A stretch of 64,000 nt of DNA, taken from assembly GCA_902537235.1 (NCBI GenBank), contig CACBAO010000001.1, positions 62,001-126,000 of the forward strand. Direction: 5' to 3'. The notes beneath the pieces were generated by a model that saw only the letters and a program-made list of their open reading frames with translations, was not told the origin of the DNA and made no database searches. Both the position numbers and the translations under genes were made by a program. Source of the stretch: an uncultured Alphaproteobacteria bacterium (lineage in GTDB: Bacteria; Pseudomonadota; Alphaproteobacteria; Rhodobacterales; Rhodobacteraceae). Below, one piece after another: positions 1 to 64,000 of this stretch (position 1 is its first letter; each line of letters begins with the position of its first letter).

Positions 1-240
1 TATTTCCAAATATTCAAGGTCCAAGCACCGAACATTTATTGCACTATTTCCCCCTGAAATGGTTATAGATATTAGAGGTTTTGTCTCACCAATTCGAGGA
101 ATGGCCCAAAAAGACTCAAATTCCCAATTGGGACGTACAAGGCTACTTATTTCCGCATTCATAGCAACCGTCTGCGAAAATAATCCTTTAAGTGTTATGA
201 AAAACATAATTAAAACAAAAGGAATGGCTTTTATAAACAA
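1..240 (-). CDS. Partial secreted protein of unknown function (C-terminus beyond window)
   Basis: An open minus-strand frame runs off the left edge with no stop (80 codons visible). It begins at TTG 240-238, preceded by an AAGGG Shine-Dalgarno-like sequence about 8 nt upstream; an in-frame TTG at 258 is possible but has no such sequence. The first ~25 residues are a short basic start, a hydrophobic core (FVLIMFFI) and then GLFSQTVA, which reads as a Sec signal peptide. After it comes NAEISSLVRPNWEFESFWAIPRIG in two halves, with one Cys near the window edge. It lies 36 nt downstream of hemY on the same strand, so it is probably co-transcribed. I do not recognise the family. The plus-strand frame over the same bases looks like a shadow. 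Confidence 0.6.
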   Translation of the reverse strand, partial: MFIKAIPFVLIMFFITLKGLFSQTVAMNAEISSLVRPNWEFESFWAIPRIGETKPLISITISGGNSAINVRCLDLEYLEI

Positions 241-276
241 CGCATAACCCTTAAACAAAATATATATACAAATAGT

Positions 277-1710
277 TCAAACTTTATTAACATCTATTTC
301 AACTTTGTCTACTGGTATATCAGGACTATTCGTATTCTCTCCGATTATAAGCGGAAGTATTTCACTTTGATCATTTTTCCCTAAATTTTCATATGTCTCT
401 TCTTTCCAGTCTAATGTTGAGAACTCTCCACACTTTTTACAAACTGGTTCCCATTCACTTTGACTGTCACAGTTAGAGCAAATCCACGTCTTTGATCGCC
501 TAGCTGTAACGGCTTTTGCAAGCCAACCTTTTACAACAGCATCTGATGATCCAACCCCCTTCTCAATGGCAGCCATAAGGGTATATATCTTTGCGTTTGC
601 TTTATCAGTTTCAATTAAATCAATAATAGACCGTCTCGCTTCAGGAAAATTCTCAGAAAGTATGTTTAATTCGGCTTTCAAGGTTTTTGTTTCTATATCA
701 GTTTTTTTAACATTTAAGATCTTTTTGAAACGCTCTATTCGAGCATCCACGCTTTCATTATTCTCAATCTCTGCAAATTTTTTGGCAATGTCAGGGTGAG
801 GAATGGCTTTCCATGCACTTAACAATGCTGCCTCAGCCCTCTTTTTTTGCCCTTCAAGCAACTCTAATTCAGACAAAAAAATTGAGTTTGGAACTAAGGC
901 AGCAGATCTTTTTAAAGCTTGCCTTGAAACCTTCAAGGCTTCTAGGGTTTTCCCTTCTGACCTTAGCTCTTTGGCTTTTTGAAATAAAAGAATACTCTCT
1001 CCTTTACTATAGGTTTCCTTGTCCATTTTTTTGATCTTATTTATTTTTTTGTAAGTTGTCAGTGCTCCTTCCCAATCCCCTTCTGTAATTTGCAGGTTTA
1101 GAAACGTTTTATTAAAGGATAAGTTCTGAGGTTTAAGTTTGATTAGCCGCTCTGTAAGTTTTAGCGCTAAGCTCGTATTACCTTCTGACAGCTTCATTTT
1201 TATAAGACCGAATAAACCCATACTACGGGTGGTTTTGTCCTTTATTAATTCTTTAAAAATTTCTTCTTGCTTTAACAAGTTTCCCTTTGCCTCATAAGAG
1301 CTAAGAGATAATATATTGGGCAAAGACCGCGACTTAAGATACTTTTTACTACGTTTTATGTCTAATAAAGCTTTTTCATAATCTCCCTCAAAACTTGCTG
1401 TATATGCACTTAATAAAAAGCTTTGTCCTTTTCTTTCAGACCTTCTTTCAAAAAACCTATTAAGTGCTGTGTCATCTCCTCTCAAAAATCCAATTAAGGA
1501 CAATAAAAACTTTACGGCTGTATTTATGAATATAGTGGTAATTAGAAGCACTAAGATAAGTGCAGAAATAGATATAAAACTTAACTGGTACTCTCTATTG
1601 AGGACATTAATGGTTACTGTTCCATCAGTATCTTTCACAAAATTAAATACGAAAGCTAATGCTATCGCAATGCCGAAAAAAAATACTGCCTTTATAAACA
1701 CCCAAATCAC
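277..1710 (-). CDS. hemY: HemY-like membrane protein with TPR repeats
   Basis: 477 aa. Two hydrophobic segments near the N-terminus (about residues 3-23 and 45-75) match the HemY_N architecture, followed by helical TPR-like repeats. The C-terminus has a zinc-ribbon-like pair of CxxC motifs (CSNCD and CKKCG, with a tryptophan just ahead of the first), typical of alphaproteobacterial HemY. The family name comes from its position in haem operons; its biochemical role is unclear and it is not the protoporphyrinogen oxidase of the same name. The GTG start overlaps the stop of the mitofilin gene (GTGA), implying translational coupling. It is the last recognised gene of a hemC-hemD-mitofilin-hemY run. 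Confidence 0.85.
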   Translation of the reverse strand: MIWVFIKAVFFFGIAIALAFVFNFVKDTDGTVTINVLNREYQLSFISISALILVLLITTIFINTAVKFLLSLIGFLRGDDTALNRFFERRSERKGQSFLLSAYTASFEGDYEKALLDIKRSKKYLKSRSLPNILSLSSYEAKGNLLKQEEIFKELIKDKTTRSMGLFGLIKMKLSEGNTSLALKLTERLIKLKPQNLSFNKTFLNLQITEGDWEGALTTYKKINKIKKMDKETYSKGESILLFQKAKELRSEGKTLEALKVSRQALKRSAALVPNSIFLSELELLEGQKKRAEAALLSAWKAIPHPDIAKKFAEIENNESVDARIERFKKILNVKKTDIETKTLKAELNILSENFPEARRSIIDLIETDKANAKIYTLMAAIEKGVGSSDAVVKGWLAKAVTARRSKTWICSNCDSQSEWEPVCKKCGEFSTLDWKEETYENLGKNDQSEILPLIIGENTNSPDIPVDKVEIDVNKV

Positions 1711-2630
1711 TGATTTATCTGATCTTCTGTTTCAATAAGTTTTTCCAGCTTTCTAATCCATTCTTTCATTAGGTCTCTAGTCTCAGATGATAAATTACCT
1801 GTCTCTTTTATTGCAGTCTCCAAATTTCCGATTTTTAGTGCGTACTCTATTCTAGAGAGTACTGCGTCAGTATGATCACCATCAATAGGCTGAGTGGATC
1901 TAGAAATAAAAATTGCTTGAATATAACTCGTTAGCCAATCTCTCCAGTTCATTTTCTCATGAACTTTTATTTCATTTTTCAAAGCATAATAAGAAACGTC
2001 TGAGAACTCTTCTATTAAACTCAAAAGCTCTTGACTTGATTCTAAAATCTTTTTACTCCCTATATCTTGAAAGGAACTTCCTAAAATCGACAAACTCTTT
2101 TTGTTTTTTTCAATAAGGCTTTGGTTCAGCAATATTTGTTTCTGTAACAAATCTAACTTTTCTTTATACATTGATTGGAATTCAATCAACTCATCACGCT
2201 GTTTTCTTAAAACGTCCTGGAGTGTATTATCACTTTCGCTCGGGGGCTCATTTTTTATTTTGTTTTTAAAGTTCTCAGTTATAGAGGAACTTATTTTTTC
2301 GTCTATATCTTCAGAAATACTATTTATCAGATTGTTGGTTATATCAATTTTTGAAAGTAAAAATTCTTTTTCAGATTTTAAATCTTCAATTCGTGAATTC
2401 TCAAGTTTTTCTTTTTCCGAAACAAAGGCGTTTTTGCTTAACTTAGATCCCAGATCAGATTTTAAATTTTTAATTTCGACAAAAAAAATAAAATATAAAA
2501 CGCCGAATACCACTGCTATTAACATTAAACAAACCATAGCCAACATGAGAGCATAATTGAGCTTACTGCCCGATGTATTTGGCCCAACTGTGTTTTTTTT
2601 CAAATTCTTCTTAGTGTTTGATTCTGTCAC
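1707..2630 (-). CDS. Mitofilin-like coiled-coil inner-membrane protein (COG4223 type)
   Basis: 307 aa, GTG start. A short cytoplasmic N-terminus is followed by one membrane helix (about residues 27-50, LMLAMVCLMLIAVVFGVLYFIF), then a long Lys/Glu/Ser-rich coiled coil (about 55-190) and a helical C-terminal domain carrying the mitofilin-like region. In alphaproteobacteria this gene lies between hemD and hemY, as here, and is considered an ancestor-like relative of mitochondrial Mic60, which shapes cristae. It is shorter than many homologues. Function in membrane organisation is inferred from the family. The assignment rests on architecture and neighbours more than on sequence motifs. Confidence 0.75.
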   Translation of the reverse strand: MTESNTKKNLKKNTVGPNTSGSKLNYALMLAMVCLMLIAVVFGVLYFIFFVEIKNLKSDLGSKLSKNAFVSEKEKLENSRIEDLKSEKEFLLSKIDITNNLINSISEDIDEKISSSITENFKNKIKNEPPSESDNTLQDVLRKQRDELIEFQSMYKEKLDLLQKQILLNQSLIEKNKKSLSILGSSFQDIGSKKILESSQELLSLIEEFSDVSYYALKNEIKVHEKMNWRDWLTSYIQAIFISRSTQPIDGDHTDAVLSRIEYALKIGNLETAIKETGNLSSETRDLMKEWIRKLEKLIETEDQINQ

Positions 2631-2660
2631 TTTTAAGCTTTTTTGTTTTGATATTTAATT

Positions 2661-3374
2661 TCAAGAATACTCTTTAACTATCATATTAACCATATCTGAG
2701 ATCAGAGGCTCTTGAGTCGTCTTACACCTAACATCGCTATCCAAAACAGATTTTAATCTATTTTCAATTTTTTTGCTAAAACAGAAAAATGTTTTGTCTA
2801 AGTTCTGACTTGCAGAACTCTTTAACAAGCTATCAACAGATTTTTCTGAAAATAATGCAATACCTTTCAAATTTTTTCTGGATAAGATCTTGTCTAATTC
2901 CTCTTTCTGAAAAGACCTTTTTTGCTTATAAACCACATGCTCTTCACAATGAAAGTTATGCTTCGAAAGCTCTGCTTTTAAGTCATATGATATTTCGTTA
3001 CCTCGCAAATAAAATATGAGTGGTTTTTTATTTCTATAGTGGTCTTTTAAGCCAACAAGCAACTGTCTAACATTAGAGAAAATGAATGTATTAGAAACGC
3101 CCGTTTCTTTCAGTAATTCCTCACATCTTTGCCCTACCGCAAAAACAGGTTTTTCAAAGCTCTTCAATTCTAAAGTTATTTTTTCCAAGGCATAAATGGA
3201 AGTAAAAACTAAAACTTCAGCCTCTTTCAAATTTATATCAGTTTTCAATAACTCTATTTCCAAAAGAGGAAATATTAACACCTTCCCATTAAACTTTTCT
3301 TTTTCTAACATTTCCTTGAAACGGCAACTGTCTTTAAAAGTTCTAGTTAGAAGAATTTCTTCAATTAAAGAAAT
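2661..3374 (-). CDS. hemD: Uroporphyrinogen-III synthase, apparent AUU start
   Basis: Cyclises hydroxymethylbilane to uroporphyrinogen III after HemC. From the first ATG (3311) the protein is 216 aa and lacks the conserved N-terminal strand. Extending the same frame upstream gives I-S-L-I-E-E-I-L-L-T-R-T, and LLTR is the expected HemD start motif. No ATG, GTG or TTG exists between the in-frame TAA at about 3389 and the ATG at 3311. An ATT at 3374-3372 lies 5 nt after a GAGGAGG Shine-Dalgarno (3386-3380) inside the end of hemC. I therefore call an AUU start, giving 237 aa and a 14-nt overlap with hemC. The rest (FPLLEIELL, FTSIYAL, VFAVGQRC) fits HemD. The ATG at 3311 remains the conservative alternative. 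Confidence 0.85.
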   Translation of the reverse strand: MSLIEEILLTRTFKDSCRFKEMLEKEKFNGKVLIFPLLEIELLKTDINLKEAEVLVFTSIYALEKITLELKSFEKPVFAVGQRCEELLKETGVSNTFIFSNVRQLLVGLKDHYRNKKPLIFYLRGNEISYDLKAELSKHNFHCEEHVVYKQKRSFQKEELDKILSRKNLKGIALFSEKSVDSLLKSSASQNLDKTFFCFSKKIENRLKSVLDSDVRCKTTQEPLISDMVNMIVKEYS

Positions 3375-4287
3375 TTTTTCCTCCTCTTATTTTTATCTCC
3401 CTTCCTGCTTCACGCCCAATTTCCTCTGCCAAAGCCCAATCCCCTTGCCAAACGTCGTTTATCTTTTGTTGGCCATTAGGACTTATTATTTCTCCCATGA
3501 ATTTAAACTCTTCATTATTTTTTAACGCCAAGCCGCCTATGGGTGTCCTACAGGATCCATCTAACTCCCGCAAAAATGCTCTTTCCGCTTCCACTCTTTT
3601 CTTTGACACAACATCATTGAGAGGAGCTAAAAATTCTTCTATTTTTTCATTTTGCAAATGTTCAATCCCAACAGCCCCTTGAGCCACAGCTGGCAACATC
3701 TCGTCTATTGACACAGGGTTTATTAGTTCTTCTAACCCCAATCGATTTAACCCGGCAGTAGCTAAAAAAGTTGCAACGGCCACATTGTTGTCTAACTTTT
3801 CTAGTCTTTTTTGAACATTTCCTCTAAACTCAACTATCTTTAAATCTTCTCGCTGATTTAATAACTGTGCTTTTCTTCGAAGAGATGAAGTTCCTACAAT
3901 ACAGCCTAGGGGTAATTCGCCAATAGAAGAGTATTTTCTCGATATGAAAGAATCCCTGACATCTTCGCGTTTTAATATAGTTGAAATAACCAATTTTTCT
4001 GGGAGTTCCGTTTCAACATCTTTCATAGAATGAACGGCAATATCTATTCGCTCTTCAATAATCGCTTGTTGAATTTCTTTCGTAAACAGACCCTTTCCCC
4101 CGATTTTTGAAAGAGAGGTGTTCAAAAACTTGTCTCCACTAGTTTTTATGATTTCTATCTTTATTTTTTCAGGATCTATATCATTGGATAATACTAATTT
4201 ATTCTTAACCTCATTAGCTTGAGCTAATGCAAGAGGAGATCCTCTTGTGCCAATGATCAATTTTTCTAAGCTTCTATCTCTACTCAT
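3361..4287 (-). CDS. hemC: Hydroxymethylbilane synthase (porphobilinogen deaminase)
   Basis: Polymerises four porphobilinogens into hydroxymethylbilane. I use ATG 4287 (308 aa); an in-frame TTG at 4317 would add ten Lys/Asn-rich residues. Family motifs: IIGTRGSPLALAQ at the start, HSMKD (about 86-90) with the catalytic Asp, GTSSLRRKAQ (about 132), and ELDGSCRTPIGG, whose Cys (about 246) carries the dipyrromethane cofactor. Length is normal. The gene diverges from tsaD with only 48 bp between the starts, so the two promoters must overlap. hemD begins within its last codons. Confidence 0.97.
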   Translation of the reverse strand: MSRDRSLEKLIIGTRGSPLALAQANEVKNKLVLSNDIDPEKIKIEIIKTSGDKFLNTSLSKIGGKGLFTKEIQQAIIEERIDIAVHSMKDVETELPEKLVISTILKREDVRDSFISRKYSSIGELPLGCIVGTSSLRRKAQLLNQREDLKIVEFRGNVQKRLEKLDNNVAVATFLATAGLNRLGLEELINPVSIDEMLPAVAQGAVGIEHLQNEKIEEFLAPLNDVVSKKRVEAERAFLRELDGSCRTPIGGLALKNNEEFKFMGEIISPNGQQKINDVWQGDWALAEEIGREAGREIKIRGGKNFFN

Positions 4288-4335
4288 TTGTCGATTTTTT
4301 AATTTATAATTTTTCAATTAATGTAGTATATAACC

Positions 4336-5445
4336 ATGTATGAGTCTATCATAGCCCTAGGAATAGAAAGTAGTTGCGATGAAACTTCTATAGGAGTAGT
4401 CAAAGTAACTGTCAAAGATGGCATATCAGTTACAGAAAGACTCGGGCTCGTTACGGAAACTCAAGAAAAACTTCATAAGGATTTCGGTGGGGTGGTACCT
4501 GAATTAGCTGCACGCGCACACTCAGAAAAAATAGATACATGCTTTAATAAGGCTCTTAAAGAGAGTGGTGTTCAACTTGATCATATTGACATTATTTGTG
4601 TGACGACCGGGCCAGGATTGATCGGAGGTCTTATCTCAGGAATAAATTTTGCCAAAGGATTGGCTTTTACAACTGGTAAGCCGATGATCGGTGTTAATCA
4701 CCTTGTTGGTCATGCACTCACACCTCAAATGACAGATGATTTAAGCTATCCTTATCTACTTCTTTTGGCTTCGGGGGGTCACTGCCAATATTTAGCAGTT
4801 TTGGAGGCGAATAAAATAAAGAGACTAGGGACAACTATTGACGACGCTCCTGGTGAGGTTTTTGATAAAGTTGCAAAAATGTTAAACCTTCCTACATTTT
4901 CAGGCTCAGGGGTAGAAAAGTTTGCAAGAAAAGGAGATGAGAATCGGTTTTCATTTCCCTTACCTCTCATCAATACAAATGACTGTGATCTTTCTTTTTC
5001 TGGTCTTAAATCTTCTGTGAGACGACAGGTGGATTCCTTAGTTGATAAACAGTCTGGTCTGTATAAGAGTGATCAAAGAGATATTTGTGCATCATTTCAA
5101 AAATCTATGAGAATAATTTTTGAAAAGAAAACGAAAAAAGCTGTGGAACTATTTTCAAAGGTTTCTTGGGAGGAAACTACATCCTTTTCCTTAGCTGGCG
5201 GTGTTGCGGCAAATAGAGATATTAGAAATTCGCTGAGATCTCTCTGTAATGATCTAAATATTAAATTCTCTGCTCCCCCTCTCGATCTATGCACAGACAA
5301 CGGATTAATGATTGCGTATGCTGGAACCCAAATATACTTGAGTGGCAAACAAGATAATATGGGTCTGTCTCCGAAACCGCGATGGCCCATTGATTTAGAT
5401 AATCAAAAACCACTAGGTTTTGGAAAGAGGGGGCGCAAGGTATAA
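4336..5445 (+). CDS. tsaD: tRNA N6-adenosine threonylcarbamoyltransferase
   Basis: 369 aa. Transfers the threonylcarbamoyl group to A37 of ANN-decoding tRNAs, working with TsaB, TsaE and TsaC, none of which is in this window. Visible motifs: ALGIESSCDETS at the N-terminus, GGVVPELAARAHSE, TGPGLIGGL, and the metal-binding pair H122/H126 in NHLVGHALTP. Also seen are SGGHCQY and, near the C-terminus, SLAGGVAANRDIR and CTDNGLMIAYAG. It is divergent from hemC and its stop abuts the ahcY stop with no spacer. Confidence 0.97.
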   Translation: MYESIIALGIESSCDETSIGVVKVTVKDGISVTERLGLVTETQEKLHKDFGGVVPELAARAHSEKIDTCFNKALKESGVQLDHIDIICVTTGPGLIGGLISGINFAKGLAFTTGKPMIGVNHLVGHALTPQMTDDLSYPYLLLLASGGHCQYLAVLEANKIKRLGTTIDDAPGEVFDKVAKMLNLPTFSGSGVEKFARKGDENRFSFPLPLINTNDCDLSFSGLKSSVRRQVDSLVDKQSGLYKSDQRDICASFQKSMRIIFEKKTKKAVELFSKVSWEETTSFSLAGGVAANRDIRNSLRSLCNDLNIKFSAPPLDLCTDNGLMIAYAGTQIYLSGKQDNMGLSPKPRWPIDLDNQKPLGFGKRGRKV

Positions 5446-6840
5446 TTAGTAACGATAACTATCGCTTTTAAATGGTCCTGATTCACTTACACCAATATAG
5501 TCGGCTTGCTCTTTCTCTAATTTTGTAAGTTTCACGCCAATTTTCTCTAAATGCAATCTCGCCACTTTTTCATCTAGATGTTTGGGGAGAGTATATACGC
5601 TATTAGAATAGCTCTTTCCATTTTTCCAAAGCTCAATCTGGGCAAGGACCTGATTACTGAAACTAGCGGACATAACAAATGATGGATGGCCAGTTGCATT
5701 CCCAAGATTAAGCAATCTTCCTTCCGACAACAAGATTATATTTCTACCAGAGGCCATTTCCACCATGTCAACCTGATCTTTTATTTTTGTCCACTTTTGA
5801 TTTTTGAGGGATGCAACTTCAATTTCATTATCAAAATGACCTATGTTGCCTACAATAGCCATATTTTTCATCTGCCTCATATGATCTAGCTTTATTACAT
5901 CTTTGTTTCCGGTAGCGGTAATAAAAACATCTGCAGTTTCAACTGTATCTTCCAAAGTCACTACTTCATAACCATCCATCGCTGCTTGGAGTGCACATAT
6001 TGGATCTACTTCAGTAACTTTTACTCGGGCTCCTGCTCCACGCAATGATGCAGCTGATCCTTTTCCAACATCACCATAACCACAAACGACTGCCACTTTT
6101 CCAGCCATCATCGTATCTGTTGCTCTTCTTATTCCATCCACTAATGACTCTTTACAGCCATATTTATTATCAAATTTTGACTTGGTGACGCTATCGTTTA
6201 CGTTGATGGCTGGAAAAGGCAACTTACCTTCCCGCTCTAGCTGATACAATCTGTTTACACCAGTAGTTGTCTCTTCTGAAACACCGACAATGGACTCCTT
6301 TTGTTTCGTAAACCATCCACTACTCGATTTTAATCTTATCTTGATTTGTTTGAAAAGAGCTTCCTCTTCTTCTGAAGATGGGTTTTCTAAGAAATCAGTA
6401 TCCCCACTCTCTGCCCTAGATCCTAGCAGGATATACATGGTCGCATCTCCTCCATCATCTAAAATTAGGTTAGCTGTTCCTTCCTTAAAAAGAAAAATTT
6501 TATCGGCATATTCCCAATATTCTTCGAGTGTTTCTCCCTTATATGCGAAAACTGGAGTACCGCTTTCAGCTATTGCTGAAGCTGCATGATCTTGTGTTGA
6601 AAAAATATTACAACTCGCCCAACGAACATCTGCTCCCAAATCAACCAGAGTTTCAATTAATACAGCAGTTTGAATTGTCATATGAAGGCTTCCAGCTATT
6701 CTTGCTCCCTTTAGTGGTTTTTTCCCTTCAAACTCTTTTCTTATGGCCATTAATCCAGGCATTTCCGTTTCAGCAATATCTATTTCTTTCCTTCCGAATG
6801 TCGCTAAACTCATATCCTTAACGATAAAATCTTTACTCAT
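5446..6840 (-). CDS. ahcY: Adenosylhomocysteinase
   Basis: 464 aa. Hydrolyses S-adenosylhomocysteine to adenosine and homocysteine, recycling the product of SAM-dependent methylation. The NAD-binding Rossmann loop is [16 protein letters not shown]; upstream are [26 protein letters not shown] with the substrate Lys/Asp, and [10 protein letters not shown]. The end SDSYRY matches the family's conserved C-terminus. A good Shine-Dalgarno (AAGGA) precedes the ATG. I looked for an SAH riboswitch in the 60-bp 5' region and saw no plausible structure. Confidence 0.97.
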
Positions 6841-6903
6841 TTTATTTTCCTTAAAAAATTCTTTATAATTAATAAAAGCTTTAATAAATTTTGCAACTTC
6901 AAA

Positions 6904-7491
6904 ATGGTAATTAAAAGAGCATGGCAGAGAATGCTTTCAGGGCGAAGGCTTCAAATATTAGATCCAAGTCCTCTAGATATAGAAATTGAAGACATAGCCC
7001 ATGGTTTGTCATTTTTGGCTAGGTGGAATGGTCAAACTTCTGGCGAATACCCTTTTTCGGTCGCTCAGCACAGCCTTTTGGTTGAAGATATTTTCTCAAA
7101 ACAATTCCCTAAAATGGATAATCACTCAAAATTATTCGCCTTACTTCACGACGCTGCTGAATACGTAATAGGTGATATGATTTCTCCCCTTAAATCTCAT
7201 GTAGGAATAAATTATGAGGAATTAGATGGAAGGTTAACAATGGCAATTTGTATCAGGTTCAATATCCCAACGAAAAAAATTAAAATAATAAAAAGACGAG
7301 TAAAGATAGCAGACAAAAGGGCCGCTTGGTTAGAAGCTATAAATTTAGCAGGGTTTTCAAAACAGGAAGCTGACAATATATTCGGAAAACAAGGGGTCAC
7401 TGAGGGTTTCGAAACAAAATTGTTGCCGGAAACACCATTTTTTGTAAGAAAAAAGTTTGTTAATAGATTTAATGAATTATATAAGCCGTGA
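6904..7491 (+). CDS. HD-domain hydrolase (YfbR/COG1896-like)
   Basis: 195 aa. The HD metal-binding set is visible: H56 in [13 protein letters not shown]82-D83 in [12 protein letters not shown], and a later Asp in [12 protein letters not shown]. The family includes 5'-nucleotidases acting on deoxynucleoside monophosphates, but alphaproteobacterial members are mostly annotated only as HD-domain proteins, so the substrate is unknown. No clear Shine-Dalgarno precedes the ATG. It is followed 20 bp later by the thioredoxin-like gene. The family call is secure; the function is inferred. Confidence 0.8.
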
Positions 7492-7511
7492 GAGAATAGG
7501 ATATATTTTAA

Positions 7512-8381
7512 ATGACATTAGAGCCTATGAAAGATGTAAACGAAAACACATTTGCATCCGATGTAATTGAAAAATCCAAGGAAAAGATTGTGATTGTTGA
7601 CTTCTGGGCACCATGGTGTGGTCCATGCAAAGCACTAACCCCGATTTTAGAAAGCCAGGCATCAAAAAAAAGCGAGCATATTGAGGTGGTTAAGGTAAAC
7701 ATAGATGAAAATCAAACTCTAGCTTCTCAACTTAGAATACAATCTATTCCAGCAGTTTTCGCATTCTCAGACGGACAACCAATCGATGGGTTTATGGGAG
7801 CTAAAACTGAATCTGAGGTAGGAATATTTTTTGAGACACTTATTAAAAAGTTTTCTAAAAGTAACTCTAGTGTGTATCAAGAAATTAATAATTTTCTTTT
7901 GGAAGAAAGATTTGAAGAGGCAAAATTAGCGTCTCAAGAAATAATTAAAACCAACCCGTCACCGGAAAATTATTCTCTATTCATTAGGTCAATTATTGGA
8001 TTAGGTGATCTTAAAGAAGTAAAGCAAGTAATAGAAAGTTTGACACCAGAGATACTCGAAGATAACGCTGTAAAAGGTGCCATTTCATCATATGAGCTTA
8101 TTAAAAATAATAAGATAGCAGGTAACAAAAAAGACACATTGGATAAAATAAGAGAGAACCCCTCTGATTTAGATTCAAAAATAAATTATTCTAAGATACT
8201 TTTTAGTGAAAATAACTTTGGTGAGTGCATAGACGTTCTTTTAGAGGTATATAAGATAAATAAAGAATGGAAAGACGGCTACGCCAAAAAACAGCTGCTT
8301 TCAATTTTTGAGCACCTTGGTAGCGATAATGAGCTTTCCAAAAAAGGTCGAAGAGCGCTTACATCCCTAATTTTTATTTGA
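7512..8381 (+). CDS. Thioredoxin-domain protein with C-terminal TPR-like region (CnoX/YbbN-like)
   Basis: 289 aa. The N-terminal thioredoxin fold has FWAPWCGPCK (Cys36, Cys39) and the cis-Pro region IQSIPAVFAF, so it keeps a redox-active CGPC site. Residues ~120-289 are helical repeats of the YbbN/CnoX type, linked in other bacteria to chaperone-assisted protection of proteins from oxidation. It sits just upstream of the LON-domain and Trm112 genes, a common alphaproteobacterial trio. In-frame ATG at 7527 is an alternative start. Confidence 0.88.
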   Translation: MTLEPMKDVNENTFASDVIEKSKEKIVIVDFWAPWCGPCKALTPILESQASKKSEHIEVVKVNIDENQTLASQLRIQSIPAVFAFSDGQPIDGFMGAKTESEVGIFFETLIKKFSKSNSSVYQEINNFLLEERFEEAKLASQEIIKTNPSPENYSLFIRSIIGLGDLKEVKQVIESLTPEILEDNAVKGAISSYELIKNNKIAGNKKDTLDKIRENPSDLDSKINYSKILFSENNFGECIDVLLEVYKINKEWKDGYAKKQLLSIFEHLGSDNELSKKGRRALTSLIFI

Positions 8382-8388
8382 GAACTAT

Positions 8389-9036
8389 ATGGAAAAATTA
8401 CCAAAAAACATACCCCTATTTCCTTTGCCTGGAGCGCTTTTGTTACCTAATAGCAAACTTCCACTGAATATATTTGAACCAAGATATATTAGTATGGTTG
8501 AGGATGCTCTAGCTACTAGGCATAGACTAATAGGAATGATCCAACCTATAAAAATAAATACTGGAGCCAGCCTAAATGAAGCAAACAAATACCAAAAAGT
8601 CGGTTGCGCTGGTAGAATTGTTTCATTTACTGAGACTAATGATGGTAGATATCTTATTACTTTGGAAGGTATCTCAAGATTCGAATTTACAAAAGAGATT
8701 GATCATAAAATGCCATACATTTTATCTGAGATTGATTGGGGATTTTATACAAATGATCTCATACCATTTAAAGGAATAAATAGCTTTGATAGAGGTGGTT
8801 TTTTAGAAATTCTTAAAAAGTATCTGGATAGCGCTCAAATAGCATCTGACTGGGAGGTTCTCAAGAAAGCTAGTGAAGAGGTTCTTGTGAACTCTTTATC
8901 AATGCTTTGCCCTTTTGAACCTGAGGAAAAACAGGTTTTGTTAGAGGCTGAAACAATAGTCAAAAGACTTGATGTGTTAGTAACATTGATGAAGTTATCA
9001 TCGGAAAACGACATTGAGAGTCGATATGTCCAATGA
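8389..9036 (+). CDS. LON N-terminal (substrate-binding) domain protein
   Basis: 215 aa. Starts with LPKNIPLFPLPGALLLPNSK and IFEPRYISMVEDAL, hallmarks of the PUA-like LON N-terminal domain (COG2802). There is no ATPase or protease domain, so this is the stand-alone form. Its role is unknown; a protein-binding or quality-control function is usually inferred from Lon. Only 7 nt separate it from the thioredoxin-like gene, and the Trm112 gene starts inside its last codons, implying one operon. Confidence 0.9.
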   Translation: MEKLPKNIPLFPLPGALLLPNSKLPLNIFEPRYISMVEDALATRHRLIGMIQPIKINTGASLNEANKYQKVGCAGRIVSFTETNDGRYLITLEGISRFEFTKEIDHKMPYILSEIDWGFYTNDLIPFKGINSFDRGGFLEILKKYLDSAQIASDWEVLKKASEEVLVNSLSMLCPFEPEEKQVLLEAETIVKRLDVLVTLMKLSSENDIESRYVQ

Positions 9037-9220
9037 AAAAGAAAGTGAGTTCAATACTAATCTCACAAGACTATTGGTTTGCCCGGTCAGTGGAGGAGCA
9101 TTATACTATGACAAAAATGAAAATTTTCTTATCTCAAAAGTAGCTAAGTTAAAGTTTCCAATTCGCGACGGAGTGCCTATACTTTTAGTGACTGAATCGA
9201 AGCCTATTTTTAGTGACTAA
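9026..9220 (+). CDS. Trm112/UPF0434 family small protein
   Basis: 64 aa from ATG 9026 (an upstream in-frame TTG at 9014 adds four residues). The pattern LTRLLVCPVSGGALYYD followed by LKFPIRDGVPILL matches bacterial Trm112-like proteins (YcaR type), small proteins thought to act as partners of methyltransferases or other enzymes. The start overlaps the LON-domain gene by 11 nt. Its 3' end overlaps the convergent purH by 11 bp. Confidence 0.88.
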   Translation: MSNEKESEFNTNLTRLLVCPVSGGALYYDKNENFLISKVAKLKFPIRDGVPILLVTESKPIFSD

Positions 9221-10799
9221 AAAGTCGTGTCTTTGTAAAAATCATCGAGATATTTAATCTATCAGCAGCCTTTACTACGCTTTCATCGTTTATTGATCCT
9301 CCAGGCTGAATAATACATTTTATTCCATTTCGTGATGCTAGCTCAATCGAGTCCGGAAATGGAAAAAAGGCATCAGAAGCCATACAATTAGTAAAACTCT
9401 TTTTATCTTTTGAATATTTTTTTTCTAAGATTTTTGAATTATTTAGTGCTAGTTTCACACTTCCCACCCTATTTGTTTGCCCAGCTCCAATTCCTGTCAC
9501 GCAAAAGTTTTTACCAACAACGATTGCGTTTGATTTCACATGTTTAACTATCTTCCATAGGAAAACTAGGTCATTAAAATCTTTCTTACTTGGTTTTCTT
9601 TTTGTAACTACTTTAACTTCCTCTTTATTGGGTTTGCTTAATGACGTTTCTTGAACAAGGTAGCCTCCTAATACCGACCTAACCTCCTCTTTATCTAAGA
9701 GAGCTCCATCAAATTTCTTTACCTCTACAATTCTAATATTCTTTTTCAAACTGAGTATTTTAATAGCTTGTTTTGTAAAGCTCTTTGCAATTATTACCTC
9801 AGTGAATATGCTTAATATTTTTTTTGCTAATTTCTCATCAACTTTTTGATTAACAGCAACAATCCCACCAAATGCAGATACAGGGTCTGTATTAAGGGCT
9901 TTTTTATATGCACTTAAGATATTGTTATCAACTGTTACTCCACAAGGATTTCCATGTTTAATAATTATACATGATGATTTTTTATACTCTTCAAGCTCAC
10001 ATAATATTTTGTAAGCTGCAGTGGCGTCTATAAGGTTATTATATGATAAAGTTCCCCGTATGATATTCAGTGATTTTTTTGTTTTTTTTTCTATATAAGG
10101 ACTGTTTAAATATACGGCGTTCTGGTGAGGATTCTCGCCATACTTTAGGTCTTGTATTGATCTTCCACCAAAGACGCGGCTTCTTAAAGGTAGAGACTGC
10201 TTTTTTGATAAAAACCATAATGTTATTAAATGATCGTAATAGGAAGTTTGGGAAAATGCTTTTCCAGCAAAAAACTTTCTTGTTATTCGACGGGTACAAC
10301 CTTGGCAAATTGTCAGTTCTTTCTTCAACTCGACATAATCTTTTGTATCAGAGATAACCATTACATGATCAAAGTTTTTAGCTGCAGCTCTTATCAAAGC
10401 CACACCTCCTATATCGATATTTTCAATTATTTCTTTTCTGAGGGCTTTCCCTCTTAAAATAGTTTCAAAGGGATAGAGATTGACAACAACTAGATCTATA
10501 GGTTCCGAGCCCAATTTTTTTAACTCCTTTGTACTAACAGCATCATCTCTATCAAATAGTATTGGAGCATGAACTTTTGGGTGAAGTGTTTTAACTCGAC
10601 CATTTAGAATCTCTGGAAATCCTGTCAAATCACTAACCTCGGTAACTTTTAAACCTTCTTTTTTTAAATAGCGTGCTGTTCCCCCTGAGGAGACAAGATC
10701 TACTCCTAGACCTTCTAAAAATTTTGCTAAATCATTTAGATTATCCTTGTCACTTACACTAATTAATGCCCTTCGGATCGGTATTGTTCCTGACTTCAA
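9210..10799 (-). CDS. purH: Bifunctional AICAR formyltransferase / IMP cyclohydrolase
   Basis: 529 aa. Performs the last two steps of de novo purine synthesis. The N-terminal IMP cyclohydrolase domain begins RRALISVSDKDNL and includes LVSSGGTARYL and HPKVHAPIL. The C-terminal formyltransferase domain has LKYGENPHQNAVY, IIKHGNPCG with the catalytic Lys/His, SDAFFPFPDS and QPGGSI. The ATG overlaps the stop of the heparinase-like gene (ATGA). The order rsmB, heparinase-like, purH recurs in alphaproteobacteria. Confidence 0.97.
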   Translation of the reverse strand: MKSGTIPIRRALISVSDKDNLNDLAKFLEGLGVDLVSSGGTARYLKKEGLKVTEVSDLTGFPEILNGRVKTLHPKVHAPILFDRDDAVSTKELKKLGSEPIDLVVVNLYPFETILRGKALRKEIIENIDIGGVALIRAAAKNFDHVMVISDTKDYVELKKELTICQGCTRRITRKFFAGKAFSQTSYYDHLITLWFLSKKQSLPLRSRVFGGRSIQDLKYGENPHQNAVYLNSPYIEKKTKKSLNIIRGTLSYNNLIDATAAYKILCELEEYKKSSCIIIKHGNPCGVTVDNNILSAYKKALNTDPVSAFGGIVAVNQKVDEKLAKKILSIFTEVIIAKSFTKQAIKILSLKKNIRIVEVKKFDGALLDKEEVRSVLGGYLVQETSLSKPNKEEVKVVTKRKPSKKDFNDLVFLWKIVKHVKSNAIVVGKNFCVTGIGAGQTNRVGSVKLALNNSKILEKKYSKDKKSFTNCMASDAFFPFPDSIELASRNGIKCIIQPGGSINDESVVKAADRLNISMIFTKTRLFSH

Positions 10800-12460
10800 T
10801 CAATAAACTCCTCTATTTTCCAATAAATTTTACTGTCACTTTGTTCCACATTTTTTTCAATTACCAGTCTTGTTATTTCTTGAGGTTCGAAAAAATTACC
10901 AATGTAGGTTGACTTTTCGAATCTCAAATTTCCTCCCTTATATGAAAAAAACATTTTTTTATCACCTGGTATTTCTAATAAAACTCCACTTTTCCTCTTT
11001 GAATAAGCTATTGATGGATGGATGTGGAAATAAACGGAAAAAGAGGCATCAAATAAATCTTTTTTGGGGTCTTCTTCAGAGGTTACGGATTCATTTCCTA
11101 TTAAACAATTTTTTACTAAATCCATAGAAATTTTTCTATTAATGGATACCCCATAATCTTTTTTATAAGCGTCATGAGCTAACTCTATAATTTTCTCAGT
11201 AATAGAGCGTTCACAGTTCACTTTTGTATTTCTAGGCCCGTCCTTTATATAATAATGAGAGTTATTTCTTGAAAAATGTTTTTTTCCAAAAGAACATTGT
11301 GATTTTTCATTAAACAATAAAACATTGTGCGCCTTTGAACTTTGGCAATATTTCCCGTATTGATGTCCAAACCTGCTGCCACCCCCACAATTAACAAAAA
11401 TAGGATTGGGTCCATAGTATAGCTCAAATGATGAGAAACCTGCATGCGCTACTCCATTTCTTTTTCCATAAAGTGGTGGAGAGGCATCAATAATCATTAA
11501 CAATCTAGCTCCATTAATTCGCTTGAAACCTAATTTGCTGACTTCATCATCTACTTTATACTTTTTTATTTCTCCAAGAAGTCTGACATATTTATTATGA
11601 TCTCCCAAACAACCGCCATGAGCACTAACTAAGTTACCGTTACCAAATTGCAAATACCTAAGAGAGGAGCCAAAAAAGTATGATATTTTTCTTAATTCTT
11701 TCTCCTCTGTCGAGATATGGTTGCTCTCGCTATTTTTTTCAATCTCAATTGTTTCAAGTAAATAAAAAAATACTATTGATAACTCTTCGGGATTCCTCAT
11801 TTGGCCGTTTTTCACTATTCTCTTATATACGGTCAATAGCTTTATCATATGCCTTATTATTCTTTTTTTCTTTTTATTACTAAAATTGAAGGCATAGCCA
11901 CACAAAACCAAACAGTGACAAACGGCGATACCATCTAAAATATTGAATGAAAGATTTTTATGGAAAATTAAGAACAAATAGTCATTTTTTAATATCTTGT
12001 CTATTTTTTTTAATTGTACACCGTCACAAACGTTTTCTAAATATGAAAAATTTCTCACTAGCGCAGCTAATCTTATAGAGCTTGATTGTACACTTTTGTT
12101 TAAACGGTTTACAGGAAAAGTATCTATCCATGCTCTAGCTATATCTCTAGAGCTTTGATTATTAATAACCGCAAAATCGTTTAGCCATGAAAAACCATCA
12201 ATTCCAACTTCAACCTCGTCAGAAAAGGGTAAAATGCGCCAAGGATTATCCGTTTTAACATCCAGAACTACATTACCAAACAAATTTATTTTTTTTACAA
12301 GGTTTTGACCAATCTCTATGTTTCCAATATTTGAATTAGGTAGAGAATTTGAAATTATTAATCTTGTTTGACCCGAAAACATTCGTACAAACAGCCTTGA
12401 TGTACTTAGAAATAACTTTTCTACTCTAAAAAGTACTAACTCTTTAATAATGAACCACAT
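10796..12460 (-). CDS. Heparinase II/III-like protein
   Basis: 554 aa. The N-terminal half is a helical toroid-type region (WLNDFAVINNQSSRDIARAWI). The C-terminal half has SAHGGCLGDHNKYVRL, FVNCGGGSRFGHQYGKYCQSSKAHNVLLF and later beta-rich sequence, which fit the heparinase II/III-like domain (COG5360). No convincing signal peptide is visible. These genes lie between rsmB and purH in many alphaproteobacteria that do not degrade heparin, so the true substrate is unknown, perhaps an envelope polysaccharide. The ATG follows the rsmB stop directly. Confidence 0.85.
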   Translation of the reverse strand: MWFIIKELVLFRVEKLFLSTSRLFVRMFSGQTRLIISNSLPNSNIGNIEIGQNLVKKINLFGNVVLDVKTDNPWRILPFSDEVEVGIDGFSWLNDFAVINNQSSRDIARAWIDTFPVNRLNKSVQSSSIRLAALVRNFSYLENVCDGVQLKKIDKILKNDYLFLIFHKNLSFNILDGIAVCHCLVLCGYAFNFSNKKKKRIIRHMIKLLTVYKRIVKNGQMRNPEELSIVFFYLLETIEIEKNSESNHISTEEKELRKISYFFGSSLRYLQFGNGNLVSAHGGCLGDHNKYVRLLGEIKKYKVDDEVSKLGFKRINGARLLMIIDASPPLYGKRNGVAHAGFSSFELYYGPNPIFVNCGGGSRFGHQYGKYCQSSKAHNVLLFNEKSQCSFGKKHFSRNNSHYYIKDGPRNTKVNCERSITEKIIELAHDAYKKDYGVSINRKISMDLVKNCLIGNESVTSEEDPKKDLFDASFSVYFHIHPSIAYSKRKSGVLLEIPGDKKMFFSYKGGNLRFEKSTYIGNFFEPQEITRLVIEKNVEQSDSKIYWKIEEFID

Positions 12461-13783
12461 TTATTTACCGTGTCCCTTTAACTGCAAATATGCAAAATAA
12501 AAACCTTCAGTCCCTCCTATGCTTTCCTCAAAAAAAGGCATTATTCTTATTCCCCTATCTTTTTGTATTTCAAAACCATCTTTATATAAATGACAGCCTT
12601 CTTTTGGATTAACTAAACTAAATCTGTGATGTTTTTTCAAAAAACGATTTATCTGGTACTCTCCCTCTTCTTTTTGAAGAGAGCAAACAGAATAAATTAT
12701 AACACCATTATCTGCCAGCCAACCAGAACAACGTTCTAACATATTTTTTTGCGTATCTAATAAATCTTCGAGCTTTTCGAGTGGGTTAAGGAATTGAAGG
12801 TCAGGATTTTTCCCGAGAGTACCGGTGGCGGTACAAGGAGGGTCCAAAAGTATAATGTCAAACATTTTTTTTGGCTTGTATTCAAAAACGTCCATACAAA
12901 TCAAATCTAAGTCGTATTTCAATCTATCTAAATTTTCCTTCATCAAATTTAGCCTTTTCTTGGACTTATCGATAGCAGTCAAAATTGCTCCCTGATCAGC
13001 TAATTGAAAAGACTTTCCCCCAGGAGCACAACAAACATCTAAAACATATTTTTCATTAAAATCTATTGGTGCTAGTTTGACGGGCAAAGATGCAGACAAA
13101 CTCTGAACCCACCATTCTCCCGAGCTATAACCTTTAGTTTTCATAAGGCTAACATTTTGAGAAAATCGAAAATGCGACGGATTACTAGATGTTCCCTTGA
13201 ATTGCTCAAAATACTTTCCTCTTTTTGCCCTGTTTCTTATATACAAGTCAACATATGAAGGCTTAGAAAATATCTTTTCTATTCTTTTCACACTCTCTAG
13301 AGTGTATTGCCCTACCAAAACCTCAAGTAATTTTTTTTCAAACAAAAATAATGGCTGCAAAGCGTTTTTTTTCCAGTCTGAAAATCCCAAATGTATATAA
13401 TACCTTAACTGATCTCTACTGTGTTTCGTTCTTTCAAATGAAACTGCGAATTCTGAATATTTTTTCAAAACCGTTTCTTGTTTCACGCCTCTTACCAAAA
13501 TATCTGTTAGAGCAAGCCGAAGAAGACATAAAAGTTCCACCCTTATCCTTCCTTTTTTTCTTTCATTTATTAAAGGATCTAGAAAAAGAGTAAATCTTAA
13601 TGCTTTTTGCACCAAATCGTTGCACTTAGCTTTATCTGAACCTGAGAGGGTTGAATATTTTAAAGCCTTCAAGGCCTTTGACTTCCGTGTGGAAATATTT
13701 TTTTTGAAAACATTAAGAATTATGAAATAAGCTGTTCTTAAAATTTTATCTTGTGAACTTTTTTTATTTAAATATTTTTCCAT
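12461..13783 (-). CDS. rsmB: 16S rRNA m5C967 methyltransferase RsmB
   Basis: 440 aa. Residues ~1-150 form a NusB-like RNA-binding domain; the rest is a SAM-dependent methyltransferase. Motifs: DVCCAPGGK (SAM binding), DPPCTATGTLGKNPD (with a catalytic Cys) and YSVCSLQKEEGE (Cys about 367, nucleophile). This pair of cysteines is diagnostic of RNA m5C methyltransferases. It is the promoter-proximal gene of the rsmB-heparinase-purH operon. No Shine-Dalgarno is obvious before the ATG. Confidence 0.95.
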   Translation of the reverse strand: MEKYLNKKSSQDKILRTAYFIILNVFKKNISTRKSKALKALKYSTLSGSDKAKCNDLVQKALRFTLFLDPLINERKKGRIRVELLCLLRLALTDILVRGVKQETVLKKYSEFAVSFERTKHSRDQLRYYIHLGFSDWKKNALQPLFLFEKKLLEVLVGQYTLESVKRIEKIFSKPSYVDLYIRNRAKRGKYFEQFKGTSSNPSHFRFSQNVSLMKTKGYSSGEWWVQSLSASLPVKLAPIDFNEKYVLDVCCAPGGKSFQLADQGAILTAIDKSKKRLNLMKENLDRLKYDLDLICMDVFEYKPKKMFDIILLDPPCTATGTLGKNPDLQFLNPLEKLEDLLDTQKNMLERCSGWLADNGVIIYSVCSLQKEEGEYQINRFLKKHHRFSLVNPKEGCHLYKDGFEIQKDRGIRIMPFFEESIGGTEGFYFAYLQLKGHGK

Positions 13784-13861
13784 ATTAGAGAATTTTGATT
13801 TTTACTTTTTCAATATTATATATGGTTCAGTCAAATTTATAATTATTAAAAGATAGCTATA

Positions 13862-14041
13862 ATGATTGATAAAGAGAAAAAAACCAAGCAAGCTGAAAGA
13901 GCTCTGGAAGAAGCTAGGAAAAGGCAGTCTGATAAAAAAGAAAATTATGAAAAAATACCACTGGAAAAAAAGGGACGTGGTGGACTTGAGCCAACCAGAT
14001 ATGGTGACTGGGAAGTCAAAGGTATAGCTTCAGACTTTTAA
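13862..14041 (+). CDS. DUF1674 / SdhAF4-like succinate dehydrogenase assembly protein
   Basis: 59 aa, easily missed because of its size. The N-terminal half is charged helix (AERALEEARKRQ). The C-terminus reads GRGGLEPTRYGDWEVKGIASDF, a near-consensus DUF1674 tail. In mitochondria and bacteria SdhAF4 binds flavinylated SdhA and helps it join SdhB. The gene commonly neighbours rsmB in alphaproteobacteria, and here it diverges from rsmB across a 78-bp gap. The motif makes the family call secure; the assembly role is inferred from studied homologues. Confidence 0.9.
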   Translation: MIDKEKKTKQAERALEEARKRQSDKKENYEKIPLEKKGRGGLEPTRYGDWEVKGIASDF

Positions 14042-14056
14042 AATATCAATTTACTA

Positions 14057-14085
14057 TTGTCTTAAAAATAAAAATATTGTATACA
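14057..14085 (+). promoter_or_regulatory. Candidate sigma70-type promoter of the rimP-nusA-infB operon
   Basis: TTGTCT (14057-14062), a 17-nt spacer and TATACA (14080-14085). It begins just past the stop of the SdhAF4-like gene and would start transcription near 14092, some 20 nt before the terminator hairpin. The call is by eye against the sigma70 consensus. Confidence 0.5.
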
Positions 14086-14109
14086 CGGCGGTAATTTGGT
14101 TTTTAGTTT

Positions 14110-14140
14110 TGGGCTCCTAGGCCCATTTTTTTTTGGAGCC
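14110..14140 (+). terminator. Intrinsic terminator/attenuator in the rimP leader, competing with an SD-masking helix
   Basis: TGGGC (14110-14114) pairs with GCCCA (14121-14125) around a 6-nt loop and is followed by nine T (14126-14134), a minimal Rho-independent terminator. Immediately after is GGAGCC (14135-14140), which contains the rimP Shine-Dalgarno. GGCTCC (14112-14117) is its exact complement, so an alternative 6-bp helix would hide the SD. The two helices share bases and cannot coexist. The rimP TTG start is at 14146, 7 nt after GGAG. Confidence 0.6.
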
Positions 14141-14145
14141 TCTTA

Positions 14146-14640
14146 TTGCTAAATTTAGTTGCAAACACTAGTACAGAGAAAAAAATTTACAATGCACTCA
14201 AAACCTTTGCTTTTGGTAAAGAGTTGAGAATAGTCAAGGTACAGTTTCAGAAAGTTAAAGATTATAAATTATCAATTTTTCTAGATAAAATAGAAGGAAA
14301 ACTAACTGTCGATGAATGCGCAGATATTTCAAGGGAAGTAAAATCTATTTTGGATATAGAAGGCATAATCAAAAGTCCTTTCAGACTAGAGATATCATCA
14401 GCTGGAATAGATAGATACCTCTCTTCATTAGATGATTTCATAAAGTATCGAAACTATAATGTTAGGGTTAAAAGTGAGAATACCACAAGCAGAGGAAGGT
14501 TAATTAATAACAGCTCAGATTCGCTTACCTTATCCAATAAAAACGGGGTGAAAGACATATCTTTATCTATTGTTCTAGATGTTAAATTAGATCTACAGGG
14601 AATGTCTTTAGAAAATATAAAAGAAATGGAGTTTAAATGA
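14146..14640 (+). CDS. rimP: Ribosome maturation factor RimP
   Basis: 164 aa, TTG start chosen for the GGAG 7 nt upstream. Needed for 30S subunit maturation. The N-terminal alpha/beta domain contains KLTVDECADISREVKSIL and FRLEISSAGIDRYL (family: LEVSSPGLDRPL), followed by an SH3-like C-terminal domain. It is first in the rimP-nusA-ylxR-infB operon, and its stop overlaps the nusA ATG (ATGA). Confidence 0.95.
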   Translation: MLNLVANTSTEKKIYNALKTFAFGKELRIVKVQFQKVKDYKLSIFLDKIEGKLTVDECADISREVKSILDIEGIIKSPFRLEISSAGIDRYLSSLDDFIKYRNYNVRVKSENTTSRGRLINNSSDSLTLSNKNGVKDISLSIVLDVKLDLQGMSLENIKEMEFK

Positions 14641-16223
14641 ATATTTCATCAGGAAGTGGAAGTGAGCTTATTCAAATAGCTGATGCCGTGGCTAAGGAAA
14701 AATTAATTGACCCCAAGCTAGTTATCGAGGCGATGGAAGAAAGCCTGGCTAAAGCTGCCAAATCAAAGTATGGGCAGGAATATGATATAAGAGCAGCAAT
14801 TGAATCAAGGTCTGGGACGGTGACAATGTCAAGATTCAGAAGGGTCGTTGATCAAGTTGAAAACCATTTTACAGAGATTAATCAAGCTGATGCTAGAAAA
14901 ATTAATCCTGATGTAAAAATAGAGGATTATATAGAAGAGCAGTTACCGCCTATGGATTTCGGCAGAATAGCAGCACAAGCAGCTAAGCAAATAATAGTTC
15001 AAAAAGTAAGAGAAGCTGATCGTGCTAGACAATATGAAGAGTATAAAGACAAGGTAGGACAGATTATAAACGGTCAAGTTAAGAGAGTAGAGTACGGTAA
15101 TGTGATAGTGGACTTAGGAAGAGCTGAAGCGATATTGAAAAGAGACCAATTAATTAGACGAGAGGTTCTGCGGGTCGGTGATAGGGTAAGAGCTTATATA
15201 AAAGAAGTAAAAGAGGACACACGAGGCCCACAAATTTTTCTTTCTAGAACAAACTCTGAATTTTTAGTGGAACTATTTAAAATGGAAGTACCTGAAATTT
15301 ATGACGGTATAATTGATATAAAGACGGTTTGCCGCGACCCTGGTAGTCGAGCAAAAATTGGTGTCTTGTCTAATGATAGCTCTATAGACCCTGTTGGGGC
15401 TTGCGTAGGAATGAGAGGAAGTAGGGTTCAAGCTGTGGTAAATGAGCTTCAGGGAGAAAAAATTGACATCATTCCTTGGAATGATGACGCTCCTACTTTC
15501 CTAGTTAACGCACTTCAACCCGCTGAAGTTAGCAAAGTAGTTTTGGATGAGGATGCTAAAAGGATCGAAGTTGTGGTTCCCAATGATCAATTATCTTTAG
15601 CGATCGGTCGTAGAGGACAAAATGTTAGACTTGCAAGTCAATTGACTGAATATGACATTGATATAATGACTGAGGAAGATGAATCACAAAGACGGCAGGA
15701 AGAATTCAACGAAAGATCAAATCTTTTTATGGAGCACCTAAACGTTGATGAAATGGTTGCTCAGCTTCTTGTATCGGAAGGATTCTCTACAATGGAAGAG
15801 GTCGCTTATGTTGAGCTTAGCGAAATTAGCTCAATAGACGGCTTCGACGATGAAACCGCGACAGAACTTCAAGAAAGAGCAAAAGATTATTTGGAAAATA
15901 TAAATAAAAAATCTTTAGATTTTGTAAAATCTAGCGGAATTGAAGATGATCTTTTGAATTTCGAAGGGTTAAGTCCACAAATGTTGGAGGTGTTAATTAA
16001 AGACGGAATCAAATCTTTGAAAGATTTTGCCACATGCGCAGATTGGGAGTTAGCCGGTGGTTATACGACTGTTAACGGAAAAAGAGTAAGAGACGAGGGA
16101 CTTCTTGAAAAATTTGAAATCTCACTTTCTGAAGCTCAAGAACTTATTATGAGAGCTAGGGAAACGCTAGGATGGGTTACGAAAGAAGAGTCTGACGAGA
16201 TAATAAAATCTCTTGATAAATAG
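14637..16223 (+). CDS. nusA: Transcription termination/antitermination factor NusA
   Basis: 528 aa. Binds RNA polymerase and nascent RNA, modulating pausing, termination and antitermination. Order: N-terminal polymerase-binding domain (~1-130), S1 domain (~137-205, GQIINGQVKRVEYGNVIVDLG), two KH domains (DPVGACVGMRGSRVQAV; IGRRGQNVRLASQL), then two acidic helical repeats after residue ~350. GGAG lies 6 nt before the ATG. NusA autoregulates its operon in E. coli, which fits the attenuator-like leader upstream. Confidence 0.97.
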   Translation: MNISSGSGSELIQIADAVAKEKLIDPKLVIEAMEESLAKAAKSKYGQEYDIRAAIESRSGTVTMSRFRRVVDQVENHFTEINQADARKINPDVKIEDYIEEQLPPMDFGRIAAQAAKQIIVQKVREADRARQYEEYKDKVGQIINGQVKRVEYGNVIVDLGRAEAILKRDQLIRREVLRVGDRVRAYIKEVKEDTRGPQIFLSRTNSEFLVELFKMEVPEIYDGIIDIKTVCRDPGSRAKIGVLSNDSSIDPVGACVGMRGSRVQAVVNELQGEKIDIIPWNDDAPTFLVNALQPAEVSKVVLDEDAKRIEVVVPNDQLSLAIGRRGQNVRLASQLTEYDIDIMTEEDESQRRQEEFNERSNLFMEHLNVDEMVAQLLVSEGFSTMEEVAYVELSEISSIDGFDDETATELQERAKDYLENINKKSLDFVKSSGIEDDLLNFEGLSPQMLEVLIKDGIKSLKDFATCADWELAGGYTTVNGKRVRDEGLLEKFEISLSEAQELIMRARETLGWVTKEESDEIIKSLDK

Positions 16224-16240
16224 GAACAAACAAAAGAATA

Positions 16241-16810
16241 TTGCTGGTATTTAATAAAAAAATTTTTTTGGATAGAGATGATCTTAGCGAAGATGATTTC
16301 ATAAAGGTTTCATTGTCTCCTGATAATGTATTGGTCCCAGATCTATACAATAACCTTCCTGGAAGATCGGTTTGGCTTCCAGCCAGTAAGTCAATGATAA
16401 CTGACATTTTAAAAAAAGAAGAGTTGAAAACATACTTTGGTATTCCGGATATTTTGACTTCAAATTTTAGTATTCTGATTGAGAAGATACTTAAGAGGAA
16501 AATTCTTAACAGTGTGTCGTTGACAAAAAAAGCAGGTTATTTAGTTATGGGCATAGATGCAATCAAAGCTCAGCTATTAGATAAAAAACACTGTTTGGTA
16601 ATCACGGCCAAAGGTGCAAAAAGTTTGCCGAAGCACTCAATTTTTTCAGATAAAAGCGTTTTCTGCTTTGAAAACTTTTTTGATCAAAAAGATTTGGAAA
16701 AAAGCACGGGCAAAAATAAAGTCAAATACGTCGGTATTTTTTCTAAAAATTTTAAAAAAACTATTCAAGTTGACTTAAATAAACTAAAAGGTTTTATTGA
16801 TAACCATTAA
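16241..16810 (+). CDS. YlxR-type (DUF448) plus L7Ae-like RNA-binding protein
   Basis: 189 aa from TTG 16241. Residues ~28-50 (LSPDNVLVPDLYNNLPGRSVWLPAS) match the PDL..KLPGRG.W core of DUF448/YlxR. The second half (KKAGYLVMGIDAIKAQL, LVITAKGAKSL) resembles an L7Ae-like domain, an arrangement usual for alphaproteobacteria. The usual N-terminal RRC(I/V) motif is degenerate: reading upstream in frame gives NKRILLV, and there is no ATG, GTG or good Shine-Dalgarno, so the start is uncertain (ATA 16238 or TTG 16241). Probably an RNA-binding protein; role unknown. Confidence 0.82.
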   Translation: MLVFNKKIFLDRDDLSEDDFIKVSLSPDNVLVPDLYNNLPGRSVWLPASKSMITDILKKEELKTYFGIPDILTSNFSILIEKILKRKILNSVSLTKKAGYLVMGIDAIKAQLLDKKHCLVITAKGAKSLPKHSIFSDKSVFCFENFFDQKDLEKSTGKNKVKYVGIFSKNFKKTIQVDLNKLKGFIDNH

Positions 16811-16825
16811 TTAATAGTGATTGTA

Positions 16826-19231
16826 ATGACCGATAGTGAAAACAGAGAAAGCAAATCAAAGGTTTTGGGACTTAAAAGCGGAACTAATACAGTTCGGCAA
16901 AGCTTTTCGCACGGTAGATCAAAATCCGTTGTAGTAGAAACAAGAAAAAAGAAATTACTAATATCAAAAAAAGGTCCAGTGGTCGAAGAAAATCCGAAAA
17001 GTTCGATTGCGAAAATTGAAAGTAATGAAAGCGATGAAATATTAAGGCGGAAAAAGGCGATTGAAGCTTCCAGAGCAGAGGAAAAAAAGTTACAGGAGAA
17101 GGAACAGAAAAGAGAAAGTCAAAAATCTCAAGAAAAAGAAACAAACCCGATAGAGGTTATAGATAAACTGAACAATACCGAAAATATAAATTTAGAAAAA
17201 ACAGACCCAATTGGGTTAAAAAAGAGGACAAAAAGTGAGGCTAGTCAAAAAACTTCTTATGATGGCAAAACAAAAGACACTGGAGACAAGCCAAATTTTA
17301 AATCAACAAAGTTAAACGATAACAAGAGAAGATCTGGAAAGATTACCATTACACAAGCTTTAGGAGATGATGGTGGTCGTCAACGTTCCATAGCTTCTCT
17401 GAGAAGAAGACAGGAAAAAGAAAAACGACAGCTATTAGAAAGCTCTTTGGAAAGAGAAAAAGTTATAAGAGACGTTCAAATACCAGATACACCTCTAACT
17501 GTACAAGAGCTAGCCAATAGGATGGCAGAACGGTCTGCGGACTTGGTAAAAAAACTCATGACGAACGGGATAATGGTTACTAAAAACCAAGCTATTGATA
17601 CAGATACCGCTACTTTATTAGTTGAAGAGTTTGGTCACCACCCCATAAGGGTGTCAGATGCTGACGTCGAAGACGTTATAATAAATATTGATGATAATAA
17701 CGAAGAAGTTAAATCTCCAAGGCCTGCCGTTGTTACAATAATGGGTCATGTTGATCATGGTAAGACTACACTGCTGGATTCACTTAGAAAGACAAATATT
17801 GTGTCTGGTGAAGCTGGAGGAATAACTCAACACATTGGCGCCTATCAAATTGACGTCGGTAAAAACCAAAAGCTTACATTTCTAGATACCCCTGGCCACG
17901 AAGCATTTAGCACTATGAGGTCTAGAGGAGCAACCATTACTGATATTGTAGTTTTGGTTGTTGCTGCGGACGATAGTGTTAAGCCACAGACAATTGAAGC
18001 AATAAATCATGCTAAGGAGGCAAAAGTTCCAATGATTGTTGCGATAAACAAAATAGACAAAGAGGGATCTGACCCTACTAAGGTAAGGACGGAGCTTTTA
18101 CAATATGGAATAATAGTTGAGAGCATGTCTGGAGATGTTCTTGAGGCAGAGATATCTGCAACAAAAGGTACTGGCCTAGAAAAATTGCTTGAAAACATTA
18201 CCTTACAAGCTGAATTATTGGAGCTTAAATCAAACAAAGAAAGGCCAGCAGAGGGAACAGTGGTTGAAGCAAAACTGGATATGGGGCGTGGTCCTGTAGC
18301 TACGGTTTTGGTGCAAAAAGGTACTTTGAAAAAGGGTGATATTTTTGTTGTAGGTCAACAATGGGGTAAAGTAAGAGCGTTATTCAACGATAAGAAAGAA
18401 AAAATCGATTTTGCACTACCTTCAACTCCGGTAGAAGTTTTAGGTTTAAACGGAACTCCTGAGGCTGGAGACATACTAAACGTTTTACCGACTGAAGCTA
18501 AGGCAAGAGAGATTTCACTGTACAGGGAACAAAATTTAAAAAACAAAAAAAATACTGTTGGAATGGGTTCTTCGCTTGACCAATTGTTAGCTAAAGCTAA
18601 GGAAGACGAAAAATTGTCTTTTCTTCCAATAATTATTAAAAGCGACGTTAGAGGGTCTGGTGAGGCTATTTCTCAAGCGATGGAAAAAATAAAAAGTGAA
18701 GAGGTCGAGGTTAGAGTCGTTCATTCAGGGGTTGGGGCTATAACAGAAAGTGATATTACCTTAGCATTATCATCTAATTCTATAATCATAGGGTTTAATG
18801 TGAGAGCAAATACAGCTGCAAGGGAAAGCGCTTCTCAGAAAAAAATTGATATAAGGTATTACTCGGTAATATATGATCTTGTAGACGACATAACCAAGGC
18901 AGCAGAGGGGTTACTTGCCCCAGAAATAAGAGAAACATTTATTGGTTATGCAAAAATACTTGAGGTGTTCAAAATAACTGGGGTTGGGAAGATAGCGGGC
19001 TGCTTGGTAACGGAAGGGCACGCTAAAAGGGATGTTGGAGTTCGTCTTTTAAGGGAGGATGTAGTTATCCATACAGGGAAACTAAAAACACTTAAAAGAT
19101 TTAAAGATGAGGTTAAGGAGGTTCAGTCTGGCCAAGAATGTGGAATGGCTTTTGAGGCATATGAAGACATAAGGAAAGACGATGTTATAGAAATTTTTAC
19201 CACGCAGGAAGTAGCGAGAACATTGAACTGA
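16826..19231 (+). CDS. infB: Translation initiation factor IF-2
   Basis: 801 aa from ATG 16826 (GTG 16817 is an alternative). Brings fMet-tRNA to the 30S subunit with GTP. A long Lys/Glu-rich disordered N-terminus (to ~residue 210) leads to an IF2_N domain ([21 protein letters not shown]). The GTPase then has [12 protein letters not shown] (G1), DTPGHEAF (G3) and NKIDK (G4), followed by domains II-IV. It is followed directly by hslV; the rbfA-truB-rpsO-pnp genes that usually follow are absent here. Confidence 0.97.
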
Positions 19232-19238
19232 CTTAATT

Positions 19239-19784
19239 ATGAATAATATGCATGGAACAACGATAGTTGGTGTCAGAAAGAACCACAGTGTAACAATTGC
19301 AGGCGACGGCCAAGTGAGCTTGGGTAATACTATTATCAAAGGTACTGCACAAAAAATCAGATCTATAAAAAATGAAGATTATGAGGTCATAGCTGGATTT
19401 GCGGGTTCAACTGCTGATGCTTTTACGCTTATAGAAAGATTAGAAGAAAAGCTCGAAAAATACCCTGGTCAGTTATCAAAGGCATCGGTAGAGCTGGCGA
19501 AGAATTGGAGAACTGACAAGTATTTACGCAATTTAGAGGCCATGATGATAGTTTCCGATGGAGTTGAGCTTCTAATAATAACCGGTTCTGGCGATGTATT
19601 AGAACCTGAAAACCATATTGCATGTGTCGGTTCAGGTGGAAATTTTGCCTTGGCTGCTGCAAGAGCCTTATACGATGAAAAGAAGAGTTCAGAAGAAATT
19701 GCTGTAACGGCAATTAACATCGCTTCAGAAATATGTGTTTACACCAATGATAAGGTAAAGTACCTAACTTTAAATGCGAAATAG
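19239..19784 (+). CDS. hslV: ATP-dependent protease subunit HslV
   Basis: 181 aa. Threonine peptidase core of the HslUV (ClpQY) protease. The start [25 protein letters not shown] is typical; the nucleophile should be the first Thr of the TT pair, exposed after removal of the short leader. An in-frame ATG at 19248 would shorten that leader to MHG. Overlaps or abuts hslU, with which it forms the complex. Confidence 0.96.
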
Positions 19785-19785
19785 T

Positions 19786-21096
19786 ATGTTAGAAAATCTA
19801 ACACCAAAACAGATAGTAAAAGAGCTAGATAGATTTATAATTGGCCAAGAGGAGGCTAAAAAATCTGTTGCAATTGCTTTAAGAAATCGCTGGAGGCACC
19901 AACAATTAACCGGTGATATCAAGGATGAAATATACCCAAAAAATTTGCTCATGATCGGTCCTACTGGTGTCGGAAAAACAGAAATTTCCAGACGCTTGTC
20001 CAAACTAGCAAATGCTCCATTTTTAAAGGTTGAGGCAACAAAATTTACCGAAGTAGGTTACGTTGGTAGAGATGTTGAACAAATTATTAGAGACCTCTTG
20101 GAAAACGCTATCATTTTAGTGAAAAAAGAAATGAGCGAAGCTTTTTATGAAAAAGCAAAGAGTGAAGCGGAAAACGTTGTGCTGAAATACATAGCAGGAG
20201 AAGAAGCTAGAGAAACAACCAAGGATTCATTCAGGAAAAAATTAAGAGACGGTCTTTTAGATGACAAGGAAATCGAAATAGAAGTATTTGAGAAAAATAG
20301 TTCTTTTCCCAGTATAGACTTACCTGGCTCTGCAAATGGCTCTATGAGTGTAATGAACTTGACCGATATTTTTGGGAAAGGCTTTGGGTCAATTAAGAAA
20401 AAGAAAAAAATAAGGGTTAGTGAAAGCCACAAAATACTTATTGATCAGGAAATGGAAAAGCTTCTAGATAATGAAATTATACAAATTGAGGCTAAGAAAA
20501 GAGTAGAGCAAACTGGTATAGTATTCATAGATGAAATAGATAAGGTTTGCACTAACTCTACATCCAAATCTGCTGAAGTAAGTAGAGAAGGGGTTCAAAG
20601 AGACTTGTTACCATTGATTGAGGGCACTAATGTAACCACGAAATATGGTTCAATCAAAACCGACCAAATTCTTTTTATTTGCTCAGGGGCCTTCCATTTA
20701 TCGAAACCATCTGATCTTCTCCCTGAGTTACAAGGCCGTTTACCTATAAGAGTACAATTAAATCCTTTAAAAAAAGAGCATTTTAAAAAAATATTAACCG
20801 ATACAGATAACAGTCTCACGAAACAATATATTGCATTAATTGAGACCGAAGGTGTAAAGCTCGTTTTTAGTGATGATGGTATTGAAAAGATCTGTTCTTT
20901 AGCTGAGGAAGTTAATTTTAATCTAGAAAATATTGGGGCTAGAAGACTACATACAATTTTAGAAAAGGTTCTTGAAAACATTAGTTTCGATGCTCCGGAT
21001 TTGAAGGGGAAAACAATGTTAGTGAATGAAAAACTAGTCGAAAAGCACGTAGGTAGCGTATCAAAAAAAGCTGATTTAAGAAAGTATGTTCTATAA
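19786..21096 (+). CDS. hslU: ATP-dependent protease ATPase subunit HslU
   Basis: 436 aa from ATG 19786 (in-frame ATG at 19774 adds four residues and overlaps hslV). AAA+ unfoldase for HslV. Opens LTPKQIVKELDRFIIGQEEAKK; Walker A is GPTGVGKTEISRR, Walker B IVFIDEIDKV. The intermediate I-domain lies between them, and the C-terminus ends ADLRKYVL, near the conserved tail that docks into HslV. Its end overlaps the convergent smr gene by 6 bp. Confidence 0.97.
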   Translation: MLENLTPKQIVKELDRFIIGQEEAKKSVAIALRNRWRHQQLTGDIKDEIYPKNLLMIGPTGVGKTEISRRLSKLANAPFLKVEATKFTEVGYVGRDVEQIIRDLLENAIILVKKEMSEAFYEKAKSEAENVVLKYIAGEEARETTKDSFRKKLRDGLLDDKEIEIEVFEKNSSFPSIDLPGSANGSMSVMNLTDIFGKGFGSIKKKKKIRVSESHKILIDQEMEKLLDNEIIQIEAKKRVEQTGIVFIDEIDKVCTNSTSKSAEVSREGVQRDLLPLIEGTNVTTKYGSIKTDQILFICSGAFHLSKPSDLLPELQGRLPIRVQLNPLKKEHFKKILTDTDNSLTKQYIALIETEGVKLVFSDDGIEKICSLAEEVNFNLENIGARRLHTILEKVLENISFDAPDLKGKTMLVNEKLVEKHVGSVSKKADLRKYVL

Positions 21097-21630
21097 TTTT
21101 TTAAGAAAAACATAGTAAGCACCAGTTCCTCCATGCTTATCTAGTGCTTTTGAAATATATTGGACTTTATCATGGTAAAAACGATCTGAAAGCCATCTAG
21201 TAATCTCACTGTTTATTGTTTTTATTTCTCCATAAATATTTGGTTTTGAATTTCTACCCTTTCCAGTTATTACCAGTAAAAACCGCTTTTTAAGTCGAAA
21301 GCTGTCACCAACAAAAAGCTTTAACTTCATTTCGGATTCTTTAAGAGAAAGACCATGAAGGTCTATTTTTCTTTCAATGCTTATCTTCCCACTTTTTATT
21401 CGTCTAAGTTTATTCTTCTCTATATCAATATCGAATTTGGGTGAACCCGGTTCAGCATAACTCTTTACATTTTTATTTTTTAAAGCAGACTTTTCGCTTC
21501 TATCTGGATAAGCTGGGCCTATATTTATCTCTTTTGTTGTTGGGATTTTACTTTTTTGGATTTGTAATTCTATATTGCTACGATTAGAGCTTTTTTTTTT
21601 ATATTGTTCTTTATAACAAAGTCTTCCCAC
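21091..21630 (-). CDS. Smr-domain protein
   Basis: 179 aa, GTG start. A basic, poorly conserved N-terminus is followed by a Smr domain: IDLHGLSLKESEMKLKLFV, then FLLVITGKGRNS and a C-terminal GAYYVFLKK. The LHG and TGKG motifs define the domain, which in other proteins cuts RNA or branched DNA. The alphaproteobacterial copy near Tim44 and secB is uncharacterised. The mltA gene often found between smr and the Tim44 gene is missing here. Confidence 0.88.
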   Translation of the reverse strand: MGRLCYKEQYKKKSSNRSNIELQIQKSKIPTTKEINIGPAYPDRSEKSALKNKNVKSYAEPGSPKFDIDIEKNKLRRIKSGKISIERKIDLHGLSLKESEMKLKLFVGDSFRLKKRFLLVITGKGRNSKPNIYGEIKTINSEITRWLSDRFYHDKVQYISKALDKHGGTGAYYVFLKKL

Positions 21631-21664
21631 AAAATGTGATTTCTATTTTTTTCTTTTTCTTTTT

Positions 21665-22321
21665 TCATAGGGTAGATTTTAAAAGCCAGACTGGTGTCTT
21701 TTCAGAGAGGTTTTTGGTGAAGACCCAGGTATCTTTTTGTTTTTTTATCTCATCTGGATGACCCTCAACGACTGTTCCTTTACTATCCTTCACTACAGTT
21801 GTTATTTCAGATTTAAATGATAGTGTGACATCAGCAATCTTTGTTTTTTGGCTAAATGTAGCATCAACTATTCTTATATCTCTCATCCCTATAAACTTTG
21901 CGTCTACTATAAACCCATCTTTTCTCCTCTTATCTATAACAGACTTAAAGCTTGATAATACTTTCTTTTCCAGGAGGTTTTTTAGTTTTTCCACGTCTCC
22001 ATTTTCAAAAGCCATCAAAATTATTTCGTAAGCCATTTTTGCACCTGATACAAATTTGTTTACACTGAAATCGCGGTCAAACTCTTTCATTTTTTTGAAA
22101 ACCTCAGCACTTTTACTACTTTCCTCTACATAATCAAAAATGTCATCATCAGGTTTACTTTCATTCGTTTGGTCTGCTATAGAAGGTGCTTTACCAACAT
22201 CACTGATGGGATCTTTAAGATCATTAAGCGTCTTTTCAAAACCATCTCTAGAACCCAATACAGCTCTTAAACGCCAAAAGAGGAATATTGCAACAGCAGC
22301 TAGTATAAATATTTGTAACAT
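21665..22321 (-). CDS. Tim44-domain membrane protein (TimA-like)
   Basis: 218 aa from ATG 22321 (GTG 22327 alternative). An N-terminal membrane helix (FILAAVAIFLFWRL) leads to an acidic linker and a C-terminal Tim44-like domain (about 85-218; GAKMAYEIILMAFENGDVEKL, then TVVEGHPDEIKKQKDTWVFTK). Alphaproteobacterial TimA is the bacterial relative of the mitochondrial import-motor protein Tim44 and lies next to secB, as here, divergently. Its exact role is unsettled. Confidence 0.92.
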   Translation of the reverse strand: MLQIFILAAVAIFLFWRLRAVLGSRDGFEKTLNDLKDPISDVGKAPSIADQTNESKPDDDIFDYVEESSKSAEVFKKMKEFDRDFSVNKFVSGAKMAYEIILMAFENGDVEKLKNLLEKKVLSSFKSVIDKRRKDGFIVDAKFIGMRDIRIVDATFSQKTKIADVTLSFKSEITTVVKDSKGTVVEGHPDEIKKQKDTWVFTKNLSEKTPVWLLKSTL

Positions 22322-22459
22322 TCTCACCGGTCCAATTCTTTTTCTTATTCCTCTGTCAAGGAAATATACCTCACAAAGAACATATAAGATTTAATTTTAT
22401 TGTGTCCACCTGTAAGATGGAGTATATAGTCCCTCACAATAAAGAAAAGTTAAAAATTT

Positions 22460-22939
22460 ATGGCTTCAAAACAAATAAACTCCGATGAGTACAGTTACTA
22501 TGTTGAAAATTTACTATTTAACCATGAAATAGAAATACTGTCTCAGTTTGTTAAAGATTTCTCTTTTGAAAAAAAAGAAGACTATGCTTTTTTCACAGAA
22601 GAAGATTTTAAAGGAAAAACAGACTTTTCGCTAAATATAGAAGTTGAAAACGAGAAACGAGATAATAATTCAGTACTAGTTTCACTCAGTGTAAATTTAG
22701 AAGCCAGAATCAACGAGAAGACAGCTTTCATATTGGAAATGACTTACTGCGGTTTATTCAAGTTTCCGAATGTAAACGAAGAGGTTCTCAAGAAACAAAT
22801 ACAAATAGAATGCCCGAGGATGCTCTTTCCATATATAAGAAGAATAATTTCTCAGACGATGGTAGAGAGTGGTATGCCCAACATTGACATAAAAAACATT
22901 AACTTTTTTGACTTATATAAATCCAATAATCAAGATTAG
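22460..22939 (+). CDS. secB: Protein-export chaperone SecB
   Basis: 159 aa. Tetrameric chaperone that keeps preproteins unfolded and passes them to SecA. EILSQFVKDFSFE near the N-terminus, the strand-rich middle, and PRMLFPYIRRIISQTMVESGMPNI match the family. An AAGAAAAG stretch precedes the ATG. Divergent from the Tim44 gene; overlaps the convergent dnaQ by 4 bp. Confidence 0.95.
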   Translation: MASKQINSDEYSYYVENLLFNHEIEILSQFVKDFSFEKKEDYAFFTEEDFKGKTDFSLNIEVENEKRDNNSVLVSLSVNLEARINEKTAFILEMTYCGLFKFPNVNEEVLKKQIQIECPRMLFPYIRRIISQTMVESGMPNIDIKNINFFDLYKSNNQD

Positions 22940-23661
22940 TACCAAAAGTTTTTTTTCATTTTAAAAATGAATTCCTTATGAAGACTTATTTCTTTTTGAG
23001 ACAACCTATTTCCTTCGAGAGGACTTTTTCTGATAAAAATCTTTTTTTCTAGTGGTTTATTATGAGTTTCATCAGCTTCATTTTCAAGCTGAGAGAATTT
23101 AAATCCTGGTTGTTTTCCTCCTGCCAACTCTAAATACACCTCAGATAGTATTTCGCTATCAATAAGCGCTCCATGATTTCCATTTCTCTTATTGTTTATC
23201 CCGAATTTTATGCATAAAGAGTCGAGCGAGACGGATTTACCAGGGTACAACTTCTTGGCAATCTCTAGGGTATCAACTACATTTTCATATCTTATTTCTT
23301 TATATGTTAAGCTCTCATATAGATTCTTATTCTTATTTTGTAGCCTCTGTATTTCATAGTTTATAAAGCCAATATCGAATTTGGCATTATGTATAATTAG
23401 CTTTGAGTCGCCGACAAAATTGAAAAAATTTTTTATTATTTCGGAAAACAATGGTTTATCTGATAAGAAATCCGTAGACAAACCGTGCACCTTAAAAGAC
23501 TCTTCTGGCATTTCACCCTCTATCATAGGATTCAAATAAGTGTGGAATGATTTTCCAGTTGGTATGTGGTTTATAAGCTCTAGAGCCCCAATCTCAACTA
23601 ATCTATCTCCCTTTTCGGGGTTTAGCCCAGATGTTTCCGTATCTAAAACAACCTCTCTCAT
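22936..23661 (-). CDS. dnaQ: DNA polymerase III epsilon subunit (3'-5' proofreading exonuclease)
   Basis: 241 aa. DEDDh exonuclease: ExoI VLDTETSGLNPEKGDRLVEIGA, ExoII HNAKFDIGFINYE, ExoIII HGALIDSEILSEVYLEL with its catalytic His and Asp. The C-terminal ~55 residues would bind the polymerase alpha subunit. Translated with coaE and aroE in a compact minus-strand operon (1 nt between coaE and dnaQ). Confidence 0.96.
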   Translation of the reverse strand: MREVVLDTETSGLNPEKGDRLVEIGALELINHIPTGKSFHTYLNPMIEGEMPEESFKVHGLSTDFLSDKPLFSEIIKNFFNFVGDSKLIIHNAKFDIGFINYEIQRLQNKNKNLYESLTYKEIRYENVVDTLEIAKKLYPGKSVSLDSLCIKFGINNKRNGNHGALIDSEILSEVYLELAGGKQPGFKFSQLENEADETHNKPLEKKIFIRKSPLEGNRLSQKEISLHKEFIFKMKKNFWY

Positions 23662-23662
23662 T

Positions 23663-24268
23663 TCATCTTAGCAACTTATTTATTTTTTCGTGTATTTCCA
23701 CAACATCTTGCCTAGTCTCTTTTAAACTCCTATCAGTATTAATTAAATAATCTGCCCGTTTTATTTTTTCTTTTTCACCCAACTGATTCCTCTTTATTAG
23801 CTGAAAATCTTTATTAGTGATATTTTTTCTACTGAGCACTCTATTTTTTTGGGTGATGTTCGAAGCAGTGACCACCAATACAGCATCGAATTCTTTTTCT
23901 AACTCTTTTTCAAAAAGAAGTGGTATATCATAAATCACAAAGGGAAGATTTTTATTTGTCTTTAAAAAGTTAATTTTCGAATTGTGTAATAGAGGATGGA
24001 CTATTGCTTCTATATTTTTCAGTATACGATTGTCGAGGTGAATTAAATTTTTTAACTTACTTCTATCAATTCCATTTTCTGTTACAACATCAGGATAGGC
24101 TTTAGATATTATTTTTGTAGCAGCACCATTCTTTCGGTATAGTTCTTTTACTGTGTTATCTGCACACCACACAGGTACGCCTAGATCTCTAAACATGTTT
24201 GATACAGTGGTTTTTCCCATAGCAATAGAGCCAGTCAAACCAAGAACAAATCTAGGCTTTTTACTCAA
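23663..24268 (-). CDS. coaE: Dephospho-CoA kinase
   Basis: 201 aa. Final step of coenzyme A synthesis: phosphorylates dephospho-CoA at the ribose 3'-OH. P-loop GLTGSIAMGKTTVSNMF; then the CoA-binding segment PVWCADN and YDIPLLFEKELEKEFDAVLVV. TTG start with AGAAGG 7 nt upstream, overlapping the end of aroE by 8 nt. Confidence 0.95.
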   Translation of the reverse strand: MSKKPRFVLGLTGSIAMGKTTVSNMFRDLGVPVWCADNTVKELYRKNGAATKIISKAYPDVVTENGIDRSKLKNLIHLDNRILKNIEAIVHPLLHNSKINFLKTNKNLPFVIYDIPLLFEKELEKEFDAVLVVTASNITQKNRVLSRKNITNKDFQLIKRNQLGEKEKIKRADYLINTDRSLKETRQDVVEIHEKINKLLR

Positions 24269-25106
24269 TTATAAACCTTCTTATTTCTTCGTCTATTAAG
24301 GGGGTTTTTTGGAACCAATGTTCGAACGCAGGAACTGCCTGATTTATTAACATTCCTATTCCGCCCACCGTTTTTAGTTTAAGTCTTTCAGCTTCTTTTA
24401 AAAGATCAGTTACCATTGGATTGTATACAATGTCTACTACTAATGCTGTTTTCTTTGCCCTAGATATTGGCTGTGAGAAGTCTGGTTGTCCAAGCATTCC
24501 CATTGATGTAGCGTTTATAATAATATCTGCATTTGTAATCATTTCGGGAGCTGATCTCCAATCAACCACAATTACTTTAGCACCCAAGTTTTCCGATATT
24601 ATTTGAGATTTTGCACGAGTTCTATTTGTTATTCCCACTTCTTTAATACCATTTGAAATTAAGGCTGAAGCTATAGCTCTAGAAGATCCTCCTGCACCGT
24701 ATATTAATGCGGTTTTATCATAAAATTCGAAATCTGGTATTACATCAACTATATTTTGAATAAAACCATACCCATCTGTATTGTCAGCGTGAATTTTACC
24801 ACTTTTACTGAAATATAAAGTGTTAGCAGCCCCAATTAAGGCCGCTCTATCTGTAACTGAGTCTGCGTAAGAAAGCACATTAGTTTTATGTGGTATTGTT
24901 ACGTTCACACCTTTAAAACCAAGATCTATCAAGCTTTCTATAGAGCTTTGAAGTTTCTGGGTGGTCACAGAGAAAGGTATATAAAAGCCATTTATCTCGT
25001 ATTTTGACAACCAATAATTATGCAATTTTGGTGATTTACTGTGTGATATTGGATGACCAATAACTCCAGCTAGATATAGGTTGTTTTCAGTTGTAAGTTT
25101 GTCCAT
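24261..25106 (-). CDS. aroE: Shikimate dehydrogenase (NADP+)
   Basis: 281 aa. Reduces 3-dehydroshikimate in aromatic amino-acid synthesis. Substrate site GHPISHSKSPKLHNYW and NVTIPHK (catalytic Lys); NADP loop YGAGGSSRAIASAL; C-terminal GGIGMLINQAVPAFEHW. It is the first gene of aroE-coaE-dnaQ, transcribed away from the putative origin. The ppsR and maf genes that often lie between hemE and aroE are absent. Confidence 0.96.
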   Translation of the reverse strand: MDKLTTENNLYLAGVIGHPISHSKSPKLHNYWLSKYEINGFYIPFSVTTQKLQSSIESLIDLGFKGVNVTIPHKTNVLSYADSVTDRAALIGAANTLYFSKSGKIHADNTDGYGFIQNIVDVIPDFEFYDKTALIYGAGGSSRAIASALISNGIKEVGITNRTRAKSQIISENLGAKVIVVDWRSAPEMITNADIIINATSMGMLGQPDFSQPISRAKKTALVVDIVYNPMVTDLLKEAERLKLKTVGGIGMLINQAVPAFEHWFQKTPLIDEEIRRFIIE

Positions 25107-25318
25107 ATTCGACTGTTGATAAAATTGGATTTTTGTTGGTTATTTTTTAAAAACATATAATAAGTTACTTTTTATTAAAAACTATTGTTTTTTTTTTAAC
25201 AAACCAATCCACACCTAGCAAATTTAATAATCTAAATTTTGTCTGTTGTTAAATAAAAAAATATTCAATTTTCTCAATACTTTAGGCAATTAATAAAAAA
25301 ATGAAATTGAGGATAATT
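25107..25318. other. Candidate chromosomal origin region (divergent aroE/hemE gap)
   Basis: A very AT-rich 280-bp gap between divergent aroE and hemE, the longest non-coding stretch here. In Caulobacter and Rickettsia the origin lies directly upstream of hemE, and parAB with parS lie 4-7 kb away here as well. Motif support is weak: TGTTGATAA (25114-25122, one mismatch to the DnaA-box complement) and CAATCCACA (around 25205, two mismatches). Long A/T runs could serve for unwinding. Called on synteny and orientation rather than on boxes. Confidence 0.45.
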
Positions 25319-25390
25319 ATGAGAATTTTAAAATATCCCCATTTTTTAGTATATCTACTAAAAACAACTATATATAAATATATATTATGA
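25319..25390 (+). CDS. Possible 23-aa leader ORF translationally coupled to hemE
   Basis: ATG 25319 has GAGG (25309-25312) 6 nt upstream. The peptide is short, hydrophobic and basic (MRILKYPHFLVYLLK...). Its stop TGA overlaps the hemE start (ATGA, 25387-25390). hemE itself has only A/T before its ATG, so ribosomes finishing this ORF could re-initiate on hemE. Coding status rests on the SD and the overlap; no homologue is known to me. Confidence 0.4.
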   Translation: MRILKYPHFLVYLLKTTIYKYIL

Positions 25391-26418
25391 ATTTGTTTTT
25401 AAATTGTATAAATGGTCTTAAAGTAGAAAGGCCACCTATATGGTTTATGCGTCAAGCTGGTCGTTATTTAAGCGATTATAGGGAGACAAGAGCAAAAGCT
25501 GGCTCTTTCTTAGACCTCTGTTACAATTCTGATTTAGCAACCGAAGTAACTTTACAACCTATTGAAAAATTCGGCTTTGATGCAGCAATTTTATTTGCTG
25601 ATATTTTACTAATCTTAGACGCACTGGGTGTCGATGTTCGATTTGTTGAGGGACAGGGTCCCGTGTTAGAACCTGTTAGGGAAAGAAAAGATATAAAGAG
25701 AATTAGTAATATACCCGCAATACATGAAAAACTTTTTCCTGTTTATGAAACTGTAAGAAAGCTCAAAAAAGAGTTGCCCACGAACGTCCCATTAATAGGG
25801 TTTGCTGGAGCTCCTTGGACACTTGCAACATATTTAATAAATGGTAAGGGAGAGCAAGGTTCCTTAACTGCAAAAAAGTTTCTTATAGAAAACAATAGAG
25901 ATTTTGAGAAAATTATAAATCTTTTAACTGATGCTACGATAGAATATTTGATAATGCAAATAGAAGCGGGTGCAGACGTTATAAAAATCTTTGATAGTTG
26001 GGCAGGGTCTTTAAACGCTGATATGGTTTTGCGATACTCTTTAAAACCAATAAAAAAAATAGTTACAGAAGTTAAGAAGAAATTCCCGAAAACACCATTT
26101 ATAGTATTTCCAAGATCAGTAAATACAATATATAGTAGTTTTTGTGACGAGAACTGTTTTGATGTTTTAGCTGTCGATCAATTTTTGGATCGAGAATGGA
26201 TATCAAAAAATATACAACCAAGTAAGATTATACAGGGAAATTTAGATCCTATTTTCCTGACGCAGAGTAAGGAAATACTAATTCAAGAATTGAAACAAGT
26301 TACTCAAGATTTTAAAAAATACCCTTATATTTTTAACCTTGGTCACGGTATTACGCCAGATGCTAAAGTAGATAATGTGGAATTAGTAGTAGATTTTATA
26401 AAGGGACTAAAGTTTTAG
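25387..26418 (+). CDS. hemE: Uroporphyrinogen decarboxylase
   Basis: 343 aa. Decarboxylates the four acetates of uroporphyrinogen III to give coproporphyrinogen III. Motifs: PPIWFMRQAGRYLSDYRE (substrate-binding Arg residues), ILFADILLI with the catalytic Asp, GFAGAPWTLATYL and NLGHGITPD. It has no Shine-Dalgarno of its own; see the overlapping leader ORF. It heads the plus-strand run toward parB. hemH, often next to hemE, is absent. Confidence 0.96.
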   Translation: MNLFLNCINGLKVERPPIWFMRQAGRYLSDYRETRAKAGSFLDLCYNSDLATEVTLQPIEKFGFDAAILFADILLILDALGVDVRFVEGQGPVLEPVRERKDIKRISNIPAIHEKLFPVYETVRKLKKELPTNVPLIGFAGAPWTLATYLINGKGEQGSLTAKKFLIENNRDFEKIINLLTDATIEYLIMQIEAGADVIKIFDSWAGSLNADMVLRYSLKPIKKIVTEVKKKFPKTPFIVFPRSVNTIYSSFCDENCFDVLAVDQFLDREWISKNIQPSKIIQGNLDPIFLTQSKEILIQELKQVTQDFKKYPYIFNLGHGITPDAKVDNVELVVDFIKGLKF

Positions 26419-26445
26419 TTATATTCATTGAACACATATAAAACG

Positions 26446-26473
26446 TTGACAACAAGAAAAAAACATTTAGGCT
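26446..26473 (+). promoter_or_regulatory. Possible rho promoter
   Basis: A perfect TTGACA (26446-26451), a 16-nt spacer and TAGGCT (26468-26473) in the 96-bp hemE-rho gap. The -10 match is poor, so confidence is low. Confidence 0.3.
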
Positions 26474-26514
26474 TTGGAACTTAAGAACTTTTCTTAATAA
26501 AAATCCTAAAATTT

Positions 26515-27798
26515 ATGGTCGATATAGATAACACAAAGCAGCTGTCTTTAGCGGAACTTAAAAATCAAAGCCCAAGCAACTTATTAAAGCTTGCTGAAGA
26601 GCTTCAGATAGAAAATGCCTCTTCTATGAGAAAAGGCGATATGATGTTCTCGATATTAAAAGATATGGCTGAAGATGGGGTGGAAATTTCAGGAGATGGC
26701 GTTCTTGAGGTTCTACAAGATGGGTTTGGTTTTCTAAGATCTACAGATGCAAATTATTTACCCGGTCCAGATGATATTTATGTGAGCCCTAGTAAAATAA
26801 AAAAGTTTTCATTGAGAACAGGAGACACTGTAGAAGGCGTTATAAGAGCTCCAAAGGAGGGTGAAAGGTACTTTGGATTAGTAAAGGTTACTAAAATAAA
26901 TTTTCTTGAAATGGAGAAAGCGAAGCACAAGATTCATTTCGATAACCTTACACCACTTTATCCAGATCAAAGAATAGGTCTTGAGTTAAATGATCCGGAA
27001 ATAAAGGATAAATCTGCACGCGTAATAGACTTGGTTGCACCAATAGGAAAGGGTCAAAGATCGCTAATAGTTGCACCTCCTAGGACCGGGAAGACGGTCA
27101 TACTACAAAATATTGCTCACTCTATAGAAAAAAATCATCCGGAGTGTTTTTTAATAGTTTTACTTGTAGATGAGCGACCAGAAGAAGTAACAGACATGCA
27201 AAGATCAGTGAAAGGAGAGGTTATATCTTCAACCTTTGATGAGCCAGCAACAAGACATGTTGCAGTTGCTGAAATGGTAATAGAGAAAGCTAAAAGATTG
27301 GTGGAACATAAGAGAGATGTTGTGATATTACTTGACTCAATAACAAGATTAGGGAGAGCCTATAATACTGTTGTACCCTCGTCTGGCAAAGTTTTGACTG
27401 GTGGGGTCGATGCAAACGCACTACAAAGACCAAAAAGATTTTTTGGCGCAGCTAGAAATATAGAAGAAGGTGGTTCATTGACTATAATAGCCACCGCATT
27501 AATAGACACTGGTAGCCGTATGGACGAGGTAATTTTTGAAGAATTTAAAGGAACCGGTAACTCTGAGCTTGTTCTAGACCGGAAAATTGCAGATAAAAGA
27601 GTTTTTCCAGCGATAGATATATTGAAATCAGGGACACGAAAAGAAGATTTACTTATAGACAAAAAGGAATTAACCAAGATATTCGTTTTAAGAAGGATAC
27701 TGAATCCAATGGGGACGACAGATGCTGTTGAATTTCTTTTAGAAAAACTAAAACAAACGAAGACAAATAGTGATTTTTTCGATTCTATGAACACCTGA
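26515..27798 (+). CDS. rho: Transcription termination factor Rho
   Basis: 427 aa. Hexameric RNA-dependent ATPase that ends transcription at C-rich, weakly structured sites. The N-terminal helical domain ([20 protein letters not shown]) and cold-shock-like RNA-binding fold ([27 protein letters not shown]) precede the ATPase with Walker [24 protein letters not shown] and [11 protein letters not shown]. In a genome with so few intrinsic terminators at convergent junctions Rho may carry much of the load (inference). Confidence 0.97.
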
Positions 27799-27806
27799 GA
27801 TGAGTT

Positions 27807-29105
27807 ATGAAAGACACTATTTTTGCGCTTTCTACTGTTCCAGGCCTTTCGGCAATATCCGTATTCAGAATATCAGGACCTGAATCATTTTCGGTTTTAA
27901 AGAAGATAACTAACGGGGAAAAACCAAAAAATCGGTATGCTACTTTAAAAAAGGTCTTTTGGGAGGGAGAGGCTGTTGATCAGTGCATAGTGATTACCTT
28001 CGAAAAAAATGAAAGCTTTACTGGTGAAAAGACTGTAGAAATTCATTGTCATGGTAGTATTGCTGTCATCGAAAAAATAGCTTCAGTCTTAATGAAAATC
28101 GGATCTTCTTTAAATTTAAGACCGGCAGAAGAGGGGGAGTTTACACGGCAAGCTTTTTACAATGGTAAGATGGACCTCATTCAAGTGGAAGGGCTGGCTG
28201 ATCTTTTAAAATCAGAGACAGAGGCCCAAAGAAAGATTTCCCTAGGGTCCTTAGAGGGCGTTGTTTCAAAAAAAATTGAGGAGTGGAGATCTAAAATTAT
28301 AGCTATTTTGGCTTTTTTAGAAGCTGGTATTGATTTTACTGATCAGGACTTGGGCGAATTACCGGTCTTAAATATGATAGTTGATCTCATAGAAATCATT
28401 AAAACGGAAAAAAATAGTTTTCAGAGTATTAGATCAATAAAAGAGGGTCTAGACATTGCCATAATTGGTCCTCCAAATGTTGGGAAATCAACCCTGATTA
28501 ATTATCTTTCAAAGCGAGAAGTTTCTCTAACTTCTAGAATAGCAGGTACTACAAGAGATATAATTGAGTCCAAAGTTCTAATTAACGGGGTGTTTGTAAC
28601 ATTTTTAGATACCGCGGGTCTTAGAGAAACAAGAGATACGATAGAAAAGAAAGGAATTGCGATTATAAAAAAGCGGTTAAAGTCTGTAGCATTCAAGATA
28701 TTTCTAATAAATAAGGAGGCTGATTTAAATAAAATTGGGATAAAGGCATGTGATGAGGATCTTATTTTTAAAGCAAAGGCCGACCGAGGAAATAATACAA
28801 GATTTATTGGAATATCAGGAAAAACAGGTCTAGGTGTAAAGAAAGCCATCAGTTTAATAGAAAAAAAACTTCCAAAAATTTATTTTAACAGCGGGTCGAT
28901 TGCTACATATCGTCAACAGTCAAAAATTAGCGATTTGCTAGATGTTTTCTTAGGCTTGGAGCTTGGTGTTAAAGAAGGGCTAGAGGCTGAGCTAGTAGCT
29001 GAAAAAGCAAGGGATGGGCTAAAATTAATAGAAGAGTTAACTGGAAGAATAGACACCGAGGAAGTTTTGGGTATTATATTCAAAAGTTTTTGTATAGGAA
29101 AGTAA
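27807..29105 (+). CDS. mnmE: tRNA modification GTPase MnmE
   Basis: 432 aa. With MnmG it installs the cmnm5 group on U34 of certain tRNAs. N-terminal folate-binding domain (STVPGLSAISVFRISGP), central helices, and an inserted G domain with GPPNVGKSTL, then GTTRD and DTAGLRET. The C-terminal CIGK carries the conserved functional Cys. Seven nt separate it from the mnmG GTG, and a parS site straddles that junction. Confidence 0.97.
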   Translation: MKDTIFALSTVPGLSAISVFRISGPESFSVLKKITNGEKPKNRYATLKKVFWEGEAVDQCIVITFEKNESFTGEKTVEIHCHGSIAVIEKIASVLMKIGSSLNLRPAEEGEFTRQAFYNGKMDLIQVEGLADLLKSETEAQRKISLGSLEGVVSKKIEEWRSKIIAILAFLEAGIDFTDQDLGELPVLNMIVDLIEIIKTEKNSFQSIRSIKEGLDIAIIGPPNVGKSTLINYLSKREVSLTSRIAGTTRDIIESKVLINGVFVTFLDTAGLRETRDTIEKKGIAIIKKRLKSVAFKIFLINKEADLNKIGIKACDEDLIFKAKADRGNNTRFIGISGKTGLGVKKAISLIEKKLPKIYFNSGSIATYRQQSKISDLLDVFLGLELGVKEGLEAELVAEKARDGLKLIEELTGRIDTEEVLGIIFKSFCIGK

Positions 29106-29120
29106 GTTTCACGTGAAACA
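29105..29120 (+). promoter_or_regulatory. parS site (ParB-binding palindrome) at the mnmE/mnmG junction
   Basis: AGTTTCACGTGAAACA, 15 of 16 matches to the parS consensus TGTTTCACGTGAAACA, with a perfect 14-bp palindromic core (29106-29119). The mnmG start GTG (29113-29115) is inside it. ParB is encoded 3.3 kb downstream. Confidence 0.92.
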
Positions 29121-30972
29121 TTTGTTCGATGTAATTGTTATTGGTGGTGGTCATGCCGGCTCAGAAGCAACCTATGCTGTAGCTAGGGCTGGTGGTCGCG
29201 TGGCTCTAGTGACAAAAAAAAGAGACCAAATAGGGGTAATGTCTTGCAATCCAGCTATAGGGGGACTAGGAAAGGGTCACTTAGTAAGAGAAATAGATGC
29301 TCTAGGTGGTCTTATGGGCGTTGCTGCTGATATATCAGGAATTCAATTTCGCTTGTTAAATAGGTCCAAAGGACCAGCCGTTCAAGGTCCTCGAACCCAA
29401 TCTGATAGAAGTCTTTATAAAGAAGCGGCGCAAAATATTTTGTTTTTAAAAAAAAACGTAACAATTATCGAGAGTGAAGTTGTTGATATTTTTATTGAAA
29501 AAGGTGCGGTAAAAGGAGTAGAGCTAGAAGACGGGACAAAGTTAGGAACAATTAGCGCTATAATAACAACTGGTACGTTTTTAAACGGTGTTATCAGAAT
29601 TGGTGAAGAGAAAATAAAAGCAGGTCGGGTAGGAGATTTTGCATCCTCAAAGTTGGCGAAGAAAATAAGGGGAATAGGATTAAATACTGGGAGGTTAAAA
29701 ACTGGAACCCCTGCAAGACTTTCATCAAAAACGATAAATTGGAATATTGTGGAAAAACAGAAACCAGACGATAAATCAACACTCTTTTCATTTCTACATA
29801 AAAAGCCTTTTCAAAGGCAAATCAGCTGTGGAATAACTTATACAAACAGGGTTACTCACGAAATTATACTTAAAAACATTAGAAAATCTGCAATATTCAA
29901 CGGATCTATAACCTCGAATGGACCGAGGTATTGCCCATCTATTGAAGACAAAGTCGTAAGATTTTCGGATAAAGATGAGCACCAGGTTTTTTTGGAACCA
30001 GAAGGATTAAATGATGACACAGTTTATCCCAACGGTATTTCTACGTCCTTACCAAGAGATATTCAAGAAAAGTATATTAGGTCTATAAAAGGTTTGGAAA
30101 ATGTAAAAATAAAGAGTTTTGGATATGCTGTTGAGTATGACTTTGTAAATCCCAAAGATCTGAAATCTTCTTTAGAGGTTAAGAACACCAAGGGACTCTT
30201 TCTCGCTGGACAAGTTAACGGGACAACTGGTTATGAGGAGGCAGCTGCACAAGGTTTGATCGCTGGAATAAATGCATATCGCCATGCAGTGCAAGAAGAA
30301 CCCTTCGTACTAGATAGATCTGAAGCTTACATAGGAGTAATGATTGATGATTTGGTAACCAAGGGTGTAATAGAGCCTTATAGAATGTTTACATCTAGAG
30401 CTGAATTCAGGCTTAGTTTGAGGTGTGACAATGCAGATATAAGACTTACTGAGAAAGGTCACAAAATTAACATAGTATCAGATGATAGAATGAGGTTGGT
30501 GAGTAAAAAAATAGGAGCTATAAATAGGCTCACAGAAAAAACAAAAACAATGTTAATTCCTAATAGGAAATTAGAGGAGTTGGGGATAAATCAGAAAAAA
30601 GATGGAAAAAAGAGATCGTTTCACCACATTCTGGCACTAAACGGGATAACAGATGAAACCTTACAAAAGTTGTGGAAAGATTTTTTTAATTTTGACTTGG
30701 ATGTTCGAGAGTTTGTGCGAGCAGATGCGAAATACAACTACTACATTCAAAGACAAAAAAGCGAAGTAGATAGACTGAAAAAAAATATAAATACCGTTAT
30801 CCCAAAAAACATGAATTTTAGAAAAATAGAAGGGCTATCATCAGAGTTAAAGACGAAGTTGAGCGAGGTAAATCCACAACATATTCATGAAGCAAGTAAG
30901 ATTGATGGGATGACACCGAGTGGATTAATGCTATTAATATCAAAAATTAATTCTTATAAGAAGACGGCTTGA
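29113..30972 (+). CDS. mnmG: tRNA uridine 5-carboxymethylaminomethyl modification enzyme MnmG
   Basis: 619 aa, GTG start within parS. FAD-dependent partner of MnmE. N-terminal dinucleotide fold IVIGGGHAGSEATYA, then SCNPAIGGLGKGHLVREIDALGG, RLKTGTPARL, GLFLAGQVNGTTGYEEAAAQG and MFTSRAEFRLSLR; the helical C-terminal domain binds MnmE and tRNA. Length is typical. Its stop overlaps the rsmG TTG. Confidence 0.97.
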   Translation: MKHLFDVIVIGGGHAGSEATYAVARAGGRVALVTKKRDQIGVMSCNPAIGGLGKGHLVREIDALGGLMGVAADISGIQFRLLNRSKGPAVQGPRTQSDRSLYKEAAQNILFLKKNVTIIESEVVDIFIEKGAVKGVELEDGTKLGTISAIITTGTFLNGVIRIGEEKIKAGRVGDFASSKLAKKIRGIGLNTGRLKTGTPARLSSKTINWNIVEKQKPDDKSTLFSFLHKKPFQRQISCGITYTNRVTHEIILKNIRKSAIFNGSITSNGPRYCPSIEDKVVRFSDKDEHQVFLEPEGLNDDTVYPNGISTSLPRDIQEKYIRSIKGLENVKIKSFGYAVEYDFVNPKDLKSSLEVKNTKGLFLAGQVNGTTGYEEAAAQGLIAGINAYRHAVQEEPFVLDRSEAYIGVMIDDLVTKGVIEPYRMFTSRAEFRLSLRCDNADIRLTEKGHKINIVSDDRMRLVSKKIGAINRLTEKTKTMLIPNRKLEELGINQKKDGKKRSFHHILALNGITDETLQKLWKDFFNFDLDVREFVRADAKYNYYIQRQKSEVDRLKKNINTVIPKNMNFRKIEGLSSELKTKLSEVNPQHIHEASKIDGMTPSGLMLLISKINSYKKTA

Positions 30973-31589
30973 AACAAAACTTGTTTTTAAAAAGCTTCAA
31001 TGTTTCACGTGAAACAATAAACAGTTTATGTGAATATGAAACTTTGCTGTCTAAGTGGAACAGTAAAATAAACCTTGTGTCAAAGAACACTCTTGCGGAT
31101 ATCTGGAACCGACATTTTTTAGATTCAGGTCAAATTATTAAACACGTTGATGCCTCGAGAAAAAGGTGGGTTGATGTGGGCTCTGGGGCCGGTTTTCCTG
31201 GATTGGTGATTGCGCTACTCTTAAGAGATAGGGAGATAGATTGTGAGCTGGTTTTGATCGAAAAAAGTACAAAAAAAGTATATTTTCTAAATGAGGTTAT
31301 TCGAAAGCTTGATTTGAATGTCAAGGTTTTGAATAATGATATCGGAAATGTAGAACCTTTAAACGCGGACATTTTAACAGCGAGAGCGTTTTCAGAACTT
31401 AACGAACTTATTCAAATAGCACATATTCATAGAAAAGAGAGTGGGATTTGTTTGTTTTTAAAGGGTGAAAACTATAGGTTAGAGATAGATAAAACTTTAA
31501 ATTATTGGTTTTTTGATTATGATATTTTTAATAGCTTAAGTAATCCCTCTGGAAAGATAATCAGAGTGAAAAACATTTTAAAAAGATAA
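30969..31589 (+). CDS. rsmG: 16S rRNA m7G527 methyltransferase RsmG
   Basis: 206 aa, TTG start overlapping mnmG. SAM site WVDVGSGAGFPGLVIALLL; N-terminal NVSRETINSL, IWNRHFLDSGQI, and TARAFSELNELI. The codons for N-V-S-R-E-T are themselves a perfect parS site, a known alphaproteobacterial feature. Followed by parA after a GGGGG Shine-Dalgarno. Confidence 0.96.
   Translation: MKQNLFLKSFNVSRETINSLCEYETLLSKWNSKINLVSKNTLADIWNRHFLDSGQIIKHVDASRKRWVDVGSGAGFPGLVIALLLRDREIDCELVLIEKSTKKVYFLNEVIRKLDLNVKVLNNDIGNVEPLNADILTARAFSELNELIQIAHIHRKESGICLFLKGENYRLEIDKTLNYWFFDYDIFNSLSNPSGKIIRVKNILKR
31001..31016 (+). promoter_or_regulatory. parS site inside the rsmG coding sequence
   Basis: TGTTTCACGTGAAACA, a perfect match to the 16-bp consensus, read in frame as part of codons for NVSRET in RsmG. 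It lies 1.9 kb from the first parS and 0.6 kb before parA. Confidence 0.95.
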
Positions 31590-31600
31590 GGGGGTCTAAA

Positions 31601-32386
31601 ATCTCTAATCCTTCAATAATATCTATTGCCAATCAAAAAGGCGGTGTGGGTAAAACGACAACGGCCATAAATCTATCTACAGCACTTGCAGCTGTAAACA
31701 ATAAAGTTTTGATAGTGGATCTAGATGCTCAAGGAAACGCATCAACTGGTCTAGGAGTTCCAAAAGATGAAAGAGAAAAGTCAACTTATGATTTGCTAAC
31801 TGGCAAAGCTAGTTTAAAAGACATAGTAAAAAAAACTAATATACCATCTCTTTATATTGCTCCGGCTTCAACTGATTTATCATCTATCGACGTTGATCTT
31901 TTTGAGGAAAGGGGAAGAGTTGTAAAACTACGTGACCTGTTTGTAAAAGAAAAGACTGATTTTGATTATATTCTAATTGATTGTCCTCCGTCCCTAAATC
32001 TCCTGACTATAAATTCAATGGTTGCGTCAAATTCTGTATTAGTTCCTTTACAGGCAGAGTTCTTTGCGCTGGAAGGGTTAAGCCAATTGCTATTAACGGT
32101 AAGAGATATCAGATCGAAAATTAATCAAAACTTGAAAATTCACGGCATTGTATTGACAATGTTTGACAAGAGAAACAAATTATCCGAGCAAATTGAGGAA
32201 GATGTGAGAGGAAATCTTGGAGAGTTGGTTTATGACACAATTATACCGAGAAATGTTCGGATTAGCGAAGCTCCATCGTTTTCAATGCCGGCTCTAATAT
32301 ATGACCATAAATGTTCTGGGGCTATTGCTTATCAAAAACTAGCAGCAGAATTCCTAAAAAGAGAAGATCACTTTGAAAGAAGATAA
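31601..32386 (+). CDS. parA: Chromosome-partitioning ATPase ParA, apparent AUC start
   Basis: 261 aa. Pulls ParB-parS complexes during chromosome segregation. A GTG at 31646 falls in the middle of the Walker A motif KGGVGKTTT, so the real start must be upstream. The frame reads SNPSIISIANQKGGVGKT with no ATG, GTG or TTG back to the in-frame TAA. ATC 31601-31603 lies 6 nt after AAGGGGG (31588-31594), which gives a normal ParA N-terminus. Further motifs: LIVDLDAQGNASTGLG, YILIDCPPSLNLLT, PLQAEFFALEGLSQLL. Either a true AUC start or a point change in an ATG; the family call is certain. Confidence 0.93.
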   Translation: MSNPSIISIANQKGGVGKTTTAINLSTALAAVNNKVLIVDLDAQGNASTGLGVPKDEREKSTYDLLTGKASLKDIVKKTNIPSLYIAPASTDLSSIDVDLFEERGRVVKLRDLFVKEKTDFDYILIDCPPSLNLLTINSMVASNSVLVPLQAEFFALEGLSQLLLTVRDIRSKINQNLKIHGIVLTMFDKRNKLSEQIEEDVRGNLGELVYDTIIPRNVRISEAPSFSMPALIYDHKCSGAIAYQKLAAEFLKREDHFERR

Positions 32387-32387
32387 A

Positions 32388-33293
32388 ATGAGTTCAAAAA
32401 ATGAACGAAAAAAAAGTTTGGGTAGAGGACTATCATCCTTTTTGGATGTTGAAAGTTTTGAAAATATAGTCGAGAGAAATAAAGATGAAAGCAATGTTAA
32501 CATTGTAACTAACATCCCCAATTCTATTCCAATAGAACATCTTGTACCTAACCAGAGTCAACCTCGAAAAACCTTTGATAGTGATGAACTAAACTGTTTA
32601 GCAGCTTCAATTAAAGAAACGGGAATAATACAACCCATTCTTGTAAGAAAAAATAATGATTTTTATGAAATTGTAGCTGGGGAAAGGCGCTGGAGAGCAG
32701 CACAAATTGCAAATATTCATGAAGTTCCAGTCTTGATTAAAGAGTTAACGGACGAAGAAGTCGTTAAGATATCTATCATTGAAAATATTCAAAGGGTAGA
32801 CCTTAATCCAATAGAAGAGGCAAATTCATTTAATCAATTAATTAGAGGTTTTGGATACACTCAAGAAAAGGTTTCGGCATCATTAGGTAAATCAAGAAGT
32901 TATATTGCTAATTCCCTAAGACTTCTCACACTTCCAGAGAGTATAATTACATTTTTAAAAGAGGGTAAGTTAACAAGTGGGCACGCTAGAGCACTTGTGG
33001 GATTAAAAAACCCTGACCTTTTTGCAAAAAAGATAATAGAAGAGCGATTATCGGTGAGAGAAATAGAAAATATAGTGAAAAAGGGAATAGCCGAAAATAA
33101 AGATAAAGTAAAAAGGAAATCACTAATTAAAAAAGACGCTGATACTTTAAGTTTAGAGGAAGATCTAAAAATGGCCTTAGGCTTAAAAACTGCTATAGAA
33201 CACAACGAGGCTACCGGTGGAGGAAATATAGTAATCAAATATAAAGACCTAGAGCAACTAGATATATTTTGCGCAAAAATAATGAAGACATGA
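32388..33293 (+). CDS. parB: Chromosome-partitioning protein ParB
   Basis: 301 aa from ATG 32388 (TTG 32373 would overlap parA). Binds parS and spreads as a CTP-dependent clamp. KSLGRGLSSFL near the N-terminus is the ParA-interacting motif. Then come PNQSQPRKTFD, the CTP-binding box IVAGERRWRAAQIA, ENIQRVDLNPIEEA and a helix-turn-helix (VSASLGKSRSYIANSLRLL). A dimerisation tail ends the protein. 4 bp from convergent hemW. Confidence 0.97.
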   Translation: MSSKNERKKSLGRGLSSFLDVESFENIVERNKDESNVNIVTNIPNSIPIEHLVPNQSQPRKTFDSDELNCLAASIKETGIIQPILVRKNNDFYEIVAGERRWRAAQIANIHEVPVLIKELTDEEVVKISIIENIQRVDLNPIEEANSFNQLIRGFGYTQEKVSASLGKSRSYIANSLRLLTLPESIITFLKEGKLTSGHARALVGLKNPDLFAKKIIEERLSVREIENIVKKGIAENKDKVKRKSLIKKDADTLSLEEDLKMALGLKTAIEHNEATGGGNIVIKYKDLEQLDIFCAKIMKT

Positions 33294-33297
33294 ACTT

Positions 33298-34449
33298 TCA
33301 ATAGCAGTCTATTAGACACCTAGAAATGTAATCCAACATACTTTTACCACCTTCTTTTATGACTATTTTATTTACGTCAATTTTTACTAAATTATTTTCA
33401 ACAAGCTCTATTAGTACTTGATCAAGTTTTTTTTTGTCAAAAATGGATATAGGTATTTTTTCATAAATTCTTAGGTTCATAATTAATTTTTCTTCAAACG
33501 CAATCCTATCGCTTAGTAAGGTAAGTTTTGGCGTGTATGGTTGCAGCGAGACTGTTTTCTTAAACCAAAGGTCAGGATTTTTCTCTTCTTCTGTTGCATA
33601 CTTTTTTCCTAATATTTTTACACGACCATGAGCTCCTGGTCCTACCCCAATATAATCATTATACTTCCAGTACGAGAGATTATGCTTACACTTAAAATTT
33701 CTTTTTGCAAAATTAGAGGCTTCGTATTGCTTATAACCTCCTTTTTCACACAAATTTCTAGTGGTATCAAACATTTCAGAAGCCAATTTATTTGACGGTA
33801 AACCTTTTAATAAATCATTTTTATATAGCTTATAGAAATGAGTGTTTTCTTCTATAGTAAGTTGATAGAGAGATAGATGAGGTGCTTCTAGAAATATTAT
33901 TTGCGAAAGCTCATCCTTCCATTCATTAGCATTTTGGAATTGTCTACCGTATATAAAGTCAAGGTTATAATTTTCAAAACATTTTTTAATTGTTTCAATT
34001 GCTTTAATAGCTCGATTTTTGTTATGGTCACGCCCTAAATTTTTCAGATCAATGTTATTGAGAGCTTGTACACCCACAGACACCCTATTTATACCGATGT
34101 CGCGTAACACTTTAAACTTTTTGGAGGACACACTATTGGGGTTGGCCTCTATACTAATTTCGCAATCACTGTTAATACCCCACAGGTCATCGATCTTTTT
34201 TAATAGTAGTTCTAAATAACTTTCATGAAGTAGACTAGGAGTTCCTCCACCAAAGAAAACCGAGGTTATATTCCTTTTACTCAATTTAGAAGACCACAAC
34301 TCCAATCCTTGCAAATACGCTTTAATCCAATGAGTTTGATTTATATTTACTTTCCGATAAGAATTAAAATCACAGTAAGGACACTTTATCTTACAAAATG
34401 GCCAATGTAGGTATATGGCTAGTGAAGGTTTTTTGACACTCAAAAACAA
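33298..34449 (-). CDS. hemW: Radical SAM haem chaperone-type protein HemW
   Basis: 383 aa, TTG start overlapping rdgB. Radical SAM Cys motif CKIKCPYCDF near residue 20, followed by SVFFGGGTPSLL, ISIEANPNSV and GVQALNNIDLKNLGR. This N-terminal arrangement is HemW (formerly annotated as oxygen-independent coproporphyrinogen oxidase), which hands haem to client proteins; HemN proper has a different N-terminus. Last gene of rph-rdgB-hemW. Confidence 0.92.
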   Translation of the reverse strand: MFLSVKKPSLAIYLHWPFCKIKCPYCDFNSYRKVNINQTHWIKAYLQGLELWSSKLSKRNITSVFFGGGTPSLLHESYLELLLKKIDDLWGINSDCEISIEANPNSVSSKKFKVLRDIGINRVSVGVQALNNIDLKNLGRDHNKNRAIKAIETIKKCFENYNLDFIYGRQFQNANEWKDELSQIIFLEAPHLSLYQLTIEENTHFYKLYKNDLLKGLPSNKLASEMFDTTRNLCEKGGYKQYEASNFAKRNFKCKHNLSYWKYNDYIGVGPGAHGRVKILGKKYATEEEKNPDLWFKKTVSLQPYTPKLTLLSDRIAFEEKLIMNLRIYEKIPISIFDKKKLDQVLIELVENNLVKIDVNKIVIKEGGKSMLDYISRCLIDCY

Positions 34450-35051
34450 GCATCCAGTAATTTATCCATAGCTAAGCCCCTATGACTAATTTTATTTTTC
34501 TCCCACCTATCTATCTGGCCAAACGTCTCTTTGTATCCGATCGGCAGAAAAATTGGGTCATAGCCGTGTCCATTATTTCCTTTTCCCGGCCAAATTATTT
34601 CACCAAATACTTTCCCTTCGAATTTCTCGAAATAATTATCCGGCCAGTGTAAAACCAACGAACAAACAAAATGAGCTGTTAAAGGTTTAACATAATCCTT
34701 CTTTTCAATCTCATTTATAAGCCTGTTAATTGCAAAATTAAAATCTCTTGATCCATTATCCATAATAGCCCAATCAGCAGAGTATATGCCTGGGGCGCCT
34801 TTTAATACGTCAACACATAGACCGCTGTCATCGGCCAAGCTAACCAAGCCAGTCAATTTTGTGGCTTCTCTTGCTTTAATTAAAGCATTCGCCAAAAATG
34901 ACGTCCCATTTTCTACGGGTGGAGTCCAGGAATATTGACCTATATCAGTAATTTTAAATCTTTTTTTGCCAAATAGATGCTTAAACTCCTCAATTTTGCC
35001 GAAATTGTGTGTAGCTAGTATTAAATCTTTTTCTTTAAATTTCCTATTCAT
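34440..35051 (-). CDS. rdgB: XTP/dITP pyrophosphatase (Ham1/RdgB)
   Basis: 203 aa. Removes non-canonical purine nucleotides from the pool. Motifs: [15 protein letters not shown] (family TxNxxK), [25 protein letters not shown], and [15 protein letters not shown] with [10 protein letters not shown] at the end. Eight-nt overlap with rph upstream and ten-nt overlap with hemW downstream show tight coupling. Confidence 0.95.
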
Positions 35052-35763
35052 TTAAAGCTGACTTCTGTATTTTTACTATATTGTCTATCCCTTTTGCTGC
35101 CATAGAATACATTATTTCGAATTGTTCCTTTGAAAACGGCTCTTTTTCAGCGGAACATTGGATTTCAATTAACTTACCGTTATCATCCATAACAAAGTTA
35201 GCGTCTGTCTCAGCTGAACTATCTTCCTCATAATTAAGGTCAAGTTTTGGTTCTCCATCAACAATTCCACATGATATAGCAGCGATGTGTCGAACAATTG
35301 GATCGAATTTTATTTGTCCAGATTTTATCAGGCTATCGGTTGCAAGCTTTAGTGCGACCCAACCCCCACAGATTGAGGCACATCTAGTTCCACCATCGGC
35401 TTGAATAACATCACAATCTACAATTATTTGTCTTTCGCCTAGCGCGACCCTGTCTACCGCTACCCTTAAACTTCTTCCGATTAATCTTTGAATTTCCTGT
35501 GTGCGACCACTTTGAGCAACTTGTTTTGATTCTCTCCTCATTCTTTCATTTGTAGAGCCTGGCAACATTCCATATTCGGCTGTTACCCAACCTAGCCCGC
35601 TTTTTCGCAAGAATGGAGGAACAGTTTCTTCTATTGTCGCTTTACAGATTACTATAGTTTTACCGAACTTAATAAGACAAGAGTTTTGTGTGTTTGTTAA
35701 TAAATCAAAAGTTACAGAAACTTCTCTCATCTCTCTATTTAAGGTGTTCATTTTTTTATCCAT
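35044..35763 (-). CDS. rph: Ribonuclease PH
   Basis: 239 aa. Phosphorolytic 3' exonuclease that trims tRNA ends. Core motifs intact: [37 protein letters not shown] (phosphate-binding Arg) and [16 protein letters not shown]. The very N-terminus differs: the usual R-x-D/S-GR before the first strand is replaced by [12 protein letters not shown] 35763 or the internal ATG at 35751 may be the start. hrcA, which often follows rph, is absent. Confidence 0.95.
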
Positions 35764-36012
35764 ATGATTTTTTTATGGATACATAAAAAGTTATTCATTT
35801 GAATAAAGCAAGGGGTAAATTAGAAAATAATATTATCGAAGGTGATTTTTTCCATATATGGCTTTAATTTGTTTTAATTTGCAGATATTTATCATATATA
35901 AACATATGCGTATTTCTTACAATAATCAAAAACGTACAAAATAATTATAGTGATTAAATCGGTGGCATTTTATCTCTTGAAAAATGCACTGTAGAGCGGA
36001 AAGGTTAGTAAA

Positions 36013-36639
36013 ATGGGCAAAGAAGATATACAGATCAACACAGAGGGCCATGAAGAAACACAAGAGAATGAAGAGGAAAAAGAAGTTTTAGTAGACGACG
36101 AAGGAAAAGAGTTAGATGACTTGAGCTTAGAAGACCAACAGCCAGAAAAAACAATAGGCGAACTTAAAGAGGAGAACAAAACTCTTTCAGATAAAATGAT
36201 GAGAGCTCTCGCGGAGACAGAGAATATAAGGAAGAAATTTTTCAAGGAAAAAAGAGATGCAGAGATATATGGCTGCACAAAGTTGGCTAGGGACTTATTA
36301 TCTGTTCTTGATAATCTCAATCGAGCCTTGGAAAGTATTGATGATGAAATGAAGCAAAGGGAAAATGCAATTTTTGAGGGAATAGAGCTCACAAAAAAAG
36401 AATTGTTAAATACCTTTTCAAACCACGAAATCAATGAACTTGCTCCTGAACAGGGTGAAAAATTTGATCCCAAGTTTCACCAAGCAATGTTTGAGGGTCC
36501 TCATCCAAGCATAGAAAAAGGAAACATTATTCAAGTTATGGCGAACGGTTTTACGATAGGAGATAGGCTTTTGAGGGCAGCTCAGGTGGGGGTTTCCTCA
36601 GGAGTCATAGAAAATAACCATGAGAAAAGCGAAGACTGA
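36013..36639 (+). CDS. grpE: Nucleotide exchange factor GrpE
   Basis: 208 aa. Releases ADP from DnaK. An acidic disordered N-terminus (E-rich to ~50) precedes the long coiled coil (ELKEENKTLSDKMMRALAETENIRKKF in two parts) and the C-terminal beta domain (GEKFDPKFHQAMFEG, VMANGFTIGDRLLRAAQVGV). AAAGG lies 9 nt before the ATG. The 249-bp upstream region is non-coding and carries a 7-bp inverted repeat (35965-35987); I see no convincing heat-shock promoter there. Confidence 0.95.
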   Translation: MGKEDIQINTEGHEETQENEEEKEVLVDDEGKELDDLSLEDQQPEKTIGELKEENKTLSDKMMRALAETENIRKKFFKEKRDAEIYGCTKLARDLLSVLDNLNRALESIDDEMKQRENAIFEGIELTKKELLNTFSNHEINELAPEQGEKFDPKFHQAMFEGPHPSIEKGNIIQVMANGFTIGDRLLRAAQVGVSSGVIENNHEKSED

Positions 36640-36642
36640 TTT

Positions 36643-39201
36643 TTAAATATCATTCTTTAACCTATAGAGAATTTTCAGTGCATCCAGAGGAGTTATAGCA
36701 TCTAAATCAATGCTCTCTAAATCATCTTTAATTTTGAGCAGGCCTTCTTTCTCTAAATCTTCTTCTAAAACAATACTACTTGTATTTGCTTCTTTTTCCT
36801 GAAATTTACGGAGTAAGGCGTTTGCGTGTGTTGTAACATCTTTTGGAAAGCCTGCCAGTTCCGCAACCTTTATGCCAAGGGAGCCTTTTGATTTCCCATT
36901 AGTCACTTTGTAAGAGTAAATTACCTCATCCTTCCACTCTTTTATTTCACAAGAAACGTTTCTAACTTTGGAATTGTTATTTTCAATTTCAGTAAGTTCA
37001 TGATAATGAGTTGCAAAAAGGGTTCTGGATTTATTATTTCCCAAGAGCCTCTCGATAATTGCCCAGGCAATGGCTAATCCATCAAAAGTAGATGTACCTC
37101 TCCCTATTTCGTCTAGTATGATAAAAGACTTTTCATCAGCATTTTTAATAATATTGCTAGTTTCCAGCATTTCGACCATAAAGGTAGACTGACCCTTGGA
37201 AATATTGTCTGATGCCCCTATCCTGCTGAAGAGTTTGTTTGCAATCCCAATCTTCGCCTTCTTTGCAGGAACATAGGATCCAATTTGAGCCAAAATAATG
37301 ATATGTGCATTTTGTCTTAGAAATGTTGATTTACCTGCCATATTAGGCCCGGTAATCAGCCAAAGATGTTCATTAGAACTTAATGAACAATCATTAGGGA
37401 CGAAGGCATTTAGGCTTTTATTAGAGATTGTTTTTTCTATTACGGAATGGCGTCCATCTTTAATAATGAAATCTTTGCTGTCGTCCACCAAAGGACAGCA
37501 CCAACCGTATATCTTTGCTATATAACTGAGAGTTGAACAGACGTCTAAAGAGGATACTTTCCTTGATAAAACAATAATATCTTTACTTATATTTAGAACT
37601 TTTTTATGCAACTCCCCTAATATTTTCATTTCTAACTCTAATGCATCATTTCTTGCACTAAGAGCAGTTTTTTCTATTTTATCAAGGCTAATACTTTTAA
37701 TTCGAATTGTGTTGGCTGTTGTTTGCCTGTGAAAAAACTCTTTATCTTCTAGGAGTTTATTCTCATAGGATATAGGTGCTTCAAAAAAGTACCCAATCAC
37801 ATTGTTATATTTCAATTTCAGTGATTTTATACCCGTTTTTCCGGAATATAACTTCTGCAACTCTACAAGATCATAGTTGGCCTTTTTCTTAATCAATTTA
37901 ATATCGTACAATTCATCATTGAATTTTTCTTTTATGAATCCACCGTCTTTTGTGGTGAGAGGCGACTCTTCCTCAATGGCTAACTCTAGTTCTTCAAGTA
38001 AATCCTTAATCTCATTTTCAACAACCTTTTCTAAACTAATGCTATTGTCCTTGAAAAGCTGTATTTCTTCTTTCAGCATAAAAAAAGTGATAAAACCTCT
38101 TTTGATTGATAGAAGATCTTTGGGGTTTGGCCCAAGCCTTATCAACCGAGATAAAGCTCTCTCCGTATCAGGAAACTTGGTAATTAAAGCCCTGACTTTT
38201 TCGGTAGTTTGAAAATTATAATAGAACTCAGTAATCTTTCTCTGCCATTTTAAAATCTGTTCTTTTTGCGTTGAAGGGGCGTTTAATCTTCTCTTTAGTA
38301 GTCTTGAGCCAAGAAGACTGCAGGTCTTATCAACTACCCCTAAGAGGGAGAGTTTCTTTGATCCATCCAAGGAACTATTTATTTCAAGGTTTCTTCGTGT
38401 AGATGGATCGATAGACATTATGTTTGAAAGATCAATTTTTTCTGGAATATTATAATGTTCTAGAAATAAGTTTTTATTTTTTTGAAGGTACTCCACTATA
38501 AGACAAATAGATCCTAAAAGACTTGTATTAAGTTTCTGAAGACAAACTGGATCGAAAAATGAAGATAAAAAATCAATAAATTTGTCTCGTGTAAAGTCTC
38601 TCTTCCTTTCTAGCAAAGTCACCTGTATGGGAGAAAATGTTAGTGTATTTAATCCTTTTGAGTTTTTGTATGAAATAATTTCGTTTGGTGATATTTGATC
38701 AACCATTGATAATAATTGCGAGTCATCTGTCATTGTTGATTTGAACAAACCAGTGGAAATATCTATCCAGCAAGAGGACCAAACATTATCAAAAAAAAAT
38801 ATCGCCATTAATATATTGTTTTCTTTTTGTATTAGAAATGATTCTTCCAGCTTCGTACCTGGCGTGATTATTCTCACCACGTCTCTTTTTACAATTGCTT
38901 TGTAACCTCTTTTTTTTGCGTCTTGAGGGGTTTCAAGCTGCTCACATATTGCTACTTTCATATTCTGATCTAGGAGTTTTTTTATATAACTCTCTGCGGA
39001 GTGGAATGGTACTCCGCACATAGGGATATCTTTTCCATTATGTTGTCCTCTTTTTGTGAGAATTATATTTAGAGCATTTGATGCTATTTCAGCATCAGAA
39101 AAAAAAAGCTCATAAAAATCACCCATCCTAAAAAATAAAAGTGAGTCTTGATGGTTGGCTTTAATATCTAAGTATTGCTGGATTACAGGAGTGGTTTGCA
39201 C
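36643..39201 (-). CDS. mutS: DNA mismatch repair protein MutS
   Basis: 852 aa, GTG start. Mismatch-binding FFRMGDFYELFFSDAE (Phe-x-Glu family motif) in domain I; connector, lever and clamp follow; ATPase has TGPNMAGKSTFLRQ (Walker A) and FIILDEIGRGTSTFDGLAIAWA (Walker B), then THYHELTE. A C-terminal dimerisation segment (LDAITPLDALKILYRLK) is present. 3 bp from the end of convergent grpE. Confidence 0.97.
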   Translation of the reverse strand: MQTTPVIQQYLDIKANHQDSLLFFRMGDFYELFFSDAEIASNALNIILTKRGQHNGKDIPMCGVPFHSAESYIKKLLDQNMKVAICEQLETPQDAKKRGYKAIVKRDVVRIITPGTKLEESFLIQKENNILMAIFFFDNVWSSCWIDISTGLFKSTMTDDSQLLSMVDQISPNEIISYKNSKGLNTLTFSPIQVTLLERKRDFTRDKFIDFLSSFFDPVCLQKLNTSLLGSICLIVEYLQKNKNLFLEHYNIPEKIDLSNIMSIDPSTRRNLEINSSLDGSKKLSLLGVVDKTCSLLGSRLLKRRLNAPSTQKEQILKWQRKITEFYYNFQTTEKVRALITKFPDTERALSRLIRLGPNPKDLLSIKRGFITFFMLKEEIQLFKDNSISLEKVVENEIKDLLEELELAIEEESPLTTKDGGFIKEKFNDELYDIKLIKKKANYDLVELQKLYSGKTGIKSLKLKYNNVIGYFFEAPISYENKLLEDKEFFHRQTTANTIRIKSISLDKIEKTALSARNDALELEMKILGELHKKVLNISKDIIVLSRKVSSLDVCSTLSYIAKIYGWCCPLVDDSKDFIIKDGRHSVIEKTISNKSLNAFVPNDCSLSSNEHLWLITGPNMAGKSTFLRQNAHIIILAQIGSYVPAKKAKIGIANKLFSRIGASDNISKGQSTFMVEMLETSNIIKNADEKSFIILDEIGRGTSTFDGLAIAWAIIERLLGNNKSRTLFATHYHELTEIENNNSKVRNVSCEIKEWKDEVIYSYKVTNGKSKGSLGIKVAELAGFPKDVTTHANALLRKFQEKEANTSSIVLEEDLEKEGLLKIKDDLESIDLDAITPLDALKILYRLKNDI

Positions 39202-39272
39202 CGCAACGGGTCTCGTGATTATGGTTTCTTTCTGATTTAATAGTGTACAATTTGAAATAAGTAAGCAATGTT

Positions 39273-40412
39273 TTAGTTGCTATTTTTTTCCCAAAAACTC
39301 TTTACCTTTGAAAAAAAGTTTGAGTGTTTTGGGCTATTATCAGATGCTTGTAGCGACTTCTCAAATTCGATTAGTAAGTCTCTCTGTTTTTCGTTGAGAT
39401 TGACAGGTGTTTCGATATTAAGTTCTATATATAAATCGCCGTACGATTTGCCTCTAATATTAGGCATCCCTTTTCCTCGTAATCGTAACTGCTTTCCAGA
39501 TTGAATGCCGGCTGGAACCTTTACTCTTGTTTTCCCACCGTCAAGAGTTGGCGCTTCAATATCTCCACCAAGTGTGGCAGAGACTATTGATATTGGTATT
39601 TGACAAAATAGATTTTGTCCCTCCCTTTGGAATATTGAGTGATCTAGAACTTCTGTAAAAATATATAGGTCTCCTGACGGACCATTTTGTAATCCTGCCT
39701 CTCCCTCTCCAGTCAACCTAATTCGAGTTCCAGTCTCTACACCTGGTGGAATGGTTACACTTAAATTTTTATTTTTTTGAGTTGTTCCAGAACCCGAGCA
39801 AAAACGACAGGGGTTTTTATTCATTTGCCCCCTTCCTGAGCATGTTGGACATGTCCTTTCAACAGTAAAAAATCCTTGCTGCGCCCGAACCTTTCCCATG
39901 CCACCACAAGTCGGACATGAAGCCGGTTGGGTTCCATCTTTACCTCCCGTACCACTGCATTGCTCACATTTTACAGAAGATGGGACCTTTATAGTTGTTG
40001 ACATACCTCTAAAGGCATCTTCTAAAGATATAGTCATGTTATATCTAAGATCTGAACCTCTTCTGGATGACGAGGCGGATCCTCTTCGTGAAGAACCTCC
40101 CATAAAATCTCCAAACAGATCTTCAAATACGTCCGAGAAAGCTGATGAAAAGTCTCCCCCACCCCCTGCATTACCAAAACCACCATTTTCAAAGGCAGCG
40201 TGACCATACTGGTCGTATGCTGCCTTCTTATTCGGATCTTTAAGAACCTCGTAAGCTTCGTTTACGGCCTTAAATTCCTCTTCCGCTTTTGAGCTTCCTG
40301 CATTTTTATCTGGATGTAGTTCTTTAGCTTTTGATCTAAAAGCCTTCTTTATGTCAGCTTCAGTAGCGCCCTTTGAAATACCAAGAGTTTCATAATAGTC
40401 TCTCTTTGCCAT
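39273..40412 (-). CDS. dnaJ: Chaperone DnaJ
   Basis: 379 aa. J domain with HPD ([10 protein letters not shown]), Gly/Phe-rich linker (~75-105), four zinc-binding CxxCxGxG repeats ([36 protein letters not shown]) and a C-terminal substrate domain. A full type A DnaJ, the DnaK co-chaperone. 35 nt downstream of dnaK on the same strand, so likely co-transcribed from the dnaK promoter. Confidence 0.97.
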
Positions 40413-40447
40413 CTAGCTTTCCATATTTAGAATAAAAAAAATTTTAA

Positions 40448-42361
40448 TTATTTCTTTTTTTCATCCAAGTCTTCGAAATCAGCGTCCACAACATCGCTGT
40501 CATCCTTATTCACATCATCATCGGCCACATTAGATTCACCAGAGTTTTTCTCTGCTTCGGCCTTATAGATTGCTTCACCTAGTTTCATTGATGCTTCGGT
40601 TAAGTCCTGACTTCTTGCTTTAATTTTTTCCGCATCATCACTCTCTAAAACTTCCTTTAGAGCCTTCATAGATAGTTCCATGGCCTCTATTGTAGATGGA
40701 TCAACTTTATCGCCGTGCTCTTCAATAGATTTTTCGGTGCTGTGTATTAGGCTCTCAGCTTGATTTTTTGCTTCTACTAGATCTTTTTTGGCTTTATCAG
40801 ATTCGGCATTTTCTTCAGCATCTTGAACCATTTTATCTATTTCCTCCTCGGAAAGCCCACCAGAAGCCTGAATCGTTATTTTTTGTTCCTTACCTGTACC
40901 CTTATCTTTAGCTGAAACTGAAACAATACCATTTGCATCTATATCAAAGGTTACCTCAATTTGTGGCATGCCCCTAGGCGCAGGAGCAATTTCCTCTAAA
41001 TTGAATTTGCCGAGCTCCTTATTGTCTGTAGCCATCTCTCGTTCGCCTTGAAATACCCTGATAGTAACAGCGCTTTGATTATCTTCAGCAGTAGAGAAAA
41101 CCTGACTTTTTTTCGTTGGAATAGTTGTGTTTCGGTCTATCAATCTCGTAAACACCCCGCCCAAAGTTTCTATACCAAGGCTCAGAGGTGTGACGTCGAG
41201 AAGAACCACGTCTTTTACATCACCTTGAAGAACTCCAGCTTGAATTGCGGCACCCATTGCCACTACTTCATCAGGATTAACGCCTTTGTGGGGTTCTTTT
41301 CCAAAAAAACTAGTTACTTCTTCAATAACTTTAGGCATTCTTGTCATTCCACCAACAAGCACCACCTCATCAATATCACCTTTTTTAACGTCCGCATCAG
41401 TGATTGCAGCCTGACATGGTTTTAATGACTTGGCTATAAGATCTCCAACTAAGCTTTCAAGTTTTGCCCTAGTCAGCTTCATAACCAAGTGCAAGGGCTG
41501 ACTTGTTTTTGGGTCCATAGATATGAAAGGTTGGTTAATTTCAGTTTGGTTTGAAGATGAGAGTTCTATTTTTGCTTTTTCAGCGGCTTCTTTTAATCTC
41601 TGCAAAGCCATTTTATCGGCTTTTAAATCAACACCATTCTCTTTTCGGAATTCCTCCGCCAAATGGTCAACTATTCTTAGGTCAAAATCTTCGCCACCTA
41701 AAAAAGTATCTCCATTAGTTGATTTCACTTCAAAAAGACCATCATCGATCTCTAAAATCGATATATCAAATGTACCCCCACCCAAATCATAGACAGCAAT
41801 GGTTTTACCGCCCTTCTTTTCTAGCCCGTAGGCTAAGGCAGCCGCGGTAGGTTCGTTTATAATCCTGAGAACCTCCAGTCCAGCAATTTTTCCTGCATCT
41901 TTTGTTGCTTGCCTTTGCGCGTCATTGAAGTAAGCCGGCACAGTTATAACCGCCTGAGTTACTTCGTCCCCTAGGTGGCTCTCTGCAGTTTCCTTCATTT
42001 TTTGCAATATAAATGCCGATATTTGACTTGGAGAATACTTTTCGCCTTTTGCCTCTACCCAAGCATCTTTATTACTGCCTTCGACAATATTATAGGGCAC
42101 CATTTTTTTATCTTTTGTAACCATTGGATCATTATATTGTCTTCCAATCAGTCTCTTAACAGCAAAAAGGGTGTCCGAAGGGTTCGTCACAGCTTGTCTT
42201 TTAGCTGGTTGACCTACCAATCGTTCATCATCAGTGAACCCTACAATCGATGGTGTTGTTCTAGCGCCTTCCGAGTTTTCAACTACCTTTGCATTAGCGC
42301 CTTCCATTATTGCAACACATGAATTTGTTGTTCCCAAGTCTATACCGATGACCTTGCCCAT
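40448..42361 (-). CDS. dnaK: Chaperone DnaK (Hsp70)
   Basis: 637 aa from ATG 42361; a TTG 15 nt upstream is an unlikely start. [17 protein letters not shown] opens the ATPase domain; [14 protein letters not shown] and [13 protein letters not shown] follow; substrate-binding domain and helical lid after ~residue 390; acidic C-terminus. GAAAGG precedes the ATG. A heat-shock promoter match lies at 42402-42429. Confidence 0.98.
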
Positions 42362-42401
42362 AATCTGACCTTTCAAATAATAATATCATTGACCTTATGG
42401 T

Positions 42402-42429
42402 ATATAGGTAATTAATTTTGTCGTGCAAG
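42402..42429 (-). promoter_or_regulatory. Heat-shock (RpoH-type) promoter of dnaKJ
   Basis: On the minus strand CTTG (42429-42426), a 17-nt spacer and CCTATAT (42408-42402) match exactly the alphaproteobacterial RpoH consensus CTTG-N17/18-CYTATNT. Predicted start near 42395, leaving a ~34-nt leader to the dnaK ATG. No CIRCE element (HrcA site) is visible. Confidence 0.75.
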
Positions 42430-42491
42430 ATTAGATAGTGCTAAAAATTCATTTTTGTTGTAATAAGTGTATACACATTTTGGTTTTTTAT

Positions 42492-43277
42492 ATGATTGAT
42501 ACACTAGTTGAATTAGCCACAGAAGCGGGAATAGTTATTCGTGAAATTTATGAAAGTGGAAAATTTAGGACAACAATAAAAAGTGATAACTCTCCAGTAA
42601 CAACGGCTGACGAGAAAGCAAACGAGATAATTTTGAGAGTTTTAAAGCAACGGTTTCCAGAAATACCAGCAATTTCAGAGGAGTCTGAAAATAGAGTTTC
42701 AGAAACAGGAAAATTTTTTATTATTGATCCACTGGATGGAACAAAGGGGTTTTTAAGTAAAACCAATAACTTCACCGTCAATATAGCATTTATTAATAAC
42801 TGGAAACCAGAATTAGGAGTTATTTACAGTCCGATAAGCGGAGAACTTTTTTATACATCCACAAATAACGAAAGTTTTAAATATAATTTTTTAAAAAAAA
42901 CCCAGAAAGTTAAGTTATGGGGAAAGCATAAAAATAAAGAGATATTTACGCTCATAACCTCGGACAACAATTTTATTGGGAGAGAAAGCAAAATTTTTAA
43001 AGATGAGTTTGAACATGACATTTTAAAAATTGGCTCATCAATTAAATTCTGCAAGCTTGCGGAGGGAGTAGCAGATGTTTATCCAAGGTTTGGTCGAACT
43101 ATGGAGTGGGACACGGCTGCAGGTCACGCAATACTTAAATATGCTGGTGGCTCTCTTATAGATTTAAAGACAAAAAAAGAACTCATTTATGGGAAAAAAA
43201 ATTATGAGAACAGTAGTTTTGTCGCGCTTAGGGATCCTAATGATTCTAAAAAAATAGATTGGCAGAAAATATTGTGA
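42492..43277 (+). CDS. cysQ: 3'(2'),5'-bisphosphate nucleotidase CysQ
   Basis: 261 aa from ATG 42492 (an in-frame upstream start at 42438 adds a Cys-rich stretch unlike the family). Dephosphorylates PAP, a by-product of sulfate assimilation. Inositol-monophosphatase fold: EESEN (metal-binding Glu), DPLDGTKGF and WDTAAGHAIL. DG-T-KGF rather than DGT-x-N favours CysQ over inositol monophosphatase. Divergent from dnaK. Confidence 0.92.
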   Translation: MIDTLVELATEAGIVIREIYESGKFRTTIKSDNSPVTTADEKANEIILRVLKQRFPEIPAISEESENRVSETGKFFIIDPLDGTKGFLSKTNNFTVNIAFINNWKPELGVIYSPISGELFYTSTNNESFKYNFLKKTQKVKLWGKHKNKEIFTLITSDNNFIGRESKIFKDEFEHDILKIGSSIKFCKLAEGVADVYPRFGRTMEWDTAAGHAILKYAGGSLIDLKTKKELIYGKKNYENSSFVALRDPNDSKKIDWQKIL

Positions 43278-43366
43278 GACAGCTTAATAAAAAATCAGAA
43301 ATCTTAAATTCTTAAAGGTTAACATTTACATGTATTTCTAAATAAGTGTAGATTTTTAAAATAAAA

Positions 43367-43438
43367 ATGGAAAGTTTTAAGCAAGCAAACGCTGATAGTA
43401 AAGCCCTTAAAAGGCCAGTTTTATGGATCAATAAATGA
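43367..43438 (+). CDS. Possible 23-aa micro-ORF between cysQ and ptsN
   Basis: ATG 43367 to TGA 43438, MESFKQANADSKALKRPV then LWINK. No Shine-Dalgarno and no recognised family. It occupies the only sizeable convergent gap (166 bp) in this window. Composition is protein-like rather than A/T-biased, but coding is unproven. Confidence 0.2.
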   Translation: MESFKQANADSKALKRPVLWINK

Positions 43439-43443
43439 ACTAA

Positions 43444-43911
43444 TCAAGCGGCTTTCGAGTCTTCATTAATTGTCAATATAGCAAACAAAGACTCTGTATT
43501 TTCTGACGATCTAAGTTTAGATAGTATATTTTTTTCGCTAAAAACTCTAGAAACCATTGCTAAAGCTTTTAGATGTTCAGTCCCCTTATTATTTTCGGGA
43601 GCTAACAAGGTAAATATAAGATCCACAGGTTGTTTGTCAGCAGCTTCAAAATCTATGGGCCGTTCTAAACTCGAAAAAAAGCCACAAATTTTTGTTAAAC
43701 CTCTTATTTTTATGTGAGGTATTGCAACTCCATTTCCAATTCCCGTCGGCCCAAGTATTTCGCGTTGCTGTAGCGATTTTGCAATACTCATATTTGGAAT
43801 ACCTGTATGTTCTGATGCTATGTTAGCGATTTCTTGTAACAACTGTTTTTTATTTGCCACATTAATCTTTGCCTTTATAGCCTCTTTGTACAATATGTCT
43901 TGCATCTTCAT
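43444..43911 (-). CDS. ptsN: PTS IIA-like nitrogen regulatory protein PtsN
   Basis: 155 aa from ATG 43911 (TTG 43920 alternative). EIIA-Ntr fold; phospho-accepting His in GNGVAIPHIKI. Acts in a regulatory phosphorelay with PtsP and NPr, not in sugar uptake. Normally preceded by rpoN and hpf in an lpt-rpoN-hpf-ptsN cluster; both are missing, leaving ptsN 73 nt after lptB. Confidence 0.93.
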   Translation of the reverse strand: MKMQDILYKEAIKAKINVANKKQLLQEIANIASEHTGIPNMSIAKSLQQREILGPTGIGNGVAIPHIKIRGLTKICGFFSSLERPIDFEAADKQPVDLIFTLLAPENNKGTEHLKALAMVSRVFSEKNILSKLRSSENTESLFAILTINEDSKAA

Positions 43912-43984
43912 TTGAAACAATCCCCCACTAATCGCTGAACGTTACATTAAAAATTTTATTTTTTCTAGAGTTTTATAAAATTTT

Positions 43985-44749
43985 TTATAGAGCGAACTTA
44001 TCACCTAAATAAACCCGTCTCACGTCTCTATCACTAATAACAAAATCGGGAGTCCCATTCTTGATAATTTTCCCGTCGTTAATTATGTAAGCCCGATCCA
44101 CTATTTTCAGCGTTTCTCTCACATTGTGATCAGTAATTAAAATTCCTATATTCCTATTTTTAAGCTCACGTACTAAGCCCCTTATTTCGTCAATGGCTAT
44201 TGGATCCACTCCTGCGAATGGTTCATCAAGTAAAATATATTTAGGTTGGCTTGCTAAGCAGCGAGCTATTTCAACTCTTCTTCTTTCCCCTCCAGAAAGA
44301 TTGACTGCTTTTGCGTTCCTAAGATGTGTTATTGAAAACTCACCCAACAATTCTTCTAGTTTCTTCCGTCTCTCCTTTGGATCTCTAATTTTAAGTTCCA
44401 ATATTGCATAAATATTTTTTTCAACAGTTAGGCCTTTAAAAATAGACGATTCCTGAGGAAGGTACCCTAGTCCAGATTTTGCTCTTCTATACATGGGAAG
44501 ATTAGATATTTCATCCCCGTCCAGTCTTATTGAACCTCCGTCTGATCTGTGTATTCCGGCGATAATGTTAAAAGCAGTTGTTTTTCCAGCACCATTTGGT
44601 CCGAGTAAACTTACGACCTCACCTCTGGTGACAAAAATACTAAAATCCATCAGAGCAAGTCTTGATTTGTAAACCTTTCTTAGTCCCTTAACACTTAAAC
44701 CAACATCTTTGTTTGCGAAGTTGTCCACACTTAAATACGGCTTTGCCAA
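43985..44749 (-). CDS. lptB: LPS export ABC transporter ATPase LptB
   Basis: 254 aa, TTG start with GAGGGG 5 nt upstream. Powers LPS extraction with LptFG. Walker A LLGPNGAGKTT, Q-loop GYLPQESSIF, signature LSGGERRRVEIARCL, Walker B YILLDEPFAGVDP, switch His in ITDHNVRETL. The DEPFAGVDPIA stretch is typical of LptB. In an lptC-lptA-lptB operon. Confidence 0.97.
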   Translation of the reverse strand: MAKPYLSVDNFANKDVGLSVKGLRKVYKSRLALMDFSIFVTRGEVVSLLGPNGAGKTTAFNIIAGIHRSDGGSIRLDGDEISNLPMYRRAKSGLGYLPQESSIFKGLTVEKNIYAILELKIRDPKERRKKLEELLGEFSITHLRNAKAVNLSGGERRRVEIARCLASQPKYILLDEPFAGVDPIAIDEIRGLVRELKNRNIGILITDHNVRETLKIVDRAYIINDGKIIKNGTPDFVISDRDVRRVYLGDKFAL

Positions 44750-44759
44750 TCTTTCCCCT

Positions 44760-45263
44760 CTAGTTTTTTAAAAATGAGTCTTTAATTCCTTCAAAGTCCA
44801 CTGTTTCTGTCACTAAATCAACGTTTATTTTTTTTGCTCTGATAACCGATTTACCTTGAGAAAACTCCACATTGCCCTCTATTGAAACAAACTTTTGGTC
44901 TAAATCCATAACGAGCTTATCTCCTCTCGCTGAAATATCTTTATTATTGGAAAAATATATATTTTTACTTGCCTCAATAATTTTAACTTCGTGGGAGTCG
45001 ACGCCTTTTGTTTTCGCAATTAAAAAATCCGACTTTATTACATATTTACCATATTCAATATTCACGTCACCTGATAAACGTAAAGTACCATCTTTCTTTT
45101 TAATATGAGCAGTTTCTGAACTAAATCGTATTGCTTCTTTTTTAATCTCTGACGAGACTCCATCCTCATAGGGCAATATTGAAAGAAGGACAATATTAAC
45201 TAAGAAAAAAATTTTCCTGCTCAATGCCTCAATTAACATTGTTTTATTCAATAAATATTTCAA
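44760..45263 (-). CDS. lptA: LPS transport periplasmic protein LptA
   Basis: 167 aa from TTG 45263 (GGAG 6 nt upstream; ATG 45239 is an alternative). A signal-peptide-like hydrophobic stretch (KIFFLVNIVLLSILP) leads to an OstA-like beta-jellyroll: GTLRLSGDVNIEYGKYVIKSDF, ISARGDKLVMDLDQKFVSIEGNVEF. Bridges LptC to LptD in the periplasm. Overlaps lptC by 20 nt. Confidence 0.88.
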   Translation of the reverse strand: MKYLLNKTMLIEALSRKIFFLVNIVLLSILPYEDGVSSEIKKEAIRFSSETAHIKKKDGTLRLSGDVNIEYGKYVIKSDFLIAKTKGVDSHEVKIIEASKNIYFSNNKDISARGDKLVMDLDQKFVSIEGNVEFSQGKSVIRAKKINVDLVTETVDFEGIKDSFLKN

Positions 45264-45840
45264 CTGTTACTCCGTCGGTAAAAAATATTTCTTCATCCAA
45301 TGCGGAACTGTAAAAGTATTCCATCCGCCCACTTTCCAAAGAACCAAATTCAGATTTCACTGTTATCCTCTTGGGTCCAATCAGTAATTTTTTCTCAAAA
45401 TCTGCAACTAATTCTTCAGTTTTAATTAGTGTTCCCCATGAGTTTTTAAGTGATAGGTTGCCATTAAACAATATATTTTTCTCATCTAAATTGAGGGTAG
45501 CGAAATCTGATGAAAAATTAAACTTTTGATCACTTGAAAACGATATTTCGCCAAGCGGCTTCGATAGTATCACTGTTTTGTCATTTTGGTGACTAGGGTT
45601 TAGCGCCTTTGCATGAAAATCAAAAGTGCCACCGTCAGACGTATTTCCAGTTATATGGGTTTCCCTCGCTTGATATTTCACCCCAATTCTCACATCTTTT
45701 GTTACAACGCTAAAAGGTGGATCGACTTTCTTTGAATAAGAAAATTGAAATATTACTAAAAACAAAAGACCAGCGCTCAAGCCAAGCATTAGTTTTAACC
45801 AAAAAACTAGCCTGGTATATTGGGTTGTATCAGTTACCAT
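45244..45840 (-). CDS. lptC: LPS export system protein LptC
   Basis: 198 aa. One N-terminal membrane helix (LMLGLSAGLLFLVIFQF) and a periplasmic OstA-like domain (GNTSDGGTFDFHAKAL, SFSSDQKFNFSSDFATLNL, GSLESGRMEYFYSSALDEEIFFTDGVTVEIF). Passes LPS from LptBFG to LptA. First gene of the lptCAB run. Confidence 0.9.
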   Translation of the reverse strand: MVTDTTQYTRLVFWLKLMLGLSAGLLFLVIFQFSYSKKVDPPFSVVTKDVRIGVKYQARETHITGNTSDGGTFDFHAKALNPSHQNDKTVILSKPLGEISFSSDQKFNFSSDFATLNLDEKNILFNGNLSLKNSWGTLIKTEELVADFEKKLLIGPKRITVKSEFGSLESGRMEYFYSSALDEEIFFTDGVTVEIFIE

Positions 45841-45909
45841 TTTTTATTAAAAATCTGTCCTTTGGAAATAGAATTTATGCACCACGATTTTTAGTATCTC
45901 TTCAAAAAA

Positions 45910-46521
45910 TTAATGAGCGAAAGGGTCTATATCTTCCCAACCCATATTATCTAATTGGCATCTTATGGGTAAGAAACCGCATGCTTTCTGGAAAATATCA
46001 TATCTATCTTCATGTATCAAAATTTTGTCTAGGTATTCTTTGATTTTGTGTAAATACACAACGTCTTGTTTTGCATAATTAATTTGATTCTCATTCAAAA
46101 CTTCTGCTCCCCAATATGATGACTGTTGTTCTTTAGAAATATCAATAGACAAAATTTCTTTTACAAGGTTCTTAAGTCCATGATTCTGAGAGAAGGTCCT
46201 TCCTAGTTTTGATGCTATTTTCGTACAATAAATGTTGCGAGTCATAAAGTGTAAGTTTTTGTTAAGAACACCAACATCAAATCTGGCATAGTGAAAAATT
46301 TTAACTATTTTTTCATTTTTCATTACCCCCGCCAAATTAGGAGCGTTTTGCTGATTTTTGTCAATCTGAATGAGATAAACTGAACCGTTACTGTCTGCTA
46401 TTTGAACTAAACACAATCTGTCCCTACCAAACTTTAAGCCCATAGTTTCTGTGTCTACTGCTATCTCATTACCAAGCTCTAAATTTTCGGGTATGTCATT
46501 TTTGTATATAGAGACTGTCAT
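45910..46521 (-). CDS. RNase D-like 3'-5' exonuclease
   Basis: 203 aa, the short alphaproteobacterial form without HRDC domains. DEDDy sites: VDTETMGLKFGRDRLCLVQIAD, HYARFDVGVLN and NYAKQDVVYLHKIKEYL. Probably trims structured RNA 3' ends; the substrate is unknown. It commonly precedes lptC in alphaproteobacteria, as here. Confidence 0.92.
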   Translation of the reverse strand: MTVSIYKNDIPENLELGNEIAVDTETMGLKFGRDRLCLVQIADSNGSVYLIQIDKNQQNAPNLAGVMKNEKIVKIFHYARFDVGVLNKNLHFMTRNIYCTKIASKLGRTFSQNHGLKNLVKEILSIDISKEQQSSYWGAEVLNENQINYAKQDVVYLHKIKEYLDKILIHEDRYDIFQKACGFLPIRCQLDNMGWEDIDPFAH

Positions 46522-46641
46522 TTTCTCCTCTAATTTTTATTTAAGCTTTTTTTATATTAATTTCAAAGAATTTGTAAATTTTTAATGATAAGTAGAAAAA
46601 ATACTCTATCGTACGAATATCAAAGCATTTGGGAAAATTTA

Positions 46642-47574
46642 ATGAATTTAGTAACTATTTTCGGTGGATCTGGCTTCCTGGGAAGGTATATAGTTAGGCA
46701 ACTAGCCTCAAAAGGCTATTTCATCAGAGCGATAGTAAGAAAGCCTAACGAGGCTTTATTCCTAAAAGTATACGGCAAAGTGGGCCAAATAGAGTTGCTC
46801 AGAGGCGACATAAAAGATGAAAAAAGTCTCCGTGATTATGTTAAGGGATCTGTTTGTGTAATTAATTGTGTAGCAACTTTTTTTGAAACAAGCTCACAGT
46901 CATTTAAAAACCTTCACGTTTGTGCCGCAAGAAATTTGGCTGAATCCGCAAAAAAAGAGAGAGTAAATCAATTCATTCATATATCCTCTTTGGGAGCGTC
47001 CTCCAAATCGAACAGCCAACTACTTAAGTCAAAAGGGGTAGGCGAAGACGTTGTTCTCGAGCACTTTCCAAAGGCTAACATTATTAGACCTTCGTTGATA
47101 TTTGGAAGTGAAGACACATTTTTTAATAGGTTCGCAGAAATATCATCGATTAGTCCATTTATTCCAGTTGTAGGGCCGAATACTCAGTTTCAGCCAGTGT
47201 ATGTCGACGATGTCGCCAAAGCCGTTAGTCTGTTGATAGAGACTAATCAACACGAAAGATATCTAGAATTAGGGGGAGATGACATATACTCATTCAAAGA
47301 ACTTATTGGTATGTTACTAGTTGAAATTAAACGAAGGAGAATAATATTTAAAATTCCGTTTTTACCAGCAAAGATAATCGCTTCAATAAACGACTTTTTT
47401 CGCCTAATATTGGGAGGTTTTGTCCCTCCCATTTTAACTTTGGCACAGGTTAAAAGTCTAGAGATTGACAACCTAGTAAGTAGTAGCGCAGAAAAGTTCT
47501 CAGATATAGGAATAGTTCCAAAAAAGCTTAGCATTATTCTGCCGAAGATCGTTTCCCGCTTCAATAGATCCTAA
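46642..47574 (+). CDS. NDUFA9-like NAD(P)-binding protein (complex I-associated family)
   Basis: 310 aa from ATG 46642 (GGGA 7 nt upstream); ATG 46585 would add 19 residues ahead of the Rossmann strand. NAD(P) loop VTIFGGSGFLGRYIVRQLA; FIHISSLGASSKSNSQLLKSKGVGE; NIIRPSLIFGSEDTFFNRFA. The catalytic YxxxK of SDR enzymes is not in canonical form (SQLLKSKG). Related to mitochondrial complex I subunit NDUFA9; the bacterial role is unclear. Confidence 0.88.
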   Translation: MNLVTIFGGSGFLGRYIVRQLASKGYFIRAIVRKPNEALFLKVYGKVGQIELLRGDIKDEKSLRDYVKGSVCVINCVATFFETSSQSFKNLHVCAARNLAESAKKERVNQFIHISSLGASSKSNSQLLKSKGVGEDVVLEHFPKANIIRPSLIFGSEDTFFNRFAEISSISPFIPVVGPNTQFQPVYVDDVAKAVSLLIETNQHERYLELGGDDIYSFKELIGMLLVEIKRRRIIFKIPFLPAKIIASINDFFRLILGGFVPPILTLAQVKSLEIDNLVSSSAEKFSDIGIVPKKLSIILPKIVSRFNRS

Positions 47575-48353
47575 CTATATATAAGGGTAAGCAAAGTTAA
47601 ACCAAGCAAGATTCGGTATATTACATAAGGAGTGAAAGAAAAACTCTCCCCTAATCTTATAAAGAACTTGAGGACTAAATAGGAAAAAATGAACGAGAAT
47701 AGCGTTGCATATAAAGCAAGGTCAACATCGATTTTACTTTCACTAGTAAAAAATTTTAAGGCGATATAACCACTAGAAACTGCTATCGCGGGTACACTTA
47801 GTATCACTGATATTATTATAGAGTCTTTTCTGTTGTAGCTCAAAAAACGAGCACCTGTTATTGAGGCGCCAGATCTGCTTGTTCCAGGAAAGACGGCAAA
47901 AGATTGCCAGATACCAATAACCAAAATATCTCGTGTTGAAATATTTGAAAGCTTGCGCCTACTTTTTTTTCTGTCTGACAAAAAAAGAAAAAAAGCGAAT
48001 ATTATATTTGTAAAAGCAATGATTTCTATTTGTCTTGATAAATCAATAAGGCGTACATACTCCAAGAATAAACCCATGGATAGTAGAGGGAGCGTCGCTA
48101 AAAACAATAAAAATAACGATTTTTTCACGCCATTTTTTTTCAAAAAGTCATTAGTGTTTTCTTTTAATGGTTTAACCAGTAATAAGACAACTGCCATTAA
48201 GCTACCGAAATGCACAGCGATATCTAGGCCTAAATTACCCTGAAGACCAATTACAAATTTGTTATAAAGAACCAGATGTGCAGAAGATGATACTGGTAGA
48301 AACTCTGTTGCTCCTTGAATAAGAGACAAAAAGAAAACGTGAAAAATGCTCAT
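47571..48353 (-). CDS. uppP: Undecaprenyl-diphosphatase UppP (BacA)
   Basis: 260 aa, multi-pass membrane protein. Recycles the lipid carrier for peptidoglycan and LPS by dephosphorylating undecaprenyl pyrophosphate. Catalytic motifs IQGATEFLPVSSSAHLVL near the N-terminus and FPGTSRSGASITGA in the second half. Overlaps the NDUFA9-like gene by 4 bp tail to tail. Confidence 0.96.
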   Translation of the reverse strand: MSIFHVFFLSLIQGATEFLPVSSSAHLVLYNKFVIGLQGNLGLDIAVHFGSLMAVVLLLVKPLKENTNDFLKKNGVKKSLFLLFLATLPLLSMGLFLEYVRLIDLSRQIEIIAFTNIIFAFFLFLSDRKKSRRKLSNISTRDILVIGIWQSFAVFPGTSRSGASITGARFLSYNRKDSIIISVILSVPAIAVSSGYIALKFFTSESKIDVDLALYATLFSFIFSYLVLKFFIRLGESFSFTPYVIYRILLGLTLLTLIYS

Positions 48354-48529
48354 ATTTAAAAGATAAATGTCAATTTTTTAAAAAATGTACAACAAAACAC
48401 AATGTTTTTCCCTTAATTTTTTAGTAAAGAAAATTGTAAATAATTCAAACTATAAACTTTCTTTTCTTTTCATGAAAACTATATTAGAAAGTCATTCCAT
48501 ATATAATTTAAATATCGATTATTGAGCAT

Positions 48530-51500
48530 ATGAATATTTTTGAAAGAAAACGAAATAAAAAAGAAGGTCTCTATGACCCTAGTAAAGAACATGATTCCTG
48601 TGGTCTGGGTTTTATTGCAAATATAAAAGGTGTAAAAAGCCACAACATTATTCAGAAAGGAATTTATATCCTTGAGAACCTTGAGCATAGGGGAGCTACC
48701 GGGGCGGATCCTTTAGTAGGAGACGGTGCTGGGATGCTAACACAAATACCTCACGATCTTTATCTGAATGAAATGGAAAAATTGAATGTAAAGCTTCCCA
48801 CCCCCGGCAATTATGGTGTTGGAATGTTTTTTTTCCCAAGAGGAATTAAAAATAATGCGCGGATAAAAAAATTGATTAGGAACCTAAGCGAGGAACAAGG
48901 AATAAGTCTCTTGGGTTGGCGTGACGTTCCTGTAAGTAATGAATGTTTGTCTAAGGACAAAGAGATTCTTGAATCTGAACCTAAGCACGTGCAGGGTTTT
49001 TTTAGTAAGCCTGTGGGGATGAAGGAACAAGACTTCGAAAGAAGCCTCTACATACTCAGAAAGAAAACGACCAACCGAATCTATGAAGATCTAGGTAATG
49101 AAGACTTATATTATGCAGTTTCGCTATCATGTAGAACTATTGTATACAAGGGTATGTTTTTGGCTGATCAATTGGCTAAATACTACCTAGACTTACAAGA
49201 TGAGCGATATGTCTCAGCTCTATCATTAGTGCATCAGCGATTTTCCACAAATACTTTTCCTTCATGGAGGTTAGCTCATCCCTACAGAATGGTGGCTCAT
49301 AATGGTGAAATAAATACCAGCAGAGGCAATGTTAATTGGATGGCGGCTAGGCAACAGAGCTTGAAGTCAGATCTCTTGGGTGAAAGTTTGAACCAAATAT
49401 GGCCAATTACAAGAGAAGGTCAATCAGACACAGCATCATTCGATAATGCTCTTGAGTTACTCTATCAGGGAGGCTATCCACTCCATCATGCTGCAATGAT
49501 GTTGATCCCAGAAGCTTGGGCCGGAAATATCCATATGGATAGAAAGCGAAGATCGTTTTATGAGTTTCATGCTTCTATTATGGAGCCTTGGGACGGCCCA
49601 GCTGCAATTGCTTTTACAGATGGAAAAAAAATTGGAGCAACACTTGATAGAAATGGATTAAGACCGGCGAGATATTTTGTTTCTGACGATGATACTGTTG
49701 TCTTAGCCTCAGAAGCAGGGACTTTACCAGTGGATGAAAGCAAAGTGATAACAAAGTGGCGACTGCAACCTGGAAAAATGCTTTTAATTGATATGGAGGC
49801 TGGCAAGATTACGTCAGACGAAGAAATAAAAGCAGAGCTTATTAACGAGCTCGATTATGAAGGTATTTTAAATAAAACTCAGATTGTTCTCGAGGATTTA
49901 GAGTCAGATGGAATACGGAAAGCTTCCTTATCGAAAGAAAATTTATACTCAGGCCAGAAAGCTTTTGGTTATACGCAAGAGGACCTAAGGATACTTATGT
50001 CACCAATGGCCGTAACTGGTCAAGAAGCCATTGGTTCGATGGGTACTGACACACCAATTTCTGCGATATCAAACAAAAAAAAGTTACTATACACATATTT
50101 CAAACAAAATTTTGCACAGGTAACTAATCCACCGATCGATCCAATTCGTGAGGAGTCGGTTATGAGTTTAGTTTCTTTCATTGGCCCACGACCTAACATT
50201 TTTGATAACAAATCTTTGGGGGACGTGAAAAGACTGGAGGTTAAACAGCCGATATTAACAAATGAGGATATGCAAAAGATTAGGACGATCAGTGAAATTG
50301 GTGATAATCATTTTGTATCAAGAGTATTAGATACAACCTTTGATAAGAGTAATGGATCTGACGGCTTTAAGGAGTGTTTGAAAGGCCTATGTAGAAAGTC
50401 AGAACAAGTAGTCAAAGAGGGTGGAAACATTATTGTGCTATCAGACAGGCAGTTCGGCAAGAATCGGATAGCTTTGCCTGCTCTTCTGGTTGTTGCGGCG
50501 GTACACCACCACTTGATTCGAAAGGGGTTGCGAACGGCTGTGGGGTTAGTTGTGGAGTCAGCAGAACCGAGAGAGGTTCATCATTTTGCAGTACTAGCAG
50601 GGTATGGAGCCGAGGCAGTAAACCCATATTTGGCTTTTGACACTATATTGGATCTACAACAAAAAGATATGTTGTCGAAAGATGTAAGTGAAATTGAAGC
50701 GGTGAGCCGATACATAAAGTCGATCAATAAAGGACTACTGAAAGTTATGTCAAAGATGGGTATATCAACCTATCAATCATATTGTGGAGCACAAATTTTT
50801 GATGCAGTTGGCTTGTCAGAAGATTTCGTTAAAGATTATTTTAAGGGTACGTCGACGCAAATTAGCGGTGTTGGCTTAAATGAAATAGCTCAGGAGACGA
50901 TTACAAGACATGACGAAGCCTACTCAAACCTCGAGGTCTTAAGAGAATCACTAGATGTTGGAGGTGATTACGCAGTTCGAAAAAGAGGAGAAGTACACGC
51001 CTGGAGTTCCGATGAGATTACCAATCTTCAACACGCTGTAAGAAGAAATTCGTTTGATACTTTTAAGGAATATAGTAGGTCTATGGATGAACAAGAGGAA
51101 AGGCTATTTACCATAAGAGGGTTGTTTAGGCTTAAAGATGCTAGAGAAACTGGGCGAAGAGCAGTAAACATTGATGAGGTAGAGCCTGCTAAAGAAATTG
51201 TGAAAAGATTTGCCACTGGCGCAATGTCTTACGGATCAATATCCGCTGAGGCTCATGAGAATCTGGCAATAGCCATGAATAGAATTGAAGGAAAATCGAA
51301 TACTGGCGAGGGTGGCGAGGAGGTTGAACGCTTCTCTGTTGACAAAAATGGAGACAATCGAAGATCTGCAATAAAGCAAGTAGCTTCTGGTAGATTTGGA
51401 GTAACAACTGAATACTTGGTAAATTCTGATTTGATCCAGATTAAAATGGCCCAAGGAGCAAAACCTGGTGAAGGAGGTCAGTTACCTGGTCACAAAGTCG

Positions 51501-53191
51501 ACGCAGTAATTGCAAAGGTCCGACATTCTACTAGAGGGGTTGGACTGATATCCCCCCCACCTCATCATGATATCTATTCTATCGAGGATTTGGCTCAACT
51601 GATATTTGATCTTAAAAATGTTAATCCAAAAGCTGATATATCTGTAAAACTAGTTTCTGAGGTTGGCGTTGGTACAGTAGCTGCTGGAGTGGCAAAAGCA
51701 AAAGCGGACCACGTAACTATTTCTGGTATGGAGGGGGGCACAGGCGCAAGTCCTTTAACGTCTGTAAAACATGCCGGTTCTCCATGGGAGCTTGGATTGG
51801 CAGAAACCCACCAAACTTTAATGAAAAACAAACTAAGATCGCGAATATCTGTACAAGTAGATGGTGGATTAAGGACTGGTAGAGATGTGATTATTGGAGC
51901 ATTACTAGGTGCGGACGAATTTGGCTTTTCTACAGCACCATTAATAGCATCAGGTTGTATTATGATGCGGAAGTGCCACCTGAATACTTGTCCTGTAGGT
52001 ATCGCAACCCAAGACCCAGTGTTGAGAAAGCGATTTGTAGGAACGCCCGAACATGTTGTGAATTTTTTCTTCTTCATAGCTGAAGAAGTGAGAGTTTTAA
52101 TGAGCAAATTAGGGTTCAAAAAATTTAATGAAATGATTGGCCAAAGTGATGTGCTTGATAGGAAAAAAGCAATAAATCACTGGAAAGCAAAGGGCCTTGA
52201 TTTTTCTAAGCTTTTCTTTGATCCAAAAATGGGAGAGAGTGTGCCAAAATATAATTGTGAAAAGCAGCAACACCCAATAGAAGATATTTTGGATAGGCAA
52301 CTTATTGAATTGTCAAAAGATACCTTGCTAAAGAAGTTGCCCGTGAGCATAAGTTTACCAATCCATAATTATAATAGGTCTACTGGAGCTATGTTGAGCG
52401 GGGAGGTCGCACGGCTGTTTGGGCATGAAGGGCTTCCAGAGGACTCAATAAAAATTCATTTTAAGGGCACAACAGGCCAAGCATTTGGAGCCTGGTTATC
52501 CAGAGGCATTACATTGGAAGTAGAAGGTGAGGCGAATGATTATGTTGGGAAAGGTCTTTCCGGAGGAAGAATAATAGCTTATCCACCAAAAGAGGCGAAA
52601 AGAATAATACCTAAAAATTCCATTATCGCTGGAAATACAATTCTTTATGGTGCTGTTGATGGTGAATGTTTTCTAAGAGGTGTCGTTGGGGAAAGATTTG
52701 CTGTTAGAAACTCTGGCGCTACCGCGGTTGTCGAAGGAGTGGGTGACCACGGCTGTGAATATATGACAGGTGGTGTTGTTGTAGTTTTAGGAAAAACAGG
52801 ACTTAATTTTGCAGCTGGCATGTCTGGAGGCATCGCTTACGTTTTGGACGAAGACGGAACGTTCAAAAACAGATGTAATTTATCAATGGTGGAGCTAGAG
52901 CCAGTACCAGAAGAAGATGATTTACTAGAATCTGAGCATCATCATGGGGGTGATTTTGAGCACCATGGCCGTGTGGATATATCGAATGACATGACCAGGT
53001 ATGATGAAGAAAGGCTGAAAAATCTTATAACGAGACATTTTAAGCTAACTAAATCAGACGTAGCAAGAATAATACTTGACGCCTGGGATGACTATAGACC
53101 TAGATTTTTAAAAGTAATGCCTACTGAATATAGAAGAGCACTAGAAGAGATAAAGGCAGAAAAGCTCAACAATATCGTCGCTGCAGAATAG
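48530..53191 (+). CDS. gltB: Glutamate synthase (NADPH) large subunit
   Basis: 1553 aa. Makes glutamate from glutamine and 2-oxoglutarate. A ~23-residue propeptide precedes the glutaminase Cys in EHDSCGLGFIAN; GGEINTSRGN-type region reads AHNGEINTSRGNVNWM. The FMN/synthase domain contains SMRSGE-like GAMSYGSISAEAHENLA and the 3Fe-4S cluster CHLNTCPVGIATQDP; a C-terminal beta-helix (GLSGGRIIAYPP) ends it. TATAAT (48502-48507) lies 22 nt upstream, without a clear -35. Followed by gltD after 30 nt. Confidence 0.97.
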   Translation: MNIFERKRNKKEGLYDPSKEHDSCGLGFIANIKGVKSHNIIQKGIYILENLEHRGATGADPLVGDGAGMLTQIPHDLYLNEMEKLNVKLPTPGNYGVGMFFFPRGIKNNARIKKLIRNLSEEQGISLLGWRDVPVSNECLSKDKEILESEPKHVQGFFSKPVGMKEQDFERSLYILRKKTTNRIYEDLGNEDLYYAVSLSCRTIVYKGMFLADQLAKYYLDLQDERYVSALSLVHQRFSTNTFPSWRLAHPYRMVAHNGEINTSRGNVNWMAARQQSLKSDLLGESLNQIWPITREGQSDTASFDNALELLYQGGYPLHHAAMMLIPEAWAGNIHMDRKRRSFYEFHASIMEPWDGPAAIAFTDGKKIGATLDRNGLRPARYFVSDDDTVVLASEAGTLPVDESKVITKWRLQPGKMLLIDMEAGKITSDEEIKAELINELDYEGILNKTQIVLEDLESDGIRKASLSKENLYSGQKAFGYTQEDLRILMSPMAVTGQEAIGSMGTDTPISAISNKKKLLYTYFKQNFAQVTNPPIDPIREESVMSLVSFIGPRPNIFDNKSLGDVKRLEVKQPILTNEDMQKIRTISEIGDNHFVSRVLDTTFDKSNGSDGFKECLKGLCRKSEQVVKEGGNIIVLSDRQFGKNRIALPALLVVAAVHHHLIRKGLRTAVGLVVESAEPREVHHFAVLAGYGAEAVNPYLAFDTILDLQQKDMLSKDVSEIEAVSRYIKSINKGLLKVMSKMGISTYQSYCGAQIFDAVGLSEDFVKDYFKGTSTQISGVGLNEIAQETITRHDEAYSNLEVLRESLDVGGDYAVRKRGEVHAWSSDEITNLQHAVRRNSFDTFKEYSRSMDEQEERLFTIRGLFRLKDARETGRRAVNIDEVEPAKEIVKRFATGAMSYGSISAEAHENLAIAMNRIEGKSNTGEGGEEVERFSVDKNGDNRRSAIKQVASGRFGVTTEYLVNSDLIQIKMAQGAKPGEGGQLPGHKVDAVIAKVRHSTRGVGLISPPPHHDIYSIEDLAQLIFDLKNVNPKADISVKLVSEVGVGTVAAGVAKAKADHVTISGMEGGTGASPLTSVKHAGSPWELGLAETHQTLMKNKLRSRISVQVDGGLRTGRDVIIGALLGADEFGFSTAPLIASGCIMMRKCHLNTCPVGIATQDPVLRKRFVGTPEHVVNFFFFIAEEVRVLMSKLGFKKFNEMIGQSDVLDRKKAINHWKAKGLDFSKLFFDPKMGESVPKYNCEKQQHPIEDILDRQLIELSKDTLLKKLPVSISLPIHNYNRSTGAMLSGEVARLFGHEGLPEDSIKIHFKGTTGQAFGAWLSRGITLEVEGEANDYVGKGLSGGRIIAYPPKEAKRIIPKNSIIAGNTILYGAVDGECFLRGVVGERFAVRNSGATAVVEGVGDHGCEYMTGGVVVVLGKTGLNFAAGMSGGIAYVLDEDGTFKNRCNLSMVELEPVPEEDDLLESEHHHGGDFEHHGRVDISNDMTRYDEERLKNLITRHFKLTKSDVARIILDAWDDYRPRFLKVMPTEYRRALEEIKAEKLNNIVAAE

Positions 53192-53221
53192 CAAATACTT
53201 TGGAACATAAGGGAATTTAAA

Positions 53222-54655
53222 ATGGGTAAGGTTACAGGTTTTTTAGAGATCGACAGGCAAGATAGGAAATACAGGCCAGCATCAGATAGAATAAGAAACT
53301 TCAAGGAATTTATCGTACCTCTACCTGAGCAAGCAATAAGAGATCAGGCCAGTAGATGTATGGAATGTGGAATTCCATTCTGTCATGATATGAAGGGATT
53401 GAAAGGATGTCCTGTAAATAATCAGATACCAGATTGGAATGATTTGGTCTACAGGGGCGAGTGGGAGCAAGCTTCTAATGATTTGCATTCAACTAACAAC
53501 TTTCCAGAGTTTACAGGGAGAATTTGTCCTGCCCCCTGCGAAGCTTCATGTACATTAAATATTGTTGATAGCCCAGTAACAATAAAGTCAATAGAGTGCG
53601 CTATAGTAGATAAGGCGTGGGATAATGGATGGATAAAGCCACAAGTAAACCCAAGAAAGACAAATAAGAGAATAGGAATAGTTGGTTCTGGCCCGGCTGG
53701 CCTGGCAGCCGCGCAACAATTATCGAGAGCTGGACATAATGTGGTGGTTTACGAAAAAAACAAGAAGATGGGTGGTCTTCTTAGATACGGTATTCCCGAT
53801 TTTAAAATGGAGAAAACTCATATTGATAGAAGATTAGAACAAATATCAGCTGAAGGGGCCCATTTTCAAGGTGGTGTGGAGCTAGGTGTGGATATTGAAA
53901 TTAGTGATTTGATAAAAGAACATGATGCTGTGATCTTAGCTTGTGGATCAGAAAAACCACGTGATCTGGCGATCGAAGGGCGTAACTCTGATGGAATTCA
54001 TTTCGCCATGGATTTCCTGCCTCAACAAAATAGAAGGGTTGGCGACGAGGACCTAAAAGGCACAAAAGAAATTATTGCCGACGGAAAGCATGTTGTTGTA
54101 ATTGGGGGGGGAGATACGGGATCGGATTGTATAGGAACATCAATTCGCCAAGGAGCATTGTCTGTCACACAACTTGAGATTATGCCCGCTCCCCCAGAAA
54201 GAGAAGATAAATTGCTAACATGGCCTAACTGGCCTCTTAAAATGAGAACGTCTTCCAGCCAAGAAGAAGGAGCGGATAGAGAGTTTTCGGTATTAACAAC
54301 ATCCTTCGGGATTAAAAATGGTAGGGTAAGCTCTTTAAACTGTGTGAGAGTAAACGAGAAGTTTGAAAGAATAGAAAACTCGGAATTCGTTATTAGAGCA
54401 GATTTAGTATTACTCGCAATGGGGTTTGTTTCTCCTATTACAGAAAGGATTTTAAAAGATACAAATATATCTTTAGATAAAAGTGGAAATGTTTTAGCAG
54501 ACGATAAATCTTACAAAACTTCTCATGAAAAGTTGTGGGTAGCGGGTGATATGCGACGTGGTCAATCGCTTGTTGTGTGGGCAATCAGAGAAGGCAGACA
54601 AGTTGCAAAAGCGGTAGACCTAGCTTTAATGGGTCATAGTAATCTTTCCGACTGA
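53222..54655 (+). CDS. gltD: Glutamate synthase (NADPH) small subunit
   Basis: 477 aa. Feeds electrons from NADPH through FAD and two 4Fe-4S clusters to GltB. Cys motifs [11 protein letters not shown] and CP-x3-C-x3-C in [15 protein letters not shown] loop [22 protein letters not shown] loop [15 protein letters not shown]-terminal [24 protein letters not shown] precedes the ATG. Confidence 0.97.
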
Positions 54656-54687
54656 GTGAAAGGTGTGAAACTCATAAAGAAATTTTT

Positions 54688-55374
54688 GTGTTAAATAAAT
54701 ACAATTTAATACTTAAATCAATCGAATTTGCCAAAGTATCGATATTCTGCTTTATGTTATTAACTTTTTTTTCCGTTTTCCTATTGAGGTTTTTTAACCC
54801 CCCTTTTACCAGCTTTATGATTTGGGAAAGCAAATTTTTCCAGAAACAGATAGACTATAACTGGACCCCCTATCCTCTTTTGGGTGAAAATATTGCACTA
54901 TCTGTAGTGGCAACAGAGGATTCTAGTTTTTGTAACCATATAGGAATTGACATTAATGAGATTTATAAAGTTATTAGTGGTGGAGAGAAAAGAGGCGCTT
55001 CGACAATAACCCAGCAATTAGCAAAAAATCTTTTTTTGTGGTCTGGAAGATCATGGACAAGGAAGTTTTTAGAATTGTACTTTACGTTATTATTAGAAAT
55101 CAGTGTTCCTAAAAGAAGAATTCTTGAAATATACCTAAATACGGTTGAAACTAGCTTCTTGACGTTCGGAGTGAATCAAGCTTCAGAAAAATATTATAGA
55201 AAGCCATCAAATAGACTGACCAAAGAACAAGCAATTCGAATTGCATTAACGCTACCAAACCCCAAAATGCGTAGACCTAAAAAATTAAACGCACCTCTGC
55301 TCCGAAGAATTGCGAGATTAAAAAAAGATATGGAAATTCTAAAAAAAGATGACAGATCTAGCTGTTTTTTATAA
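54688..55374 (+). CDS. mtgA: Monofunctional peptidoglycan glycosyltransferase
   Basis: 228 aa, GTG start. One N-terminal membrane helix (FCFMLLTFFSVFLLRFF), then a GT51 domain: LSVVATEDSSF with the catalytic Glu, GASTITQQLAKNLFL, RKFLELYFTLLLE, ILEIYLNTVE. Polymerises glycan from lipid II without a transpeptidase domain. 33 nt after gltD; starts the envelope gene group. Confidence 0.95.
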   Translation: MLNKYNLILKSIEFAKVSIFCFMLLTFFSVFLLRFFNPPFTSFMIWESKFFQKQIDYNWTPYPLLGENIALSVVATEDSSFCNHIGIDINEIYKVISGGEKRGASTITQQLAKNLFLWSGRSWTRKFLELYFTLLLEISVPKRRILEIYLNTVETSFLTFGVNQASEKYYRKPSNRLTKEQAIRIALTLPNPKMRRPKKLNAPLLRRIARLKKDMEILKKDDRSSCFL

Positions 55375-55405
55375 TTATATATGGACCTAATAAAATTTAT
55401 TAATT

Positions 55406-56077
55406 ATGAGAAAACTGCATCATTTAACACTTTCACCTTTTTGTCGAAAGGTAAGACTTGTACTAGCAGAAAAAAAGCTTGAAGTTGAATTAATCGAAGA
55501 ACCTGTTTGGGAACGAAACTTGGATTTTATTAGATTTAGCCCTTCCGGTAAGGTTCCCTTGTTAAAAGAAGGGTTATCTGTTTTTACAGAAAGCACCCCT
55601 TTATGTGAGTATTTGGATGAGACCTACCCAATTCCAAAACTTATACCAACTGACAAAAAGCTTCGATTCGAAACGCGTAGAGTGTCATCTTGGTTCGATG
55701 ATAAATTTTATAATGAAGTCACAAAGAATTTACTTAACGAAAGAGTTTACAAAAAAATATTTAAAATTGGCCAACCCGATAGCAACGCAATAAAGGAAGG
55801 GTTGAGAAAAATAAAGTTTCACTTTGATTACTTGGAATGGCTTTTGGAAAAGAGAAATTGGCTAGCTGGAGAAAAAATGTCATTGGCAGATTTTTCAGCA
55901 GCCGGACATATTTCAGCATTAGATTATATCGGAGACATCGACTGGCATTCTAAGCCAATTATTAAGGAGTGGTATGCAAAAATAAAGTCGAGACCAGCTT
56001 TTAGAAATGCTGGGCTATTAGTGGATTTAGTTCCTGGTTTCGTGCCGACAAGTCATTACAGTGATTTAGATTTTTAG
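55406..56077 (+). CDS. fzlA: GST-fold protein of the FzlA cell-division family
   Basis: 223 aa. N-terminal thioredoxin-like domain (LHHLTLSPFCRKVRLVLAEK, FSPSGKVPLL, FTESTPLCEYL) and helical C-terminal domain (EKMSLADFSAAGHISALDYIG). The tail VPTSHYSDLDF matches the conserved C-terminus of FzlA, which in Caulobacter binds FtsZ filaments and activates the septal synthase. I call FzlA on this tail. Its place next to mtgA agrees. A generic glutathione S-transferase is the alternative. Confidence 0.8.
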   Translation: MRKLHHLTLSPFCRKVRLVLAEKKLEVELIEEPVWERNLDFIRFSPSGKVPLLKEGLSVFTESTPLCEYLDETYPIPKLIPTDKKLRFETRRVSSWFDDKFYNEVTKNLLNERVYKKIFKIGQPDSNAIKEGLRKIKFHFDYLEWLLEKRNWLAGEKMSLADFSAAGHISALDYIGDIDWHSKPIIKEWYAKIKSRPAFRNAGLLVDLVPGFVPTSHYSDLDF

Positions 56078-56078
56078 C

Positions 56079-57113
56079 ATGGACATTCAGGACTTTAAGT
56101 TACAACTTCAGCAGATAGTATCTGATGTGGGATTCTCATCCTTTGGTATAACCAACCCAAGCAAGGTTGATCACTCAGTTAAAGAAAACTTTATGAACTT
56201 TATTAAAAACGACTGGAATGCCGGAATGGATTGGTTGGAGAAAAGAGTCAACGAAAGAACAGCCCCAGAAAATTTATGGTCCAGTGTTAAATCCATTTTG
56301 GTGTTTACGGATGATTATACCCCAGCAGAAAATCCATTAAAAAAATTAAAGGAAAAAGAAGTGTCTAATTTCTCGGTCTTTGCTACAAAAAGAGATTATC
56401 ATAAAGTAGTCAAATCTAAACTAAGAATCGTGGCCTCTTGGATAAAAAAAAAGATAGACTGCGACCTTAAAATATTTGTGGATACAGCACCGGTTTTGGA
56501 AAAACCTTTAGCACAACTATCTGGATTAGGTTGGCAAGGTAAACACACGAATCTAGTAAGTAAAAATATGGGAAACTGGTTTTTTCTTGGAGTAATGTAC
56601 ATTGATAAATTATTACCAGTGGATGAACCAGAAAAAGATTTTTGTGGATCATGTACAAAGTGTTTGGATATTTGTCCTACAAATGCTTTTGAGGGCCCTT
56701 ATAAGCTAGATGCCAGAAAGTGCATTGCTTATCTTACAGTTGAACATAAAGGTGCCATAGATAAAGAGCTTAGATCATCGATTGGGAACAGGGTTTTTGG
56801 ATGCGATGATTGCTTAGCTATATGTCCTTGGAACAAGTTTGCCAAATTGACTAGAAATGTGAATTATAGAGACAGGTTTTCTAACTTGTCTTTGGAGGAG
56901 GCTCTAAGATTGTCAGATGCTGAATTTAGAAAATTCTTTAGTGGAACTGCAATAAAAAGACTAGGATCAACTAGATTTCTTAGAAACATAATATACGCAA
57001 TGGGAAATAGTGGGAAAAAGGAATACATCGAATTATTGGAAGATTATGTGAATCATTCAATTTATTTCATATCTGAGGCAGCTGAATGGGCAATATCTGA
57101 GCTAAAAAAATGA
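56079..57113 (+). CDS. queG: Epoxyqueuosine reductase QueG
   Basis: 344 aa. Last step of queuosine synthesis at tRNA position 34; cobalamin-dependent. Two 4Fe-4S motifs: CGSCTKCLDICPTNAF and FGCDDCLAICPWNKFA; between them RKCIAYLTVEHKG. The N-terminal part has GMDWLEKRVNERTAPENLW. C-terminal HEAT-like helices. Starts 1 nt after fzlA. Confidence 0.96.
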   Translation: MDIQDFKLQLQQIVSDVGFSSFGITNPSKVDHSVKENFMNFIKNDWNAGMDWLEKRVNERTAPENLWSSVKSILVFTDDYTPAENPLKKLKEKEVSNFSVFATKRDYHKVVKSKLRIVASWIKKKIDCDLKIFVDTAPVLEKPLAQLSGLGWQGKHTNLVSKNMGNWFFLGVMYIDKLLPVDEPEKDFCGSCTKCLDICPTNAFEGPYKLDARKCIAYLTVEHKGAIDKELRSSIGNRVFGCDDCLAICPWNKFAKLTRNVNYRDRFSNLSLEEALRLSDAEFRKFFSGTAIKRLGSTRFLRNIIYAMGNSGKKEYIELLEDYVNHSIYFISEAAEWAISELKK

Positions 57114-57991
57114 ATAAGAAAAACACATTGTTAATTTTTGGTTTTGGCTATACGGCAAAATTCATGTGTAAGATGTTTTCAAAAAAAAATTGGCAAGTAT
57201 ATTGTACAACCAGGAGTAGTGAAAAGATCAAAAAAATAAATGACGTCGAAGCTTTACCAATTTTTTTTAATGACGAAGAAAAAATAAAAAATATTCTCAA
57301 TAATGATGTGTACATATTGGCCACAGCTCCTCCAGAGAATAGCAAAGACCCTGTTGTTGAAAATTATGGGTATCTAATCAAGAAAAATAGAGAAAGAATT
57401 AAATGGGCAGGATATCTGTCAACTACTAGTGTTTATGGAGATAAGAAAGGTGAATGGGTAACTGAAGACACAGATCTAGAACCTAATTTAGAAAGAAGCA
57501 TTTCACGTGTTGCCGCAGAAAATTCGTGGTTGAAATTAGGAGAAAAACTTTTGATAAAAACAGTTATTTTCAGGTTGTCAGGGATTTATGGACCAGGACG
57601 AAGCCTTATCGATCGTTTGATGAGAAATGAAGAAGTTTATATAGTTGATAAACCAACACACTTATTTAACAGGATTCATATTGATGATATAGTAGGTGCA
57701 GTAGAGTCGGCTATGAGTTCTAATTCGAAAACAAAGATTTTTAATTTATCCGATGATCTTCCAGCAACGCAATTGGATGTAGCGAAGTTCGCGGCAAGAT
57801 TACTTAAAAAAAATTGTCCGGAGATAGTCAGTTTAAAAAGTGAGATGGTGAGTGAAATGGCAAAAAGCTTTTATAGAGAGGAAAAAAAGGTATCAAACAA
57901 AAAGCTCAAAGATGAATTGGGGTATAACCTTGCTTTTCCTTCATTTAAGGAAGGACTTTTTTCAATCTACCAAAATTCTAAAGAATTCTAA
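57110..57991 (+). CDS. NAD(P)-dependent epimerase/dehydratase-like protein (YeeZ type)
   Basis: 293 aa, ATG overlapping queG (ATGA). Rossmann loop LIFGFGYTAKFM has GFGY rather than GxxGxxG, as in the YeeZ-type atypical SDRs; LSTTSVYGDKKGEWV and RLSGIYGPGRSLID follow. The usual YxxxK is absent. Substrate unknown. The order queG then this family is seen in other alphaproteobacteria. Its 3' end overlaps the convergent YkuD gene by 14 bp. Confidence 0.82.
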   Translation: MNKKNTLLIFGFGYTAKFMCKMFSKKNWQVYCTTRSSEKIKKINDVEALPIFFNDEEKIKNILNNDVYILATAPPENSKDPVVENYGYLIKKNRERIKWAGYLSTTSVYGDKKGEWVTEDTDLEPNLERSISRVAAENSWLKLGEKLLIKTVIFRLSGIYGPGRSLIDRLMRNEEVYIVDKPTHLFNRIHIDDIVGAVESAMSSNSKTKIFNLSDDLPATQLDVAKFAARLLKKNCPEIVSLKSEMVSEMAKSFYREEKKVSNKKLKDELGYNLAFPSFKEGLFSIYQNSKEF

Positions 57992-58556
57992 CAGGAGTTC
58001 CTATTTCAACTAAATTGAAAAGCTCTTCTATTTGTTCATTATATAGCCCCACACACCCAGACGAGCTTTGTCTTCCGATTTTCCTGGTATCACTTGTTCC
58101 ATGAATACGATAACTTGGCCAGCTAAGATAAAGAGCGTGAGAGCCGAGAGGATTATCAGGGCCGGGAGGCATAAACTCTGGGAGTTGAGGATCTCTTTCT
58201 CTCATTTTTTTAGTAGGTCTCCATTCAGGCCCAACTACTTTTTTTGTAACTTTCGTATATCCCAGTCTCGTCAACTCTCGGTTAAGGGGTACGGAGGTTG
58301 GAAAGACCTTATATTCTGTTCCATTCTTATTCCAGTAATGCAATGATCGTGTTTTGGTATCAACGAGTATTGCTCCTTTATTTAGATTATTAAAATGATC
58401 TTGCCAAGACTGTGCTCTAAAAGAGAAGATATTATGTTTTGGTTTTCCGTCTTGGCCAAAATCTACGGCAGTTTGAGCGATAATAGGGTTGCTTATTCCC
58501 ACATAAACCAATAATAGTATCCAAGAATTTAATATTTTTAATACAACATTGATCAT
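57978..58556 (-). CDS. L,D-transpeptidase (YkuD) with an unusual active-site motif
   Basis: 192 aa. Signal peptide (ILNSWILLLVYVGISNPIIAQ). The YkuD domain begins GAILVDTKTRSLHYW; active-site strand YRIHGTSD and SSSGCVGLYNEQIEELF hold the His and Cys. The usual S-x-G-C-x-R-L/M motif has Gly in place of Arg. Catalyses 3-3 cross-links or protein attachment in peptidoglycan if active. Second YkuD protein 0.6 kb away. Confidence 0.88.
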   Translation of the reverse strand: MINVVLKILNSWILLLVYVGISNPIIAQTAVDFGQDGKPKHNIFSFRAQSWQDHFNNLNKGAILVDTKTRSLHYWNKNGTEYKVFPTSVPLNRELTRLGYTKVTKKVVGPEWRPTKKMRERDPQLPEFMPPGPDNPLGSHALYLSWPSYRIHGTSDTRKIGRQSSSGCVGLYNEQIEELFNLVEIGTPVRIL

Positions 58557-58604
58557 TTTAATTGTTTTAGTTAAAACTCGCTTATTATAGATAACTTGTT
58601 AGAC

Positions 58605-59162
58605 ATGAGAACAAAAATATACGTCATATCTCAAAAATTAAAAGAAGGAACTTTCAGTTATTTGAGCAATTTTATTTTTAAGATACCACTTTTTATTATT
58701 CTAGTAAGTTGTGTAGGAACAAATTCTGATGTATATCATGGCTATTCTAAGTCTGGCGTTATTTCTAGTTTTGAAGTTGCCGCTTTAAAATCAAGGCACT
58801 TAGAAATGATTAACGCGTTAAGACTAGAAAATGGGCGATCCCCACTAAGGCATTCAAATAGTCTTTCAGCAGCCTCTAAAACCCATGCTTTTGATATAGC
58901 AAGACAGCAGAGAGCATGGAACTACGGTTCAGATGCATCATCTGCAGTAGATAGAGCAAAAATAGCAGGGTTTAAAGGCTCAGTTATTGGTGAAAATGTG
59001 TCGGAGACTTATGAGGGTGAGTATGATGTGTTGAATGTATGGTTTCAAAGTAAAATAGGAAAGGAAATTATTTTAGACCCCAATGCTACCCATTTAGGTT
59101 TAAGTTGGTATCAAGATAGCACTGGAAAAGTTTGGTGGGTGCAAATGATTGGCCAATCTTAG
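58605..59162 (+). CDS. CAP/SCP-domain lipoprotein
   Basis: 185 aa from ATG 58605 (TTG 58596 also possible). A hydrophobic stretch ending in LVSC (IPLFIILVSC) is a lipobox. The long N-terminus suggests TTG 58662 may be the true start, giving a normal lipoprotein signal. The domain has LEMINALRLENGRSPLRHSN, AASKTHAFDIA and GENVSETYEGEYDVLNVWFQS, then THLGLSWY and WWVQMIG. CAP proteins are secreted; role unknown. Sits between two YkuD genes. Confidence 0.85.
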   Translation: MRTKIYVISQKLKEGTFSYLSNFIFKIPLFIILVSCVGTNSDVYHGYSKSGVISSFEVAALKSRHLEMINALRLENGRSPLRHSNSLSAASKTHAFDIARQQRAWNYGSDASSAVDRAKIAGFKGSVIGENVSETYEGEYDVLNVWFQSKIGKEIILDPNATHLGLSWYQDSTGKVWWVQMIGQS

Positions 59163-59175
59163 TAAAAGCTGATTT

Positions 59176-59676
59176 TCAAGCATAAATGTAAAGAACCGTA
59201 CCGGTTTCAACCATTCCATAAATTTCTTCTATTTCCTTGTTTGTTACTGCAATGCAGCCCTCGGTCCAGTCAAAAAAATAATGCAGGAGTATATTTTTTT
59301 TTCCAAGTCCATGAATAAAAATGTCGCTACCAGGATTAAGGCCTCTCTTTAGGGCTCTTTGCTTATCAGATTGATTTGGAAAATTTATTCCAAGACTCAG
59401 ATAAAAATTACTATTTGGGTTTTTGTGTGTAATGTAATATTTACCTTCAGGAGTTTTCCCATCTCCTTCCTTTTCTTTTTGACCTTTTGGATTAAACCCC
59501 AAGCGAATTCGATATGTTTTTATTACCTTATTATTTTTGTAGAGAGCTAAAATTCTCTTTTTTTTCCAAACGACCAGCAAATTTGGTTTGTTCGAGTGGC
59601 TCCAAGTAGGTTTGAAAAAAATAAAAGGAAATAAAATTGAAAAAAACAAAAAGCTTCTTTTACTAATCTTTTTCAT
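59176..59676 (-). CDS. YafK-type L,D-transpeptidase-like protein
   Basis: 166 aa from ATG 59676, which overlaps the rlmN stop (ATGA). Signal peptide (SFLFFSILFPFIFF). YkuD domain with KEGDGKTPEGKYYI, IFIHGLGKK and DWTEGCIAVTNKEIEEIY, the form seen in YafK relatives. Either a peptidoglycan L,D-transpeptidase or, like YafK/DpaA, an enzyme cleaving protein-peptidoglycan links. Confidence 0.87.
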   Translation of the reverse strand: MKKISKRSFLFFSILFPFIFFKPTWSHSNKPNLLVVWKKKRILALYKNNKVIKTYRIRLGFNPKGQKEKEGDGKTPEGKYYITHKNPNSNFYLSLGINFPNQSDKQRALKRGLNPGSDIFIHGLGKKNILLHYFFDWTEGCIAVTNKEIEEIYGMVETGTVLYIYA

Positions 59677-60803
59677 ATATTCACTTTTTCCTTTATAGAA
59701 CTGGATTTCAATTGACCACATGCCGCCATAATATCTTCTCCTCGAGGTCTTCTTATTGGACTTGGTATTCTTGATTTAATTATAATATCTCTGAAAGCTT
59801 TTATTCTATCTGAAGATGAGCGCTTGTAATTACTTCCAGTCCAACTGTTAAATGGTATTAGGTTTATTTTTGAGGGTAGCCCTTGTAATAATTTGACCAA
59901 TCTTTCCGCGTCTTCTTTTGTATCATTAACCCCGTCAAGCATTACATATTCAAATGTTATCCTTTCTGAATTACGTAAATTAATATCGTTTTTTAGGGAG
60001 CCAAGCAACTTTTCTAAGTTCCATTTTTTATTTATAGGAACTAAAATATCTCTTGTTTTGTCGTCAGTAGCATGAAGGCTAATAGCAATCATGCACCCTA
60101 TTTCTTCATGAGCCAATTTTATTTTTGGAACTATTCCTGCAGTTGATAAAGTGATTCTTCTTCTTGAAAAGTCTAATCCTTTATTATCCATTAAAATATT
60201 GCAGGCTTTTTTTACTTCCTCATAATTTAATAAAGGTTCGCCCATTCCCATGAAAACAATATTGGTAATTACCTCAAAAAAAGAAGATATACCCCTATTA
60301 TTCTTCATTTTCTCCCATAAACCCAGGTCATCATAAACTGCAATGACTTGTCCTATGATTTCCTGACTTGATAAGTTCCTTACCAGCTTTTGGGTGCCTG
60401 TATGACAAAATGAACAGTTTAATGTGCAGCCAACTTGTGAGGAAATGCAAAGAGTGCTTCTAGTCTCTTCAGGTATAAATACAGTTTCTATTTTGCTTTT
60501 ATCATCCAAACAAAATAGATATTTTATAGTGCCGTCATTGCTCATCTCTTTTTTTTCAATATTTGGCCGTGAAATTTTAAAAGCTTTTTTTAGTTTTGCG
60601 CGAAGGTTTTTATCTATGTTGGTCATTTTTTCAAATGAGGTTATTCCATGACAGTAAATCCAAGACCATAGTTGACTAACTCTCATTGATGCTCTTTTAG
60701 GATGGTCTTCAAATTCTTGCATAAAAGAAAGAAGTTCTTCTCTACTAAGTCCTATAGTGTTTCTTTTCTTAAAAAGAGGCGGTGAAGTCAATTTAATTTG
60801 CAC
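59673..60803 (-). CDS. rlmN: Dual-specificity RNA methyltransferase RlmN
   Basis: 376 aa, GTG start. Methylates C2 of A2503 in 23S rRNA and A37 of some tRNAs. Radical SAM CTLNCSFCHTG; SSQVGC upstream; NIVFMGMGEPLLNYEEV; TLSTAGIVPKI; C-terminal GEDIMAACGQL with the catalytic Cys. Start overlaps the end of the ialB-like gene, giving an ialB-rlmN-ldt operon. Confidence 0.96.
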   Translation of the reverse strand: MQIKLTSPPLFKKRNTIGLSREELLSFMQEFEDHPKRASMRVSQLWSWIYCHGITSFEKMTNIDKNLRAKLKKAFKISRPNIEKKEMSNDGTIKYLFCLDDKSKIETVFIPEETRSTLCISSQVGCTLNCSFCHTGTQKLVRNLSSQEIIGQVIAVYDDLGLWEKMKNNRGISSFFEVITNIVFMGMGEPLLNYEEVKKACNILMDNKGLDFSRRRITLSTAGIVPKIKLAHEEIGCMIAISLHATDDKTRDILVPINKKWNLEKLLGSLKNDINLRNSERITFEYVMLDGVNDTKEDAERLVKLLQGLPSKINLIPFNSWTGSNYKRSSSDRIKAFRDIIIKSRIPSPIRRPRGEDIMAACGQLKSSSIKEKVNI

Positions 60804-61393
60804 CGTTTATCTAACTCTAACAAGGCATCTGAAAAACCTGTTAACATAAACGTATCCTTCGTTACCGTATTTCGGTGAGATATAGCGCTCATAATGGCCT
60901 TGCTACCTCTCTTAAGATAATCAACTAATTTTTTCTGATCAAATTTTTGAGCCCACGCGTGATCCTTCTCAGCCTTAGCTTTGGGCGAGGGGTGTGCAAA
61001 AAACACAATCTTTTCTTTATTATCAATTTCAAGGACTGCTTTGGAGCCTACCTGTAGAGGATATCCGGCATAAAATGTTCCTTCATATTCGTTGTCTTTA
61101 TTTAAAATTTTAATAATATACAAGGTACCCTTTTCTCTGTTAACAGATGAGAGTTTTTGATTGTTTCTGAACGCTTCACCTTTGATAGATTGAGAAGCAA
61201 TGAAGCACATCTTGGGATCATCTTTGGATATGAATACACTCCAATCTCTAAAACTTTTTTCAGCTTTCCTAAGATTTTCTTGCCCAATAGAATCTGTTGT
61301 AACAATTAAAAAACATAGGCACAAACAAAGCAAATACTTTAAAACTAGTTGAAATCCTGGGAATTGAGTTTTTACATTTATTCTAAAATTCAT
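60788..61393 (-). CDS. Invasion-associated locus B (IalB) family protein
   Basis: 201 aa. Signal peptide (LVLKYLLCLCLCFLIVTTDSIGQ). The mature part begins FRDWSVFISKDDPKMCFIASQ, typical of the IalB/COG5342 fold, and has a C-terminal Cys (KRCKLN) that could pair with the first. Named for a Bartonella invasion locus but widespread in free-living alphaproteobacteria; function unknown. The neighbouring rlmN is its usual partner in this lineage. Confidence 0.85.
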   Translation of the reverse strand: MNFRINVKTQFPGFQLVLKYLLCLCLCFLIVTTDSIGQENLRKAEKSFRDWSVFISKDDPKMCFIASQSIKGEAFRNNQKLSSVNREKGTLYIIKILNKDNEYEGTFYAGYPLQVGSKAVLEIDNKEKIVFFAHPSPKAKAEKDHAWAQKFDQKKLVDYLKRGSKAIMSAISHRNTVTKDTFMLTGFSDALLELDKRCKLN

Positions 61394-61564
61394 AACAAAA
61401 TATTGTGATGGTTTATTAATGAGTATTACTAATACAATTTATTGTTAAACTAAGGAAGACTTTTTATACAGACCTTCATCTATAAAAATAAAAGTGTTAC
61501 ATTGCCACTAGATTTTTGAAATTAAAAATTATACATTCTTTGGATATTTTAGAAGGTAAAACTA

Positions 61565-62965
61565 ATGAGCAAATTCAAAACGTTATACGATAAAATCTGG
61601 GACAATCATCTCATATACTCCAATGATGACACTTCACTTATATACATCGATAGGCATTTAGTCCACGAGGTAACTAGCCCTCAAGCTTTTGAAGGCTTAA
61701 GGACTGCGGGTAGGCGGGTGCATTCTCCTCAAAAAACTATAGCTGTACCTGACCACAATGTAGCAACAACTCCAGATCGGCTAACAAATTTTGGAAATGA
61801 AGAGGGAAGAAAACAGTTAGAGACACTAGACAAAAATGCTAAAGAGTTTGGAGTTCATTATTACCCAGTTAATGACATTCGCCAGGGTATTGTTCACATA
61901 ATTGGGCCGGAACAGGGTTGGACACTTCCCGGTATGACCATTGTTTGTGGTGATAGCCATACGGCTACCCATGGCGCATTCGGTGCTTTAGCGCACGGGA
62001 TAGGGACTTCTGAGGTTGAGCACGTACTAGCAACACAAACACTAATTCAGCAAAAATCGAAAAATATGAAAGTCGAAGTTTATGGAAAGTTAGGAAAAGG
62101 TGTAACTGCAAAAGATATAACACTATCAATAATTGGAAAAACCGGGACAGCTGGTGGGACAGGTCATGTGATCGAATATTGTGGTAGTGCAATTCGTGAT
62201 CTTTCTATGGAGGGACGAATGACTGTTTGTAACATGGCTATAGAAGGGGGGGCAAGAGCAGGGCTGATTGCTCCAGATGAGAAAACAATAAATTATTTAA
62301 GAGATAAACCAAATGCCCCCAAAGGTAAAGAGTGGGATAAGGCGTTAGAATTTTGGAAAACATTATTTTCAGATGAAAATGCTACTTTCGATAAGGAGGT
62401 CTCTTTGAACGCTGCTGACATTGCGCCAGTTGTCACTTGGGGCACCAGCCCTGAAGATGTGCTTCCAATAACCGAAAAAGTTCCCAGCCTCAGTAATTTT
62501 GAGGGAAGTAAAATTGATGCAGCAAAAAGATCTTTAGATTATATGGGTTTAAAACCTGGTATTAGACTCCAAGATATTAATGTGGATGCCGTTTTTATTG
62601 GGTCATGCACCAACGGCCGGATAGAAGATTTGAGAGAAGTAGAGAGGATTGTTCGAGGGAAAAAAGTTAAAAGTGGAGTTAGAGCTATGGTAGTACCTGG
62701 TTCGGGGCTAGTTAAAAAACAAGCAGAGGAAGAAGGTATAGCGAATGTACTTATAGAAGCAGGTTTTGACTGGAGAATGCCTGGATGCTCCATGTGCCTG
62801 GCGATGAATGCCGATCAGTTATTGCCTGAAGAAAGATGTGCAGCGACTTCAAACAGAAATTTTGAAGGTCGACAAGGTAGGGGTGGAAGAACCCATCTCA
62901 TGAGTCCTGCCATGGCAGCTGCAGCTGCAATAACTGGAAGACTAACAGACGTAAGAGATCTTTAA
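61565..62965 (+). CDS. leuC: 3-isopropylmalate dehydratase large subunit
   Basis: 466 aa. Isomerises 2- to 3-isopropylmalate with LeuD. 4Fe-4S ligands in [12 protein letters not shown] and [10 protein letters not shown]; substrate motifs [30 protein letters not shown] lies about 9 nt before the ATG. The 171-bp upstream gap holds A/T-rich promoter-like DNA; I see no leucine-rich leader peptide there. Confidence 0.97.
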
Positions 62966-62977
62966 AGGAGTTCATTA

Positions 62978-63583
62978 ATGGAAAAGTTTACAAAATTTCA
63001 AGGCATAGCTGCTCCAATGCCTTTAATAAATATTGATACGGATATGTTAATCCCTAAACAATTTCTTAAAACAATTGAGAGGACTGGGTTAGGAAAAAAT
63101 CTTTTCTATGAAATGAGGTATGATCAAAGTGGTAATATAATTAAAGATTTCGTCCTTAATTTTGAGCCATATAGTAAATCATCAATAATTGTTGGAGGTG
63201 CAAACTTTGGTTGCGGATCCTCAAGAGAGCATGCGCCTTGGGCACTAAAGGATTTCGGCATAAAATGTGTTATATCAACAAGTTTTGCAGATATTTTTTT
63301 TAATAATTGTTTTAAAAACGGAATATTAGCCATCGTTCTATCAGATAAAGATAGGGATACTTTAATGGATGATGCTCAAAATACAGAAAAATCGGTTCTA
63401 ACGATTGATCTTGAAAATCAAATAATATTAAGAAGAAATGGAGACTCTATAAAATTTGAGGTGGACGATTTCAAAAAATATTGTTTATTGAATGGCCTGG
63501 ATGATATTGGATTAACATTGAAAAATTTTGAGAAAATTTCTGAGTTTGAAAAGAACTATACTGACAAGTTTTCTTGGAGCTGA
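62978..63583 (+). CDS. leuD: 3-isopropylmalate dehydratase small subunit
   Basis: 201 aa, swivel-domain partner of Leu[23 protein letters not shown], then [23 protein letters not shown] (substrate loop), [19 protein letters not shown]. 12 nt after leuC; order leuC-leuD-leuB is common in alphaproteobacteria. Confidence 0.97.
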
Positions 63584-63598
63584 GCAGAGAGGTAAAAA

Positions 63599-64000
63599 AT
63601 GCATTCTTTACTTATTCTTCCAGGAGACGGAATTGGTCCTGAAGTTATGACTGAAGTCCGGCGTATAATTGCCTGGTTTCAAGACAAAAAACATTTAAAA
63701 ATTACAGTTGAGGAAGACTTAGTAGGAGGAGCGTCCTATGACATGCATGGTACACCTCTAACAGAAGAAACTTTGGCTAAAGCGCTTGAAGTTGATGCAG
63801 TCTTATTGGGAGCAGTGGGAGGCCCTGACTACGATAACTTGAGTTTCGACTTAAAGCCAGAAAGAGGTCTTTTGAAGCTGAGAAAAGAACTAGACTTATT
63901 TGCTAATATCCGCCCCGCTCAATGTTTTGATGCTTTAGCTTCTTTCTCTTCTTTAAAGAAAGAAATAGTTTCTGGACTGGACATAGTAATTGTGAGAGAG
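63599..64000 (+). CDS. leuB: 3-isopropylmalate dehydrogenase (partial, cut by window end)
   Basis: 134 codons visible from ATG 63599, with AGAGG 7 nt upstream and no stop before the edge. [19 protein letters not shown] opens the NAD-dependent decarboxylating dehydrogenase; [36 protein letters not shown] follow, the last with substrate-binding Arg residues. Oxidises 3-isopropylmalate in leucine synthesis. Confidence 0.96.

Follow-up and report, generated by a model that had tools for sequence, protein, structure and literature searches.

Within the window, that is, the whole 64,000-nucleotide stretch of DNA that was analysed, the minus strand carries hemC followed by hemD, with the proposed hemD start lying inside the end of hemC. 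It comes from a genome assembly of 1.92 Mb whose completeness is about 81%. The features of the junction, in the direction of transcription of the two genes, are as follows.

3361 to 4287, minus strand: hemC (hydroxymethylbilane synthase), from ATG 4287 to the stop TGA at 3363-3361
3387 to 3389, minus strand: in-frame stop TAA upstream of hemD, which closes the frame 12 nt before the ATT
3380 to 3386, minus strand: Shine-Dalgarno (SD)-like GAGGAGG, 5 nt before the ATT and within the Gly-Gly codons of hemC
3372 to 3374, minus strand: ATT, proposed start codon of hemD, identical in 14/14 junctions of the genus
2661 to 3374, minus strand: hemD (uroporphyrinogen-III synthase), 237 aa from the proposed AUU start at 3374, recognised by a HEM4 match, the HemD fold and a conserved N-terminus
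3366 to 3368, minus strand: TTA, occupying the position where sister genera have their TTG start (TTG in G078, G165, G099, G036 and G138; TTA, TCC or TCT in the window's genus)
3309 to 3311, minus strand: ATG, the first canonical in-frame codon of hemD, rejected as start (TTG in G009 and G021; middle of helix 1)

After the TAA, the hemD frame reads GAG GAG GAA AAA ATT TCT TTA ATT GAA GAA ATT CTT CTA ACT AGA, the codons for the conserved ILLTR being found at 3356-3342. Five A residues (3379-3375) separate the SD-like motif from the ATT, the first base of the hemC stop lies 11 nt beyond the A of this ATT, and the two genes overlap by 14 nt. A first-pass annotation of the window had placed GAGGAGG, five bases and an ATT in frame with LLTR at these positions, which proved exact when the minus strand was read again. 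It had also claimed that no ATG, GTG or TTG exists upstream of ATG 3311, and none was indeed found in the hemD frame from residue 22, encoded by that ATG, back to the TAA. The product belongs to the HemD family by its two-domain fold and by its profile match (Pfam HEM4, E 1.2e-22, 80.6 bits for a cut-off of 27.5).

The distribution of the start site was analysed in 22 genomes of the genus, which, where named, are uncultured Alphaproteobacteria designated in the manner of single-cell genomes (AG-430-P14, AG-899-B02 and others) and the MAG MED-G56, labelled Rhodobacteraceae; the AG-type names presumably designate marine single-cell genomes. HemD was found in 15 of these genomes, and the 14 with a readable hemC-hemD junction are for the most part separate single-cell assemblies. 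All 14 possess ATT at the hemD site and none has the ATG that the first-pass annotation had named as counter-evidence. AGGAGG stands 5 nt upstream of the ATT in 12 of the 14, and is replaced by AGGTGG in G009 and G021. In the same 12 junctions, no in-frame ATG, GTG or TTG able to yield the conserved HemD N-terminus precedes it, the exceptions again being G009 and G021, where a GTG in the hemD frame stands three codons before the ATT, so that this pair need not initiate at AUU. As for the fifteenth HemD genome, G015 (AG-422-M03 contig 48; L014/L084), it was left out of the junction counts: the N-terminal part of TsaD and the C-terminal part of HemD share one open frame on one strand there, while the two genes are divergent in other genomes, an arrangement probably due to chimeric assembly or to an inversion.

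The 14 genomes are not independent, since they consist of a main clade of 12 and the distant pair G009/G021, or only three to four lineages. HemD identity to the window's protein is 70-95% for the aligned main-clade members and 42% for G009/G021, and ILLTR is invariant in all ten of the HemD proteins aligned (10 of the 14), at identities down to 42%. The HemC Asn/Asp-Phe codons supply the ATT and favour T at its second base, AAT representing 71% of the Asn codons. With few lineages and a HemC reading that partly dictates ATT, the three letters count for little when taken alone. The same is true of the SD-ATT motif, AGGAGG-N4-8-ATT occurring three times in the window vs. 3.9 expected, which is not beyond chance; unlike this motif, the lack of a canonical start and the conservation of the site, taken together, are beyond chance. 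A modest sign of additional constraint at the SD and ATT may be seen in the hemC codons for Gly-Gly-Lys-Asn-Phe that contain them, where synonymous variation affects 1/5 columns vs. 155/227 for hemC as a whole (12 genomes).

Outside the genus, the hemC loci of 29 family members were inspected, three of which (L058, L059 and L070) were in the wrong frame and uninformative. A recognisable hemD lies directly downstream of hemC in seven of these loci, starting with TTG in G036, G078, G099 and G138, with ATG in L054 and L068, and with GTG or TTG, as read from the DNA, in G135. The second genome of G078's genus, G165, reads AAGGAGGAAAAA ATT TCT TTG. Both genomes of this sister genus thus have an ATT at the same SD spacing and, six bases after it, a TTG whose distance from the SD is about 11 nt. 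The common ancestor of the two genera would probably have had both codons, of which the window's genus presumably retained the ATT, whose spacing is better, after loss of the TTG. An ATT beside a TTG, as in the sister genus, offers a plausible route for such a start to take over.

Taken as a whole, the evidence makes AUU initiation of hemD inside hemC a well-supported reading of these sequences. We give a probability of about 0.84 to the complete proposal, according to which hemD would be translated from AUU 3374-3372, within the last hemC codons, through the AGGAGG five bases upstream, in a coupled and low-yield manner. Four other readings were weighed against it.

The main remaining rival is a HemC-HemD fusion produced by +1 slippage, ribosomal or transcriptional, on the A6 run (3379-3374) preceding the hemC stop. 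The hemD frame is indeed +1 relative to hemC, and on this run, found in 11 of the 14 genomes, tRNA-Lys could move from one AAA to another, so that ATT would be read next; the AGGAGG motif is located just before the run. However, G006 has only A5, G009 and G021 have AAAAG, and sister genera use an ordinary TTG start two codons further on. Programmed +1 frameshifting of the prfB type relies on an SD followed by a CUU-type slip codon that immediately precedes the stop of the zero frame; at the end of hemC the codons before the stop are AAT, CAA, CAG, TTC or AAA, which led us to reject this type of frameshift, and we regard the fusion in general as improbable.

A start at another near-cognate codon, namely TTA 3368, ATT 3365 or ATT 3356, appears no more probable than the fusion. 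A start at any of them, all being located before LLTR, would preserve strand 1 wholly or in part, but TTA 3368 is missing in 10/14 genomes, ATT 3365 is missing in 12/14, and ATT 3356 lies 23 nt from the SD.

According to a third reading, HemD begins at ATG 3311 and the conservation upstream of it is that of a leader. This ATG is the first canonical codon, it is present in 12 of the 14 genomes, and the Pfam HEM4 match begins downstream of it, at residue 26; the profile scores the longer and shorter proteins alike, at 80.6 and 80.4 bits, respectively. When the HemD alignment was searched against PDB sequences, a single weak match (3p9z, E 0.0014) was obtained from residue 47, uninformative on the N-terminus. 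Against this reading, the codon is TTG in G009 and G021, and the upstream codons are constrained at the protein level: among the 16 codons specific to hemD (3359-3312), the window's genome (G000) differs from G008 by six synonymous and no nonsynonymous changes, from G018 by four and one, and from G009 by ten and seven, respectively. In the AlphaFold model, built with ten sequences (mean pLDDT 89.3), strand 1 covers residues 6-9 and helix 1 residues 13-25. Residue 22, the M of ATG 3311, falls in the middle of this helix, and a protein beginning there would lack strand 1 along with nine residues of helix 1, in agreement with the earlier claim that this start would delete a conserved strand. The model was also compared with the Pseudomonas HemD structures 3re1 and 4es6 (3re1_B: Z 21.7 over 230 residues). 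In VIA-align, the alignments start with residue 3 of the model paired with residue 2 of 3re1, and with residue 4 paired with residue 3 of 4es6. Because the model aligns from residue 3 or 4, the AUU start gives HemD a normal N-terminal register. An N-terminus at M3311, the other outcome that had been named as opposing the AUU start, therefore fails on the sequence evidence, and we consider it very improbable.

Finally, a sequence error or a decaying gene has a next to negligible probability, since the same codon occurs in 14 genomes from separate assemblies with the frame open in all of them, and nothing was found in favour of an error at this site; of the two options considered in the first-pass annotation, the AUU start inside hemC is thus retained and the indel or substitution in the window is rejected.

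For the AUU start, the mechanism would be the following. The AGGAGG would direct ribosomes to AUU 3374-3372 and, given the 14-nt overlap, ribosomes finishing hemC would probably feed or expose the hemD site, in other words translational coupling. The yield of HemD per hemC message would be low, limited by IF3 rejection of AUU as in other bacteria. IF3 control of hemD, by which the first-pass annotation would have haem synthesis tied to initiation-factor levels, is plausible. A HemC/HemD ratio effect resembling that of SigR and RsrA may be guessed at. Concerning RNA structure, folding at the hemD site was no better than that of shuffled sequences (z 0.15, 0.22 and -0.88). Some main-clade members have a UUCUUCC just past the AUU to which the SD of hemD could base-pair (L009, 1485-1510), also not beyond shuffles; such a hairpin could make hemD depend on hemC translation, and is mentioned here as a lead.

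A second non-canonical start was found in the window, on the plus strand, at parA.

31588 to 31594, plus strand: SD-like AAGGGGG, 6 nt before the parA ATC
31601 to 31603, plus strand: ATC, proposed start codon of parA, in the ORF 31544-32386

Orthologs of parA are present in 20 of the 22 genomes of the genus, with ATC (14), ATT (4) or ATA (2) as start, mostly behind AAGG-type SDs, and in none of these 20 does a canonical codon follow the in-frame stop before the Walker A motif is reached. In other genera of the family, parA starts with ATG or GTG in nine of the ten cases inspected. The tenth, L206 (G135), may begin at ACG (GGTGGAGTTCAG ACG AAC CTT ATC), its sole canonical codon before the Walker A region being a TTG that adjoins the in-frame stop.

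As for infC, it was found in 13/22 genomes of the genus. The 12 starts read (L087-L097 and L099; L098 is clipped) are all ATC or ATA, with AAGGAG upstream. In other genera infC was present in nine of the ten genomes inspected, starting with ATA or ATC in 9/9. The infC of the genus, with no canonical start, shows that non-canonical starts are used there, and for the same reason IF3 discrimination probably works in the genus.

Further non-canonical starts were sought among 511 kb from the window's genome, 837 kb from G008 and 713 kb from G009, a comparison that yielded 487 ortholog groups with 650 reciprocal pairs. The criterion was that residues ahead of the first canonical codon be conserved while their codons change synonymously, and infC was added as a positive control. 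Eighteen ortholog pairs were returned, including three for parA, one for hemD and one for infC. Ten others were set aside on reading, their similarity extending up to an ATG, GTG or TTG, as were two that are antisense to a gene open at the contig end, which by its translation we take to be a membrane pyrophosphatase (HppA). One more (G000 contig 1, 1141-1578) was set aside unplaced. Apart from the latter, a canonical start is absent only in hemD, parA and infC among the 487 groups. Three genes are a lower bound, since the criterion misses those with an early internal canonical codon, as it did hemD in the G009 pairs, where a GTG lies upstream. Smaller surveys returned the same two genes of the window, hemD and parA; antisense shadow ORFs and conserved leaders from a smaller survey were dropped.

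In E. coli the IF3 gene infC starts with AUU, and in Streptomyces with AUC. Both infC and hemD have a conserved non-AUG start of the AUH type behind a strong SD (AUC or AUA for infC in this genus), but IF3 regulates the expression of its own gene, whereas hemD is the gene of a metabolic enzyme and starts inside hemC. E. coli pcnB, with an AUU start said to limit its expression, is like hemD a case outside infC, in another gene and lineage. The earlier remark that AUU starts are known mainly for infC is incomplete, E. coli pcnB and S. aureus cvfC1 having been published. According to PMC13009471, infC starts with AUA in S. aureus, where cvfC1 (AUU) and ccpN (AUA) also possess conserved AUH starts with an extended SD, and AUU and AUA starts give about 10% of the AUG reporter expression in poor medium. 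These cvfC1 and ccpN starts were mapped by Ribo-Ret (PMC13009471), whereas that of hemD is proposed from sequence evidence. In Streptomyces, IF3 acting on the GTC start of sigR holds SigR below its partner RsrA (PMC5472188). Both sigR and hemD have non-canonical starts, but the codon differs, and it is for sigR that IF3 dependence has been shown. A search of open-licence PMC papers found neither an AUU start reported for hemD nor an AUC start for parA.

The putative AUU start of hemD is a real and conserved feature of the sequence; AUH starts are known, and what is new is the gene and the lineage. Such starts are hard to see, as gene finders exclude anything other than AUG, GUG and UUG, and rules restricted to canonical codons would assign truncated N-termini to both hemD and parA. 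Initiation of translation may be the step at which the amounts of the hemD, parA and infC products are kept low or adjusted. Together, these three AUH starts form a concrete set on which to test whether IF3 discrimination serves as a regulatory signal beyond infC. That they represent a small selected set, co-adjusted by IF3 availability as an IF3-tuned regulon, is a tentative and rather doubtful extension; if true, haem synthesis and chromosome partition would both be linked to the capacity for translation.
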